Shown here: in pieces, positions 1 to 64,000 of the stretch
Numbering within the stretch: position 1 is the first letter of the stretch
Layout of the letters: every line of letters begins with the position of its first letter
From: Lodderomyces elongisporus
Taxonomy: Eukaryota; Ascomycota; Pichiomycetes; Serinales; Debaryomycetaceae
Assembly: GCF_030384665.1 (NCBI RefSeq)
Contig: NC_083676.1
Coordinates: forward strand, 1,302,001 to 1,366,000
DNA: 64,000 nucleotides
Direction: 5' to 3'
Position numbers and translations under genes: made by a program
The notes under the pieces: model-generated
Told to the model about the DNA's origin: nothing
What the model saw: the letters and a program-made list of their open reading frames with translations, nothing else
Database searches by the model: none

Positions 1-10
1 TTGTTTCGTT

Positions 11-1048
11 TTATGCTAAACTCTTTTTAATCCATTCATTGTGTAAAGTAATGACCGCGGGGATCATTTCGCTTTCAATCTCCTTTCCGTTGGCCACTTC
101 CTCATCAGTCAACCTTACCCAATGATCATCGTGTTCGAGGTCGACAAAGACAACTTCCTTTTTTCTCGTTTGTAACAAGTTACCAATCACAAGTTGGTGA
201 TGGTATCTTTCCAAAGCGCTTTTTGCCTTTTTGATCAATATACTGCTATCTGTCTCCAATTTAAAGCTGATAATCATTGCGCCTGAAGACCAGTTTTCAA
301 CCAATCTGCTTAAAAACTTGGGTACTTGTGCCAAGCGAATGACCAATTCACCATCTGTTGCGGCAGAGCTCTGGATCTTATGTTGGGGCATTCTTGATTG
401 TGGAATAAAAAAGTCTGACACTGCAGCCGCGAGATAGAACAAGGCCTTGTTTGTGCATGGTTTCAATTCTTCCGAGATTAGCTTCAAGGTGTACAAGTAT
501 TGGTTAACTGTGGTGTATGGGATGAGCAAAAGTGAATTGGAGTCTTGTGCTTCGTGGTATTTGCGGTATACATGCAACATTTGTTCGCTGTATTTCGGAT
601 CAATTTCAATCTTGCCATTAACTTCGGTCATATAGTCTAGGAAGCAGTTTGTTGAGTGACTATAATGCCTCGAGTAAGGAAGTAGAGAAAACTCTCGGTG
701 TAAAAAGATTACGGCATACCCGTTTTCAAGAAAGTATTCGGCAGAAGTAGCCCCTCTTGTACCAGCGCTGAAATTGTCAATGAACCGCACAGTATTATTT
801 TCCAATGGGACTGTAGTTCCGCCTGAAGTAACCAAGGCGATTCTTTTCCCGGTGTTTTCCAAATGGTATTTGATGAACTTATCGAGCTCCTCCTTGATCT
901 CGGGCAAGTATGATGGGGGTTTGTGGTTGGCAAAGTACTTGTCTTCATCGGAGATTTGAGCCGCTGCAAACTCGGGGATCTCTCTGTTGATGGCTGTGGC
1001 CTCTTCAGGGTTTGAAGTGTGGAAATTTTTCTGGTGAGCTGGAGTCAT
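11..1048 (-). CDS. CAB2: Phosphopantothenoylcysteine synthetase (CoA biosynthesis)
   Basis: Joins cysteine to 4'-phosphopantothenate, the second step of CoA synthesis from pantothenate; soluble, cytosolic or nuclear in yeast. The 345-residue protein has the family's nucleotide-binding start (ALVTSGGTTVPLE, about residues 71-83) followed by the NFSAGTRG loop (92-99), the AAAVSDF segment (207-213) with the downstream HK pair (223-224), and a C-terminal segment with RKKEVVFVD. Length is normal for eukaryotic PPCS. The ATG at 1046-1048 is the only upstream start that keeps the whole fold. The stop lies 10 bases from the window edge, so the terminator is not visible. The next enzyme of the pathway has a candidate subunit, HAL3, at the far end of this window. 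What is seen fits the family well; the alternative is negligible. Confidence 0.92.
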   Translation of the reverse strand: MTPAHQKNFHTSNPEEATAINREIPEFAAAQISDEDKYFANHKPPSYLPEIKEELDKFIKYHLENTGKRIALVTSGGTTVPLENNTVRFIDNFSAGTRGATSAEYFLENGYAVIFLHREFSLLPYSRHYSHSTNCFLDYMTEVNGKIEIDPKYSEQMLHVYRKYHEAQDSNSLLLIPYTTVNQYLYTLKLISEELKPCTNKALFYLAAAVSDFFIPQSRMPQHKIQSSAATDGELVIRLAQVPKFLSRLVENWSSGAMIISFKLETDSSILIKKAKSALERYHHQLVIGNLLQTRKKEVVFVDLEHDDHWVRLTDEEVANGKEIESEMIPAVITLHNEWIKKSLA

Positions 1049-2437
1049 TATTTAAGCAGTTGAATCCAATTGGAGAAATAAATCTGAATATAGTCTAGCT
1101 TAGTTGACAATGGGTTGGGAAATTTTTATTATGTGAGACAACAAAAATATTCTGGGGTACGAACCTCTCTGAAGAGAATGAGAAAAAAAAATAAAATAAA
1201 AAGGGAAGAGAATCGCACCAAAAAAAAAAAAAAAAAAAAAAAAAAACTGGAATAGAAAATTCAGTGATACCAACTGTTTTTCTTTTTGTTGTTGTTGTTG
1301 TTGTAGTAGTAGTAGTAGTACTTTTTTGGATACTTGGAAATCATTGATGTTTTTGTAGAAATGGTGTACTTTCTTTGCTTCCAATTTTTTTTTTGTATTC
1401 TTTTTTCCTCTTACCAAGTATTTGTAGTAAAATGTGTTGTTACAAGCTAGCTTGTGATGTTGAAGAGAATAACTGGTTGTTAGTGAGTTATTGGCATGAA
1501 TTTGAGAAGAAAAAAAACCCCCCCAAAAAAAAAGGAGGAAAAGAAAAGAGAGTCCAATTTGTCACATACCAAAAGCTATGATAAACTATTTACACTTTTT
1601 TAGAGGATAAAAATACCTACATACTAAAAGAACAAAAAAGAAACTGGTTGTTCTTCATAAAATATAACACACCCCATACATTCGAAGCTCATCACCCAAA
1701 TGACGTAGTAACTTTTCAATTCAGATATAAGACTAGAATATAAACATTTTAGCAAGCAATCCAAGGAAAAAGATGAACTAAAGATATGACATGGATTGCA
1801 ATATTTCCTGATTTTTTCTTTTCTTTTTTTCATAATAAATAAAAAAGAAGGACATAAAGAAACACTCTGACCCCTTCCCCCTTCCTCCGAGGTTGCTGCT
1901 GCTGCACTAAAAAAAAAAAGTTGAAGAACATTTTAAAAATTTCCCAATTGGGAAAATGAAATTTAAAAAACGCCTTTTTTTTTTTTTTACCAAAATAAGC
2001 CTTGCAAATGTTTAATTTTTTTTTCTTTTTTGCAGCTACAAGTCACGAAGCTTGTTTGACCTTATCATACAACACATAGTAGATACGCACATAGATACAT
2101 GAGTGCATAAGTAGATTAAATGGAAACGGAAAGGAGATGAGGAAGAGGAAGAGGAAGGGGGGGGGACATTGCCAAAGATATAACTTTGTTTGCGTACTCA
2201 CATTCAGTTTGAACTGTTCCAGTATCATACAATTTCGTATGTTTCTAATGATGAAAATTATTCAGTTTGTATAAATAGCAGTCGTATTTATAACCCATCA
2301 TTTCTCGATTCTCATTTTTCAGTTCTAACCTCGTGGTGTCCCTCAAAAGCTATTCCAAACTTTCAATTTTTCAAAACTTTCGATCTCCATATTATAATTC
2401 TACTAGTTTGTACAAAACTCAACGACAAGTTGCCATT
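1049..2437. other. Intergenic: promoters of CAB2 and the small secreted gene
   Basis: No supportable gene. It holds a 27-base A run at 1220-1246, a (TTG)n/(TAG)n stretch at about 1287-1320 and several T-rich or A-rich runs (1505-1535, 1970-2030). Open frames here are low-complexity. Confidence 0.6.
1220..1246 (+). repeat. Poly-A tract, 27 bases
   Basis: An uninterrupted run of 27 A about 170 bases upstream of the CAB2 start. Long dA:dT runs in yeast promoters exclude nucleosomes; that role here is an inference. Confidence 0.9.
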
Positions 2438-2686
2438 ATGCAGTTTAAATATATTGTTGCATTCAGTTGTATTTTACTCACATCTGCTTCTGCCCTTTTT
2501 ATACCTACGAATCTTGATGAATTTGAAGCCATTACAGAAACTACAAATGTCAAGGCTTTACTCAAGAAATACCCCAAAGGCAAAGTGTTTGACGATATCA
2601 GTGACTCCAACGAAAAGATCTTTGTTTATGATGTCGACAAGGCGCTACTGTGGAACGTAAAGAAACCAGAATTCAAATGGGAATAA
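2438..2686 (+). CDS. Small secreted protein, 82 residues, function unknown
   Basis: Not recognised. Starting at the ATG at 2438, the protein begins with a clear signal peptide: MQFKYIVAF followed by a hydrophobic core and a small-residue cleavage region (SASA, about 16-19). The mature part is about 60 residues, acidic to neutral, has no cysteine, and ends KKPEFKWE. The frame stays open further upstream (an ATG at 2333 gives 117 residues), but that extension would bury the signal peptide, so 2438 is preferred. The signal peptide and the isolated position between long promoters argue for a real gene. It could be a short cell-wall or secretory-pathway protein; no function can be assigned. Confidence 0.55.
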   Translation: MQFKYIVAFSCILLTSASALFIPTNLDEFEAITETTNVKALLKKYPKGKVFDDISDSNEKIFVYDVDKALLWNVKKPEFKWE

Positions 2687-3580
2687 AGCCATGCATAAAG
2701 AAATATTGGAACTGATATTAAGTAATAATAAAAAAAGAGAGAAGAAAAAAAAGCTGAAAATAGGCAAATAAATGAATAAACCAACAATGACAGTGCAAAA
2801 GCAATAAAGCAGCGAGTTTTCATGATAGAATAGACATAGACATAGACATAGACATATACATGTCTATGTATATATGTCTATGTATATATGTTTATATGTG
2901 CCACAGACTTTGGGTTTCTAGCTTCCAAGATGTTATTCCCAGATTATATAATATCTGAAATCGGTGCAATGGTGTCGAAAGTAGAGGTTACTTGATTTGT
3001 CGGTAGTGCCAGACTTTTAATTAAACTTTAAACAATGCTGGTCATTGGGTACTGGAGTACATATGATATATAATTATATAGATATATATAATGTTTAATC
3101 TTAGGCTCAGCATCATATAAGCATTGATATTCGTTAGAAAGTGTGTTTTGATTCAATATTGGATTCTTTTCTCTCTAATTCTATCTTTCTTCATTCGATA
3201 AGATTTACTATACATGGTTTTTGAGGTATTATACGTGGTGGCAGATTTTCCTTTTAAAATAGGCGTTTCTACTCCGCTCTCTTTCTCTCTCTCATTCTCA
3301 CACACACACTCTCTCTTTTCCGCCCCAAAATCAGTGGTATTGAGAGTATTGAAAAAATAGAAAAATCCGTTCGTGGGGGTTTTTTTTTTTGATACTAAAG
3401 TATACACTTGTAACGAAATAATCACCAGTATATGATCACTCTGTAACTATCAACAAGTCTATAACAGAGAGGAAAAACAAGACAACTGTCTTTGTCATTT
3501 AAGTTCTTTTTTTTCATTTTCCATTTTTCCATTTTTCCATTTTTTAATTTTGGTTGTTTTACAAAAAAAAAAGTCAATCA
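2687..3580. other. Intergenic between small secreted gene and SSN8
   Basis: No gene seen. It contains the hexamer hairpin at 2831-2890, TATATA-rich sequence at 3060-3095, and a (CT)/(CA)-rich run at 3275-3320 leading into the T-rich SSN8 leader. Confidence 0.6.
2831..2890 (+). repeat. TAGACA tandem repeat facing its inverted copy (hairpin)
   Basis: Four TAGACA-type hexamers run into two or three TGTCTATG-type units, so the two halves are nearly reverse complements. It lies about 150 bases after the stop of the small secreted gene and is rich in TATATA, so it may work in 3' end formation (inference). Confidence 0.7.
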
Positions 3581-4888
3581 ATGTCAGCAGATTACTGGAA
3601 CTCTTCGCAACGAAGTCGGTGGCAGTTCACACGGTACTCACTCTTGGAGGCACGAAGGAAACTTTTATTTCTTGAGCGCAGGATGATTCAAAATGGCCTA
3701 ATCAGAGATTACCCAAACATTGTATACGATTACAACATGAGAATATACCTACACAATCTCCTACTCAAACTTGGTCGACGGATGAATGTCCGACAAATTG
3801 CCATTGCCACTGCCGAAGTATACCTTTCTCGATTTCTTACGAGGGTAAGTTTAAAAGAGATCAATGTGTATTTACTTGTCACCACATGTCTTTATGTCGC
3901 ATGTAAAATCGAAGAGTGCCCGCAGCATATTCGATTGATACTTTCAGAGGCTAGAAATATTTGGTCAGAGTATATTCCTCATGATGTGACAAAGTTGGCT
4001 GAGTTTGAGTTTTATCTAATAGAGGAAATGGACTCATATATGGTGTTGCACCATCCATATAAACTGTTGATCCAACTACGGGACTTTTTAGAGACAAAAT
4101 ACGAAGTTTATGGTTTCAAATTATCGGAAGAAGAGATGCAAAACTCATGGAGTTTGATCAATGATAGTTATATCACTGATTTACACTTGTTAGTTCCACC
4201 ACATATAATTGCCGTTGCAGCTATATACATTACAGTTGTGTTGAAAAAGAATTTGGCCCAATTGCGAAATAAAACTAGTCCTAGCGGTATTTCTTCTCTG
4301 ATGTCCACAATGGTGACAAGTACAAAGAATAATACCTTGGACAACAGTGGAGCTGGATCATATTCTACAAAGGGAGTTTCACAGAATTCAATAACGCCTG
4401 AGATGCTAAACTCTTTAACTGATGGCGTAGAATCAGGAACGGGGTCAGGGCTAGGGTTAGGAGAGTCAGAGGGAGGAGGTTTATCCAATGAAGGGACTGG
4501 AGTCGCAGGTGTAGGTGATTCTGGCGTGAATGTCAAGAATTTACAAATTGATAAAGGTAACAAGACTACCCCATCACCAACAATTCTTTCTGACCATCAT
4601 TTGCTGGCTGATTCTTTGCAAGCAGCAGGTCATAAGCAAGAACCTCGACTGCAGCTTCCAAAGGCTAAAGGAATGTCAAACCTGGATTTTGTCAATTTTG
4701 AAGTCGACATTTTGGATGAGGACACGATAAATATCCACAAGTTTATGAACTTTTTGGAACATTCGCATATTAACTTGGATGAAGTGGTTGAGGCTGTGCA
4801 AGATATGGTGGGCACGTACGTATTGTGGAACCGATACAATGAGCAAGGTGTCAAGAAGGCACTACAGATTATGCTACTACGAAGATGA
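3581..4888 (+). CDS. SSN8: Cyclin C, Mediator CDK8-module cyclin
   Basis: Partner of the Cdk8/Ssn3 kinase in the Mediator kinase module, where it represses or tunes RNA polymerase II transcription. The ATG at 3581 gives 435 residues beginning MSADYWNSSQR, the typical cyclin C opening. The cyclin fold follows: RMNVRQIAIATAEVYLSRF and LLVTTCLYVACKIEE (first cyclin box, about residues 65-115), then the second repeat with HHPYKLLIQL and LLVPPHIIAVAAIYI. A low-complexity Gly/Ser/Thr insert (about 235-345) makes it about 110 residues longer than S. cerevisiae Ssn8. The protein ends with a conserved short helical tail. The frame is open upstream to 3554 but without an ATG. Confidence 0.88.
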   Translation: MSADYWNSSQRSRWQFTRYSLLEARRKLLFLERRMIQNGLIRDYPNIVYDYNMRIYLHNLLLKLGRRMNVRQIAIATAEVYLSRFLTRVSLKEINVYLLVTTCLYVACKIEECPQHIRLILSEARNIWSEYIPHDVTKLAEFEFYLIEEMDSYMVLHHPYKLLIQLRDFLETKYEVYGFKLSEEEMQNSWSLINDSYITDLHLLVPPHIIAVAAIYITVVLKKNLAQLRNKTSPSGISSLMSTMVTSTKNNTLDNSGAGSYSTKGVSQNSITPEMLNSLTDGVESGTGSGLGLGESEGGGLSNEGTGVAGVGDSGVNVKNLQIDKGNKTTPSPTILSDHHLLADSLQAAGHKQEPRLQLPKAKGMSNLDFVNFEVDILDEDTINIHKFMNFLEHSHINLDEVVEAVQDMVGTYVLWNRYNEQGVKKALQIMLLRR

Positions 4889-5238
4889 GCACACGACGGT
4901 TCAATGTTCTAGCTGTTGTGAAAACAAATAACATATTCATTTAGTAACGAAAGTAAACCAGCCATTAAAACCGATAAAGTTATAAAACTTTGCATCATGG
5001 CATTTATACCATCCCAGAGTCTAGGACGCGTAGTATTTCTTCTTTTTTTTTGTCTTTCCCCTTTTAAGCTTTCTCTCTTTCTTTTTCTATTTTTAATTTT
5101 TATTCATTTCTTCAAATTGATAAAGAAAACCCGAAAAGAATCAAAAAAATTTAAAATTTAAAATAAAAAACTAACAAGAATGGTTGAAGCGAGTGCGAGG
5201 CTGTCAGAGCTGCCGTCAAATATTCTTTTATCAAGAAG

Positions 5239-5269
<31 letters not shown>

Positions 5270-5597
5270 GTTGATGTGTTTTAATATTTAATTTTTTAGT
5301 TTTTTGATTTTTTTTTTTTTTTCGTTGAGACACACGCTCTTCTTTCTTTCTTTCTTTCTTTTTATTTTTTCATAGTAATTTTTTTTGTTGAGCGTTTTGT
5401 AATAACACCAGTTGATACTCATACACTCGTTCATATACCACCACCTCCAGCAGCTGAAGAAGAAGTAGTAGCAGCAGCAGAAGAAGCAAGAGGAAGGACC
5501 AGGTTTAAGACGAAATAAATTTCACAATTTCAGTGTTTATATAATTTTTTTTTTGCCTTTTTAAAAACAACCGTGTTTTTTCTATAGATAATCGGAT
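4889..5597. other. Intergenic upstream of the ceramide synthase gene
   Basis: No gene. It includes a (GA)n run at 5239-5264, an ACGCGT box at 5026-5031, (TTTC)n at 5341-5361 and an (AGC/AGA) purine triplet stretch at 5455-5490. Confidence 0.6.
5239..5264 (+). repeat. (GA)13 microsatellite
   Basis: A pure dinucleotide run about 330 bases upstream of the ceramide synthase ATG. Confidence 0.85.
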
Positions 5598-7091
5598 ATG
5601 GCTACTAGGACAAGAACACGTACAAAGACCAGGCGGCTGGAAGAAGAAGACGAAGAAAGCGGAAAATTACACCACGAACACCACCAGCAACAACAGCAAC
5701 AACAGCAACAACAGCAACAACAGCAACAACAGCAACAACAGTTTCAACAACAAAAGCAGAAACATAAGTTGAATACATATAAATCATCACCATCGACATC
5801 AAGCACAACCATTGATCAGGAACAAGAAGAGGAGTTTGACCTGATGGTAGATGTGGCTCCCGTAAAATCCAAAGACGACGAATACCACGAGTCGTTTCTT
5901 GCCACTATTGAGAGAAACCAAATACCAATCTCGAGAAACTTGATGATCCTCCTTTATTCGCTACATTTTCTTAGCTCAAACCCCAAGATTGTCTCATACA
6001 CCCATAAATTCATACACTTGCAGAACCAAGTTGGTACCAATCCAGCGGGGAAAGCCATTTACGATATCGATATTGACGACGCCTATTTCGTCATCAACTG
6101 GGTCATAACGGTAACATTTCTTCGTTCTGCGTTGATGAAGTATTGTTTTGAACCTTTTGCTGCAAAATTTTGCGATATCCACTCGAGAAAAGCCAAGACC
6201 AAATTTGCCGAACAGAGCTGGTCTTTTGTCTATTGGGGCGTGTCATTTATTTACGGAGTGTACTTGTATTTGGATGCACCATACTTTAATGATTTAGACC
6301 AAATATACATCAATTGGCCAAACTTTTATATGCAAGGCAATTTCAAAAGCTATTATTTGATTTCAATGGCATTTTGGATCCAGCAAATCTTTGTTCTACA
6401 CGTTGAAAAGCCAAGAAAAGACCACTACCAGATGTTTAGCCATCACATCATCACATGTCTCTTGATTATTGGCTCATATTACTATTATTTTTTTAGAATT
6501 GGACATTTGATCTTGATGATTATGGATTCTGTGGATATATTTTTAGCAGGCGCAAAGATGTTGAAGTATGCTGGCTTCAACAGAGCCTGCGACGCAATGT
6601 TTATTTTGTTTTTATTGAGTTGGATTGGTTTGAGACACGGTGTATACAATTTTATATTCCACCACGCATGGTCAAAGTCAGTACATTTAATGAGCGACGG
6701 ACAATGTGTTGTTGGTGAAGCTCAAAAAAGATGCTGGACACCAACTATTATCAATGTATTTATGGGTTTACTTGGAGGATTGCAGATCATCACATGCATT
6801 TGGATGTATTTGATATTAAAAGTTGCTTACAAGGTTATTATTGGTGTAGGGGCAGAGGATGTGCGAAGCGATGAAGATGACACCGATGTTGAATTGGAAG
6901 AGAATCATGAAGCAGATGACGAGAAAGAAGTACAAATGGGTAAAAATATAGAATTAAAAGTTGAATCATCATGGGCACTGACTGACAAACACAATGTTGA
7001 ACAGCAAAATGATTTTATCAAAGATACTTACAATTCAACTGCCACTAAAGCAGCAGCACCAGTACCAGTACCGGAAACTAGGGAAAGGTGA
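5598..7091 (+). CDS. LAG1/LAC1: Ceramide synthase, TLC-domain subunit (LAG1/LAC1 type)
   Basis: Acyl-CoA-dependent N-acylation of dihydrosphingosine or phytosphingosine in the ER membrane, giving ceramide. The 497-residue protein has a soluble N-terminus with a glutamine run (about 30-48) and a basic RTRTRTK start, then multiple membrane segments between about 110 and 410. The Lag1 motif is at about 273-324: RKDHYQMFSHHIIT with the catalytic His pair (282-283), then MDSVDIFLAGAKMLKY. The C-terminal tail is acidic (about 420-450). Yeasts keep two paralogues with different chain-length preference; I cannot tell which this is. Residue runs such as ATRTRTRTK and polyQ are lineage expansions. The start at 5598 is the first ATG. 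Confidence 0.88.
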   Translation: MATRTRTRTKTRRLEEEDEESGKLHHEHHQQQQQQQQQQQQQQQQQQQFQQQKQKHKLNTYKSSPSTSSTTIDQEQEEEFDLMVDVAPVKSKDDEYHESFLATIERNQIPISRNLMILLYSLHFLSSNPKIVSYTHKFIHLQNQVGTNPAGKAIYDIDIDDAYFVINWVITVTFLRSALMKYCFEPFAAKFCDIHSRKAKTKFAEQSWSFVYWGVSFIYGVYLYLDAPYFNDLDQIYINWPNFYMQGNFKSYYLISMAFWIQQIFVLHVEKPRKDHYQMFSHHIITCLLIIGSYYYYFFRIGHLILMIMDSVDIFLAGAKMLKYAGFNRACDAMFILFLLSWIGLRHGVYNFIFHHAWSKSVHLMSDGQCVVGEAQKRCWTPTIINVFMGLLGGLQIITCIWMYLILKVAYKVIIGVGAEDVRSDEDDTDVELEENHEADDEKEVQMGKNIELKVESSWALTDKHNVEQQNDFIKDTYNSTATKAAAPVPVPETRER

Positions 7092-7252
7092 ATTGTAAAT
7101 TATTAAGGGTGAAAAGTTATAAATTTGAAATGTGAAAAGTAGATACAAATTGTGTATTTAGACTAGATTGCATTTATATTATAAAGCATTGGTGTAACTT
7201 GTTTTTTTAATTATTATTTTTATTATTTGTTCTTTAACAGATCGTTTGTTGT

Positions 7253-7277
7253 TATATATATATATATATATATATAT
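7253..7277 (+). repeat. (TA)n run in the ceramide synthase 3' region
   Basis: About 12 TA units some 160 bases past the stop codon. TATATA is the yeast polyadenylation efficiency element; its use here is an inference. Confidence 0.75.
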
Positions 7278-7564
7278 GCCAGAGTAGAAGAATTAGAAGA
7301 AGGACAAAGAAAAGGGTTGAAGGATACCTAGGAGCAACTTGAATTGTTTCTAAACTAGTTGGTAAATGGTATTCATCTGTGTATCAAAAAACAGATTTCT
7401 ACTTCCCATTCAATATTGTTAGTTTAAACATTGCGCTTTACTTTATACTTTTTTCTGTTTTTCGAATTTTTTTTTATGAATTTCCTTTCCTTCTTCATCT
7501 CTTCTAGCTCGTTTTTATTACTTTTTTTTTTCCCTCTTTAACCCAAGGCCAGTGCGAGTGAAAG

Positions 7565-7570
7565 ACGCGT
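7565..7570 (+). promoter_or_regulatory. ACGCGT (MCB-type) box upstream of KIP3
   Basis: A perfect MluI cell-cycle box sits 369 bases before the KIP3 ATG. In yeasts MBF binds this hexamer in genes expressed at G1/S. A single copy makes the call tentative. Confidence 0.35.
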
Positions 7571-7938
7571 CAAAGATAGAAGAAAAAAAGCAGCAACAAA
7601 ATAGATCAGAAACAAAAAAAAAAAAAGATCAAAAAAGAAAAACAAAAATAGTGAATACGAAATCAACAGCAAAAGCCAAAAAAGAAAGAGAAAGAAACAA
7701 CAAGTAAAAGTTTAGACAAGAACAACAAAGAATCAACAAATAATCTAAAGAGCAATATACAATAGAGAGAGAGAGAGTTTTCATTTCATTGACTCCCGAA
7801 TACTTCAATTATTATTATTCTTATTATTCTTATTATTCTTATTATTCTTATTATTACTTTTTTTTTCATTTTATTAACCAAATACATCTTGGACTTCTTA
7901 CCAGTTTGACCCAATCAGAGTCCTTTCTTCTAAATGGT

Positions 7939-10719
7939 ATGGCAGATAAAACTGTAAGCGCTGCCACATCATTTTCCCTGGCTGTATCTACCGCAAAAGT
8001 TGCAACCGCAAGCACAAGTTCCACTACCAGTATTACTGAAACACCTGCATCAACACCTTTATCAGCATTTGTCGCCCCTTCTGCAAAGCAATCCTCGATA
8101 TCAGTTGCGGTTCGTGTACGACCTTTTACAACAAACGAAAACAATAAATTAATAAGAAATGACGATGATGAGATGCTCATGGGTGATGGGTGTTTGTCCA
8201 CGCCAACATCTCAGCAGCAATCTTCTAGTTCACAAAAAAAAGTTTTTGCTCCCATAGGGTTAAGGAAAATTATCAAGGTGGTTGATGATCGCATGTTAAT
8301 TTTTGATCCACCCGAAACAAACCCAATTGCCAAGATGCAAAAAAATGCTTTCCCCAATAGCTTTAAAGGATCAAGAATACGCGAGCACAAGTTTGTGTTT
8401 GATCGATTATTTGACGAAGACACGGCGCAGGATGAAGTTTACCACAATACTACAAAACCTTTATTGGATTCTGTTTTAGATGGGTACAATGCAACTGTTT
8501 TTGCGTACGGAGCAACGGGATGTGGAAAAACACACACTATTCTGGGCACACCTGAACAACCAGGTGTCATATTCTTAACAATGAAGGAGTTGTATGAAAA
8601 AATCAATGAGCTAAAAGATACAAAAATCATTGATGTTAGCCTTTCATACCTTGAGATTTACAATGAAACAATTAGAGACTTGCTTACACCTGAAACTGAT
8701 TTTAAAAAATTGATTATACGCGAGGATTCAAACCAAAAGATTTCAGTTTCGAATTTATCGACACATCGTCCAAACTCCGTTGACGAAGTTATGGAACTTA
8801 TTCTCAGAGGGAATATGAATCGTACCTCCAGTCCCACAGAGGCAAATGCCACATCAAGCAGATCGCATGCAGTGTTACAAATTAATGTTGTGCAAAAGAA
8901 TCGGACCGGGGATATCACCGAAGATCATACTTTTGCCACGTTGTCAATTATCGACTTGGCAGGTAGTGAACGTGCTGCAGCAACGAAAAATAGAGGTGCA
9001 AGACTTAACGAAGGCGCCAATATCAACAAATCATTATTAGCATTGGGCAATTGCATTAACGCGTTATGTGACCCACGGCGACGAAACCACGTACCGTATA
9101 GGGATTCAAAGTTGACGAGATTGTTGAAATTTTCACTTGGCGGCAACTGCAAAACAGTAATGATTGTATGTGTTTCGCCAAGCAGTCAACACTATGATGA
9201 AACATTGAATACTTTGAAATATGCGGACCGAGCAAAGGAAATCAAAACAAAAGTGATGAGAAACCAACAGAGTTTGGATCGTCATGTTGGCTCATATCTA
9301 AAAATGATTACTGAGCAGAAACTTGAGATTGAGGAATTACGAGCTAGAGAAGGTAAAGTTATTGAAATTGATCGAGAAAAGCAGGAAAAACTCCGCCACG
9401 AAGCATTTGTTTTATTACAAGAACAGATTGCTACCATAAAGCGCAATTTGTACAAAAACACCCAAGAAAGATGCAAGAAATGTCTTTTGCTTGCCAAAAG
9501 GAAGCTTTTGCTTCTTCAAAAAGTGCAAGTAGAGCAACTACTTTTGAATGCAAATAGCGGAATGTTGGAATCGAATCAAGAGTCCACCATTAGAGATTTA
9601 TGCGAACAAATTGTATCTAAATTGAACTCACAAATTCCAGAAATTGAAGAGCAGTATTCCCAACAGTATGAGGTTGATTATATCTTGGGAGATTCCGCAA
9701 TGCAAGGATTGAGTAAATTACAGAACGAGAAAGGCTGGACCGAGTACCATACCACAATTTACATGCAACAACTTGAAAACTTGAGCAAAGAAGTGCAAAT
9801 TGATCAATTGGTCAAGTCCCTGGCGTTATTTGACCAGTTGATTAGATCAATGTACGAGTTCATATATCTCGGTATAGAGGGAGAAATTGTAAATGTGTTG
9901 CAAAACTTGGTCAATGGCAATTTCGAAACCGCGCTACAATACCATGCTAGTGAATATATAAGAGAAAGACTTTGGTATCAGCAGCCATTAAATAATTCCG
10001 CACAGCATCCACTACAGCAACATGATTCTAATTCCCTAAGTTCTCTTCCATTAAAGAAACTTCGTGGTTTCAAAAATAACACGCATTCCTCTTCAAATAA
10101 GACATCGCCAACAAGAACATCACCTCTTAAGACATCGCCTACTAGAGCGTCGCCAACAAGATCATCACCAATGAAGCCACCGCTCAAACGTATAAAGAGC
10201 TCTCAGAATCGCAAAGCTAAAAAGGTTTTTAGATGGGGTGAAGGTGCTCAAACAACAGAAAATGTTGCACCAAATACAAAGGCTCCCGATGGCCCACAGC
10301 AGTTGCACCATCAGCATCAATCGCGGCAACAGCGGCAAATGGACTCGAGTTTTGATGACACTGTTGTAAACACTTCTGCACTGGCAATGCTCGATACACT
10401 AGAGCAAGGATCTCCTACAATAGATCACGTACTCGATTTGGATCTCCTGTTCAATCCTGTTTTGGAATCTCCTCAATCTCCGCAACCACCACAACTACAA
10501 TCAACAAATTTATTTGCCAAAAGTCCATTAAGCGAGAAACTGTCAAAGAATATACTGTGCCCCAACACAATTGGAGATGAACGTAATAAAGCAGAACAAA
10601 AAATGGAGCAGCTGAGCGGGCTGCTTGTAAATCGACGATTGAATGCGAGTTTAATTGAACTGCGAAGGCCCCTTTTGAATACACTGGCTGCATCGAGACT
10701 AACCCAAACTGAAGATTGA
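7939..10719 (+). CDS. KIP3: Kinesin-8 motor Kip3, microtubule plus-end depolymerase
   Basis: Plus-end-directed motor that walks on and shortens spindle and cytoplasmic microtubules, controlling spindle position and anaphase length. From the first ATG at 7939 it is 926 residues. The motor domain starts at about residue 52 (SISVAVRVRPF) and carries the P-loop GATGCGKT (191-198), switch I NATSSRSHA and switch II DLAGSERA. The neck and family-typical NQQSLDRHVGSYLKMITEQK segment follow, then coiled coil and a disordered tail. An insert of about 50 residues splits the first strand region of the motor, as usual in yeast Kip3. The tail holds five tandem S/T-P-x-K/R motifs (residues 722-746). The CTG at residue 202 reads Ser, matching the family's TISGTP. 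The frame is open for 50 codons upstream, but only from a TTG and through a tyrosine-rich repeat, so that part is left out. Confidence 0.92.
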   Translation: MADKTVSAATSFSLAVSTAKVATASTSSTTSITETPASTPLSAFVAPSAKQSSISVAVRVRPFTTNENNKLIRNDDDEMLMGDGCLSTPTSQQQSSSSQKKVFAPIGLRKIIKVVDDRMLIFDPPETNPIAKMQKNAFPNSFKGSRIREHKFVFDRLFDEDTAQDEVYHNTTKPLLDSVLDGYNATVFAYGATGCGKTHTILGTPEQPGVIFLTMKELYEKINELKDTKIIDVSLSYLEIYNETIRDLLTPETDFKKLIIREDSNQKISVSNLSTHRPNSVDEVMELILRGNMNRTSSPTEANATSSRSHAVLQINVVQKNRTGDITEDHTFATLSIIDLAGSERAAATKNRGARLNEGANINKSLLALGNCINALCDPRRRNHVPYRDSKLTRLLKFSLGGNCKTVMIVCVSPSSQHYDETLNTLKYADRAKEIKTKVMRNQQSLDRHVGSYLKMITEQKLEIEELRAREGKVIEIDREKQEKLRHEAFVLLQEQIATIKRNLYKNTQERCKKCLLLAKRKLLLLQKVQVEQLLLNANSGMLESNQESTIRDLCEQIVSKLNSQIPEIEEQYSQQYEVDYILGDSAMQGLSKLQNEKGWTEYHTTIYMQQLENLSKEVQIDQLVKSLALFDQLIRSMYEFIYLGIEGEIVNVLQNLVNGNFETALQYHASEYIRERLWYQQPLNNSAQHPLQQHDSNSLSSLPLKKLRGFKNNTHSSSNKTSPTRTSPLKTSPTRASPTRSSPMKPPLKRIKSSQNRKAKKVFRWGEGAQTTENVAPNTKAPDGPQQLHHQHQSRQQRQMDSSFDDTVVNTSALAMLDTLEQGSPTIDHVLDLDLLFNPVLESPQSPQPPQLQSTNLFAKSPLSEKLSKNILCPNTIGDERNKAEQKMEQLSGLLVNRRLNASLIELRRPLLNTLAASRLTQTED

Positions 10720-10730
10720 AAAGTGCCACA

Positions 10731-10770
10731 TATAGATATATAGATATAGATAGATAGATAGATATATCTA
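10731..10770 (+). repeat. (TAGA/GATA)n run just after KIP3
   Basis: Short TATAGA and GATA units begin 11 bases after the KIP3 stop; a probable 3' UTR element rich in TATATA-like hexamers. Confidence 0.75.
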
Positions 10771-10846
10771 TGTATAGGTTTATTTGTCTAAAAGAGTATA
10801 TCTTTTTGGGAAATGAATATTTCAAATAAAAAAAAAATCGTCGCAA

Positions 10847-10876
10847 TTTATTTATTTATTTATTTATTTATTTATT
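10847..10876 (+). repeat. (TTTA)n tetranucleotide run
   Basis: About seven TTTA units between the convergent 3' ends of KIP3 and the glycine-zipper gene. Confidence 0.85.
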
Positions 10877-10996
10877 GTTTGTAAAACCAAGAGAGTGAAA
10901 AAGTGAGAAGGCAGACTTTCTTCTTACCCTTTTCCCCTCCTTTCAACATGAAAAGCAAAAGAGTTTAATAGCTAAATAAAAATGTAATCAACAAAT

Positions 10997-11719
10997 TTAC
11001 CAACCTCCTTGACGACCACCTCTACCACCTTCCATTCTGTTACCATAATCGTTTTCATAGCGACCTTCATCACGACCTCCTTGACGTCCAAATCCTCCTG
11101 GGCCACCTTCCATTCTGTTACCGTAGTCACTTTCATAACGTCCCTCGCCACGGCCTCCATGAGGTCCATGACCACCTGGGCCACTTTCCATTCTGTTACC
11201 GTAACCTGTGTTGTAACCACCTTGACCGCCAAAACCTTCTCCTCTTCCACCAAAGTTGTCTTCTCTTCTTCCACCAAAATCATCTCTTCTGTCTCCGCCA
11301 TAGTTGTCATTTCTTCCACCATAGTTATCGTTTCTTCCGCTTTGACGGTCGTTATATCTGTCTTCTTGAGATGCAGAATAGCTTCCCAAACTTCCGCCAT
11401 GTCCGCCTTCTTCAGCACGGCCACCATGGTGTTTACCTTCTTGTCTGTGTTCTTTGTATTCGTCCTCTAATTTGTTAGCACCAATGGCACCACCAATTGC
11501 ACCCAACACAGAGCCCAATTTTCCGTGACTTTGACCACCAAGCTCGTGGCCACCGTAACCACCCAAAGCACCACCAGCGACAGTAGCGAGGAAACCACGG
11601 TCTTGGTCACCGCCTTGTCCACCATTACTATTGTTGTTGTTGTTGTTGCGGGATTGAGTTGATTGTTTTGGGTCGTATTGGGATTGGTCACCTGATGAGT
11701 AGAAATCGTTTGCTGACAT
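10997..11719 (-). CDS. Glycine-zipper protein with Gly/Arg/Asn repeats
   Basis: Not recognised as a named gene. The 240 residues begin MSANDFYSSGDQSQYD, then an Asn run, then a glycine-zipper segment (about 42-85: LATVAGGALGGYGG and LGSVLGAIGGAIGANK), with Gly/Ala every fourth residue as in proteins that pack into or near membranes. The second half is hydrophilic and Gly/Arg/Asp-rich, ending in two full and one partial copy of a 26-residue unit that starts YGNRME(S/G)GPGG. No signal peptide is visible. Fungal proteins of this build are often stress-induced and abundant; that is family knowledge, not shown here. The ATG at 11717-11719 is the only start that includes the N-terminal SANDFY region. 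Confidence 0.72.
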   Translation of the reverse strand: MSANDFYSSGDQSQYDPKQSTQSRNNNNNNSNGGQGGDQDRGFLATVAGGALGGYGGHELGGQSHGKLGSVLGAIGGAIGANKLEDEYKEHRQEGKHHGGRAEEGGHGGSLGSYSASQEDRYNDRQSGRNDNYGGRNDNYGGDRRDDFGGRREDNFGGRGEGFGGQGGYNTGYGNRMESGPGGHGPHGGRGEGRYESDYGNRMEGGPGGFGRQGGRDEGRYENDYGNRMEGGRGGRQGGW

Positions 11720-11785
11720 TGTTCAATTGATTAATTTTATTGGAGAATAATAAATAAGAATAGGAATTGGTAAAGTTAATTAAGC

Positions 11786-11825
11786 AAAAGAAAAGAAAAG
11801 AAAAGAAAAGAAAAGAAAAGAAAAG
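11786..11825 (+). repeat. (AAAAG)8 pentanucleotide repeat
   Basis: A pure run within 70 bases of the glycine-zipper ATG, so it lies in its 5' UTR or core promoter. Copy-number changes could alter expression (inference). Confidence 0.9.
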
Positions 11826-12442
11826 GTTCAGGAAAAGGTAAATTACATTGACGTTGGGTGTTGGAGATGAAGCTGAGTATTTATATTCAACACAAGTAAA
11901 GTGTTGCCAACAAATAGGATCAAGTTATGGGCGACGTCGAGCCAAATGCTTAAATTGCGGAGAGTTATTGTGCTATAACGTGTGAACATTCAAAACAAAT
12001 GCATCAAGGGGTGAAATTATATGCAATAATCATTTTTGATGCAGGCGATTGTGAGAGCTTGCGGACGCAAAAAAAAAAAAAAGAAAAAGAAAGAGAAAAA
12101 GAAACATGAAATTTTTGGTGAACTCTACACGAGGAAATAGATATACTGCTTAAAAGGTGGTAGTATCGAGAGAGATGGGATGGGACTAGGGGAGAAGGAA
12201 AGGGCAGGAGAAGAGGCCACGTTCAATTTCTAATCAAAGTTCTGGGTTATAAAGGTTTGTAGTGCTGCACTAAACGTGGATTTCGCAGTAGTGGACGAAG
12301 CTGTCAAGGAATTGTATCATCTGTTGTTCTTTGTTTTATTATTTTTATTTTGCAACAACGCCTCTCTTTGCTGCGTCCAATCCCCCCTGCCACCCCCCTC
12401 CCCCCTTTATTTTCTTTCCCACCTTAGAATGCAATACATTAA

Positions 12443-12444
<2 letters not shown>

Positions 12445-12471
<27 letters not shown>
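12445..12471 (+). repeat. (CA)13 microsatellite
   Basis: An uninterrupted CA run in the long intergenic region. Confidence 0.9.
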
Positions 12472-12473
<2 letters not shown>

Positions 12474-12918
12474 CTTCTCTCTAGTTCCTTAATCTTTGTC
12501 TTGGTGAAGTTTTCTCCCTTAAATGAAAGATACCACAAAAGTGTTGGATAGGAAGAAATGGGAAATCTAAAAGAAGGAGAGAGTTGGACCGATTCAATTC
12601 GAGTTTCAAATTAACAGGGGACATCTTTGTGCGAGTGAGTGAGTGAGTGTGGTCTTTTGTTTTGTATTTGTGTTTAATTCTTCTCTTTTCTTCTCTCTTC
12701 CTTTTCTTTTCGTTTCATCTAATTGTCACAGACCGATGTTGTTTCAATTATCGTTGACCTAAGTCCAATTCCAAGTCGAAAATTCAGAATCAATGTGGGC
12801 TTAGCCAAAATTTCAAATCTTTATTCTTCAACTTTCAAAGTCGTGATCATGAAGCTTGCTACGTCATTCCCCGGTTTTGTGTAGCATTGCTTACTCTACT
12901 CACACTGTTAATAGTCAA

Positions 12919-12950
12919 CAACACACACACACACACACACAAACACACAC
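12919..12950 (+). repeat. (CA)n microsatellite
   Basis: A CA run with one interruption near its end. Confidence 0.85.
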
Positions 12951-13509
12951 CGATAATAGTATTAAAATTCTTATATATATATTTTTATTTATTTATTTAT
13001 TTTTTTAATTTTTTCGCAGTTTTTCCTAATTGATATTTTCCATTCGATTGAGTTGTTTTCAATAGAATATTCTGGTGCGTACCTGGAACTATGCTCATGC
13101 TCGGTGGAAGGTTTAAGCTAAGCCATGGTAGAGGAAATGAGACTGAAAAACAACAACAACAACAGCAACAGCAAATAAGAAAACAATAATAATATTCTTG
13201 TTCTCGTGATTAGGTGACTTACGCCGTTTATAAAACTAGTTAATTCCTTGTATGGTGCCAACAAACTAATCCAATTTCGTATTTGTTTTTATCCTAATTA
13301 TACCATAGCTAACAACGGGGTTTTACTTTACGGAAAGATAAAGCAACATGAAAAAAAAAGGGACGAAAAAAGAAAATAGGTTTGTCTATTAATGAGGGTT
13401 TATTATTATTGTTATTATTACTATTCAATTTTTTTTTCTTTCTTTCCTTTTGTTTTGTTTTCCAATTGTGCATGGTTTTAGCACGGTGTATAAATATGTA
13501 TGTATAAAG

Positions 13510-13537
13510 ATATATATATATATATATATATATATAA
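13510..13537 (+). repeat. (TA)14 run in the CHS4 3' region
   Basis: About 180 bases past the CHS4 stop on the minus strand; a candidate polyadenylation efficiency element. Confidence 0.8.
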
Positions 13538-13631
13538 GGGGAGTAATCCTAATCTCCCACTGGGGTTTTTCCTACCAGCTTATGCGTCGAGAATAACATT
13601 TACTTTTCTCAGTTCTCACTTTCACCTTCCT

Positions 13632-13706
13632 GTTTTACTTCTTGATTTACTCCTTGTTTTACTCCTTGTTTCACTCCTTGATTTACTCCTTGTTTCACTC
13701 CTTGTT
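13632..13706 (+). repeat. Degenerate 12-base tandem repeat (CTCCTTGTTTCA type)
   Basis: About six 12-base units, varying between TTGATTTACTCC, TTGTTTTACTCC and TTGTTTCACTCC, end 9 bases before the CHS4 stop on the other strand. They would lie in the CHS4 3' UTR. Confidence 0.8.
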
Positions 13707-13714
13707 CTTATATT

Positions 13715-16093
13715 TTACATGATGACACAATCTCTCTTTTTCTGAGCCCCTGCAGCCCCTGCATCTCCGGTACCTGCTCTAGTCAGCTGTCCATTACTAC
13801 TTGCACCTACTCCATTGTAGCTGGGTTGGCCATAATTATTTGCAGATGCAAACTTACCTGACTTTTTCAATTTTTTTTGTATATTCTTTGCCAATTCACG
13901 GTCAGTCAACCTTGCAAGACTTTTCTCATCGCCATTCTCGGCAGCTTTTCTATACCACATTTGTGCCTCAGCAACATTCTTTACACATCCTATTCCCTTC
14001 TCAAAGAAATTTGCCAACGCAAACTGCGCCTTGGGCAAATTGCACAGCGCTGCCCTCTTGGCCCATTCAAACGCTTCGGCTTCATCCTTGGGCAAAAAAG
14101 GATCAGCGCCCACGAGATACCATGCACACATTGAAAGCATCGAGTGTGCATCACCACCCAACGCAGCTTGCGTATAGTAGTGTATGGATAAGTTGGAGTC
14201 TTGTGGGATAATATCATCGCCATACTCGTAATGCGAACCCAATATCGCGGCAGATTGAGTGTGCCCCAATGCTGCAGCTTGTGCGTATAGTTCGAGCGCA
14301 TACTTACGATCGGTAATAATGATGTCCTCGAATCCATTATAGTACAACTTGCCCAACTCAAATGGTGCTGCTGCCGTTAATTCTGTCGCAACATTAGTAG
14401 CACGTGTAAGCCATTTGATACCCATCTTCTTTGTATTCATATCGTTCGGCAACCCCATTCTTGAATAAAAGGAATATACTCCAAGTTTGTACATTGCTGC
14501 CGGGTGATTCTTGGCAGCAGCAATCTTCAAATACTCTACAGCTTTTCGTGCATCGCGACCGGTACCCAACCCTTCTTCATAGCAATACGAGGTACGGTAT
14601 GCACTTTCAACGTGTCCGTGTTTAGCAGCAGACTGGAACAAAATGAATGCTTCTCGATTATCAATTTTTTCCAATGCTCCAGAAGAATATGCGTCTCCCA
14701 ACAAATATTGAGCTTCGACATAACCTTTATCCGAGAGTTTCTTCAAGTAAAACACGGCTTCCTTTAAAAGTGATTTTTTCAACTTCTTTTCATTGCCTTC
14801 TAATTCAATATTTGAAAAGTCAATAGATTTATTTTTCTTATGAGCTTTGGAGTCCCTGTCCTTTGCGTCCATAGGTCCCTTTCTGGGAGAGTTGTTATAC
14901 AGAGGAGTGTTTTCGCCCGAGGATTGTGATGACAAAGTTGTGTTTGTGTTTGTGTTAGTATTTGTGTTTGCAGCTGTATTTCCAGCTGCATTTGCATTTG
15001 TCGAGTTATTGATATCCTGTCCCAAGAGCAATGCAGTTTGCAACATATACTGTGCATATTGGAACAAGACATTGGCATCGTTTGATTTTTTAGCATTTTT
15101 ACGATACAATTCCAATGTTTTGATTCTGGGCATTAAATGTTGCGAGTTGGAGCCGAGGTATTGCTGAATGACATTTTGGTTGAAATCAACCATTGATGCG
15201 TTGTCATTTCTCTCATAAAAGAAGGATGAGGTCGAGGATACCGAACGGCTGTGGCCAAACTTTCCCATTGGTGATGGCATGCTCAAGTTGTTTTCAGATC
15301 TGCTAAACATCTGGTTATCCAATGATAAGTTGTTTTGGTTGCTTGCTGTGGTGTTATTTGTGTTCAAGTTTAAGTTTGTGACTGATGATGCTGTTGACAA
15401 TGGGTTTGATGGTGGTGAAACCACAATGCTATCCTTGGAGTTGCCGAAAACTGGCGGTGGTGTCGATGAAGTTTCATACATGGGGTATGGCATGGTTGGT
15501 GATTTCACATTTACAGTTGAACCAATCTTTGGTGAGTGGTTAAATGGAGCAGTTTGTTCAAAAGTTTGAGTACGTACTGGTGAGATTTGGGCCGGTTGTT
15601 GTTGCTGTTGCTGCTGTTGTTGCTGCTGTTGTTGTTGAGGGATATAATGGTCGGATGTTGGTAGTTGTGGTGCTTGTTGTGTTTGTGACAAGTTGGGAAC
15701 CAAGTGTGGAGGAAAGTTGATATTAGAGCCGCTGTATTGGCTAAAAGCACCAGCACTTGCATTTCTCTGTTGTTGCTGTTGTGATGGTGGAGGCTCGTTG
15801 ACTGCCAATAGGCTTCTATATGGTTGTTGTTGTTGTTGTTGTTGTTGATATTGTTGCTCTTGCTCTTGCTGTTGCTGCTGTTGCAATTGCAGTTGCAGGT
15901 GATTGGAACCTTTGTTGTATGTGGATGTCATATGCATGTCTTCCAAGCCCGAGGTGACTTCAGTCATACTTGGCGAGCTATCTGATCTATCACTCTGGCT
16001 ATTAGTAACATTAAAGTCCAGTACCGGGTATGGTGGTGCTGATGACGAACTGCCCGATACCTGACGATATGGATGTTGTGAAGTTGTGCTCAT
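13715..16093 (-). CDS. CHS4: Chitin synthase III activator, Sel1-repeat protein with CaaX box
   Basis: Homologue of S. cerevisiae Skt5/Chs4, which binds and activates the Chs3 chitin synthase at the bud neck. The 792 residues comprise a long low-complexity N-terminus with several glutamine runs (within about 60-180), a Ser/Asn-rich linker, and from about residue 440 a tandem array of Sel1 (TPR-like) repeats: YLKKLSDKGYVEAQYLLGDAY, ILFQSAAKHGHVESAYRTSYCYEEG and onward to about 715. The protein ends RDCVIM, a CaaX box whose Met favours farnesylation; the same type of ending is known from Skt5. It is about 100 residues longer than its homologues through N-terminal expansion. Another family member, SHC1, is a less likely identity. 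The upstream region is 3 kb long, suggesting complex control. Confidence 0.92.
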   Translation of the reverse strand: MSTTSQHPYRQVSGSSSSAPPYPVLDFNVTNSQSDRSDSSPSMTEVTSGLEDMHMTSTYNKGSNHLQLQLQQQQQQEQEQQYQQQQQQQQPYRSLLAVNEPPPSQQQQQRNASAGAFSQYSGSNINFPPHLVPNLSQTQQAPQLPTSDHYIPQQQQQQQQQQQQQQPAQISPVRTQTFEQTAPFNHSPKIGSTVNVKSPTMPYPMYETSSTPPPVFGNSKDSIVVSPPSNPLSTASSVTNLNLNTNNTTASNQNNLSLDNQMFSRSENNLSMPSPMGKFGHSRSVSSTSSFFYERNDNASMVDFNQNVIQQYLGSNSQHLMPRIKTLELYRKNAKKSNDANVLFQYAQYMLQTALLLGQDINNSTNANAAGNTAANTNTNTNTNTTLSSQSSGENTPLYNNSPRKGPMDAKDRDSKAHKKNKSIDFSNIELEGNEKKLKKSLLKEAVFYLKKLSDKGYVEAQYLLGDAYSSGALEKIDNREAFILFQSAAKHGHVESAYRTSYCYEEGLGTGRDARKAVEYLKIAAAKNHPAAMYKLGVYSFYSRMGLPNDMNTKKMGIKWLTRATNVATELTAAAPFELGKLYYNGFEDIIITDRKYALELYAQAAALGHTQSAAILGSHYEYGDDIIPQDSNLSIHYYTQAALGGDAHSMLSMCAWYLVGADPFLPKDEAEAFEWAKRAALCNLPKAQFALANFFEKGIGCVKNVAEAQMWYRKAAENGDEKSLARLTDRELAKNIQKKLKKSGKFASANNYGQPSYNGVGASSNGQLTRAGTGDAGAAGAQKKRDCVIM

Positions 16094-16877
16094 AGTTTCT
16101 AAAAAGCAAAAAAAAAAAAAATTGTGTGTGTACTCTAGTGCTTTGAGACAATATATGGATGTGTATGAAGTGGAAAGCAGATGCTGATTAGGGACACTGG
16201 CAACGGTTTTGAATGAATAGATGTGGTTGTTCCTTACTGTTTCTGACTACTATCTTCCTTTCCTTTCCTTTGTTTTTTTTTGGGGGGGGGATCTTTCTTT
16301 ATTTCCTTGTGTTGGGATACTTTTCAACTCTGTTCCACTAGACCAGTAGTACTTTTTCTTTTGTTTGTTCCTTTTTTTTTTTTGAGCTGTTTTTTGCTGT
16401 CAATAACCAGGATTCAAAGATCAGTCTAAAACACGGTGTATGGTATGGTGTTTTGTTGACTGTGAGTTTCGAAAAGCAAAGCAGAGAAAGCAGGAAAATA
16501 AAAAAAATGAATAAAAAAAAAATAAAAAATAAAAAATAAAAAAAAAATAAAAAAAGAAAGAAAAGAAGGAAAAGAAAGAAAGGAGAGAACAGAAAGGGGG
16601 ACGTGTGACAGTGGTGAAATTGATCTGGTTTATGCGTCTACCTGTTGCTCGGTTGGTCTTTTTAATATGTGTTGTACCTCGACCAGTCTAGTGGGAGTTC
16701 TCTGATTGTGTATATGAATAAATGGATGAGCTAAGGATGAACCAAGATATGAAGTAGTGATCCAGCAAAGTCAACGTCCTTTTTATGGCTAAAAAAGAAA
16801 TAAGAGTAGGAACTGATGGATCAAAGAGAAATTGGTTTGTCTTCAAGTGTTACAATTTTTTAGAATTTGTTACCTCG

Positions 16878-16892
16878 TGAATCAATTTTTTA

Positions 16893-16923
<31 letters not shown>

Positions 16924-16975
16924 TTATTTTTTATTTATTTTTTATTTATTTTCTATTTATTTTTTATTTATTTTC
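16878..16975 (+). repeat. (ATTTTT)n-like block
   Basis: Nearly 100 bases of TTTTA/TTTTTA units in the CHS4 upstream region. Confidence 0.75.
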
Positions 16976-17585
16976 ATTCTGCCTTTGGTAGAAATGTCTC
17001 CACTGTTGGATTGCAACTGTTTCTCTCATAACACTATGCCATCTATTCTACGTCCTATACATCTTACTGTGCATCGTGTGTCTCTCTGTGTGTGTGGGTG
17101 TGGCCCTTTGTTCCATGGTGTCTCTTTCGGAACTATTTTTATCTTTTTATCTCCTTTTACTTTTACCTTTTACCTTTTGTTTATTTTTATTTTTATTTTT
17201 ATTTTTATTATTTATATTTATTAATAGATTCGGACATGCTAGTATTTTATTCTTACATTTCTGTGTCTGAGAGTATACTGAAAGTATATACTGCAGACAG
17301 TGTCTGATTCCTGTGTGTGTCTTTTTACCAAGTATTTTTTTTTTTTTCAAGCGTCACTTTTATAAAGAAATATTCTTTTTTGTCGTGTAGAATCTCTCTG
17401 CACAGCATTGGGTGGGGAGGGGGGAGTGTGTGTGGTTAGAAAGGGAAAAAATGGAACGGCACCAACAATACCACTATACTTTAATCGAAAACTATCACCG
17501 GTTCTTTAAAGCATGTATTTGATGATGGGTACCAAGTCAGAGCACTAGACTTTGTCATGAACACACTAGGAGGTGGAAGGTATGA

Positions 17586-17612
17586 GTATATATATATATA
17601 TATATATATATA
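17586..17612 (+). repeat. (TA)13 microsatellite
   Basis: A pure TA run in the CHS4-UBC6 intergenic region. Confidence 0.85.
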
Positions 17613-18263
17613 AGCATTTGTCTGATGAAGGGATTCAAACTGAGAAGTACACAACTATGGCTTCAAGTTTCAAAAAAAAAAAATAAGGAAATAAAAATAA
17701 ATAGACAAGACAGACAAAATGTCTGTTTCTCGTATTCTGTGTCTGTTTCCTGTATTTAATTTTTTTTATTTTATTTTTTTGTGTGTCTGAATGATCTTTT
17801 TGCACTATTTTTGCACTCTTTTAGATTTCATTATTTCTCGTGTCTCTAAAGAGTATTTGCTGTTTGTGAAATAAAGAGAGAGATCCTTGACAATAATAAG
17901 CTTTTGACTTTTAGTATATATATATATATATTTTTCTTAATTACATTCTACAAAGATGATTGGAACTCTATAATGTATTTGATGTTGTTTACCAACACTG
18001 CTTCACTTTCACCAGGACATTTTGAATATGGCTACTCAAGTATTTCTAGAGCTTTGGTTGTGTTCATACACACTTTATATATATATATATACATTGCATC
18101 TTTTGTATATTAGGCTACGTCACATCACAAGTATGAGAGAAACCCTAGCAATTTCTAGACTGCTAGGGAAAGTACCAATATTCCTTGACTTTATACTATA
18201 TGTCCTTCTGTTTCCACATCTTTTACTATATTGGTTCTAAGCCCACACACGTCAATTGTCTTC

Positions 18264-18341
18264 CCCTCCTCCTACTCCTCCTCCTCCTCCTCCTCCTCCT
18301 CCTCCTCTTCCTCTTCGTCTTCGTCTTCGTCTTCGTCTTCC
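18264..18341 (+). repeat. CTC and CTTCGT triplet/hexamer repeat
   Basis: A pyrimidine-rich strand of about 14 CTC units passing into four or five CTTCGT units. All frames are open because of the period of three, but there is no gene context. Confidence 0.85.
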
Positions 18342-18429
18342 TTTTCGCGCCTTTGATAATTCATGCAAGTAATTAACTAAATATATATCATAAAAATAAT
18401 TAGTACACACTTTGCTATTCAGATAAATA

Positions 18430-18454
18430 AATATATATATATATATATATATAT
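18430..18454 (+). repeat. (AT)12 microsatellite
   Basis: A pure dinucleotide run. Confidence 0.85.
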
Positions 18455-19032
18455 TTGTACATTTGGTCAAATACAGTCTATACATTTCTTTTTGAAATTG
18501 GAATGCATCCTTAAAACTATTGACTTCCCGTTTTGCAATTAACGTGTTGATGCTTAAACACCCAAATAATGATGTATATGTATATATATGTATATATATA
18601 TGTACATCGTTTGTATATTCTGCGTTTCAGATGGCAGCACAGTACTCTTGGTGATTAAATCCTTCACCGGCTAATCTGTACAAGGCTTGAAGGAAAGATT
18701 GTGGGTCAAATATATAAGCCACCACTATCTCTTTGAGCAAAAGAAGAAAAAAAATTAGGAATTGTAGTTAGGGAGCTAACGGATCGTTAGGTTCCGGAAG
18801 GTGCCGAAGTGAAGAAACATTGTATAATACAATTTAGGTTACCTATACAACGGCTTGAGACAAAACAGACATGTAACTCTCTTCTTGCTATACAGTTACA
18901 AAAAAAACACCGCAATTCTCATCTAATCATTCCTCTTTCATCTGTCTACAATTGTTTTTTTTTTTTATTTTATTCGTTTCCGTTGTATATTACCTCTTTT
19001 TTTCTGTTTATAAATTCATTGTATTATGACCG

Positions 19033-19056
19033 ATATATATATATATATATATATAT
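19033..19056 (+). repeat. (AT)12 run in the UBC6 3' region
   Basis: About 68 bases past the UBC6 stop on the minus strand; a candidate 3'-end-formation element. Confidence 0.8.
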
Positions 19057-19123
19057 GGGGAACTAGCAAATTGAAAAAAAAAATTTAACACTCTTTATTC
19101 TACAATAAATCCTCAATTCCTAT

Positions 19124-19960
19124 TCAGCCTCTCTTCAAAATACTGAAATAAGCAGCTAGAAAAGCAGCAACAACGACACCAGCCAACGCAGTGACTCCTC
19201 CACCACTCAATAAATTCTTCAACAAACCTAAACCTCCGGCACCACCATTTTTAGCAGCATTCCGTTCATTTAATGCCATTTTTCGCTCATGTTCAACCAA
19301 AATCCTTGCACGATCTTCGGGGTCCAATTTGTCCAAATCCTTAAAATCTAAGGGCTTCTCTTTTCCTCCATTCTGTGCACCATCTCCATTCTCTCCATTC
19401 CCAGCTTCCGCCTCCAAACGCTTTCGCCTTCTAATTTCCTCCTCTTCTTTTTCTGCGCGTCTAATCAACTCTTCTTTATTCAGCTTAACAACATCGGGAA
19501 ACTGCCTAACAAACCTCGGATTCTCCTTTGTGTTCCATTTCAAACTTTCTCTTGCTAATTTTCTCTTGACATTCTCCAGAGTATTAATGGACCCCGTCGT
19601 GCTTTCATTTCCAGTCATAAAGCTCAAAAGCCCCGTAAGAATCGTGGCTACACTCCATGCCGGATTCCAAGTGTCTGGATGATAATCACTCATCGAGAGA
19701 CATAATCTTGTATTTGTTTGAAATCGACCATTGGGGGTAATCATCGAGATTGAAGGGGGCTTAAATGGATACTCAACGGGGAACCGCAATATACCATGAT
19801 ACTGTCCTTCCTCATAAACGGTATTCTTGGGACCAGTTATAATATAGTGCCACTCCAAAATGTTTTCGTCGTTAGGCTTGGCCATAATGTAAGGAGGCGG
19901 AGTTGCCTGGATCGACTTGTACTCTTTGCTCAATCTTCTCTGTGATTGCCTTGATGCCAT
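19124..19960 (-). CDS. UBC6: ER-anchored ubiquitin-conjugating enzyme E2
   Basis: Tail-anchored E2 of ER-associated degradation, working with the Doa10 ligase and the cytosolic face of the ER. The first ATG at 19958-19960 gives 278 residues. The E2 core covers about residues 5-150, with NTRLCLSMSDYHPDTWNP holding the active-site Cys at residue 87, the same number as in S. cerevisiae Ubc6, and the family-specific WSVATILTGLLSFM. A charged helical linker (about 170-245) leads to one C-terminal membrane segment (about 250-272, GVTALAGVVVAAFLAAYF) and a short KRG end, the tail anchor. The frame is open upstream only from a TTG and is not used. Confidence 0.93.
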   Translation of the reverse strand: MASRQSQRRLSKEYKSIQATPPPYIMAKPNDENILEWHYIITGPKNTVYEEGQYHGILRFPVEYPFKPPSISMITPNGRFQTNTRLCLSMSDYHPDTWNPAWSVATILTGLLSFMTGNESTTGSINTLENVKRKLARESLKWNTKENPRFVRQFPDVVKLNKEELIRRAEKEEEEIRRRKRLEAEAGNGENGDGAQNGGKEKPLDFKDLDKLDPEDRARILVEHERKMALNERNAAKNGGAGGLGLLKNLLSGGGVTALAGVVVAAFLAAYFSILKRG

Positions 19961-20518
19961 TTTCAGAATAATAAAGTTAAATGTGGGGAACTGAAAATAA
20001 ATGCTGGTAGAAGAAGGGGGGGGCAAGAAAGTTCGTGAAGGATTGTATCGGTAAACTATTAGCTGATATATTGGATTATTGGGATGGTTGGTAGTTTAAA
20101 GTTTCTGTTTAATTATTTTTCACTTTTTTTTTGGGGGTTTTTTACTTCTTTTGTATTGGTAAGAGTAGTTGTAGTTGTACTGGTAGTTGTGGTTGATATG
20201 TCTCTGTTATCGCTAAATCTGGGTTGGGGAAATCCTCAAATTGATCGCAAAGTGTGGTCAGACCCAAAAGAAAAAGAAAAAAAATTACATCGATGGAAAT
20301 GCGTCATTTTTGATGATCTATTTTGTGACACGACACACACCCATAGGTCTGACTTTACCTAACTGTATACACATATTTATATATATATATAAATGGATAT
20401 TTACGGATAATTATGGCTATATAAATACATGACTATTTTACCTGCTATACAACAAACACCAAAGTTACCAGTATTCCTATATACAAACACGCAAGTGTTT
20501 CGTTGCAAGCTTACAAAA
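19961..20518. other. Intergenic between UBC6 and the methyltransferase gene
   Basis: No gene. It contains G-rich and T-rich tracts near 20015-20140, a (GTTGTA)-like stretch at 20165-20195 and a TATATATATATA segment at 20376-20392, about 130 bases past the methyltransferase stop. Confidence 0.55.
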
Positions 20519-21487
20519 TTATGGCTTTTGGCCTATAGCATAAATAAGACTTACCTCGACCAAGTAATCAACTTCACCTTCTAATCCTTTTCTTTCTTTT
20601 AATTCACCTCTTTCCAATCGCTTCGTAATCTCTTCGGGACAATGGTTAACTATAAACTCCTTAGGTTGATAGATTTGGGTCCTGAATTCTCTTGCACTAC
20701 TGACATTTTTTAAACCCGAAATGTCACCCAATGTGTGGTTCAACTTATCCTTCTTTAAGCCGCCCATATGTTGCACAGCCTTAGCAGAACCATTCCCAGC
20801 TTCTTTCGAACCACTACTATTTTCAACATCTTCATTATAAAAATCAATAATAAATAACCATCCACCAGGTTTAAGAAATGTTGCAAGTTTTTTGGTCACT
20901 TGTTCATAATTATGTATATGGTGGTAAGATATAGTGCAAACAATAGCATCAAAAAACGAGTCAAATTTGTTCAATTCTTTGGAGATTGAAGAATCAAGAA
21001 TATCGTATTCATACGAGCGCATAGAAATATTTTCACTACTGTATTTTGCAGCCCGTTCATTGAAGTATTTGAGAAAAGTGGGGCCAATGTCGATACCAAC
21101 AATCTCACTTTTCTCACCAGCATGCCCAGTCAAGTATGAAACGAATAGTTCAGTAATCATTCCTGTACCACATGCAAAATCCAACAACTTCATCCCTGGA
21201 CGAAAAATAGTGTTTGGGTAATTGGTCAAATACGTTTTCGGGTTGGGTAAAGTGTTTTCCTTGGTGAATCCATTGAATGGTAAACTAGCATCCCCGAGGA
21301 TTTTGGCTGACTCTTGTTCACTTTTGCGCTCAATTGGAGCGGTACTAATATCCATCTCAAGGATATGTTTAAGGAATAAAAGGGATAGAATGCGTTGACT
21401 TTCACGTTGTTCATATTTTCTGGCAAAATCTTCGTTGAAAGAGTCTTTGTTTGCCTGGACTGCGTCTTGGTGCAAAGTGTTGGTCAT
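20519..21487 (-). CDS. Class I SAM-dependent methyltransferase, substrate unknown
   Basis: A 322-residue protein of the UbiE/COQ5-like Methyltransf_11/25 group. Motif I is LDFACGTGM at about 102-110, the acidic end of strand 2 is IVGIDIGPTF (129-138), DAIVCTISYHHIHNY (180-194) is the motif around strand 4, and FLKPGGWLFIIDFY (204-217) is the post-motif strand 5 region. These show an intact SAM pocket. The N-terminal 95 residues are charged and helical. No targeting signal or membrane segment is visible. Fungal relatives are annotated only as putative methyltransferases; the substrate could be a small molecule or lipid. The ATG at 21485-21487 is the first in frame. Confidence 0.78.
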   Translation of the reverse strand: MTNTLHQDAVQANKDSFNEDFARKYEQRESQRILSLLFLKHILEMDISTAPIERKSEQESAKILGDASLPFNGFTKENTLPNPKTYLTNYPNTIFRPGMKLLDFACGTGMITELFVSYLTGHAGEKSEIVGIDIGPTFLKYFNERAAKYSSENISMRSYEYDILDSSISKELNKFDSFFDAIVCTISYHHIHNYEQVTKKLATFLKPGGWLFIIDFYNEDVENSSGSKEAGNGSAKAVQHMGGLKKDKLNHTLGDISGLKNVSSAREFRTQIYQPKEFIVNHCPEEITKRLERGELKERKGLEGEVDYLVEVSLIYAIGQKP

Positions 21488-23247
21488 ATTTGCTTAAGCG
21501 TAATTGTTTGCGTATTAGAAGAATGCAGAGCTTTTGGGTATTAGCAAATAAATCAAGAACAGATAAGTTTGAACAAAAAAAAAAAATTGTGTCTTATGAC
21601 AAAAGTTGAAGTCTTATCGATGCTGGTGGTGGTAGGAGTAGTAGTAGTAGTTTTTGTAATAATCGTGGTAATTATAGTAATAATAGGTGTGGTAATCGGT
21701 GGGTCCCTATCTTTTTCCCCTCCGCTTTTTCTAACCCCCTCCCCCACCCCCTCGCACACACTCCGTTACTTGCTCCACTCGACCAAGACCTCATCGGCGC
21801 TCGTTTTCCATCTCCGTCTGAAATTTTTCCAAAAATGGAGAAGAAAAGAAAAAAAAAGAGTCAAGACCTCTTTTGTTTATGTTTCCCCGCCTCTCCGTGA
21901 CATTCCCAAACATTTATAAGTTGACTCTACTAGCTTCAACCATTGCCTTACTACGAAAAAAACTGGCGCTGTTTTTGAACAGGATAAAGCTTGATTCATT
22001 GGTATTTTTTTCTTTTCCTCTTTTACTTGTTCAGTTGAAGAAAGAGACATGAATTGCAATCTAGTTTCTGATTGGAATTGGTAATATAGATTTTCTAACG
22101 CTTAAAGTCTGATAAGAAATAAGTTTATTACCGTACAATTCCTCTATTCTATTTTTTTTCATCTTCTTTCTCATTTCCTTTTCATTATTCCTATTTTTTC
22201 TTTTCTTTATGCATTTCATTTTAGTTCTTTGACATTCTTTCGTCGTTTTTAGTTTGTTTTATTTCCATGTTTTCTCATTATTGATTCTTGTCAACCGTTA
22301 AAGCGAAAAGTACCGACAGCTTCCCGAAAGCGGCACGAGGATAACTACCACAGTCAGGATAATAGGTCTATACTCGTTTATTTGTTTGTCCCCCCACTTG
22401 TGGAGGATTTTTTGGTGCTTGGGGTATGGAGCTTGATGTTTACTGATTGATGTTTTTTGGTAGAAAGAGTTACCTTGTGTCATATTATAAGTGGGCAACT
22501 GATAGCCGCTGTGGTTCCAACGACAATGTATCAGTTGACCCGATTAAGTCAAATTTAGAAAATAATAATATAAAAAGATAGATTATAAGATTCTGGATCA
22601 AAAGTACAACTTTGGTAATGATAAACTATAGATAAGGCAAAAAAGCTAGTTAGAAAGAGAGATAAAGACGCAAATAAAGAAACAAAACAAACACAAACAA
22701 GAAACAGACAATAGAGAATAGAGAAGTAAAGAATGCTGAATGATGAAACAATAAAGCAAGCAAGCTTTGTGAATACAGATGATCACTGTAATTGCGATAA
22801 ACATAGACGTTTTTGTTTTCTGCTCTAGTCGGTGCCTATTCTTTTTTTAAAAAAAGATTACAGTGAAAGTAATTCCTTATCTATAGATCTGTGAGTGAGA
22901 GAGAGAGAGAAAAAAAAAATCATACTTCGTTTTGGTGGCTTATCTTTTATTTTTTAAAAGGGGGGTGGGGGAAAGAAGGGAGAAGCAAGAGACTTTTGCA
23001 ACCAATTCCGTTAACTAACTCTCAAAGATTATAAATAGGACTCCAAATCAAATCCAAAATTTCAACATCGACCACCGTAACATTTCACAACTGTAACTTT
23101 GGTGGCCCCTACTGACTACAAAGATATAATTAACAAAAAAGAAAAAAGAAAAAAGAAAAAAAAGAAAGAAAGAAAAAAGTTAAGGCTCAAACCCAATTCT
23201 TAGTGAAACATTTATAAGTTTTTAAAAGTATACCAGAGAAATCAATC
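21488..23247. other. Divergent promoter region, methyltransferase / 2OG oxygenase-like
   Basis: No gene seen in 1.76 kb. It includes a GTAGTA/TAATAA run at 21632-21690, a less AT-rich block at about 22295-22545, and A/G-rich leaders (22890-22920, 23135-23180) before the oxygenase ATG. Confidence 0.55.
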
Positions 23248-24603
23248 ATGACAAGCGTAACTGCAATTCCACAAGTCGTTCTTGAGGGAAACATCCATAA
23301 AGTAATTCCACAATCTACCTATGAGTCGCAAATTTCTCCTTCCCGCTCAAAGCTTGCAACTGCCTCTACCATAAAGTTTGAGCCATTTGTTCATTTGCAA
23401 TATTATGCATCGCAACAAGGTAAAGACAACTACGATGCCACAAGAAGACTAACATTATCGCAATTGGGTATTTCTCAAGAGACCGCTACTAAGCGTGGAG
23501 CAATCTCAAATATTGGTGTGAGCGATCCATTCCCACTCTTCACGCAAGAGGCAATTGACATAATGCGTAATGAAGTTTTACAAAGGGAAACTTTTTTGAA
23601 GTATGCAAGATACAGTTTCAACTCGACTTCTGGAATGGATTGCTGTATTCGTGGATACGTAAAAACCACAAACAACGATGGGGCAAATTCAGGTACAACT
23701 ACAGATGCAAATGTAGAATTGGATATGATTAATTGTCCTTTTATTTATGAGGCGTGGAATCACCCAGAGACAATGAGGTTAATATCACAAATGGCAGGTG
23801 TCGAGTTAGAAGTTGTAATGGATTACGAAATTGCCCATGTTAATGTGTCGTTAAAATCAGAAGCCGAGGCTGAAGAAGAGAGGATGGCTCATTCCTTATC
23901 CAAAAAGTGTGAGCAAGAAGAAGAAAAAGAAGAAGAAGAAGATGTGGCCAATCCAGTTGATATTCACAGAAAACAAACAGGTGCTAGATCAATGTCCGAA
24001 ACAAATGGTGATGACATTAAAGCCGTTGTCGGCTGGCATTACGATTCCTATCCTTTTGTATGTGTTCTCATGTTGAGTGATACTACAGACATGATCGGTG
24101 GTGAGACGTGTTTACGCATGGGTCACGAAAACACCTCCACTTCACCTCTTTCTTCTGATGCTGAAAATTCCTCTTTTGGTAAAGTTGCAATCATACCCGG
24201 CCCAAAGCTAGGATCCGCATCTGTACTCCAGGGTCGCTTGATCCAACATATTGCACCACAGCCTCGTGGCTTAAGTGAGCGTATCACCATGGTGACATCG
24301 TACCGTGCCAGAAACCCAGAATTACAAGATACATCAATCTTGTCTACAGTGAAACCGGAAGTTAATTTTGGTTCAAGATACAATGATTTCTACCCGGAAT
24401 GGGTTCGGTACAGATGTGACTTAATGTGTGAAAAGTTAAACCTTGCCAAGGAAAAATGTGTCACTAAAGATGGGAAATTTGACAAAGCAGAAGCTAAAAA
24501 GAGGTTACAAGAGGTGGAAATGTATTTACGCAAGACATACGAGGAAATGGAAGTCACTGATGTAGAAGCTAATAAGATGATGAGAAAAGCTTCTGTTTTC
24601 TAA
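23248..24603 (+). CDS. Fe(II)/2-oxoglutarate oxygenase-like fungal protein
   Basis: Not a named gene to me. The 451 residues show a double-stranded beta-helix metal site: GWHYDSYPF with His264 and Asp266, the distal His in GRLIQHIAP (His334), and the co-substrate Arg in ERITMVTSYR (Arg345). GGETCLRMG sits between them as expected. An acidic EEEKEEEED insert (about 203-240) interrupts the fold just before the first ligands. The C-terminal 100 residues are charged and helical. Spacing between the HxD motif and the distal His is about 68 residues, within the family range. Substrate unknown; an intact active site suggests an active hydroxylase. The start is the first ATG, preceded by an A-rich leader. 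Confidence 0.72.
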   Translation: MTSVTAIPQVVLEGNIHKVIPQSTYESQISPSRSKLATASTIKFEPFVHLQYYASQQGKDNYDATRRLTLSQLGISQETATKRGAISNIGVSDPFPLFTQEAIDIMRNEVLQRETFLKYARYSFNSTSGMDCCIRGYVKTTNNDGANSGTTTDANVELDMINCPFIYEAWNHPETMRLISQMAGVELEVVMDYEIAHVNVSLKSEAEAEEERMAHSLSKKCEQEEEKEEEEDVANPVDIHRKQTGARSMSETNGDDIKAVVGWHYDSYPFVCVLMLSDTTDMIGGETCLRMGHENTSTSPLSSDAENSSFGKVAIIPGPKLGSASVLQGRLIQHIAPQPRGLSERITMVTSYRARNPELQDTSILSTVKPEVNFGSRYNDFYPEWVRYRCDLMCEKLNLAKEKCVTKDGKFDKAEAKKRLQEVEMYLRKTYEEMEVTDVEANKMMRKASVF

Positions 24604-24889
24604 TAGTATTGCTATTTAGCTTCCTTAGTAGAGATTAGTTAGAGTGCTAAATAACACGTTTGATTTGATATTTTTTTCATAAAGTAATAATTGGCTAAAT
24701 TATTCTTTTGCTTCAGATTTATATTGTATTTTTCTTTTATTTATTATCATTATTAATATTCTTATTATTATTATTTTCTCTTTTGAAATTAGAATTGAAA
24801 TACAATTTAGTATTACTGATCCATAGAAACTCCTGGTCTTAAGCACCAGTTTAATGCGCCTCTGTCCTTTCTTCTACAATCCTTAGCTT

Positions 24890-25258
24890 TCAATGACAAC
24901 ACAACTTTGAGAAAAAGCCTTTACTTTCTTCCGCATCTTCGTCGTACTGTTGTTGTTGCTGATGATGTTGTTGTTGCTGTTGTGGGTAATTGTTCATGTT
25001 ATATCCCTCGTATTTACCACCTTGGTCCAATCCTCCGGTGGTTCCTACTGCGCCAACACCGCCATTCAAAAAATCGTTTTGTCCGCCACCACTCATAGAC
25101 TCTTGTTTAATTGGTGGTAATGGTCTATTGACCAAATGTTGTAATTTTTGTTGGTGCAATTGCGCAGCCGACAATTGTTGCTGCGACTGCAAGTTTTGCA
25201 GCTGCTGCAATTGTTGATGTTGTTGCTGGGCCAATTGCAGTTGCAGTTGTGACTGCGA
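24890..25258 (-). pseudogene. YCK2: Severed C-terminal tail of YCK2, with palmitoylation motif
   Basis: This frame is in phase with the kinase CDS just upstream and is separated from it only by the TAA at 25259-25261. It has no ATG at its start. It continues the glutamine-rich tail and then a Gly/Asn-rich linker, and ends ESKGFFSKLCCH, the expected end of a Yck1/Yck2 casein kinase, where the Cys pair is palmitoylated by Akr1 to hold the kinase at the plasma membrane. Conservation of this end shows that the frame was under selection until recently, or still is. It is translated only if the TAA is an error, polymorphic, or read through. Confidence 0.75.
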
Positions 25259-26587
25259 TTATTGAGCTTGTTGTTGTTGCAGTTGCAGCTGCTGAGCTTG
25301 TTGGACCTGTTGAGCTTGTTGAGCTTGTTGTTGTTGTTGTTGTTGTCTGCTCCTCTTTTGATCACGGTGTCTTCTTTCGCGCTCATTCGGTGGATTTGGA
25401 TGGCCGTAACCGTGCAAGTTTGGCTTTTTATTGATTGAAGCATCCCAGCCCTTACCGCCGTTCAAATGCATCCAGTCATAATCTCCGTCACAGCTTTGAC
25501 CCAAGTCATCCAAAATAGACACAAGCAACATTCTATACTCTTCATACGGTGGCTCTGCATCAAATGGCAATGATCTGACCGAGTCCAAGTATTCTGCAAA
25601 TTGGTTGGGCAAGCCGTCACAAAGCGTCACTGCTGGTGTGGTTCTCTTTTTGTCGCCAATCTTCTCATACTTTTGTTTGTTGGTTGGCGCTTTTAAACCT
25701 TGCCATGGTAATTGTCCTCTGAGAAAATAGAAAAACACATGCCCCAAGGCTTCCAAGTCGTCTCTTCTTGATTGCTCTCTACCCAAGTGCGTGTTGATGG
25801 ACATATAACGTGCGGTTCCGCTCAATGACTTCTTTTCTCTATATGGTATGTGCTGTTTCGTTCTTGGGTCTCTATATTGTTTGGCCATTCCAAAATCAAT
25901 CAAGTGGACATTGTTTTCATCCGGCATCCCTTGGCGTCCAATAAGGAAATTATCAGGCTTAATGTCTCTATAAATCAAATCGTGACGATGGACTTCTTCA
26001 ACTAATGTGATCATTTGAATGGCAACTTGAACAACGGTCTTGACTGAGAATCTTCTTCCACACCAATCAAATAGATCCTCCAATGAAGGTCCTAACAAGT
26101 CAATCACCAAGATATTGTGCAACCCTTCTTGACCAAAATAATATGCATTGGGGATACCAGGACATCCTTGCAAATGCTTATAAGTTCTATACTCGTCTCG
26201 CAATTGTGGTGCTTCGGTCTTTCTGGGTTCAAATTTGATACCTACAGGAACACCATTGATGATGTTTGTACCTTCAAAGATGACACCAAATGAGCCTTCG
26301 CCAATTTTTTTCCCAATCTTGTAGTGTAACCCAACTACTGATGAGTTGGAGTTGCTTGCTGCATTTGCTGCTTGGTGCGAAGCAGAAGAAGAGGTAAGAT
26401 TGTTGTTAACCATATTGTTCTTGTTGTTACTGTTGATTATATTATTGCTAGAATGAAGGTGGTGTTGATTCATTCCTCCCAAGGCAGAGTTTTGTTTGGA
26501 CGATGATATTATTGGATTACTATGTGATGCTTGAGCAGCTGCTACTGCTGCTGGATTATTTGTTGTAGTGGAAATGCGGTTTGACAT
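25259..26587 (-). CDS. YCK2: Casein kinase 1, Yck1/Yck2 type, truncated by in-frame TAA
   Basis: Plasma-membrane casein kinase 1 acting in morphogenesis, nutrient sensing and endocytosis. As read, it has 442 residues. A Ser/Asn-rich start is followed by the kinase domain (about 75-365): GKKIGEGSFGVIFEG glycine loop, GIKFEP with the catalytic Lys, HRHDLIYRDIKPDNFLIG catalytic loop, LIDFGMAKQYRD, and the CK1 signature SLSGTARYMSINTHLGREQ. WDASINKKPNLHGYGHPNPP closes the conserved part and is typical of Yck1/2 rather than Hrr25. The frame then enters a Gln/Ala tail and stops at TAA (25259-25261), which differs from the neighbouring CAA Gln codons by one base. The remaining 123 codons, with the palmitoylated Cys pair, follow in the same frame. 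Without them the kinase would be soluble. Confidence 0.88.
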   Translation of the reverse strand: MSNRISTTTNNPAAVAAAQASHSNPIISSSKQNSALGGMNQHHLHSSNNIINSNNKNNMVNNNLTSSSASHQAANAASNSNSSVVGLHYKIGKKIGEGSFGVIFEGTNIINGVPVGIKFEPRKTEAPQLRDEYRTYKHLQGCPGIPNAYYFGQEGLHNILVIDLLGPSLEDLFDWCGRRFSVKTVVQVAIQMITLVEEVHRHDLIYRDIKPDNFLIGRQGMPDENNVHLIDFGMAKQYRDPRTKQHIPYREKKSLSGTARYMSINTHLGREQSRRDDLEALGHVFFYFLRGQLPWQGLKAPTNKQKYEKIGDKKRTTPAVTLCDGLPNQFAEYLDSVRSLPFDAEPPYEEYRMLLVSILDDLGQSCDGDYDWMHLNGGKGWDASINKKPNLHGYGHPNPPNERERRHRDQKRSRQQQQQQQAQQAQQVQQAQQLQLQQQQAQ

Positions 26588-28827
26588 GTATCAGTGAAAG
26601 CCAATTATTACTTGACTAATTTGTTTGTTTGTGTTTGTTTGTGTTTGTTTGTGTTTGTGTTTGTGGATGTTGTAAATGTTGTGAAAGGTGTCGTCGTTGC
26701 TCTTGTGTTTGGGAAACAAATTAGTGGTGACAATGATAATGATAGTGTTGATGAAGAGAAAGAAATGAAAATGGGATTATGATGTTGATGCTATTGTTAT
26801 TATTATTGTTCTAGTGATTTTCTTTTATAATTTCGTGGTTGTTGAAATTATGGTGAAACTTAAAAATTACAATGAATCCTCTAACTTTATCTTTCTTATT
26901 TTCCTTTTTTTTTTTGTGATGCAGGAGTATGTGGTTGTTGTGCTGATGGTAGTAGTACAGGTAGTAAAAAAAAAATAGTGGTTTTTGTTTTCCTGGTTCT
27001 TTGTAAATTAATTGTAATGTTGATTTTATCCGCCAATTAGTTTGTTATACACTGGACAAAATATTGTAATTGCGATTTCTTGCAAGTCGTGGAAAGAAAT
27101 GTCGACCTTGATGTATATCACCCAACGTTTTGGTAGTAATAAAGCTGATGATTATTCACTCAATTTCAAAAAGAAATAATGGGAAAAATTAATCAAAAAT
27201 TAAAAAAGAAAAGAAAAAAAGGGGGAAAAAAAGGGGAAAAAATCAACCAAATCGAATAAAATAGAAAATCAACCTTTGTACAAATTTGTGAGTGCCTCAA
27301 AATCAATGTAAGTTTAGAAGAAAGAACAAACAAACGAAAAGTTGTAAAAATCTTTAATATAATGAAGACAAAAGCTGGAGCAAAAGTAGATGGTATTGAC
27401 GTCAATTGTAATGACAACTATTTTGTTTTGTTGACGAGTAGTGTTTAGTTCTCTATAAGTTATCTCTATCAAAAGTTATAGATACGAGGAAATTCAAATG
27501 TAGATGTGTATCTGAGAATGGTAGTGGCAGAGATGGTGTATATTGAATGAATCTACTTTTGGTGATGACCTAGCGTGTGTGGATGTGTGTATGTAGATGT
27601 GGGTGTAGTTGTAGTTGTAGTTGTAGTTGTGATTGGCTGATTGTATGTAGCAACTGCCACTTTGTTGAGTTCAAATCAGAATTGGTAGTTGAAGAAAGTG
27701 GGTGGAGGAGAGGAGGTCGATTGCCTGTTGAAAATTCTCTCGCTCTGAATTTTTTGTCCTTGTGGATTTTTTTTTTTTATTTTTTTTTATTTCTTTTTTT
27801 TTGAAGAGAGAGAGAAAGAGAGGGAGAGAGAGAGGGAGAAAATTTCTTTTTTTTTTTTCCTTTCCTTTCCTTTTTTATTCCTCCATTGATATTATCAACA
27901 ATCTACAATCAACAATCAATTATTGTCTTTCACACCTTTTTGTTTATTTGGCTAATTTTGCTCTTTTTCCCCCATTGCTTCCAGTTTGTGGTTTCTATTT
28001 TCGTCTATTGCTGATAACCATCGCTTATTCTTCTCTTTTCTTTTTCACCTATTCATTCAATGTGAGAGAAAAAGGGCGCGGGAAAAGGAGAGAAAAAGAA
28101 GAATTGACGAATTGACGAATTCACCCATTCAATATATCTTTTTTTGGTCAAAATTATTGATGAGTCCACTATATACCTGTCTGGAATCGATAGCAGAAGA
28201 TCTACTCTTTAAATTTATGTTTTGCTTTTTTTTTCCCCCGATATTACGTCCTTCTTTCATTCGATCCTCTTCTTAGTAGCTAATTGATAAATTTATACAC
28301 TCTATCTCTACTATCGTAATTTCTTTTTTTATTTTAACTAAACTAAACAACTTTGACAGTATCAAAAGGTTGTAACGTATCCTTGACCTCATTTCTTTGC
28401 TTTGTCCATTTTGCTTCTTTTGTTCAGTTTCTATTGTTGTAGCTGTTGATGAAGTATCGTCTATTATGTGCAATGTATTGTATATACATATATATATATA
28501 TATACACACGGGTGTAAGGGTGTAAGTAAATCTCATACTATACACACAGCCTTATTATATGACTGGTGATCATTGATGCTCAATGCCGCATAAAAAAGAA
28601 ATAAAATAATTTCAAACTCCACAAAATCAGCACCAAAAGCAGACAGATTGTGAAAACAAAACTAACCAAGTTAATATATATATATATATACCTATATATA
28701 ATTTCAAATAAATAGAAAACATATAGCAATTCATATATAGTCGGTCACGTGTATTGAACAACTATCTTTTACTCATACTACCAATCTATATTTCTTATAT
28801 ATATATAATTATGTATTTATTATATAT
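26588..28827. other. Intergenic: YCK2 promoter and 3' region of the HDA2/3-like gene
   Basis: No gene seen in 2.2 kb. It contains a (GTTTGT)n run at 26625-26665, T-rich and GA-rich blocks at 27765-27845, (TA)n at 28490-28504 and 28676-28690, and a CACGTG at 28746-28751 (possible Cbf1 site). Confidence 0.55.
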
Positions 28828-31200
28828 CTAAAATGGAGTGGAGTCTCTACTTATTCTATTGCTGGGTCGACTACTAGACCCACTTGGTCCACCGTTATTC
28901 TCAAGAATATGCTGTCTCTCAACATATATCCTATCGATTTTTCCATCATAAAACGAATTAAGAAATTTGTTTTGCGCCACAAGTCTAGTCAACCTTTGTT
29001 CATAATTAATCAATGTATCCCGGCGAATCAAATCAGGTAGTTGTGCCATTCCTGGTCCATTTATTTTCTTATAAAGCTTGTTTCTTTGCTCCTTGATTTT
29101 TTCTAGTTTCTTAAGTTCCAAGACAGCTTGCGATGAGTTTTGTTGATAATCCTGTCTAGCATCATCAGCATCATCACTAACTTTCTTCATTTCAGTTTGC
29201 AAATCACCAAGCTCTTTCTCAAGTCTTGAAAGAAGCTCCCTCTGGTTCAAAAGCACCTGCTCAAAACCCTCCTTGCTATCTTCACCACTTGTATTGCGTA
29301 TCAATTCATCCTCTTTACATTCCAATTCATATAATTTCTCTTGATTCTTATCGATATCATTTTCAAATCGAGCTAGTCTCTTGTCCAATATCGAAGCTTG
29401 CTCATTTAACTTGCGCAATTTTTTGTAACTTGCTTGTATCGAATCTTCATCTTCATCAAAATGGACTTGTCTCGCTGTTTCAAGCAGTCTTTTCAATGGA
29501 ACCTCCTTATGCTCAATCCTATCCAACTCATCGCGAATTCGAAGATACTCCAATTGTATTGCTTCAACAAGTTGACTTTTAATATTCTCCACCGTTAATA
29601 CTCTACCATTATCGTAATACACCCCATTGACCTTGATATTATACATGGACTCCAATTTTCTCTTCAACTTTTCCAAAGAAAAATTAAGGGTTAATTCTTC
29701 GTCAAATTGACCTAGTCGATTGCTAAATTCAATCGGATTTCTAGCAACTTCCGCAACATACTTGCTCATCTTGATGCCATAAATATCTCGATAAAATGTT
29801 TCTCTAAAACTATACTTGCCACTTTCCAAATTGTACATATTCACCACCATAGTGTTCAAAACCTTAAGCCGCCACCTGTGTAATTCATCCCCTCCGTCGT
29901 CAAAATTAGAGTGCCGGGGCTCTGGAATACACAATTTGAGATGCTCAATCGAAAAGATGGGGACAGGAACGTATATAGGGCAATTGTGGCTCAGTCGAAG
30001 CATCTCAATACTTGGATTTGACGGGTCGATATCGAAATCAAATGAAAAGATAAATTTGTAATTGCCGATAGAAGATGTGGACAGATTCATATAGTTATTG
30101 TAAAGCTGGCGAGTTTGAATCAAGTTAATAAAAAGTGACGCATGGACACCTTTATCATGGTGTTGATCATTATCATCATTATCATTATCATCACCATCGT
30201 TGTCGCTGTCGTCGTTGTTTTCGTGTTCGTCGGCACCACCTGCTCTGCCTCTTTCTTTGTCATCTTTTTTCCGCAAAAAAGGTCTTTTTCGCTTATCATC
30301 ATACAATCTCATGTTACTCGAATTATGATACTGCAAATCCTTGCCAATGATCATTCCTTCAATCAACTCCAATTCTTTATTACTCTTTGCCACTACCAAT
30401 ATGGAAACCAATTGTTTTTGCTTACCTTGCGTTTTTTCTTTATTTTTTCTTTGTTCTTTCTCTTTCTTTTTCTCTTCTTCTTTCTCCTGGTCCCTATCGT
30501 TTCTACTTCTGTGTCTGTGTGCATCGATAATACCGTCCACGATCTTGTTGAAGAGCTCGAGTTTACCAGACATGCTGATTTGCAGCTCATTGGGTTCCGA
30601 GAGTAACAACTTCCTTGGCATGAAATGGTCAACCAACAATGAAGGATGGTTGTTTATCACGCAGAGTTTCTCAAAGCAAAATGCAAAAAGTTTATAAAGG
30701 TCTCTACTGCCACCGTCATTAGCATTTTGGTGCCCATTATCGGGTGATAAAGAAAGTGTAGATTGCATGGTTGATACTTCAAGCAAGCTATCAATGGTGT
30801 TTTTTTTCTTTTCCTTCGATATAGATTGATTGATTAGTGGCTCGCTAATCAAATGCAAGAGGATTTTTGTTAATGCAATCTGTAGCTTGCTAAGTTGAGT
30901 GGGAATATGGTAAACACCCGAGGAGTTGTGTCTTGTCGGGTTATGGGCTTGATGTTGCTGTAGTTGTTGTTGCAGAAAATTTAATTGTTGATCATCTCCT
31001 CCCACTGCTACAGCAGCAGCTGCTGCTGCTGCTACTGTTTGATCTTCAGCTTCTTGCAGACTATTATGAAACTGGTCTTGTATAACTGTGTCGGCTAGTG
31101 TGTTAAGACCTTGGCCACTGCCACCGTTTTGTCCCAAATCTTCCATACTACCATATATTGATGATGGGGGATCAGCCGATAATATATCCATCAAATTCAT
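28828..31200 (-). CDS. HDA1 histone deacetylase complex subunit, HDA2/HDA3-like
   Basis: Probable non-catalytic subunit of the class II Hda1 deacetylase complex. The 790 residues have an Ala/Gln-rich N-terminus (about 55-90), then a degenerate SNF2-helicase-like domain: QLSKLQIALTKILLHLISEP (about 105-124), the C-lobe-like CVINNHPSLLVDHF and SGKLELFNKIVDGII, then LVSILVVAKSNKELELIEGMI. Walker and DExH motifs are absent, as in Hda2 and Hda3. A Lys/Glu run and an Asp/Asn run (about 310-345) expand the loops. The C-terminal 230 residues are coiled coil. I cannot separate Hda2 from Hda3. The call rests on architecture and remembered motifs, so it is less certain than its neighbours. The ATG ends at 31200. 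Confidence 0.68.
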   Translation of the reverse strand: MNLMDILSADPPSSIYGSMEDLGQNGGSGQGLNTLADTVIQDQFHNSLQEAEDQTVAAAAAAAVAVGGDDQQLNFLQQQLQQHQAHNPTRHNSSGVYHIPTQLSKLQIALTKILLHLISEPLINQSISKEKKKNTIDSLLEVSTMQSTLSLSPDNGHQNANDGGSRDLYKLFAFCFEKLCVINNHPSLLVDHFMPRKLLLSEPNELQISMSGKLELFNKIVDGIIDAHRHRSRNDRDQEKEEEKKKEKEQRKNKEKTQGKQKQLVSILVVAKSNKELELIEGMIIGKDLQYHNSSNMRLYDDKRKRPFLRKKDDKERGRAGGADEHENNDDSDNDGDDNDNDDNDQHHDKGVHASLFINLIQTRQLYNNYMNLSTSSIGNYKFIFSFDFDIDPSNPSIEMLRLSHNCPIYVPVPIFSIEHLKLCIPEPRHSNFDDGGDELHRWRLKVLNTMVVNMYNLESGKYSFRETFYRDIYGIKMSKYVAEVARNPIEFSNRLGQFDEELTLNFSLEKLKRKLESMYNIKVNGVYYDNGRVLTVENIKSQLVEAIQLEYLRIRDELDRIEHKEVPLKRLLETARQVHFDEDEDSIQASYKKLRKLNEQASILDKRLARFENDIDKNQEKLYELECKEDELIRNTSGEDSKEGFEQVLLNQRELLSRLEKELGDLQTEMKKVSDDADDARQDYQQNSSQAVLELKKLEKIKEQRNKLYKKINGPGMAQLPDLIRRDTLINYEQRLTRLVAQNKFLNSFYDGKIDRIYVERQHILENNGGPSGSSSRPSNRISRDSTPF

Positions 31201-31743
31201 GATGCCTTTAATTGAATATGCAGAGACTATTTAATAATTTGATATCTTGAAATTCCAATAGTGGAATGGGTTGTACAATTAATTAATTTCTTTTCTTTTC
31301 TTTTTTTTTTGGTTTTTCTTCGATAACAGTAAGCCAGATGTTGTTTATATATATATATATATTTTTCTTTTCTTGTTTTTTTGGGCTTTTGAAAACAACG
31401 CGCAATCAAATGCGTAACTCGAGCATTTTACGATTTAAAACTGAAGTTTCGTTCTTCTGTCTCTTGACTAAATTACTAGAGCATTTGTGTTTTGTTTTGT
31501 TTTGTTTTGTTTTGTTTTGTCTTGTTTTGTTTTTTTGCCCAAACACCCTGTCAATATTTGTTTATTAAAACTATCTATTCAACCGGGAATTGTTCTTGTT
31601 CTATATTATGAGTTCTACAAAGCTGCTGCGCCAGGAATAAACCGTCGTCCCCTGGCCGTATTTCACTCGCCTTTCTGAAAAAAAAAAAAATATATAAGGT
31701 CAAAAACAAAGAAAACAAGAAATAAATGTTTCTCTATATATTT
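31201..31743. other. Intergenic: HDA2/3-like promoter and IRS4 3' region
   Basis: No gene. It holds a TATATATATATA segment at 31347-31361 and a (TTTTG)n run at 31489-31531. Confidence 0.6.
31489..31531 (+). repeat. (TTTTG)n pentanucleotide repeat
   Basis: About eight units with one TCTTG variant, in the region between IRS4 and the HDA2/3-like gene. Confidence 0.85.
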
Positions 31744-34392
31744 CTATCTCATTTTTTTAGTGTTAATATTTACTCCGATTCCACCTAGACTCTCCCATAC
31801 AATAGATTCAACCTTCTTTGGTAATTTTCTTCCATACAAACATTGATCGACAAGCCACATACCAACAATAAACTCGTTTTTGGTCAATGTACCATCGCGT
31901 CTAAAGTCAACGAGGTTCCATATTTGTTCCAAAGTTTCATCCGGGAGCCCACTTCTACTCCATATTCTTTTAACAACTGCACCTAGGATAAGCTGACTAA
32001 GTTCAACTCTTTCTGGACGAGATTGATTATTGGCTTGTGAAGGTACCTCAATTGCAGAGTTATATACAGAGCCATCACTATTCACCTTTATTCCTGTGCC
32101 ATTGTTGCTTTTCATACTCTCTTGCTCCTCCTGCTTAGATGAAGGGTAAGCGTTAGTAGATATAAGTGCGGCCCTCATTGAATCATCAATATGCTCTAAG
32201 TTGACTTTCCCATCTTTGACAGTTGAATAGTCAACTCCATGCAATTTTACTACCACAAGGTTTGTATAATTACCTTTATTACTCACCCAAACACCTTCGT
32301 ATCTCTTCCTTTCTTGGTCTGTCAAATAATTAAGATCGCTATGGTTCTTCCATGGTTTGTACTCGTCAAACTTTGATTTTCTGTCTTTGCGCTTATTGGT
32401 GGTTCTCATTGTGGTTCTAAACTGGACCGGTTGCTGTTGCGATTGCTGAGGCTGTTGTTGCTGTACGTGTGCTTGCTGTGGACGAGACTGTGGTCCGAGT
32501 CTTCTTACGCCATTCTTTGTATTTCCATGATTAAAATTATTAGCAATCGCTGAAGCATCGGAAAACTCGGATTCTTCATTTTCTTCAACTTCGTTTCCTT
32601 CTTCTTCTTCTTCTTCTTCTTCTTCTCCATCTTGTTCTTCTTCTTCTTCTTCTTCCAATTCATCATCTTCTCCCGCACTTTTTCTGTTGACCCCTCTTAC
32701 ATACTTTGCTTCTCCCCCTAAACCTTCGCCTTCTGCCTCTACGTCACTATCTGGATCCAGCCAGATAACACTGTTTTGGTTCCTGTGATCATGACGTTTT
32801 AAACCAAATATATTTCTTGAATGATAGTGCTTCTTCTTAATTTCAGGAAATTGTGGAAATTTTGTGTCTCCACGACGGACTAATGTTGCAGCAGCTGTTG
32901 TACCAACATTAGGTTGTCCCGCGTCGTTCTCGGCTATTGAAATTTGATCATCGCTTTGATTGAAATTGTCTCCACTGGAAAAAGTGTCAGAAGACTTTGC
33001 ATGCAACGCCATTATATGTTTTAAATCAGTCGATAACAACTCTGTGCTGCTTGAACCATATTCTTCTTGTGATAATGACGGTGGTGGCTTCCGACGAACC
33101 TTGCTTTTTGAACTTATAGATGATTTGTCACTATTGTAGAGTTTAATTGGTACCATAACTTGGTCACCTATATCGGATTCATTATCATGTTGATTTTCGT
33201 TCCTAATTCCATTTTCAACGTTGTTTTCATTTTGAGTCCCATGTCCATTTTCATGTCCAATTCCATTTGCACATTTGTTTCCATTCTCATTTTTTAAACA
33301 GTCGTCTTCAACATCTGAATCATGGTAGGTCACATCAATGCAAATCCCATGTCTTTCTGGTGTTGATATATTCAGCTCGGTGGTTCCTAGTTGATCATTT
33401 TCACCTGCTTTAGTAACTACATTCTTTGCAATAGAATTAACAGTCTTGTTTGAATTTGTAGATTTGACAGATTTAAAAGACTTAAAAGACTTAGCTGACC
33501 TATTCGAAGACACCGGTTTCTTCCTGTCTGTCAGATTCCATGTATAATCTTCATAACCTTTATCTTCTTTGTCTCCATCTTCTTCAAAATCAAACCCTGG
33601 AGCAAGTCCTCTCGTGGCTGCTTGGTCTGCTGCTATCTTTCGCGACGTATCTAGTCGTTCCCTCATATCACTCAAGATTTGTCTTCCCTTATCATTTTCA
33701 CTCGCCTTTGGAGGCGCTGGAGCCTTTGATTTCTCATTAAGTGAAGTTTTCAAGTTCTTCAACATTTGCTGTGGTGAATAATTAGCTGATAATCTTCTCG
33801 AGCTTGGATCGTTTGCAATGTTTTTTGCTTCAATGGAACTTTTCACGTTATTTATCATATCCTTGGGAGTATGCGGCAGATATCTTGGCAGTTTAAAAGT
33901 ATCTGACCTGCCACTTGTGGCAGAACCCAAATTGAAGTAGTCGAGGCCTTTGTTATCGTGATTATTTTTGCTAGCTGCTGAGGAATATGAGCCTTGTTTT
34001 GAACTGTCTGTATTGACATTTAATACAGGTCGAGGAGACTTGGTCATTATTCGATCATTGTTTTGTGAATATTGTTGGTTAACCATAGAAGTTGGTGTAG
34101 TATCACGGTGCACTGCATGATTTGATTTTGGTTTAGGCGTTGTTGATGCTGATGTTGTTGTGACGGTATTAGTGGTATTAGTGGTATTGGTATTAACTGC
34201 TCCTGCTAGTGCTGCTGGTGCTGCTGGTGCTGCTGGTTTAACTTTATTATTCTGTGACTTTACGGCTGGTGCACAAACGTATTTGGAGCTCTTGTTGTTG
34301 CCTTCATTATTCTGTTTCCATCCGTCGTCTCGTTTTTTACCTGCGTTGAATGCAGCAAGAGCTGCCGCATTAGCAGCAGTTCCACTGGCCAT
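31744..34392 (-). CDS. IRS4: EH-domain protein Irs4 (phosphoinositide / cell-wall signalling)
   Basis: Homologue of yeast Irs4/Tax4, which regulate the Inp51 PI(4,5)P2 5-phosphatase, autophagy and cell-wall integrity. The 882 residues are mostly disordered: Ala/Thr/Asn-rich N-terminus, Ser/Lys stretches, an Asn/Glu/Gly repeat region (about 370-405) and a long Glu run (about 580-615). The only globular part is the C-terminal EH domain (about 780-870): [28 protein letters not shown], then the EF-hand-like loop [13 protein letters not shown] and [18 protein letters not shown]-terminal EH domain after a long disordered region is diagnostic for this family among yeast EH proteins (Ede1, Pan1 and End3 have N-terminal domains). 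Length exceeds the S. cerevisiae homologue by low-complexity growth. Confidence 0.85.
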
Positions 34393-34979
34393 TTATGATC
34401 TGATAACTGGCTGGATAGTTTAAGGTTTAATTGGGCGGAATGTTTGGGTTTTAAAGAAAGAGAAGGAGAGGATGCCAGAGAAGAAAAGAGCAAATCAACG
34501 GCTGAGCAATTGAATGATTGAGTAGCTGAATATATGAGGAGAGAGTAGAAGAAGAAGAGGAGGAGGAGAAGGAAGCAGACTCTTATCAATTGTTGTTTAC
34601 AATGGTTTGTGTTTGAATTGCTCGCGTTTGGATAAAAAAAGAAAGTGAGAGAGTGAGAGAGTGAGAGAGAAATATTTGACAAAGAGGAAAGAAATGGCAA
34701 AAGCAAAACAACATTACAAAATGAGGAAAGCGAAGATATTGCAATTTGAAAAAGGAAAAAAAAAATGAAAAATGAAACATTTGTATATATATATATATAT
34801 ATATATATGTTTGTTCCAATCTCCAATACAATTTAAAATTTAGATGGAATCAAAAGAATTTGAAAAAGGGAACAAAGAGAAATTGTCTACCATAAATCAG
34901 TGTCTAAAATTTAAGGTTTATAGAATACAGCAAAGAAACATAAGATAAAGATCCAAAACATACCTATTACAACAACGTA
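34393..34979. other. Intergenic: IRS4 promoter and NOB1 3' region
   Basis: No gene. It contains GAGAGT-rich sequence at 34640-34670 and a (TA)13 run at 34784-34809 about 170 bases past the NOB1 stop. Confidence 0.6.
34784..34809 (+). repeat. (TA)13 run in the NOB1 3' region
   Basis: A pure TA run between the NOB1 stop and the IRS4 start; a candidate polyadenylation efficiency element. Confidence 0.8.
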
Positions 34980-36437
34980 CTACTTTTTTTTACCTCTTGA
35001 AGAATTGACGTAACGACCTTTACCCACACGTACACCCGATGGTCTGATCGTATTAACAGTGCCAAAAGGGCTGACGTAGTTATCGGCACTTCCTCCACCA
35101 ATCCAATCTTGTAACAATTTTTCATTCTGTCTTCTTTCCCAATCATCGTTTTTCAATGCTTGCGCATACTCCTTCTGATCTTCTCTCAAGATCAACGGAG
35201 CTTGTTGTGTTTTGTGCCTATTTTGCTTGTTGTGTTGGTACCCGCCTTTACCTTGTAATCTTTGTTGATTTTTACTCAATGGTGAAGGAAGCGAATACTT
35301 TTCTCCACGCTTGATCCATTGGAAATTGGCTTTCAAATGAGGGGTTATTTTACCTGTCTTGTTATCCACGGAAACAGCACATCTGATTAACGTATCACCT
35401 CCACATTTGGGACAGAAATGTTTTGGTCTACCATCTTTGTTGATTGGTGTGAGCCTGAAACATGCATGACACCTATACATGTAGTTTCGCACACGCTTGA
35501 TTTGCTTACCAGACATGGTATTTAACAAGTTTATACCCAATTGCATGGCAACATTTTGACACGCAAAATCCCCTGTAGCTAACGCCACTTTCACCAAATG
35601 ACTATTGGACCCAGAATCCTGTATCTGTTCATTTTGATCTTTCAACATTTCCTCTTGGACGTTTTCTGGTGTGATCCATTCTCCATCATCGTCGGAATCA
35701 TTGTATTCTTCCTCTACAAATGGCGGATTTTCTTCAACTTTTCGTGTGTTATCTTGTACAGGTTCTTGTACAGGTTTTTGTGTAGATTCTTGTGTAGATT
35801 TTTTTGCTAAATCTTTTGACGCATCGTGTACTGTTGGTACATCTTGATCCTTATCAACCAAGTTTTCTGGATGCTTTGATGCAATCTGTGCAGAAACATT
35901 CCTTTCGTCCCCATCATCGGTACCGTTTTGTGCTGTTTCCTTCTCTTCTTGAAGTCTCTTCATTTCAGCTTCTCTCTTTTCTCTTTGTCTTTTACCGCCT
36001 CTTTTACGTCCCTTTTTTTTCACCACTGCAAACCCATCAGAATCTGTTAAGTTAGCAGCATTGTTCTGAACAGCAAAATCTGGTTTAGGACTCTCCAAGA
36101 TCTCTCCTGGAAAACTTCGTAATTTTCCTCCACTTTCAATCTCTAATTCATAAGCCAATGCTATAATATGCAAATCGTTTACTGACAATACGCTATAATC
36201 ACCAGTCAATTTGGCAAACTTTATCACTTTATCAATGTATTCTTGTTTAGGCTGTTTGATCTTTAACAGATCGCCCCAAAGAACCAACTGCTGGCGTACA
36301 TAATCGTCTTTCAATTCTGAATGAACTCCCGGAGTAGTGTAAAAGCTATTTGCAAATTGTTGTAGGGACGAGGCTGGTTGAGTGATTAATGGGCCTGCAT
36401 CCAATATCACAGTTTCTACATGCTTGGTACTATGCAT
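34980..36437 (-). CDS. NOB1: 20S pre-rRNA D-site endonuclease Nob1
   Basis: Makes the final cleavage that forms the 3' end of 18S rRNA in cytoplasmic pre-40S particles. The 485 residues start with a PIN nuclease domain: ILDAGPLI with the first acidic ligand at Asp13, Glu41 in HSELKDD, and Asp88 in LSVNDLHIIALAYELE. A charged disordered insert (about 135-250, Lys/Arg then Gln/Glu) follows, then DGEWITPEN (251-259) and the second part of the PIN fold, ATGDFACQNVA with Asp290. A zinc ribbon follows with Cys323, Cys326, Cys342 and Cys345 (RCHAC, FCPKCGG). The C-terminus is basic, as usual for RNA binding. All catalytic residues are present. Length is slightly above S. cerevisiae Nob1. Confidence 0.94.
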   Translation of the reverse strand: MHSTKHVETVILDAGPLITQPASSLQQFANSFYTTPGVHSELKDDYVRQQLVLWGDLLKIKQPKQEYIDKVIKFAKLTGDYSVLSVNDLHIIALAYELEIESGGKLRSFPGEILESPKPDFAVQNNAANLTDSDGFAVVKKKGRKRGGKRQREKREAEMKRLQEEKETAQNGTDDGDERNVSAQIASKHPENLVDKDQDVPTVHDASKDLAKKSTQESTQKPVQEPVQDNTRKVEENPPFVEEEYNDSDDDGEWITPENVQEEMLKDQNEQIQDSGSNSHLVKVALATGDFACQNVAMQLGINLLNTMSGKQIKRVRNYMYRCHACFRLTPINKDGRPKHFCPKCGGDTLIRCAVSVDNKTGKITPHLKANFQWIKRGEKYSLPSPLSKNQQRLQGKGGYQHNKQNRHKTQQAPLILREDQKEYAQALKNDDWERRQNEKLLQDWIGGGSADNYVSPFGTVNTIRPSGVRVGKGRYVNSSRGKKK

Positions 36438-36587
36438 TTTATGTGTTGTGTGTCAAATGTTGATCTTATTAATAAGAGTAGCTTACGATCTTTTACCGAG
36501 ATGAGCATTTGATTTTGAATACATATATATGTGTATATATATAAATATATATCTAATTTTTTTTCTTTTTTTTTTCGGGCTTTTTGT

Positions 36588-36588
<1 letters not shown>

Positions 36589-36615
<27 letters not shown>
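36589..36615 (+). repeat. (CT)13 microsatellite
   Basis: A pure run in the NOB1 upstream region. Confidence 0.85.
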
Positions 36616-36618
<3 letters not shown>

Positions 36619-37066
36619 CCTTCTTCTTCTTCTTCTGTTTTTTTCCCTTCAGTTCCTTATGAGCCGCACGACGTGAGACTTTGCAGATTTCAAGTAAGGT
36701 GAAAAAATAAAGTAAATAAAAAAAAATAAAAAAAATAAAAAAAAACAGAGATTCAGGGATTCTGTTTCTTCTTGCTGCTGGCATGGGTTGGGTTCAGGAT
36801 TTGAAGTGTTTATCTTGCACTTGTACAGAAGCAATAGTAAAAAAAGCAGAAGAAAAAAAAAAAAGAAAAGAGGGACATTGAGAGCTATAAATGTAGATTT
36901 AGCAACTAAACAGCTTTTATGTATATTCCTTTAATCGCAAACGACAATTAGTAACTTCCATTACATCGCCATCAAACATAGTCTTGGCTAACATTTCAAA
37001 ACCACAACTGAGGAGTATAAAAGACAGATGATAGTCTTGTACCAACATTGATTTCCTAGTGTTTTC

Positions 37067-37132
37067 TTTTTCCTTTTCTTTTTCCTTTTCCTTTTCCTTT
37101 TCCTTTTCCTTTTCCTTTTCCTTTTCCTTTTC
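37067..37132 (+). repeat. (TTTTCC)n hexanucleotide repeat
   Basis: About ten units ending 170 bases before the GST-1 ATG, so within its promoter. The reverse frame reads Lys-Glu repeats, a by-product of the repeat. Confidence 0.88.
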
Positions 37133-37300
37133 AATTTGCTTCAATTGTCTGAGACCGCTACTAAACTGAAGTGAATTTCAAACTTAAGAATTAAAGAACG
37201 GAGATTTATAACTAGAATTAAAAACAAAGCAGTTAAAAAGCAGAAGAACAAATACAAAAAAATAAAACAAAGAAGAAAAGAACTGAGCAATCAAAACAGA

Positions 37301-38059
37301 ATGGTACAACAAGATAGAATCGTTTTGCACTGGTTAGATCAATCAAGGTCACAACGTGTTGTGTGGCTATTAGAAGAACTTGGTGTAGAATATGAAATTG
37401 TTTACTACAAGAGAGACTCCAACCATAGAGCTCCCCCGGAATTGAATAACGTCCACCCCTTGGGTAAGTCTCCAGTGTTGGAGATTTTCCAACCTAATGG
37501 TGAAACCGTAAAATTAGCAGAATCTGGATGGATTTTCCAGTATTTAATCAACAAGTATGACACTGCCAACAAATTAAAGGGCACCAATGAGACCGAAAGT
37601 AATCAAATCAATTATTTTCTTCACTATAGTGAAGGTACTTTGCAGCCACTTCTAGTTGGACTATTGATAAATCATTTGGCGAGAACAAGACCAATGTTAC
37701 CAATAAGGATGTTGATGGGCCCCTGTGTTGGTGGTATAAACAATAGTTACTACAAGCCGGAGCTTTTAAAGAATGTCAAGTATTTGAATGATATTGTCAA
37801 ACAACAATACAATAAACATAGCAAGTATTTGGTTGGTGGGCAGCTTTCTGCGGCAGATATTATTTTGTCGTTTCCCATTCAGAGTGCAATCAACAGAGGA
37901 GAAATGTTAATCAACCAATCGTTGGAAAATGAGTATCCTGAATTGAATGAGTATTACCAACATATTATCAAACAACCGGGCTGGAAGGCTGCTGTTCAAA
38001 AGGTGAAGGACTTTGAAAAAGTCCTTGGCGATAAGCAACAACCAAACCAGGTTGATTAA
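37301..38059 (+). CDS. GTT1-like: Glutathione S-transferase, GTT1-like (GST-1, intronless)
   Basis: Conjugates glutathione to electrophiles; GTT1-type enzymes are ER-associated in yeast. The 252 residues have the N-terminal thioredoxin fold (about 1-90): IVLHWLDQSRSQRVVWLLEELGVEYE, the cis-Pro strand KSPVLEI, and the gamma-Glu-binding LAESGWI. The helical domain follows with NYFLHYSEGTLQPLLV and LSAADIILSFP, the folding N-cap box. The first of three paralogues within 5 kb. Unlike the other two it has no intron: the Trp codon at HW|LD is continuous. Convergent with GST-2. A HWLD start at residue 11 supports the first ATG at 37301. Confidence 0.88.
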   Translation: MVQQDRIVLHWLDQSRSQRVVWLLEELGVEYEIVYYKRDSNHRAPPELNNVHPLGKSPVLEIFQPNGETVKLAESGWIFQYLINKYDTANKLKGTNETESNQINYFLHYSEGTLQPLLVGLLINHLARTRPMLPIRMLMGPCVGGINNSYYKPELLKNVKYLNDIVKQQYNKHSKYLVGGQLSAADIILSFPIQSAINRGEMLINQSLENEYPELNEYYQHIIKQPGWKAAVQKVKDFEKVLGDKQQPNQVD

Positions 38060-38174
38060 TTGGTTGGTTGATTATGAAATTGGATTGTATAGTACTTTCT
38101 ATTTTCCAAACTTTATCGAGCGTAGGAGCTAGAGTATTGAGGGGAAGGAGAGAACAAGAGAAAGAAAGAGAGGC

Positions 38175-38207
38175 GGGGGGGGGGGGGGGGGGGGGGGGGA
38201 GGGGGGG
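38175..38207 (+). repeat. Poly-G tract: 25 G, one A, 7 G
   Basis: An extreme homopolymer in AT-rich DNA, about 115 bases after the GST-1 stop. The stated length may be affected by sequencing. It can form a G-quadruplex in DNA and in GST-1 read-through RNA (inference). Confidence 0.8.
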
Positions 38208-38277
38208 ACGGGAATTGTGTCTGTCATTTAAAGTAGTGCTAATTGCTAATACCTTAAACTAGAATAGTGAGCAAATT

Positions 38278-38312
38278 TATATGTATATGTATATGTATAT
38301 GTATATATATAT
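38278..38312 (+). repeat. (TATATG)n run, TATATA-rich
   Basis: Serves both convergent 3' ends by position: 220 bases after GST-1 and 122 bases after GST-2. Confidence 0.8.
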
Positions 38313-38433
38313 AAACGTACAAACAGTCTAAAACATATAATGTATGTATACTCAATCAAACAAAACAAGTAACATGCTGTTCATCAAGGAAAAAGAAAAA
38401 ATATTTTGATGTTGAACTTGTATTTTCCCCAAC

Positions 38434-39263
38434 TTAAATATTTGGCTTTGAAACTTCAAAAGAAGCAACCAAATCATTAGCCTTGATGAACTTGGGCTCT
38501 TTGGAGATGTTTTCGGCCCAAGCACTGATGTTTGGCCAGAGCTTATCTATATTTCCAAATCCCATTTTCTGGGCTGACTCTTTCGAGCCAAAAATATTAG
38601 TCAAGAGTGGGAAGCTCAAGATGATATCAGCACCAGTCAACTTCTTCCCAACAAAATACTTTGAGCCTGATTGCTTCTGCTTTGCTAGTATAGCATCTAA
38701 AAAGTCCAAATTCTTTTTGGTTTCGGGAAAATAAAATTGATCGTCAATTCCCTTAACCAATAGGCCCATAAGGGTTCTTGTTCCAAAAGGTGCTTGTTTT
38801 TTGGCAAATGAATGAACCAAAAGGGCAACCAAGTTTGGCTGAAGTGTGCCTTCGGAGTAATGTAAGAAATAATCAACTTCGTCTCTTTCAAGTGGCTCTT
38901 CTGGAGTCAATATATGGTTTGGATCATAGTATTGTAAAATGTGATTGATGATGTGCCCTGTCTCGGCAATGACCTGGCGGTCGCCATTGGGCTTGACAAT
39001 TTCAATTACTGGCGATTTTCCCAAGGGGTGAATTTTCTCCAAGGATTTTGGTGCCCTAAAATCCTTCTCTCTTGCATAGGTCTTGAGTTCAAATGGAAGA
39101 TTCAATTCTTCTAGTAACCACACAATTCTTTGCGAACGAGAATAATCCAACCTATGCTAAAAGGTTAGTATATTGTTATATTGCAAAAGATCAAGATAAA
39201 AGAACTTCAGAGGTTAGAAGTTACATACCAATGTAAAATGATTTTATCTGACTCTGTAGACAT
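38434..39263 (-). CDS. GTT1-like: Glutathione S-transferase, GTT1-like (GST-2, one intron)
   Basis: Same fold as GST-1. The long open frame lacks an ATG at its head, but splicing repairs it: exon 1 (39229-39263) reads MSTESDKIILH plus TG, intron 39152-39228 begins GTATGT, has TACTAAC at 39164-39170 and ends CATAG, and exon 2 (38434-39151) starts G-TTG-GAT. The junction gives HWLDYSRSQ, matching HWLDQSRSQ of GST-1. The joined product is 250 residues. The thioredoxin part has KSPVIEIV and IAETGHI; the helical part has DYFLHYSEGTLQPNLV and LTGADIILSFPLL. Convergent with GST-1 and divergent from GST-3. Confidence 0.9.
39152..39228 (-). other. Spliceosomal intron in GST-2, 77 bases, phase 2
   Basis: Donor GTATGT at 39228-39223, branch site TACTAAC at 39170-39164, acceptor TAG ending at 39152. 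All three match yeast consensus and restore the Trp codon of the family's HWLD motif. Confidence 0.92.
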
Positions 39264-41296
39264 TTTGTATTGTAATGTATTTAAATTTATATTTTTTTTT
39301 TGATTCTTTGTATATTTTTTTTTTAGATTTATTTTGAATTGGTGCCACAAATCTTTGATCAATTCAAATAAAGCGAATAAAAGGAGGGGGGGAACTCAAG
39401 GAAAAAAAAGGATTCCGATTTTCTCTCCATAGACAAGGATTAAGGAAAAAGGAATAAGGAGATGGAGAAAAGCTGTGGAAGATGGAAGTAAAAAAAAGAA
39501 AGGACAAGAAGGATAAGCAATTCCAATGTGTTATATATCTTGTCTCCGTGTCTCTCACATGCCACTAACTTCACATGAGGAGTGCATATTGCTGAAAAGC
39601 ACAATGTAATATGTCATGTTGATATGTTAAAATATGTAGGTGAGAGCAAAGATGACACAACATGAAATGTTCCTGGTTCTTACCTACCGTTTCAATTGCT
39701 CGGCTATGGAAAGGGAAGTTCAATGTCTATTGTCTACAGCAAGTGGCATAAATAAAGAGCACAAATACTTTACATGATGGAAGTTCAGGTGCGCTTTATT
39801 CTTTGAATTATATATTTTAGTCCCTCCTTCTTTACCGAGAGCGCCACTTCCCCCCTCCCCCCCTCTTTCCTTCACCTCCTCCTCCTCCTCCTTTACCTCC
39901 TCTTCCTTCCACCTGCTCCCCCATTTAACCCCGCAAATTTCATTGACTTAGATCTTAAAATATTTTCCATAGTCTTAAATAGTATTAGAGAGAGTAGTCG
40001 TAGATTATATTGCATTAAGTTTATTTTTTCTAGGTGTTCTTGTTTGTTATTCTAGTGGTTGTTTCTAGTTTAATTCTAAATAGGGATTGATATAAGATAA
40101 AGGTTACAATGGTAAACAATTGTATTATTGCTGGCTTCAAGAATAAATTGTGCTTAAATCTTGCGATGATAAGTTGTGAAAGTATGCAATTGCCGAGGAA
40201 AAAATGTTTCATCAATCATGTGTGACCTGATTTATGATTTAAATTAAAAACTAAAGAAGTTGAAAACAAAATTCAAAAAAATGTCAATGACAAAAGTATT
40301 CCAAAACATCAATATAGTGTCTACATACTGGAATATTCCATTTTGCAAGCTATTTTGGGTAAGAGTAAAAAAAGAGAAAAAAAAAAGTCCGTTATTTTGA
40401 AGTTTTGTCATTAAATCTCTGTTTTAATTTTTTTTAAATTCAAATTTATGCAAAATAATGAAGAATGTGTTAAAATAAAAACCATCAACAATATGGGATA
40501 GAAAGCAACAGTCAGTAACAATTGCAATATTTCCTTAAAAGAACAACAGTCTCTCCTAATGCGGTAGTTGGAATGGTCAAACTGTGTCAAGTATCAAAGC
40601 TGCATCTTGCAGAACTCGTTACTGGTTGTTGGTCCTTGTAAATTGGAATTGAAGTATATTTCTCGCCCCACCACACTAATTTCCCAAAACAGTTTGCTTA
40701 GAGATCTTTATTTCAATCCTGGTTTCTCTTTACAAAAAATAAAAAGAAGAAAAAAAAAAGAATTAAAAAAATATAAAGGACAGAACCCAAAACTTCCTAA
40801 TCGGGAAACATATACATTCAGATCTCATTTACCAAAAAACCCCATTTTAGGAATGACACTCCCCACCACGAAGCTTGAATAGCCATCAATAATAATCACT
40901 TCTATAGTTGTACATTGGTGGGGTTGGGGTCTCTATTCATATACCCACATATATAAATATACATATACAAACATATATATATATATATATATCTTGGATT
41001 GCCCTTGCCAATGGTTCTAAATTAAGCCTGTATTGTCCTTCATTTTTTCTTTCTAAAAGAGATATAGAAATACTGAAATTTCATCCTATTCATCTCAATC
41101 ATCTTTTTCCTTTTCTTTGTACTTCAATACAGCTGACACACTCGAAAGACAATACCCATCTTCTTTGAATTCCTCCCCCCCCCACACCTTTCAACTACGC
41201 AAAGAAGCAACAACAAAAAAAAAACTATTAAAAATAATAAAAATAAAAATAATAATAATAATAGAAATAAAATAGATTAAAATAATACAAAATATA
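39264..41296. other. Two-kb divergent region GST-2 / GST-3
   Basis: No supportable gene; a 104-codon frame at 40568-40882 starts at TTG and looks random. It contains T-rich sequence near 39290-39325, a C/CTC-rich stretch at 39845-39905 and (TA)n at 40973-40993. A TGTGGC core (minus strand, 39344-39349) lies 81 bases before the GST-2 ATG. Confidence 0.55.
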
Positions 41297-42254
41297 ATGC
41301 CAATGTTGCAAGAACAAAAAGTACCAGAAGACAGGTTTATATTGCACTGGTATGTTGATATTTACTTCACATAAGAAACAAGAAATACTACTACTACTAC
41401 TACTACTAAAATAAAAAGATTGGGAAATAACAAAGAATACCTATTTAGATGACAATGAACTATAGACTAACTTTTTCCTTCTTCTTTCTAGGCTAGATGA
41501 TTCTCGTGCACAAAGGATATTATGGCTTCTTGAAATATTAGAACTAGACTACGAAGTGAGAATTTACTTGAGACATCCACAAACATGGCGTGGTCCTACC
41601 CAATTATTTGACGCGCATCCCTTGGGTCGAGCTCCAATCCTTGAGATCATTCATGGGGATGGAAGACCGCCAATGAAACTTGCCGAGAGTGGTTTCATCA
41701 TGCTGTATATATTGAAAAACTATGATCCAAATTACATATTGACACCAACAGACCCCAATGAGCAATTGGAAGTTGAGTACTGGCTCCATTATAGCGAAGG
41801 ATCGTTACAACATTTACAAATGGCATTGCTTATCAACTCTGTTGCCAAACACATTGCACCTGTAGGATTAAAAAGTGTCGCTAACTTGGTTGCTAAAGGA
41901 TTGAACAATGGTTATTATGTTCACGAATGGAGATTACACATGCAATACTGCAATGACAGGTTAGAGCAAAATGGCACCGGTTTTTTTGTGGGAAACAAAT
42001 TGACTGCTGCAGATATTATGTTGAGCTTCCCCATTTATGAAAATATTTTTGACAATCTAGAAGGTGTTAAAGATTGCACACGAGATAAAAGAGATTTAAG
42101 GAAAGTCTGGCCATTCTTGGATAAATGGTGTAGAATGATTAAAAACATTCCATCTTACAAAAAAGTAAACCAGATGATGGACGAAGAAGTTGAGGATTTG
42201 ATTGCGCTTAACCCAAGGTTTGATTATGCTAAAGGCGAGGCAAACAAACCATAA
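41297..42254 (+). CDS. GTT1-like: Glutathione S-transferase, GTT1-like (GST-3, one intron)
   Basis: Third paralogue, 271 residues after splicing. Exon 1 (41297-41349) reads MPMLQEQKVPEDRFILH plus TG; intron 41350-41491 begins GTATGT, has GACTAAC at 41465-41471 and ends TTTCTAG; exon 2 (41492-42254) begins G-CTA-GAT, giving HWLDDSRAQRILWLLEIL. APILEI and LAESGFI form the glutathione site, EYWLHYSEGSLQHLQM and LTAADIMLSFPI the helical domain. The C-terminus is about 15 residues longer than in GST-2. A second ATG at codon 3 is possible. It is followed by the two sulfonate dioxygenase genes on the same strand. Confidence 0.9.
41350..41491 (+). other. Spliceosomal intron in GST-3, 142 bases, phase 2
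   Basis: Donor GTATGT, branch site GACTAAC at 41465-41471, acceptor CTAG ending at 41491. Same codon and phase as the GST-2 intron. A (CTA)n stretch lies inside at 41387-41406. Confidence 0.92.
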
Positions 42255-42268
42255 AAAGAAAAAGGATC

Positions 42269-42319
42269 AAACAAAGCAAACAAAGCAGACAAAGAAAACA
42301 AAGCAAACAAAGCAAACAG
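42269..42319 (+). repeat. AAACAAAGC-type degenerate tandem repeat
   Basis: Units of AAACAAAGC and AGACAAAGA starting 15 bases after the GST-3 stop, hence in its 3' UTR. Confidence 0.75.
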
Positions 42320-42806
42320 AACAGCTGATTTTGACAAGCTCGAGATAGCCAAGTTTGTAAATGTTTGATATACCCACCCGCTCATTCAAGTATACCCTAT
42401 GTTGATATGAATAAATGATTGTATTAGTAAGCTAATTTTGTGAAACACCATAAAACTATGGTATTGTTGTATAGCGTCTATTCAGTTCAAAGGATCGTTC
42501 CGATCACCAATATCTTGTATATTTTTGTCTTCTCTAATAGACGCCACACTATATTCCGTCTTCCCCTCCTCGTCCTCTCCGCTCTTTTTTTCTTTTTTTT
42601 TTTTTGTTCTTCTAATTTTCCTCCTCCGTCCACTCTCAATCAGTGTCGCCCGTGTATTAAGTAACGCGCGTTGGTGAGACTGTAGATAAGACGAAACAGA
42701 AAAAGGGATGAGAAAAAGTGGAGGAGCTGGTAGCACCGGAAACTACAAATAGTTTGAATGAGATGACGGAATGAGGATTTTTGCAGCCACGGTTTGTTTG
42801 CTCAAG

Positions 42807-42817
42807 TGTGGCGTCAC
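42807..42817 (+). promoter_or_regulatory. TGTGGCGTCAC element, JLP1-A promoter
   Basis: It lies 374 bases before the JLP1-A ATG. TGTGGC is the core of the yeast Met31/Met32 site, which activates sulfur-assimilation genes. The same 11 bases occur upstream of JLP1-B. Confidence 0.55.
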
Positions 42818-42915
42818 TTTGTTATAAAATTACTACATATACCCTCCATGTATTAATAATCAATCAATTAACAACAAAAAACAAAAAATAGCCAACAACA
42901 ACAAATGATTTGTGA

Positions 42916-42943
42916 GATAACGTTTGATAACGTATGATAACGT
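42916..42943 (+). promoter_or_regulatory. Three GATAACGT boxes at exact 10-base spacing
   Basis: Copies at 42916-42923, 42926-42933 and 42936-42943, all in the same orientation and one helical turn apart, 248-275 bases before the JLP1-A ATG. GATAA is the core for GATA factors of nitrogen control; the ACGT extension suggests another or an additional binder. Confidence 0.5.
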
Positions 42944-43190
42944 ACGGAAAGAGAGCAAATAAACTTTAAAACCAACTGGGCTCGATATATTCAGCCTGAT
43001 TTACAAATATATTATCCATTCCATCCATATAAATAGTTGTTAATTGCAAGTATTTGACTTTTTTTTTTTTCATTTTCTTGTTTGTTTAATTTTTTGCTTT
43101 ATTATTCATTCTAACTTTAATAATTGAAACAATCTTATTATTACGCTTAGTGATCAATTCTTATTACTACTAAACTATACAAGTGAAAAA

Positions 43191-44570
43191 ATGGCACCAA
43201 CATCAATTGTCAAAAACCCAGAAGAAACTCAAACTCAAGCTGAAGCTCAAGCTCAAGCTAAAGCTAAAGCCCCACTTAAGGGAAATATCAACAAAAAAGA
43301 TACTACTGCTACTAATTTTACTTTACAAGAAGACGAAGTAAATGAACTCATTCAAAAATTAGCTTCAATCAAGCCAATTGGCTGGGCACAAGCAAAGACA
43401 GTAGCAAGTACTGGCTATGATACTGAGTGGGTCAATAAGTTACCTGCCACAGCTAAAGAAAGATACACCAAACATGGAGTGGACATCTCCAAAGGGTACC
43501 CTTATATTCCCACCATTGACAAGATCCCCAAATTTGTTGATGAGGCGTTTGCTATCAGGAATGAAGAATATCCATTTATTGAGCGCGGAAAGAATGCAGA
43601 TCCCGAGAAGAAGGCGTTGTTTGGTGCTGCAAAGGATGTGATCAACTTGACACCATATGTAGGCACAGAGATTGTTGGATTGCAATTGGCGGACTTGGAT
43701 GACAAACAAAAGGACGAGTTGGCATTGTTGATTGCTGAACGTGTTGTTGTCTTTTTCAAGGACCAGGATCTTTCACCCAAAAAACAATTGGAGTTGGGAA
43801 AATACTGGGGCCAAGTCGAGGTGCATCCACAAGTTCCCAGAGTTGGTCCAGATTATGACGGGATCACTGTTATTTGGCAGGACTATCAAAACCAAAGAAA
43901 TGGTATTGGTTTAAGTTTCCAAAATTCAAAAAAGGGGAATTCAACTTGGCACAGTGACTTGGTTCACGAGTTTCAAACTGCAGGGATTACTCATTTACAC
44001 ATTGACTCTATTCCAGATGTTGGGGGAGATACTATCTGGAGTTCCACATACGGTGCTTACGACAAGTTATCACCAGCATTTAAAGAGTTTTTGGATGGCA
44101 AGACTGCTATTTACAAGAGTGCTCATTTGTATTTGAATAGAGAGAACCCATTGAAAGGGCCAAAGCATGTTGAAAGGGAACACCCAATTGTTAGAACACA
44201 CCCTGCTACTGGCTGGAAATACTTGTTTGTTAATCGCGCAATGACTGATAGAATTGTTGGTTTGTTACCAGAGGAATCCGATGCCATTTTGAATTACTTG
44301 TTTTCAGTCATTGAAAACAACAGAGACATTCAAGTCACTTTTAAGTGGCAACAAAAATTGCCTGGCTTGAAATCACCTTCTGATGCTCACAAAACTTATA
44401 GAGGCACTTCAGCTCTTTGGGATAATAGAATTGCAAACCACAATGTGATTCACACTAACGAGAGTATTAAAGGGCGTCATGGTACACGTGTCACTTCTTT
44501 GGCTGATACAGGATACTTTGATCCAGAATCAAAGAGTCAAAGAGAGGCATTAGGATTGAGTTTGAATTGA
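43191..44570 (+). CDS. JLP1: JLP1/TauD-type Fe(II)/2OG sulfonate dioxygenase, copy A
   Basis: Likely oxidises sulfonates (taurine, isethionate and similar) with 2-oxoglutarate and O2, releasing sulfite as a sulfur source; cytosolic. The 459 residues have a Gln/Ala-rich start with a QAEAQAQAKAKA repeat, then the TauD domain from about residue 150. Metal ligands are His254 and Asp256 in STWHSDLVHEFQ and the distal His417 in ALWDNRIANHNVIH. The 2-oxoglutarate Arg lies in the GRHGTRV segment (429-433). THPATGWKYLFVNR is the typical pre-distal strand. Longer than S. cerevisiae Jlp1 (412) by its N-terminus. A tandem copy lies 0.8 kb downstream. Exact substrate is not certain, since fungi have several TauD paralogues. 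Confidence 0.85.
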   Translation: MAPTSIVKNPEETQTQAEAQAQAKAKAPLKGNINKKDTTATNFTLQEDEVNELIQKLASIKPIGWAQAKTVASTGYDTEWVNKLPATAKERYTKHGVDISKGYPYIPTIDKIPKFVDEAFAIRNEEYPFIERGKNADPEKKALFGAAKDVINLTPYVGTEIVGLQLADLDDKQKDELALLIAERVVVFFKDQDLSPKKQLELGKYWGQVEVHPQVPRVGPDYDGITVIWQDYQNQRNGIGLSFQNSKKGNSTWHSDLVHEFQTAGITHLHIDSIPDVGGDTIWSSTYGAYDKLSPAFKEFLDGKTAIYKSAHLYLNRENPLKGPKHVEREHPIVRTHPATGWKYLFVNRAMTDRIVGLLPEESDAILNYLFSVIENNRDIQVTFKWQQKLPGLKSPSDAHKTYRGTSALWDNRIANHNVIHTNESIKGRHGTRVTSLADTGYFDPESKSQREALGLSLN

Positions 44571-45378
44571 ATAGATTAAACAGAGATTTGTTAATGTTTT
44601 TATCAAATTTGCTTCTTTTTCTTTTTCTTTTTCTTTTATTGATATATTGAAATAAATGCACAGTTATTTTCGAAACAAATAATGAATATCTAGTATTGTA
44701 TATCCGAATTCTTTTACTGCTTTATTCTCTAATCATTAAACTTGATAGTGTGTGCATTCAAACCCAGGTCGTTTCTGTGTATTTATGAGATCATATTGTG
44801 GTGGTACTTGTATTAGCTTTACTCCTGTACTAGTGGTTGCAAACACGCACACACACACTCACTCACTCACACTCACAGATGCAAGTATATAAATGTAAAC
44901 AGCTCCGCAGATTGGGCCACACTTTGTGCCTTGTCTCAATAATGTAAGATATGTTATTACCTTATATGTTTAAAATACTCAATATACCTTTCTTTATGAT
45001 ACATAAAAACGGAATATGTATTTCAAATTATTTAATTTTGTCTTCAAGGGGTAAAATGTGTTTATCCCTTTATTTATCACTGTGGCGTCACCAGCTAACG
45101 AAAAGGCATTAATAAGCAACCAAGGAAGTTTTACTAACATTAAAACCAGGAATTATTAACGGTACTTTGCTTAGTGGCTTTAAAAGCTCTTTACTAGGTT
45201 TAGTACCTACCTGTTAATGTCAAAAGATATTAGTTATATAAATAATGGTTCAAATGTAGCACCAAAATTCTTTAGCTTGATATCTTAATCAGAAACCAAC
45301 TATTAGAAATTTTCATTTAGCTTGTACTAAAAGAAAATTTAACTTAAGATTAAAGCAAACAATAGTGAGATTAAAAGA
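44571..45378. other. Intergenic: JLP1-B promoter
   Basis: No gene. It contains a CA/CTCA-rich segment at 44850-44880 and TGTGGCGTCAC at 45081-45091. Confidence 0.65.
45081..45091 (+). promoter_or_regulatory. TGTGGCGTCAC element, JLP1-B promoter
   Basis: It lies 288 bases before the JLP1-B ATG, preceded by CAC so that it reads CTGTGGC, a close match to the Met31/Met32 consensus AAACTGTGGC. Identical to the JLP1-A element though the flanks differ. Confidence 0.6.
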
Positions 45379-46692
45379 ATGGCGCCAACTTCAATTATTG
45401 ACGAAACCAAAGCCTCAGTGCAACAGCTTCCTTTAGATAAAAAATTGGATGAACAAGAGGTACAAAACCTCATTCAGAAATTAGCATCAATTGGTCCCGT
45501 AGGAAGTGCACAGCACAATACAAAAGGAAGAACTGGATACGATACTGAATGGGTCAATAAAATTCCAGAAACTACTAGACAAAGGTATGAAAAATACGGC
45601 ATTGATGTTTCCAAAGGGTATCCTTATATTCCCACCATTGACAAGATCCCCAAATTTGTTGATGAGGCGTTTGCTATCAGGAATGAAGAATATCCATTTA
45701 TTGAGCGCGGAAAGAATGCAGATCCCGAGAAGAAGGCGTTGTTTGGTGCTGCAAAGGATGTGATCAACTTGACACCATATGTAGGCACAGAGATTGTTGG
45801 ATTGCAATTGGCAGACTTGGATGACAAACAAAAGGACGAGTTGGCATTGTTGATTGCTGAACGTGTTGTTGTCTTTTTTAAGGATCAAGATCTTTCACCC
45901 AAAAAGCAATTGGAGTTGGGAAAATATTGGGGCCAAGTCGAGGTGCATCCACAGGCAAATAGGATTGGCCCAGATTACGACGGAATCACTGTTATTTGGC
46001 AGGATTATTTTAATGAAAAAGGTGGTTTAGGCTTGAGTTTTCAAAGGTCTAGACAGGGCACCTCGCGTTGGCATGGGGATTTGTCTCATGAATTCCAAAC
46101 TGCTGGCATCACTCATTTGCACCAGGACTCAATCCCTGATGCTGGTGGAGAAACCATTTGGAGTTCCACATACGGTGCTTACGACAAGTTGTCACCAGCA
46201 TTTAAAGAGTTTTTGGACGGGAAAACAGCCATTTTTAAAAGTGCACATGTTTACTTGAGTAGAGAGAACCCATTGAAAGGCCCAAAACATGTTGAAAGGG
46301 AACACCCAATTGTTAGAACACACCCTGCTACTGGCTGGAAGTACTTGTTTGTCAATAGGTCTTACACAACCCGCATTGTGGGTTTGTTACCAGAAGAATC
46401 TGATGCCATTTTGAATTACTTGTTTTCAGTCATTGAAAACAACAGGGACATTCAAGTCACTTTTAGCTGGCAACAAAAATTGCCAGGCTTGAAATCACCT
46501 TCTGATGCCCACAAAACTTATAGAGGCACTTCTGCTCTTTGGGATAATAGAATTGCAAACCACAATGTGATTCACACTAACGAGAGTATTAAAGGGCGTC
46601 ATGGTACGCGCGTAGCTTCTTTGGCTGATGCAGGATACTTTGATCCAGATTCAAAGAGTCAAAGAGAGGCATTAGGATTGAGTTTGGATTAA
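45379..46692 (+). CDS. JLP1: JLP1/TauD-type Fe(II)/2OG sulfonate dioxygenase, copy B
   Basis: Tandem paralogue of copy A, 437 residues. All active-site residues are kept: His232 and Asp234 in SRWHGDLSHEFQ, the distal His in ALWDNRIANHNVIH (395), and the RHGTRV Arg. The N-terminal 75 residues and the segment around the HxD motif (PQANRIGPDY to LHQDSIPDAGG) differ from copy A, while other blocks are nearly identical down to synonymous positions. Differences cluster next to the substrate side of the metal site (HGD for HSD, HLHQDS for HLHIDS), which may change the sulfonate accepted (inference). It has its own promoter with the shared TGTGGCGTCAC element. Confidence 0.85.
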   Translation: MAPTSIIDETKASVQQLPLDKKLDEQEVQNLIQKLASIGPVGSAQHNTKGRTGYDTEWVNKIPETTRQRYEKYGIDVSKGYPYIPTIDKIPKFVDEAFAIRNEEYPFIERGKNADPEKKALFGAAKDVINLTPYVGTEIVGLQLADLDDKQKDELALLIAERVVVFFKDQDLSPKKQLELGKYWGQVEVHPQANRIGPDYDGITVIWQDYFNEKGGLGLSFQRSRQGTSRWHGDLSHEFQTAGITHLHQDSIPDAGGETIWSSTYGAYDKLSPAFKEFLDGKTAIFKSAHVYLSRENPLKGPKHVEREHPIVRTHPATGWKYLFVNRSYTTRIVGLLPEESDAILNYLFSVIENNRDIQVTFSWQQKLPGLKSPSDAHKTYRGTSALWDNRIANHNVIHTNESIKGRHGTRVASLADAGYFDPDSKSQREALGLSLD

Positions 46693-47454
46693 CCACAAAA
46701 ATTAAGTATTTCAGAGTTAACTAAACTTATTTAATATTATTCTAGTTAAACCCAGTAATTTAAAAAAGAAGTAGCTCTTCCAAGAGGTTGTAATCGTTCA
46801 TCTACACCAAAGACTTTGTCTAGTTGTTTACCAACATTAGCAATACGCTCTAATAAATTGAAAAATAAAAAAAGGTCTCGTGGCAAGCTTGAAGAGGAAG
46901 GTGTGTGGGTTTACTATTTAACTTTTAGTTTCTTTGGTTTTATAGCCGATGGTAAGTCTTTTTTGTGATCTTGACATATAAAAAAAAGGATACTTGATAC
47001 CAAAAGGAAAAGTAAAACCAAACACGCACTGCGCAAGTACTTTTACTCTGTCTTTCTCTTTCTCTCTTCCCGTCCCCCCCCTTTTTCTTTTATCCGTTCC
47101 TATATAATTAAGAATATAAAAAAAATAAAAAATAAATAAAAATAAAAAAGAAAAATAACTATTTTTACATTGCGAGATTTTACATTTAAGAACATTTGTT
47201 CCGCTAAACCCGTTTCTTCTTCGTATAGGTTTTTACACTTCCATTAACAATCATTAGGGCAAGAAAAGAACCAAATACTTTTTTCTGTTTCTTAGTCTTA
47301 GTCTTAGAAAAAAAAAAAGAATTAGTAGATTGAGTGACGGAAAACATATCATACACCCAACCTTTCTACTTTTGGCGAATCACAACCATTCCATCCTTTG
47401 CCTCTCCTGTCTGCTTGTTTGATTTTATATTATTCATCACCAACTGTTAATTAA
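46693..47454. other. Intergenic between JLP1-B and DPL1
   Basis: No gene. It contains A-rich (AATAAAAA) sequence at 47115-47155 and T/C-rich tracts near 47045-47095. Confidence 0.6.
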
Positions 47455-49209
47455 ATGCCACCTGTGGAAATAACTTTTGCATGGCCCACGAGCCTCAATG
47501 AGATCCCCGAGTCTCTAATAAAGTTACATCATCAAGTAGAGTTATACATTCTCATTAATTATTATGCCTCAAATGACTTGTTGTGGGGATCGATCTTCCT
47601 TATACGAGACCTCACGTTTATCTACATTGTCTACTCGTACTTTACTAGAACACTCAGGCGAGTTCGTGGATATGGACCAGTTGGATCGTTAAAGAGACTA
47701 TACACCAAAACTTCAGTTGCAATTTCGTCCAGAGTTATGTCTTTACCATTCATAAGAAACAAAATCGATAAAGAATTGAATTCTACAATCAAAATGATCG
47801 AGAAGGAGTTGATGAAAAATAGTGATGATTTGCAACAATTCAAAGAATTACCTTTACATGGACTCTCGCATGATGATGTTTCGTCAGAGTTGGTCAAACT
47901 CCAGGACTTGAAACATTCCGATTGGACAAATGGTAGAGTTAGTGGCGCAGTGTACCATGGCGGTGACACATTGTTGAAATTGCAACTGGAGGCGTATCAC
48001 CAATATAGCGTTGCTAATCAGTTGCATCCGGATGTTTTTCCCGGCGTGAGGAAAATGGAGGCTGAAGTAGTTGCAATGGTTTTGGAAATTTTCAATGCAC
48101 CTGATGGCGCATGTGGGTCAACTACATCTGGTGGGACTGAGTCCTTGTTATTGACTGGATTGGCAGCTAGAGAATACGGAAGAAAATATAAGGGTATTGT
48201 CAAACCCGAAGTTATTGCACCCGTAACCATTCATGCTGGTATTGAGAAAGCCTGCTATTACTTTGGCATGAAACTCCACAAGGTTGACTTGGATCCAAAG
48301 ACTTTTCAAGTCAATTTGAGCAAAGTCAGGAAATTGATCAACAAAAACACTGTTTTGCTCTGTGGGTCTGCACCAAACTATCCACACGGTATAATTGATG
48401 ATATTGAAGGTTTGTCCAAACTAGCTGTAAAATACAAGATCCCATTGCACGTTGATGCATGTCTTGGCTCATTTATTGTTTCCTTTTTGGAGTCATCCAA
48501 AGTTCATGGCGATAAGAAGCTACCATTATTTGACTTTAGGTTACCCGGAGTCACGTCCATCTCGTGTGACACGCACAAGTATGGCTTTGCACCAAAAGGC
48601 TCATCCATTATAATGTACCGTAGTCCAAAGTTGCGTGAGTGTCAATATTACATTTCAAGTGATTGGACTGGTGGTATGTATGGTTCCCCAACCTTGGCGG
48701 GATCAAGGCCCGGTGCATTGATGGTTGGTTGCTGGGCCACTTTAGTCAATATAGGAAAAGATGGCTACAGACAAAGCTGTTTTGATATTGTGCTGACAAT
48801 GTTGAAGGTGAAAAAGGCGATTGAAAAAGACTCTACTTTATCTGAATATCTTGAAATTATCGGGAACCCTATTGGCTCCGTGGTATCTTTTAAAGTCAAA
48901 ACAAGCAAAAAGAAGGAGCTTTCTATATATGAGTTGGGCGACTTATTAACTAAAAAAGGTTGGCATTTTGCAACATTACAGAACCCGGCAGCATTACACT
49001 TTGCATTCACCAGATTAACAACCCCAGTTGTCGATGAATTAATTGATGACCTTGTTGGCTGCACGAAGGAGGCAATCGAGTTAACAAAAAAAACAGGAAA
49101 GAAACAAAGCGATACCGCCGCATTATACGGTATAGCAGGCAGTGTTCATACTGCTGGATTGGCAGATAAAATCATAGTTGCATTTTTAGATACCTTGTAT
49201 AAAACATAG
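47455..49209 (+). CDS. DPL1: Dihydrosphingosine-1-phosphate lyase
   Basis: PLP enzyme of the ER that splits phosphorylated sphingoid bases to a fatty aldehyde and phosphoethanolamine, the exit route of sphingolipid metabolism. The 584 residues have one N-terminal membrane segment (about 40-65), then a fold-type I decarboxylase-like domain: GRVSGAVYHGG (160-170), the PLP phosphate region CGSTTSGGTESLLL (220-233), HVDACLGSF (332-340), and SCDTHKYGFAPKG with the Schiff-base Lys375. GSVHTAGLADKIIVAFLD is the conserved C-terminal signature. Length equals the yeast enzyme (589). A CTG in the FDIV-TML segment fits Ser better than Leu by comparison with the family. Confidence 0.95.
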   Translation: MPPVEITFAWPTSLNEIPESLIKLHHQVELYILINYYASNDLLWGSIFLIRDLTFIYIVYSYFTRTLRRVRGYGPVGSLKRLYTKTSVAISSRVMSLPFIRNKIDKELNSTIKMIEKELMKNSDDLQQFKELPLHGLSHDDVSSELVKLQDLKHSDWTNGRVSGAVYHGGDTLLKLQLEAYHQYSVANQLHPDVFPGVRKMEAEVVAMVLEIFNAPDGACGSTTSGGTESLLLTGLAAREYGRKYKGIVKPEVIAPVTIHAGIEKACYYFGMKLHKVDLDPKTFQVNLSKVRKLINKNTVLLCGSAPNYPHGIIDDIEGLSKLAVKYKIPLHVDACLGSFIVSFLESSKVHGDKKLPLFDFRLPGVTSISCDTHKYGFAPKGSSIIMYRSPKLRECQYYISSDWTGGMYGSPTLAGSRPGALMVGCWATLVNIGKDGYRQSCFDIVLTMLKVKKAIEKDSTLSEYLEIIGNPIGSVVSFKVKTSKKKELSIYELGDLLTKKGWHFATLQNPAALHFAFTRLTTPVVDELIDDLVGCTKEAIELTKKTGKKQSDTAALYGIAGSVHTAGLADKIIVAFLDTLYKT

Positions 49210-49860
49210 AACAAAAATATTGTTGACTTTTTTTTTTTTTTCATTTTGCCTTTAAACGAATTTTTTTGGGACTTGTATCTTTATTTTTCCCCCCTTATGT
49301 ATCTGTAGCATTAGCTTGAAAAACAATATTCTTGTGGCTTAAAAAAAGTTGATGTACTCTGATAAGAGCAATGATATTTCATTTCTTTTCCTTTCTTTAA
49401 TAGACCGTGTCTTTTTATAATGAAAATCAATGTTGGTTCATGTTGATAATTGATAATCGATATTTATTGTATGATGAAGTTGTCAAGACGGATTTCAAGG
49501 TGGGGTGTGGTTTCCTATTGAGGAAGAACGCGCGTAAATTTTTATGTGCGTTTCAAGTTTTTGATAGATAAGCGAGGGCATCTATAGATAGGAATTGGAT
49601 AACATTGAAACATGAAGCTGTACAACACCGAGAACAATCACTTTTAATGGACCATATAGGTCTGCCACAAATTTTGTTTTCCTTTATCGATTAATCTGGT
49701 ATCTACCCACTTTTTAAGTCTGCATTTATAGTAATTTGTTGGTGCCTAATTTCTTTGGGACGATTTGAATAGTACCACGTCAACTCTATCGACAACAACA
49801 ACAACAACAACAATAACAACTACAACAACTACAACAACTACAACAACAACAACAACTGAC
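49210..49860. other. Intergenic upstream of the PQ-loop transporter gene
   Basis: No gene. It contains T-rich sequence after DPL1, ACGCGCGT at 49528-49535, and an (ACA/ACT)n triplet run at 49790-49857 just before the transporter ATG. Confidence 0.6.
49790..49857 (+). repeat. (ACA/ACT)n triplet repeat before the transporter ATG
   Basis: In frame with the next gene and would code polythreonine, but there is no ATG upstream in that frame, so it is taken as 5' UTR. Confidence 0.8.
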
Positions 49861-50796
49861 ATGAGAGATCTGTGCCTTGGTTGGATTTCGCATGTTTCAA
49901 GCTCATTCAGTTTTATCTCGGGGCTTAGCTGGGTATTTGCTCAACTACCGCAGATTGTGACCAATTATAAACTTAAATCGGCAGATGGTATCTCGCCATC
50001 TTTTTTACTTCTTTGGTTTCTTGGAGATTTTTTGAGTTTCACTAGCTGTTTACTTAATGATGCCACACTCAACTTTCAGCTATATTTGAGTATTTTCTTT
50101 CTTTGTAATGATATAACATTATGTTTTCAATATTATTACTATAACAGCGTTTACCCAAGGACAACTGCATTTGAAAGCTATACACCAGTTGACATTCTGC
50201 CACAACCAGTAGTAATTCACAAAGATCTGGATGAGCACGGTGAAGAAAGAGAGATACGCCAGCTTCACGAACAGCTGCTGTCCGATGAAAGTGCGCCAAG
50301 TAGCTACAATTCAACGGATGAAAATAAGTCGATAATGAAGAACCTTGCTGGTACGATTGCCGTCCACGCTGGCAGAGCAAATGCGTTTGCCAATGACGCA
50401 ATGCTTGATAAGGCCCAACTGTATACGTTAAAGGATTCCGTGGGTCTAGCACTTGCATGGGGCTGCACAATTGTGTATTGTGCTTCCAGATGCCCCCAGC
50501 TTTATAAGAACTACAAACGGAAATCGGTTGATGGTATACTGCCGCTATTATTTGGTGCTGCTCTTTTGGGGAATTTAACATATACATTATCAATATTGAC
50601 AAGTTGCTCCTTTATCTTTGGTGATGACCGAAGTGAATTTTTTTACAAAGAGTTGCCGTATATATTGGGAAGCTCGGGAACAATCTTGTTTGACTTGGCT
50701 TACTTTTACCAAAAGCGGTTGTACAATAATAGCAAGAAGCAGACTAATACTTTTAGATTACAGCCGTGGAGCGATATAGAAAGCAATAGTGCGTAA
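49861..50796 (+). CDS. PQ-loop vacuolar amino acid transporter (YPQ family)
   Basis: Probable exporter or exchanger of basic amino acids in the vacuolar membrane, like yeast Ypq1-3. From the first ATG at 49861 it has 311 residues and seven predicted membrane segments. The two PQ-loop repeats are plain: WVFAQLPQIVTNYKLKSADG near residue 30 and SRCPQLYKNYKRKSVDGILP near residue 215, each followed by a helix with GD/GN. The loop between the repeats is hydrophilic. Which YPQ paralogue it is cannot be told. Upstream codons are open only from a TTG through a Thr-coding triplet repeat and are excluded. Confidence 0.85.
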   Translation: MRDLCLGWISHVSSSFSFISGLSWVFAQLPQIVTNYKLKSADGISPSFLLLWFLGDFLSFTSCLLNDATLNFQLYLSIFFLCNDITLCFQYYYYNSVYPRTTAFESYTPVDILPQPVVIHKDLDEHGEEREIRQLHEQLLSDESAPSSYNSTDENKSIMKNLAGTIAVHAGRANAFANDAMLDKAQLYTLKDSVGLALAWGCTIVYCASRCPQLYKNYKRKSVDGILPLLFGAALLGNLTYTLSILTSCSFIFGDDRSEFFYKELPYILGSSGTILFDLAYFYQKRLYNNSKKQTNTFRLQPWSDIESNSA

Positions 50797-51203
50797 TTAG
50801 TCTAAATCTAAAAGTTCCTTTGATATTAATGCCATCTGTAGAGTGAATCCTAGAAAGAAAAAAAAAAATTAACAAAAACAAAAAAAAAAGAAATTGTATA
50901 ATATCTATTGCAATTATTGGTGTGAAACTTTGAAATATCTATTCTTCGGTATATATGTTTCTGCGTAAATGGACTTTTAGGCTCTGTCCTTGGTATAAAA
51001 TGTTAATGTGGGACTTTAGATCACCATTTTTTTGCGCGCTTCCAAAAACATTGCAAAAATCGGTACAATATTCTAAATTTTCCCTCTCTCTTCTTTTCTT
51101 CTTTATTTTTTTTTTTTTTTTTTCATTTTTTCCTTATGGAAAATAGATTTGAGAATAAAGAAAGTTACCAAAACCAAACTTGAACGACATACGATAAACA
51201 AGA
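50797..51203. other. Intergenic between the PQ-loop gene and the mitochondrial-type gene
   Basis: Nothing beyond A-rich and T-rich runs (50850-50890, 51105-51125); no gene seen. Confidence 0.6.
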
Positions 51204-53504
51204 ATGTTGCATTATATTGCAAATAAACATGGCGTTTGCTTTCGATGTATAGCAAAAGTGCGAAAAGGTTATACTTATGCAACACTTAGCCCGACCCAAT
51301 CTAATGTGGGAGACAAAGTCTCCTCATTTTCTTTTTCAATGCCTCCCAAACAATTATCAAGCTTTGCCAATAGCACACTGCCGTTGGAACAATTAAAACG
51401 CTCTAAACAACCTAAACTCGAAGAGAAAATTAATCGAACAATGTTGAAGCATGGAAAGAAAAAGGTGGCGCGAGGTGAACATTATTTAACTGTTTCTCAA
51501 GATACATATCCGCATCCATTTACAACCATGGGTAAGGAAGAGGTTCTGAGTTTGACGTATAAAGAATTATTATACCTAAACACATTTCAATTTCAATCAG
51601 TCGAAGAACGTAAAAAAGTATGCAACAGTTTGGCCAGCTTTATAGGTGACGAGCTTCTCGCTAATACGAAACTAGCGAGTCGTATATACACATCAGTACA
51701 AAAAGACGATATGAAACTTGAAATTACAAGCCAGCTACTAGATCGTTTTGCCAAAGATAGCTTCTCGACTTCAATTATTCAATTTATGGCACAGTCTACT
51801 CACAGTGATACAAGAGAATTATTTTGCAAAAATATTAAAGCTATCGTGGAAGAGAAGAGTACAGTACTATCCAACACCGATGCAAAATCAAGATATTTGA
51901 TGTCCTATTTATATAAACTTGCACAGACCCAAGTCATCAACGAAAAAACTATCTATATTGGGAATGATTTGTTTTCGAAAATTCTTCAGCTAGTTCCATC
52001 GAGTCAATATGGTGATTTGTATTCATATATGGTGCACATTAATGTGCGACCCCAGAACTCAGAACTCATTGATAAACTTCGTAAAATCTTGCTTAAAGGC
52101 ACGGAAAGATCCAGATTTATAGCTAGGACCGGGTTTCTTCACCCCGTGTGGCATGACTTGAATAAAACCTCATTTAGTGAATTGCACTCTGCACGTGTGA
52201 TTGAACATTTTGATATGAAGGAATTCCTTCGAAACACGTTTAGTTTTGTCAACAGGAAAGAGCACACATTGTCAATTTGGTCATTGAAATGTATGGAAGC
52301 CAAGTTTGAAAAATTGTGTGCAGCCGAAACTTCCAATCGTATGATGCGCCAACACCTTTCCTATATGCTTGTAACTGCTTTCCATGTGGTAACTGAGCTT
52401 AAAGATGTGAAAAGTGGGTTGCCGATTTTGCAGTATATGACTACCAACAATATTGGGGTAACGTTTAGTCGATACCATACCATTTTGAGAAAATTAAGAA
52501 GATCACTGTTATACGACGAGTTTTCAACAGTATTGAATGGTATGGATCTAAAACTGCTCACTCGCGAGGAGAAACTAATTGTTGCTGAGGAGATTTTGAG
52601 GTTAATCAAGCGCAGGTATCCTACTTCGCCAAAAGTCTTACTTGGATACGTTGGTGCAATGTTTGGCAAATGTGAATCTGGAACAACATTGGATGTTTTG
52701 AATGAAATGGGGTTGCTTAGTTGGCCATACGAAAAAACGCATTATTCGAAAATTTCTTCGACTAATGTGGTTGAATTGGCCAATGTGGATGAAGCTTTAG
52801 GAGGGCTCGACTTGAATTGTACAACATTAGGTCATTTATACGAAGTTGTTTTTAGATCATTGAAGGAGCACACTGGATACCAATTGGATGCATCCATCTT
52901 GATGAAATACTATCTTTTATTTGAAAAATGTCTCACGAATCACCCACAAATAAATTTTTCTGACCGCCCAATCACCGTATTTATTGACCACCTTATACGC
53001 GCACAAGACCCATTATCGGAACTGTATAAAATTTCTAAACTAAACTACAATTGCGTGAAGCGGGTATTTGAATTTTATTCCAACTTCAGCATCAACCTCA
53101 AATCAGAACATATTGACTGCCGAAATTTTGAAAAATTGATCGAAACTGCCATTTTTCAGTTTTCCGATTTGTCATTTGCAACAAAAGTGATTCAATACCT
53201 GTCGCTGAAGGGCAAATTGAGCTTCAAACAAATTTATCCCTTTGTTAGTTACTATTTCGAAAATGGCAACATGGAGGAGACAAAGAAATGGTTTCAAATA
53301 CTAAATGATGGAGGATATAGTGCCACATCTAGACACATTAAGAGTTTGATCCATATAAGCCAATCATTGGGCACAGAAAGTGTGTTTGGACAACATTATA
53401 AGTCTCTGCATTTTTCCAAAAAGCGCGCCAATCGAAGGCTTTTGGAAACATTTGAGTTACAATCCGTACCTGTATCATTTGCAGAGGAGCCGGATATAGA
53501 ATGA
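51204..53504 (+). CDS. Probable mitochondrial helical-repeat protein, unrecognised
   Basis: I do not recognise this 766-residue protein with certainty. The N-terminus (MLHYIANKHGVCFRCIAKVRKGYTYATLS) is basic, hydroxylated and free of acidic residues, as in mitochondrial presequences. The rest is almost wholly alpha-helical with a regular pattern of 30-40 residue units (for example LPILQYMTTNNIGVTFSRYH, a PPR-like A helix and turn), resembling the fast-evolving fungal PPR proteins that act on mitochondrial RNA (Ccm1, Aep and Pet factors). Basic, no membrane segment, no known catalytic motif. A role in mitochondrial RNA stability or translation is inference. An internal Met (about residue 46) could serve as a later start but would lose the presequence. 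Confidence 0.7.
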   Translation: MLHYIANKHGVCFRCIAKVRKGYTYATLSPTQSNVGDKVSSFSFSMPPKQLSSFANSTLPLEQLKRSKQPKLEEKINRTMLKHGKKKVARGEHYLTVSQDTYPHPFTTMGKEEVLSLTYKELLYLNTFQFQSVEERKKVCNSLASFIGDELLANTKLASRIYTSVQKDDMKLEITSQLLDRFAKDSFSTSIIQFMAQSTHSDTRELFCKNIKAIVEEKSTVLSNTDAKSRYLMSYLYKLAQTQVINEKTIYIGNDLFSKILQLVPSSQYGDLYSYMVHINVRPQNSELIDKLRKILLKGTERSRFIARTGFLHPVWHDLNKTSFSELHSARVIEHFDMKEFLRNTFSFVNRKEHTLSIWSLKCMEAKFEKLCAAETSNRMMRQHLSYMLVTAFHVVTELKDVKSGLPILQYMTTNNIGVTFSRYHTILRKLRRSLLYDEFSTVLNGMDLKLLTREEKLIVAEEILRLIKRRYPTSPKVLLGYVGAMFGKCESGTTLDVLNEMGLLSWPYEKTHYSKISSTNVVELANVDEALGGLDLNCTTLGHLYEVVFRSLKEHTGYQLDASILMKYYLLFEKCLTNHPQINFSDRPITVFIDHLIRAQDPLSELYKISKLNYNCVKRVFEFYSNFSINLKSEHIDCRNFEKLIETAIFQFSDLSFATKVIQYLSLKGKLSFKQIYPFVSYYFENGNMEETKKWFQILNDGGYSATSRHIKSLIHISQSLGTESVFGQHYKSLHFSKKRANRRLLETFELQSVPVSFAEEPDIE

Positions 53505-53970
53505 AACAAAAAAGGCAGTAAGGAATATGAAGAAAACCATTTTGAATGGACTCTCTATAGCGCCAATAGTTGAAGAGTTACATGTGTATAATTTTATGTT
53601 TCTCGTGACTGCAATATGCTTTTATTTTTTTTATGTTTTTTTTATCTTTATTTTTTTTTTTTTTTGATTTTGTGAAACTTTTTTTGCGCTCTCTCATCCC
53701 GCCATACTATTCTTCCTTTGTTTACATTTACAATGTTTTAAGTATGATTATCGCTATAGTCTCTTTTCGCACTTTTTCTTTCCTCCTTCTCTAGAATATC
53801 TAATTTCATAACAAACAAAACGAAAGGAACGAAAACTAATATATTACATTTGCCTAAACCTTGAAATTCACTTTATCATCAGCTTAAAGTTAGTTTAGGA
53901 TTGCTTTATCATTGATTGCAATTAGGGTTGATAACAACTCTTGAAATTAACCTACCTTATCCACTATCAC
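53505..53970. other. Intergenic upstream of ASE1
   Basis: T-rich runs at 53622-53665 and an A-rich stretch; no gene or clear site seen. Confidence 0.6.
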
Positions 53971-56868
53971 ATGGAACTGAATCTTCACAACCACATATCC
54001 TTTATTCAAAGTGCAATTAAACCAACAACCACAGCAGGCTTAGACACATTTACCAAATCACAAATGGAGTTTGAGCACTCACTACATAGCACACCAAAGC
54101 AATCAGTTTCTGATATTGACAACAACATCAAAACGAAGAGCAGCAGGAACCATTATGAACTGCGACATACACCAATCAAACAACACGACCCATCATCCTT
54201 TCAAAAGCAGGCTCTGCTGCCGACATTTATATCGGAACATGAAATGCCAACCGATGATGACTTGATGCACAATTTGGGTGCTATTGAAAGCAATGTCAGT
54301 GAAGCTTTGAACGAGTTGAGCTCCACATATAAGACCATTGGCTACTCTTCTCGCGAGATTGCCTCGAAAAAGACAGAAATATTTACTGCGATACATACCA
54401 CAATCAATAATTTTGCCGAGAGCTTGCAACGAGAACAAACCACAATTGAAAATGAATGTGAATGGCTACGGCAGCAAATATTGATAATATTGGCTATGAT
54501 AAATGATCAAAAAGGTGATAAATCGCTAAACTTACTACAAAGGGGACTTGTGTTTGCCAATGAAGAACAATACTCCGATGGATACAAGCAAGACATTTTA
54601 ACAAAATTATCCAATTCAAATTATTTTTTACCTGTTTCAAAGGAAGAGAAAGGACATGATGATGGACAAGAGTTGACTATTGAACAGCAGTATGACTACA
54701 TGACTCAGAATATACCCAAATTGACCTTGATTGAACAACGTTCCCAATTAAATGACGTATTTATTGCCGTATTGAAATTATTTGTAGCAAAATTCAAGAA
54801 GTTCAATGCTTTAAATATGGAGTATGCAAATTATACCGATATTATGGGCGATGGTGAGTTGGAACTTATGGGAGATATGCACGACTCAATACCGTCTAAA
54901 AGAGATGCCGAAATGCACTATTCGGTAATTACTGAGTTTGAAGAGCAAGTGAAAATTGCTATGCCCGCTAAAAGTGCTACTGGACCCAGTTCTGCAAATC
55001 TTTTTATTTTAGCGAGCCCTCATAAATCTCATCATCTCCAACAACATCAACAACAACAACAACAACAATCTCTGGCACATGAGGATAGCTTGGAGATTGA
55101 TAATTCACGTATTGACCGACTAAGAGAGCTAAACTACCAATTGGTGCGCATCATTAGAAGCTTGAAGATAACTAAAATCTCAAATGAACTTATGCTAAAT
55201 TTAAAGGAACATACTGAGACTATAAGAGAACTTATTGAGCAACGCAAAGCTTTGATGCAAAGTCTAGCACAAACATCACTCGATTGTCTCAACTTACTAC
55301 AATTGTCTGATGATCAGTTTGTTGGTCTTCAAAAATCTCACATTTCGTCACCACTACCTTCTCATTTACCAATTACTGTACAAGGTCTTCGATCAATAAC
55401 CAAGAATCCACAATCTTATGGCATGCATACTGACCAAGTCCGGTACTTGGAGAAAATCGAAGATTTTTTGAAAGAAAAGTTAGATCACAGACAGAAGCAA
55501 TGGACGATGTATTCTGAAAAGTGCTCAAGGTTGTGGGAGAAGTTGGGTGAAACCCAGGAATATATTGATGAATTCATACAGAGAAATAATTCTCTATCTG
55601 AATATGCTATGCGTAACTTTGCACTAGAGCTTAATAGATTGATGATCCAAAGGTCAGAGTACATTGAAACTTTTATCACCGATGCACGAAAAGAAATTGA
55701 TCAACTTTGGGACAAAATGTTTTATTCACAAGAGATGCGCATGGAATTTCAATTTTATTCATATGATGCTGATTTAGATGATACAGATAAGGAAACAGTA
55801 CTCAACTGTCATGAAGAAGAAATCGTGAAGCTTAAACAAGAATATGATAGTAAGGCGTCGGTTTTTAAGCTTTACAACGAGTTGGGTGATTTGATCAAAG
55901 ATCAGAAATTCTTACAGGAAAGTTCGAAAAATAGTTCAAGACTATTGGACAAGAACTCGTGTAAGATTTTGCTCAATGAGGAGAAATTGCGGAAAAAAAT
56001 TAACAAAAACATGCCCACAGTCATTGCATCCTTGAAACAAGCTATAAGTTCGTACAATCGTTCAGCATCGCTCAATGGAAGCAAACCGTTGATGATGAAC
56101 GGAAAGGATTTCTTTGAAGAGATTTTACTTATTGAATCAGAGCAGCAAAGGTCGGGTGTACGGATGCGACCAAGAACATCGGCATCACCTCAAAAACGAG
56201 TAAGTTCTGCTCGTAATTCACCGGAAAAGCGCAACAATTCAAATCAATTTAGAGTACCTTCAAATACAAGATTAAGAATCAACAAATCACCGGTTTACTC
56301 AAGACCGCCTTCATATAGTCAAACTAAACTTCAAAATCTTAATCAAAACCAGAACCAGAACCAGAACCAAAACCAAAACCAACGCCGAAGTCCAAGCAAT
56401 GACAAAAATCATATTTCAATTCTGAATCAAAATCAAAATCAAAATCAAAATCAATCTACAACTCAAAGCCGTGCATCTTCAGGAGCAACTACTAGGCATT
56501 TCAGCAACCCATTGAAAAACCTGATAATCAATTCTTCTTCAATAACTATGCTGCTTAGTCCTGAAAAGAGTAGCAGGTCAAATTCACAATTTGGCTCGCC
56601 GCCTATCAAGGACATTGGACAACCTTTACGGTCGCCTTTAAAAATAAGAGACCTTAACAGCAAACCTCCAGGTTTAAAGCCTGATTACTCGCCTGGTTTG
56701 AAATCCGAAACCACGTTGCATTTCCAACCCACCACTATTCAATCTCATTTTTTTGAGCAGAATCAATCTAATGTTACGAGCAGCAACGTGAACGACTCAT
56801 CGACACTCATAGGCGACGACTACAATAATTGGCGAGAGGAAAAAATCCGTGAACTTCGAGAAATGTAA
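53971..56868 (+). CDS. ASE1: Microtubule-bundling protein Ase1 (MAP65/PRC1 family)
   Basis: Crosslinks antiparallel microtubules at the spindle midzone during anaphase. From the first ATG at 53971 it has 965 residues. The N-terminal rod is coiled coil (LGAIESNVSEALNELSSTYK onward), and the spectrin-like microtubule-binding region includes RQKQWTMYSEKCSRLWEKLG, YIDEFIQRNNSLSEYAMRNF and IDQLWDKMFYSQEMRMEF, typical of MAP65. The C-terminal 270 residues are disordered and basic, with several S-P-x-K motifs and two Asn-Gln repeat blocks (56341-56386 and 56427-56454). A glutamine/His insert sits in the rod (55036-55070). A later ATG at 54064 is an alternative start; the conserved region begins after it, so the true start is uncertain. 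Confidence 0.88.
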   Translation: MELNLHNHISFIQSAIKPTTTAGLDTFTKSQMEFEHSLHSTPKQSVSDIDNNIKTKSSRNHYELRHTPIKQHDPSSFQKQALLPTFISEHEMPTDDDLMHNLGAIESNVSEALNELSSTYKTIGYSSREIASKKTEIFTAIHTTINNFAESLQREQTTIENECEWLRQQILIILAMINDQKGDKSLNLLQRGLVFANEEQYSDGYKQDILTKLSNSNYFLPVSKEEKGHDDGQELTIEQQYDYMTQNIPKLTLIEQRSQLNDVFIAVLKLFVAKFKKFNALNMEYANYTDIMGDGELELMGDMHDSIPSKRDAEMHYSVITEFEEQVKIAMPAKSATGPSSANLFILASPHKSHHLQQHQQQQQQQSLAHEDSLEIDNSRIDRLRELNYQLVRIIRSLKITKISNELMLNLKEHTETIRELIEQRKALMQSLAQTSLDCLNLLQLSDDQFVGLQKSHISSPLPSHLPITVQGLRSITKNPQSYGMHTDQVRYLEKIEDFLKEKLDHRQKQWTMYSEKCSRLWEKLGETQEYIDEFIQRNNSLSEYAMRNFALELNRLMIQRSEYIETFITDARKEIDQLWDKMFYSQEMRMEFQFYSYDADLDDTDKETVLNCHEEEIVKLKQEYDSKASVFKLYNELGDLIKDQKFLQESSKNSSRLLDKNSCKILLNEEKLRKKINKNMPTVIASLKQAISSYNRSASLNGSKPLMMNGKDFFEEILLIESEQQRSGVRMRPRTSASPQKRVSSARNSPEKRNNSNQFRVPSNTRLRINKSPVYSRPPSYSQTKLQNLNQNQNQNQNQNQNQRRSPSNDKNHISILNQNQNQNQNQSTTQSRASSGATTRHFSNPLKNLIINSSSITMLLSPEKSSRSNSQFGSPPIKDIGQPLRSPLKIRDLNSKPPGLKPDYSPGLKSETTLHFQPTTIQSHFFEQNQSNVTSSNVNDSSTLIGDDYNNWREEKIRELREM

Positions 56869-57082
56869 ACATGCTCAATGATGTATAATTAGCCATTTTC
56901 GTATCGGAATGAAAAAAATAAAATGAGAAAAAATCTTATTGGCATGGCATCTTTATAATTAGTAATTAAATAGGACATTTTATGATGATAATGACCCCGT
57001 TGAATTGTTTGGCTATATTTTTTTAAACTGATTGTTTTTTGCTGACAGCTACACAGAATAGCGCTGGAACCAAAAAAACAAT
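56869..57082. other. Convergent 3' region ASE1 / HAL3
   Basis: 214 bases with no gene; AT-rich. Confidence 0.6.
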
Positions 57083-58765
57083 TTACAAGTCGAGATCTTT
57101 TATTCCCTTTTCGACTTTTATTCGGAGTGTTTCCTTCGCTCCATGGTAGTTGTCTTTGTTAATTTCACCACTCTTGTTGTCTATATAGCCATCATTATCG
57201 TCGTCATCGCCATCATCATCCTCATCCTCATCCTCATCCTCATCCTCATCCTCATCCTCATCCTCATCCTCATCATCCTCATCATCCTCATCATCATCCT
57301 CATCCTCATCCTCATCATCATCATCATCTACAATAGCAGAATTCTTATCCTTTTTCAAGCCCGTCTTTTCATCATCAATGCATCTTTCATCGTCTTCTTC
57401 TTCTTCTTCATCATCATCATCATCGTCTTCCTCCTCGGGGTATCCACCCAATTTCATAACAATTCGATTAACAACCTCATTCCAATCCATCATTCCCCCC
57501 ATTCCTATATCACCATAGCTTCCAAACACCTTTTCCAGCGGCTTTAAAACTTCTATCCAGGGCATTTCTTCTGCAATTAATCTCAATTGTCTTTTTGTGG
57601 TAATTGCATTATAGGAATAGCTTCCCATGGCAGGGGCTAGTAGAATAGGATACGAAGTGTTCCAGGCACGTATAACATTTGTCAACAAATTGTCGCACAA
57701 CCCAGTAGAGATTTTCGACAAAGTATTGGCAGTAAGTGGACAAATCACTAGGATATCTGCCCAGCGGCGTAGTTCAATATGCAAAACAGGATCCAGCCTA
57801 GCTTTCCATGTTGTCCATTCATCAGAGTCTCTCCATATCCTAACTCCCTTATTTTCCAAAACGTTTAAACTTTCTTGGAAAAGAAAATTCTCACTCGATT
57901 TCGTCATTATTAATTGAATTGTAATTTTGTCCTGTGTATAAATTTCGAATAGTTTGCTAATGATTAACTTGATCTTTCCGGTAGATAAAGCGCCACAAAC
58001 GCCTAATAAGACGTGAATCTTCCCATCGTCCTGGGGTAATCGAGGATCAATGTTTGCATTCTGTTCTGCATTTTGATTGGCATTACTTGGTTGTTTATTT
58101 GTAGAAGTTGGATCTACGGCAGTTGCAGATGCCGGAGGCGCTAATAAATGTGAAGCTGTTCCAGCGGTAGCAGTCGTCGTTGATGAAGGAATGCCATTTA
58201 CTCCTTCTTTTATGCTTTCTTGGCTTTTACTTCCATCTCTAGAAAACACCAAAGAATGTGCATTAATACCGGAGCTTGACCCAGATCCACTTCTCGATCT
58301 GTTTCCTAGCTTGTTTGGCCTCAAAGTTTCATCTACAAAGAAGTGAGCATGAACAGAAGGTGATTTGTGATGTTGTGGTTCTGCAGGAGGATTAACAGTA
58401 TAGTCTATACTAGAAGTTGAGTTATTCTTTGTTGTAGCTGTTGCCAACAAGGATGACGGGGGTTTTTCCAAGCTGTTTAATTTTTGAATTAACGAATCTG
58501 AATTTAATCTATCTTTCAAATAAGCACCTCCCGCCATCACCACATCTTTCCTATTCGCATCAACCAGTGGTGCACCCTCATTCGAAAATGTTGACAATGG
58601 CAACAGCTGAGCCGAAGCATTTGCCGATGATTTCCCGGGATGATTAGTCGATGAAGAAGTTTGTGGGGTGGTATTTTTCGCTAGAATTGATGGTGGCATC
58701 TCTGCGTCATCTGACTTTGCCTGCAACTGCAATTTCTTCTCCTTCAAAGCAACCTCGGAAGTCAT
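57083..58765 (-). CDS. SIS2: Flavoprotein Hal3/Sis2-like: PPCDC subunit and Ppz1 inhibitor
   Basis: In yeasts Hal3-type proteins both inhibit the Ppz1 phosphatase (salt tolerance) and join Cab3 in a trimeric phosphopantothenoylcysteine decarboxylase for CoA synthesis. From the first ATG (58763-58765) it has 560 residues: a Ser/Thr-rich N-terminus, the flavin-binding core (about 248-440) and a very acidic tail. The core has HVLLGVCGALSTGKI, the catalytic His in LHIELRRWADILVICPLTAN (about residue 329) and APAMGSYSYN. The decarboxylase APAMN motif thus has Gly in place of Asn. The substrate-flap Cys is absent (KVFGSYGDIGMGG), as in Hal3/Vhs3. So it can supply His but not Cys. The tail is an Asp/Glu run of about 60 residues, coded by a hexamer repeat. 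Confidence 0.88.
   Translation of the reverse strand: MTSEVALKEKKLQLQAKSDDAEMPPSILAKNTTPQTSSSTNHPGKSSANASAQLLPLSTFSNEGAPLVDANRKDVVMAGGAYLKDRLNSDSLIQKLNSLEKPPSSLLATATTKNNSTSSIDYTVNPPAEPQHHKSPSVHAHFFVDETLRPNKLGNRSRSGSGSSSGINAHSLVFSRDGSKSQESIKEGVNGIPSSTTTATAGTASHLLAPPASATAVDPTSTNKQPSNANQNAEQNANIDPRLPQDDGKIHVLLGVCGALSTGKIKLIISKLFEIYTQDKITIQLIMTKSSENFLFQESLNVLENKGVRIWRDSDEWTTWKARLDPVLHIELRRWADILVICPLTANTLSKISTGLCDNLLTNVIRAWNTSYPILLAPAMGSYSYNAITTKRQLRLIAEEMPWIEVLKPLEKVFGSYGDIGMGGMMDWNEVVNRIVMKLGGYPEEEDDDDDDEEEEEDDERCIDDEKTGLKKDKNSAIVDDDDDEDEDEDDDEDDEDDEDEDEDEDEDEDEDEDEDDDGDDDDNDGYIDNKSGEINKDNYHGAKETLRIKVEKGIKDLDL
57190..57330 (+). repeat. (CATCCT)n hexamer/triplet repeat coding the HAL3 acidic tail
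   Basis: About 12 hexamer units mixed with CAT triplets. On the minus strand it reads (GAT GAG)n, Asp-Glu repeats. Length variation would change the tail without a frameshift. Confidence 0.9.
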
Positions 58766-59140
58766 ATCTTCGATGAGCAAATACTAGAATTGATTAGATT
58801 TTGATTGATACTATACTCTATCAAGATGAAAATTCGTTGTGGATTAAGTAGTGAATTTTTGCTGCTGAATAAAATTAAGGATAGTTAGCTTCGAGGTAGC
58901 CTCGCAATTCTCTGATTTGGTTGCTTAATTTTTGAGCTGACAAAAGTTTTTTTTTTAATTTTTTTATTTAATTTTTTTATTTTATTTATTTTATTTTTAT
59001 AGCTTCTAAGTAAAAAAAAAAAAAGATGTAATATAAATGTATATATGTTTTTATAAGAGCAAGAAAACAAAAGAGGAAGAAAAGTTTTTATTTTTTTAAA
59101 AAAAAAAAAGAACACAAAGATCAAGATTACAGACTATGGT

Positions 59141-59160
59141 GGGGGGGGGGGGGGGGGGGG
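59141..59160 (+). repeat. Poly-G tract, 20 bases
   Basis: A second long G homopolymer of the window, followed at once by CC. Length may be affected by sequencing. Confidence 0.85.
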
Positions 59161-59320
59161 CCACAATTTTTGCCTGAACTTATCAAAATGGAGTGCACTA
59201 TCATTTTCGTCAAGGCAACAATTATACAAGCAAAAAAGTGATGTAGAAGTACACTTATGAAACAAAAATATAACAAGAAAGCTGGGAAGGGAAAGGGGTA
59301 GAGGGACTGAAGAGTTAAGA

Positions 59321-59409
59321 AAGTGAAAGTGAAAATGGAAGTGAAAGTGGAAGTGAAAGTGAAAGAGAAAGAGAAAGAGAAAGAGAAAGAGAAAGAGAAA
59401 GAGAAAGAA
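59321..59409 (+). repeat. (GAAAGT)n passing into (GAAAGA)n
   Basis: About 14 hexamer units on a purine-rich strand, 200 bases past the RRM gene stop on the other strand. Confidence 0.85.
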
Positions 59410-59612
59410 GATGTATGTGAATAATTGAATGAGAAACGCGAATAAACTAAGACTAGTGTTGGATTTTAATAAGACTTGTAGAGAGAATGGGGAAAAAAAA
59501 ATCAAAAAAGATAATTAATTAAATCTACTCCATGTTCTATTTGCTAAAGACTGTTTCATTCTTGGCTCCATTTGTGTTTTGTATTTCTACAATGCTCTAG
59601 TATACAAGCTAT

Positions 59613-62036
59613 CTATAACCTCGTTGGTTGCTGGGATTTGTCATGGTCTAAAGACAAGTCTTGGAATAATTCGTGGGCACGGTCAGCCTCATTTAAACTT
59701 TGCTCCAATTTTTCGGAACCTTCAGGGGCCATTGGTGGTGGACTGTAATTCTCCTCTTCGAAATTGGACGACAGCGCAGGCTGTGCTACTGCTATAGGTT
59801 GCTTAAAATTCTTCATTGGGTACAGAGTAGGAGGAGCTGGGTAAGCATGATGCGGAAGGAGAGCTGGCGGAGGTTGGTATGTAGCATATGCTATACCAGA
59901 AGCAGATGGATGATAAAAGAATGGAATCGGATAGTATCCGGGACCATTGAATGAATTTGTATTCGCTGGTGTTGCAAATTGTGTTGCTTGGAAAGGAACT
60001 TGGGATTGGGGTATAAAGGGCTGTGGAACTTGAGACCCCTGTGAAGCTAGTGCATTTTGTGCACCTTGTGAAGTCTGTGGCATTTGAGGGCTTTGAGAAA
60101 TCTGATAGTTTTGCGGTATACTTTTTGGATGTGTTCTTGGCCCCCTACCATAATATATTTTTTGTTGTAAGGAATTTCGCTCAAATGCTAGATTGCTTAA
60201 TAATGAAGAGTTTGAGGGATGTGGTTGTTGTAGTTGCTGCTGTTGTTGTTGCTGTTGTTGTTGTTGTTGCTGCTGTTGCTGCTGCAGTTGTTGCCGTTGT
60301 TGTTGTTGTTGAGCATAAATAGAAGGTGAAACTTGCGGCATATATTCATTTGCAAACATTTGTGGAGCATTTGTCACCAAAGGAGCATGGTTATATGGTC
60401 CTTGAGGTGCAAGTGGCATAATGTTTCGAGACCCACTGATTGTGGATTGAAAACCCAGTGCATTAGATACAGGTACCGGTAGTGAATGTGGTTGTAGTGA
60501 CAAATGTGCTGGTTTGATTTGCTGAAGAGCGTAGTTGCTGTAATGGGGAAACCTATCATATCGAACAGTGAGTTGTCGGCCTTCAAATTCAACATTGTCA
60601 AAGTACTTGATTATTTTTTCTGACGAATGTTGATCTTTCGTGGTTACAATTGCAAACCCTCGACTCTTTGTGAGGATCTGTGGCCCCATATGTCGGTACA
60701 TGAGGAAACTACCATCCACAGAGACTTGTTGAATAGGAATCTCTACTCGTAATATCGAGATTGAGTTACCAGGTTCGATTTCGCTAGCTCTTTCCGAAAG
60801 AAACTTTTTCAACGAAGCCCAATTTGACGTATATGGCACATTCCCTATAAATAATCTTGTTGGGTTCACATTTATTAATTGTTCTGGATTCTTACCCTCT
60901 CCAACCTCTACCTGAATAGTATCAGGAGTTGCTTCGTGCAGTTGCTTACCTTTATGGTTAGATTGAAACTGTAAAGACTCCAGATGCGATTGTTCAGGTT
61001 GTGTTGCTTCTAATTCCGTTTCCGTTTTCAGTTCCGTTTTCGTTTCCGTTTTCAGTTCCTTAGCTCCAACATCTCTTGAAAATTGTCTATTCTGAACCAT
61101 GTTCATTATAAAAGAAGGAACAGGCTGTTTCTGGGATAGCAGGTCATGCGTGCCTAAACTCGACGCACTTGAGCCTCGCGCATTTGAACGATGTGAAAAC
61201 ACCGAGTCAGCACGGCTACTGGCAAGCGAAGTATTTGATCTCCGGGATCTTACCCCTAATGCGTGTGATAATGAAGATGAAGTTGAAGATGAAGTTGAAG
61301 ATGAAGTTGTGGAAGAGAAGTTGCGCTGAGCAAAACCGCTCTCCGTGTGCGATATACCTCTTTGTGGAGTTTGTGCCGGGACAAACGATTTGTTAAACTG
61401 CAAAGTATGATTTGCCAGTTGTCTCCTTCCATTTATCGACTTTTCTTCAATTCCGTTCTCCATTTCCAACGCCAACTTTTGGCCCTTATAAAAAGATTGG
61501 TCGAGTTTTTCAATTAGAATGTTGCAAAGTCTTAAATTTTCCACTTTGACCACAGCCCACCAGGGTTCATTTTTGCTCAATTTAACAATTTTGAACGTTG
61601 AGTTGTCAATATGACTTTGTAAAAAATCATTGAGAACCACTTCGCTGACACCATTTGCAATGTTTGCAATTCTAATCATATACGGTTTTGGTGTAATTCT
61701 GGAGTTACCAGGTGATAACGAGCTTGTATGTTTATCCAATAGTCGTGAACTCGATGGCTTGGCATTTTGGAGTTGTATGGCCGCATCTTCATCGTAATCG
61801 TCTCCAGTTTCCTCTTTTCCAACTCCTTTCTCGGTTTTTTGCTCAATTCCTTCCTCAGTATCTGCTCCGGTTTCTTCTCTTACCTCACCTCTTTTCTCTA
61901 CCAGAAAGTTTGAACTTTTATACATGTCACTGGTTTTTGTGTTTTGTTGCTCGTTGGAAAGCTCTACTTTGCCGTCCAATTTGTTTCCCAAGCTCGCGCT
62001 CAATTCAGGGTTCTCTTCTGTTTGTGGCTCTCCCAT
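59613..62036 (-). CDS. RRM RNA-binding protein with polyglutamine, unnamed
   Basis: An 807-residue protein with one clear RRM and one probable divergent RRM. The clear one (about 394-505) has RNP2 RLFIGNVPY, a long insert with SVDGSFLMYRHMG, and RNP1 SRGFAIVTT, then GRQLTVRYDRF. The probable one (about 120-195) starts MIRIANIANGVSEVVLNDFL and has WAVVKVENLRLCNILIEKLD. Between them lies a Ser-rich region (SSTTSSSTSSSTSSSLS). The C-terminal 300 residues are Gln/Pro/Asn/Tyr-rich with a glutamine run of about 27 residues interrupted by Leu. This resembles cytoplasmic RRM proteins that join mRNP granules, such as yeast Pin4 or Rie1, but I cannot name the orthologue. The start ATG at 62034-62036 is preceded by stops. 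Confidence 0.78.
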   Translation of the reverse strand: MGEPQTEENPELSASLGNKLDGKVELSNEQQNTKTSDMYKSSNFLVEKRGEVREETGADTEEGIEQKTEKGVGKEETGDDYDEDAAIQLQNAKPSSSRLLDKHTSSLSPGNSRITPKPYMIRIANIANGVSEVVLNDFLQSHIDNSTFKIVKLSKNEPWWAVVKVENLRLCNILIEKLDQSFYKGQKLALEMENGIEEKSINGRRQLANHTLQFNKSFVPAQTPQRGISHTESGFAQRNFSSTTSSSTSSSTSSSLSHALGVRSRRSNTSLASSRADSVFSHRSNARGSSASSLGTHDLLSQKQPVPSFIMNMVQNRQFSRDVGAKELKTETKTELKTETELEATQPEQSHLESLQFQSNHKGKQLHEATPDTIQVEVGEGKNPEQLINVNPTRLFIGNVPYTSNWASLKKFLSERASEIEPGNSISILRVEIPIQQVSVDGSFLMYRHMGPQILTKSRGFAIVTTKDQHSSEKIIKYFDNVEFEGRQLTVRYDRFPHYSNYALQQIKPAHLSLQPHSLPVPVSNALGFQSTISGSRNIMPLAPQGPYNHAPLVTNAPQMFANEYMPQVSPSIYAQQQQQRQQLQQQQQQQQQQQQQQQQQLQQPHPSNSSLLSNLAFERNSLQQKIYYGRGPRTHPKSIPQNYQISQSPQMPQTSQGAQNALASQGSQVPQPFIPQSQVPFQATQFATPANTNSFNGPGYYPIPFFYHPSASGIAYATYQPPPALLPHHAYPAPPTLYPMKNFKQPIAVAQPALSSNFEEENYSPPPMAPEGSEKLEQSLNEADRAHELFQDLSLDHDKSQQPTRL

Positions 62037-64000
62037 GCTGCTTTTGATTAGCGCGGCTGGAACTTCTTTACGTTATTGAGCAGTTAAAGCACTATTTTGA
62101 ACTAATATGAAAGGAAGAAAAAGAAAATAAAACAGATGAATAGGTTTAGTGGTGTATAACTCAATGTCTTCAACAAATGTAGTATGTGCTTTTTTTCACT
62201 TAGTGGAATATTCTTTTTTTTTTTTTGATTATTTTTTGAATTTTTTTTTTCTCTTTTATTTTTATTTTTCTTTTTTTTTTTCTACTTTTCAATTGTTATT
62301 GTAGATGTCAATGCGTGACTAAGTTATTGAGTGATTGTAGAAGACAAAATGAGAGTTTAATGGATCAAATCGGTAAATTCAGCATAAACAGAATATTCTT
62401 TCATATAAGTTGAGATGATAGAGGAGGAGGGAAAAGAAGCTCTGGTGAATGGTAGTCTCTTCTCTTCTGTTCCTTTTTTTTTACTTTTTCTTTCTTCTAA
62501 CCAACGTCTGTTGATGTAAAGTTGGTTCAATGTGTTTATTTTTTAGTTTTTAAATTTCTTATCAAGTCCTTGATTTTTTCCTATTCTACTTCCACTTCCC
62601 TTTTCCCTATTATTGTTTTAGTTGATTCTTTGAAAAGGATGGCAGCAGAATGGAAGTATTAGAGTAGAAGAAAGCTAGGTGATTGGTTTTGAAAATAGGA
62701 ATGAAAAAATGAAAAAAAAAACGAAAAGTTCAACATTCTTTAGAAAAAAAAAGGGGGCAATACAAAGTCCATCGACCCTAAATCTATAATAAACCATACA
62801 AATACTCTCTTTAGGGAAATCTTCTGGAATGCAATTATGTGCATCTGCATTTTTCCATCACTTAACCAAAAACAGCTGGAAATTGCTATGTAATGTGTCT
62901 TGTAAATTGGTTTTCTTTGAGAAATGGAGCATGAGCAACGAAAACCAAAATCAAAGGGGAAAAAAAATAAAAAAGAAAATAATGATAATAACAATAAATT
63001 AAATGAGAACAGAGCAATGGGCAAAACGTAATAGAGAATATGTAGTGGAAATTTGATGAACAGAAATTTAGGAAGTCCAACCTATGAAGTATGAAGATAT
63101 TGTGGGAGTGGAAATGGGGAGGTGGGGGTGATAGTGGGGGGGGTCTGACGAATGGGGGAAAGATTGCTGCTCTGGTATGACGCAGACGATGAGTCGCCCA
63201 GAACTCTAATTTTCGGTTTGTTCTTCTTCTTGTCTTCACTGATTTTTCGGTTTTGGAATTTTGTTATTTGTTTCTTTGTGTGTGTATTCGTTTGTATGTT
63301 GACGTTTGTCTACATAAGAAGTACTGTGCGGATTACTGCATGGTGAGTTATAGAATGTATTGGTTAGAGAGATTATAGCTTTTTCTTTTTATCTATCTGA
63401 TAAACACAAAAAAGTATGTAGCGGGCGGGACAACGACCCACTTGAATTAGATGGAGAAAGGATTTCTTTTTTCAAAAACAACAACAACAACAACAACAAT
63501 GTACTACAAGTTGTCCATTCTCTGAGTTTAACCAGTGTATATTAACTTCTAGTTATTACTTGTTGACAAACAACATGATATCAAATTATAGTGTGTCGTT
63601 GATAGAGGCTAAGAACCGGGAAAAAAAAAAGCAAAAAGGGGTTTGTTCAAGGCTATTGAGGTTGTTGTGATTATTAGTAGAAGTATTATAATTTCGCAGC
63701 AAGTAGAAATATAGTCGACACAAAATCATTGGCTTTTATTTTTTTTATAATTCTTTATTTTTGTGTCTCTGTGTTTTGGCAGCGTGCGCGCGCGAGAGCG
63801 CAATCGCGCCTGAAACGCCCTCGCGGCCACACCCACTCCTCGCCTCATCTTCTTCGACAACTACTGATTGTTATTAGTATCAGTGCAAAAGCTCGTAACC
63901 ATATTACTATTTGCAAGAAAGGCAATATCAGAAACTTACAGTATACATCTTGTTGCCTTTTCAATTTATAAGTCAAGTTATCTTATTATGAGTTTTACCA
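62037..64000. other. Right-end intergenic: RRM gene promoter and start of the next locus
   Basis: No complete gene. It includes T-rich runs (62215-62285), a G-rich strip at 63115-63160, an (AAC)n run at 63474-63500, and a GC-rich strip at 63778-63838. An ATG at 63988-63990 with an open frame runs off the window edge and may start a further gene; too little is visible to call it. Confidence 0.5.

What the first reader, a model, noticed from the sequence alone, without database searches (positions are those of the whole stretch)
25256..25264. A single TAA cuts YCK2 between the kinase domain and its membrane-anchoring Cys pair
Seen: on the minus strand the frame reads CAA-TAA-TCG at this point, in a Gln tract, and then stays open for 123 codons in the same phase, ending FFSKLCCH. 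Known: Yck1/Yck2 kinases end in a palmitoylated Cys pair that tethers them to the plasma membrane. The stop is one transition away from CAA. No donor or branch site that could splice it out is visible. Either it is a sequencing error or strain polymorphism, a recent loss that makes a soluble kinase, or a read-through codon giving two forms (soluble and membrane-bound). The last would be new. The 3' context TCG is not a classic leaky one, so read-through is the least favoured.
Basis: partly seen in the sequence, partly recalled or inferred. Interest (0 to 1): 0.8.

Follow-up and report, generated by a model that had tools for sequence, protein, structure and literature searches.

The report
Nonsense allele in yeast kinase YCK2
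In the reference genome of the yeast Lodderomyces elongisporus a single stop codon cuts off the membrane-anchoring tail of a well-known kinase, while a near-identical copy elsewhere and related yeasts keep the tail; this is most likely a recent strain-level mutation (possibly on one of two chromosome copies), not a new decoding mechanism.

Summary
The window is L. elongisporus NRRL YB-4239, PacBio HiFi assembly GCA_030384665.1. On the minus strand a YCK2 orthologue stops at TAA 25261-25259 inside a Gln-rich tract; the same frame stays open for 122 codons and ends GFFSKLCCH-TGA. Among 55 scored ORFs the next longest open run after a stop is 45 codons. The tail is genuine YCK2 tail: P0001, an ENA protein, matches head residues 59-442 and the whole tail, except for two extra Gln residues and a sense codon at the stop. 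Ten further related proteins keep the tail and Cys pair. So an open copy exists in the same or a very near species, no relative aligned shares the stop, and the tail has not decayed. No intron that could remove it was found. TAA followed by T is a poor read-through context.

Best reading: a real, recent, strain-level nonsense allele, homozygous or heterozygous in this diploid, giving a 442-residue CK1 kinase without its palmitoylation site. A consensus error is less likely but not excluded, because no reads were available. Regulated read-through is disfavoured. Interest is moderate to low.

The parts
25262..26587 (-). YCK2 orthologue, open part before the stop: 442 codons with the whole CK1 catalytic domain and the start of the Gln-rich tract
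   Evidence: Pfam Pkinase 2.8e-25; chain 36jc_A, named YCK2, 2.8e-207
25418..26350 (-). CK1 kinase domain (residues 80-390 of the head)
   Evidence: best match 9edy_A, E 1e-210, covers query residues 80-390
25259..25261 (-). in-frame TAA stop, context CAA TAA TCG
   Evidence: 'stops_inside 1 TAA' when searched with the natural protein P0001
24893..25258 (-). 122-codon open tail in the same phase, not translated unless the stop is read through
   Evidence: identical to the last 122 residues of P0001
25100..25174 (-). conserved tail block LSAAQLHQQKLQHLVNRPLPPIKQE
   Evidence: QLHQQKLQ-x-LVNRPLPPIKQ is present in P0001 and in all 10 further proteins aligned
24893..24919 (-). C-terminal GFFSKLCCH with the Cys pair that is palmitoylated in S. 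cerevisiae Yck2
   Evidence: [quoted passage not shown]
24890..24892 (-). TGA at the ancestral end of the frame

Best explanation
The TAA is a real, recent nonsense allele of YCK2 carried by the type strain, either on both homologues or on the one that hifiasm chose as primary. It arose in a long Gln-rich tract, where many codons lie one transition from a stop. Translation ends there and gives a 442-residue CK1 kinase with a complete catalytic domain but without the C-terminal Cys pair. By analogy with S. cerevisiae Yck2 it should be soluble, not held at the plasma membrane. The loss is tolerated because catalytic function is kept in part, because a second CK1 with its own C-terminal Cys pair exists in the genome, and, if the site is heterozygous, because an intact allele remains. 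Shown: the stop, the intact tail, the open copy elsewhere, the conservation, the paralogue. Inferred: zygosity, solubility, tolerance.
For: The assembly is HiFi (min-rq 0.99, hifiasm, primary contigs) of a diploid; substitution errors in such a consensus are rare (recalled). The other 24 scorable window ORFs show no comparable break. P0001 (ENA) agrees with head residues 59-442 and with all 122 tail residues, apart from two extra Gln residues and a sense codon at the stop, so it is another allele or strain. 117 of the 123 relatives listed have CC within the last 12 residues. Conspecific clusters differ by 176,721 to 177,579 SNPs, and isolates show heterozygosity, LOH and stop-gained or stop-lost alleles against the reference. 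In C. [quoted passage not shown] The paralogue in L009 ends CFFCCW.
Against: No read, second assembly of the strain or transcript was seen, so one consensus base carries the claim. The assembly used only reads over 20 kb at 25x. In S. cerevisiae the palmitoylation of Yck2 is described as necessary for its function and membrane localisation, so a homozygous loss might be costly.
Confidence: 0.78

Rival explanations
1. Consensus or culture artefact: the base is wrong in this assembly, or arose in the colony that was sequenced; the type strain's YCK2 is intact.
For: One base decides; P0001 and the 10 further relatives aligned are open there. Only 25x of the longest reads was assembled.
Against: HiFi substitution errors that survive hifiasm are rare (recalled); the other scorable window ORFs show no similar break.
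Confidence: 0.15
2. Regulated stop-codon read-through: the TAA is kept on purpose so that one mRNA gives a soluble short and a membrane-bound long kinase.
For: The tail is intact and identical to that of P0001. Yeast tRNA-Gln can misread UAA (passage of PMC5289835), which would put Gln into a Gln tract.
Against: No relative aligned has a stop there, including P0001, so there is no conservation. UAA is described as the least read-through stop, and +4U as lowering read-through in S. cerevisiae (abstract and passage); the context is UAA U. Of 251 genomic CAR-CAR-TAR-CAR-CAR sites, the 20 given as loci (all on contig C1, some overlapping) were examined and none sits in a frame open for long on both sides, so no sign of a general Gln reading of TAR in that part. 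A tail this similar to P0001's is also expected if the stop is simply young.
Confidence: 0.04
3. Basal, unregulated read-through gives a trace of long kinase that matters for viability (can be true together with the best explanation).
For: Misreading of UAA by tRNA-Gln in yeast; a membrane kinase may be needed in small amounts (inference).
Against: Same tight context; a paralogue with a Cys pair exists; C. albicans grows without Yck2.
Confidence: 0.1
4. Splicing removes the stop.
For: Weak donor-like strings: GCATGT at 25742 and GTATGA at 25670 and 25547, besides bare GTAT or GTAA.
Against: No CTAAC branch motif in 26787-24701; the branch-like strings found are CTAAT 26724 and TTAAC 26409, upstream of those donors, and CTAAT 24792, past the gene end. 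A normal-looking intron in this window, about 41350-41491, carries GTATGT, GACTAAC and TTTCTAG.
Confidence: 0.01

Closest known systems
Yck1/Yck2 plasma-membrane casein kinase 1 (S. cerevisiae; C. albicans Yck2)
   Same: Kinase domain closest to solved Yck2-type chains and casein kinase I homolog 1; Gln-rich linker and Cys-pair end present in the DNA
   Different: A stop lies between the kinase domain and the Cys pair in this assembly
C. albicans yck2 insertion mutant expressing a truncated Yck2p (discussed in PMC5673188, passages seen)
   Same: Conserved catalytic domain kept in a truncated protein; the cell lives, with delayed yeast-to-hypha transition
   Different: Made in the laboratory by insertion; here a natural point nonsense codon
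Fungal functional translational read-through (peroxisomal isoforms of glycolytic enzymes; recalled, related papers seen only in the listing)
   Same: A stop followed by an open tail that carries a targeting signal
   Different: Those cases are recalled as using a leaky TGA-CTA context and being conserved across species; here TAA-TCG and not conserved

Membership tests
YCK1/YCK2-type casein kinase 1 | CK1 catalytic domain closest to Yck1/Yck2 | tested here: met
   Pfam Pkinase 2.8e-25. PDB: two chains named only as Ser/Thr kinase (1e-210, 1.2e-209), one named YCK2 (2.8e-207), casein kinase I homolog 1 (5.7e-170), casein kinase-1 1csn (1.5e-138), then CK1 gamma, alpha and delta
YCK1/YCK2-type casein kinase 1 | C-terminal Cys pair in the translated product | tested here: not met
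   Encoded at 24893-24919 but after the in-frame TAA
YCK1/YCK2-type casein kinase 1 | Akr1-dependent palmitoylation and plasma-membrane location | not testable with these tools
   Known for S. cerevisiae from passages of PMC2846877 and PMC8331233
Programmed stop-codon read-through | Stop and open tail conserved across species | tested here: not met
   The tail is conserved, the stop is not: none of the 11 related proteins aligned stops there, including the near-identical P0001
Programmed stop-codon read-through | Leaky stop context (such as TGA-CTA, or stop-CAA-TTA; recalled) | tested here: not met
   TAA TCG CAG; +4U lowers read-through in S. cerevisiae (abstract of PMC5289835)
Programmed stop-codon read-through | Extended product or footprints after the stop | not testable with these tools
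   No reads or peptides available
Nonsense polymorphism or recent pseudogenising allele | Open copy in the same or a very near species | tested here: met
Nonsense polymorphism or recent pseudogenising allele | Stop confirmed in independent reads, zygosity known | not testable with these tools
   Reads and the two older assemblies of the strain are not held

The most novel reading that the evidence does not exclude
The TAA is fixed in the type strain and read through at a set rate by tRNA-Gln, so that one mRNA makes a soluble and a palmitoylated Yck2; a strain-level, Gln-tract-embedded switch between cytosolic and membrane CK1.
Probability: 0.04. Interest if true: 0.7.

Novelty: new member of a known kind. 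Interest (0 to 1): 0.3.

Why it matters
If it is real, the type and reference strain of L. elongisporus carries a natural truncation of a nutrient-signalling and morphology kinase, so work that uses NRRL YB-4239 as the species' wild type should allow for it. It would also be a natural test of how much of Yck2 function needs the membrane anchor. If it is an error, it is one base to correct in a reference.

Tried and rejected
Splicing out the stop: rejected (splice signals of a normal-looking intron in the window). General reading of TAR as Gln in this genome: no sign in the 20 of 251 pattern sites examined. A second full YCK2 copy in the assembly: none seen among 33 matches; the next are a 63% paralogue with a Cys pair and a 48% CK1 without one. 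That 48% match also shows 'stops_inside 1 TAA'; by its coordinates and this is its own end stop. Relatives in prokaryote genome contigs: 5 loci, distant kinases of 24-26% identity. Published YCK2 of this species: the search for 'Lodderomyces elongisporus' plus 'YCK2' gave two unrelated papers (listing only). Read-through plus casein kinase plus three more terms: no paper. Butler et al. 2009 is not held. The other window ORF that runs on after its stop (41673-42254, GST-like, 37 codons) belongs to what looks like an ordinary spliced gene, and its extension is low-complexity.

Weak hint not used as evidence: no protein visibly named as L. elongisporus was among the 120 listed of 7991 hits, so the RefSeq form could not be compared.

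Full report
What the window is. It lies at C4:1302001-1366000 of a genome of 16,086,460 bases in eight contigs. That is the exact size and contig number given for the PacBio assembly of Lodderomyces elongisporus NRRL YB-4239, GCA_030384665.1 (announcement PMC10586162, read through its Data Availability section, first of two parts). The strain is described there as diploid. The assembly holds hifiasm primary contigs from CCS reads over 20 kb at 25x. The paper says table 12 was used for translation, and so did I; table 12 does not change the meaning of TAA.

The observation. On the minus strand an ORF of 442 codons runs from 26587 to TAA at 25261-25259. The same phase is then open for 122 codons and ends GFFSKLCCH before TGA 24892-24890. 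The other two phases of that stretch hold 4 and 5 stops. As a null, post-stop runs were measured in the window's other ORFs of at least 150 aa: 24 of 25 were scorable, at most 37 codons. With loci already fetched from the same genome, 55 of 57 ORFs were scorable; the YCK2 run is the longest at 122 and the next is 45. Those loci were chosen as kinase or Gln-pattern hits, not at random.

What it is. The head carries a protein kinase domain. Its best solved relatives are two chains named only as Ser/Thr kinase (1e-210, 1.2e-209) and one named YCK2 (2.8e-207), then casein kinase I homolog 1 and casein kinase-1 1csn, and only then CK1 gamma, alpha and delta. In a protein search the best hit is P0001, an unnamed ENA protein of 509 aa. 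P0001 begins at residue 59 of the window protein. Over residues 59-442 it differs from the head only by two extra Gln residues in the Gln tract; it has a sense codon where the window has the stop, and it ends with exactly the 122 residues of the tail (P0001 is translated by the standard code, so that code was used for the comparison). The 10 further proteins aligned, 9 from named yeasts such as C. parapsilosis, C. margitis and C. pseudojiufengensis and one filed under an Asgard MAG, are 82-88% identical to it, and all 10 hold QLHQQKLQ-x-LVNRPLPPIKQ and end in KLCC plus one residue. Of the 123 proteins listed (the best 120 of 7991, and 3 more of 52), 117 have CC in the last 12 residues. The six without are P0046, P0079, P0081, P0109, P0111 and P0123, of which P0081, P0111 and P0123 are marked partial by their source and P0079 ends CFCF. 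So the tail is the normal YCK2 tail, a copy with an open frame exists in the same or a very near species, and none of the sequences aligned shares the stop.

Copy number. The assembly shows one YCK2, one 63% paralogue ending CFFCCW on the same contig (L009) and one 48% CK1 without a Cys pair (L010; identities). The labels YCK22-like and Hrr25-like for these two are recalled.

Can the cell avoid the stop? No GTATGT or GTAAGT donor and no CTAAC branch motif occurs in 26787-24701. Weaker donor-like strings exist (GCATGT 25742, GTATGA 25670 and 25547), but no branch-like string lies between them and the end of the gene. A normal-looking intron elsewhere in the window carries GTATGT 41350, GACTAAC 41465 and TTTCTAG 41485. 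Splicing is therefore rejected. Read-through would need UAA followed by U. PMC5289835 (abstract and passages) says that read-through is least at UAA and that +4U lowers it in S. cerevisiae; it also says, on the other side, that yeast tRNA-Gln can misread UAA. None of the relatives aligned shares the stop. Whole-genome sites of the form CAR-CAR-TAR-CAR-CAR number 251, against 156 for the reversed control pattern. I examined the 20 that were given as loci, all on contig C1 and some overlapping: none has long open frames on both sides of the TAR (best 57 and 2, or 17 and 89 codons).

Most likely account. In the head 41 codons are CAA, CAG or CGA (36, 4 and 1), each one transition from a stop, which makes such a mutation unremarkable. 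The species is diploid. Two clusters of isolates differ by about 177,000 SNPs, and isolates show heterozygosity, loss of heterozygosity and stop-gained and stop-lost alleles against this reference strain (abstract, one section and passages of PMC10294660). A passage of PMC8712946 suggests allelic length variation within the sequenced strain. A recent nonsense allele in the type strain, on one or both homologues, is the simplest account. A product of 442 residues would keep the kinase and lose the Cys pair. In S. cerevisiae palmitoylation of that pair by Akr1 is described as necessary and sufficient for membrane localisation (passages of PMC2846877 and PMC8331233); the former also reports that glucose-induced Mth1 degradation persists without Akr1, so some functions survive mislocalisation. 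In C. albicans the yck2 null grows as pseudohyphae-like chains, and an insertion mutant expressing a truncated Yck2p with the catalytic domain has a delayed transition (passages of PMC5673188). A truncated allele is thus compatible with life.

Limits. No reads and no other assembly of the strain were available, so zygosity and a consensus error stay open. The P0001 source gives no organism. Identity of the tail to P0001 shows only that the stop is young, not that the tail is under selection in this strain.

Noticed in passing
window 37301-38059 (+) and about 41297-42254 (+): Two GST-like genes lie about 3 kb apart on the same strand; the second appears to have an intron at about 41350-41491 (GTATGT, GACTAAC, TTTCTAG), so the simple ORF list gives it a false short start at 41673.
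   Followed up: partly
protein hit P0009: A YCK2 84% identical to this yeast protein is filed under an Asgard archaeon MAG; most likely yeast contamination of that MAG.
   Followed up: no
L009:1303-2664 (G000:C4, about 801302-802663, +): A 453-aa CK1 paralogue with a short N-terminus and a SCFFCCW end, probably able to be palmitoylated; it could share work with YCK2.
   Followed up: partly
whole genome G000: CARCARTARCARCAR occurs 251 times against 156 for the reversed control; the 20 sites examined are not in long open frames and look like repeats read in another frame.
   Followed up: partly
window 26621-26665 (-): A CACAAACA-type repeat lies about 35 bases upstream of the YCK2 start codon.
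   Followed up: no
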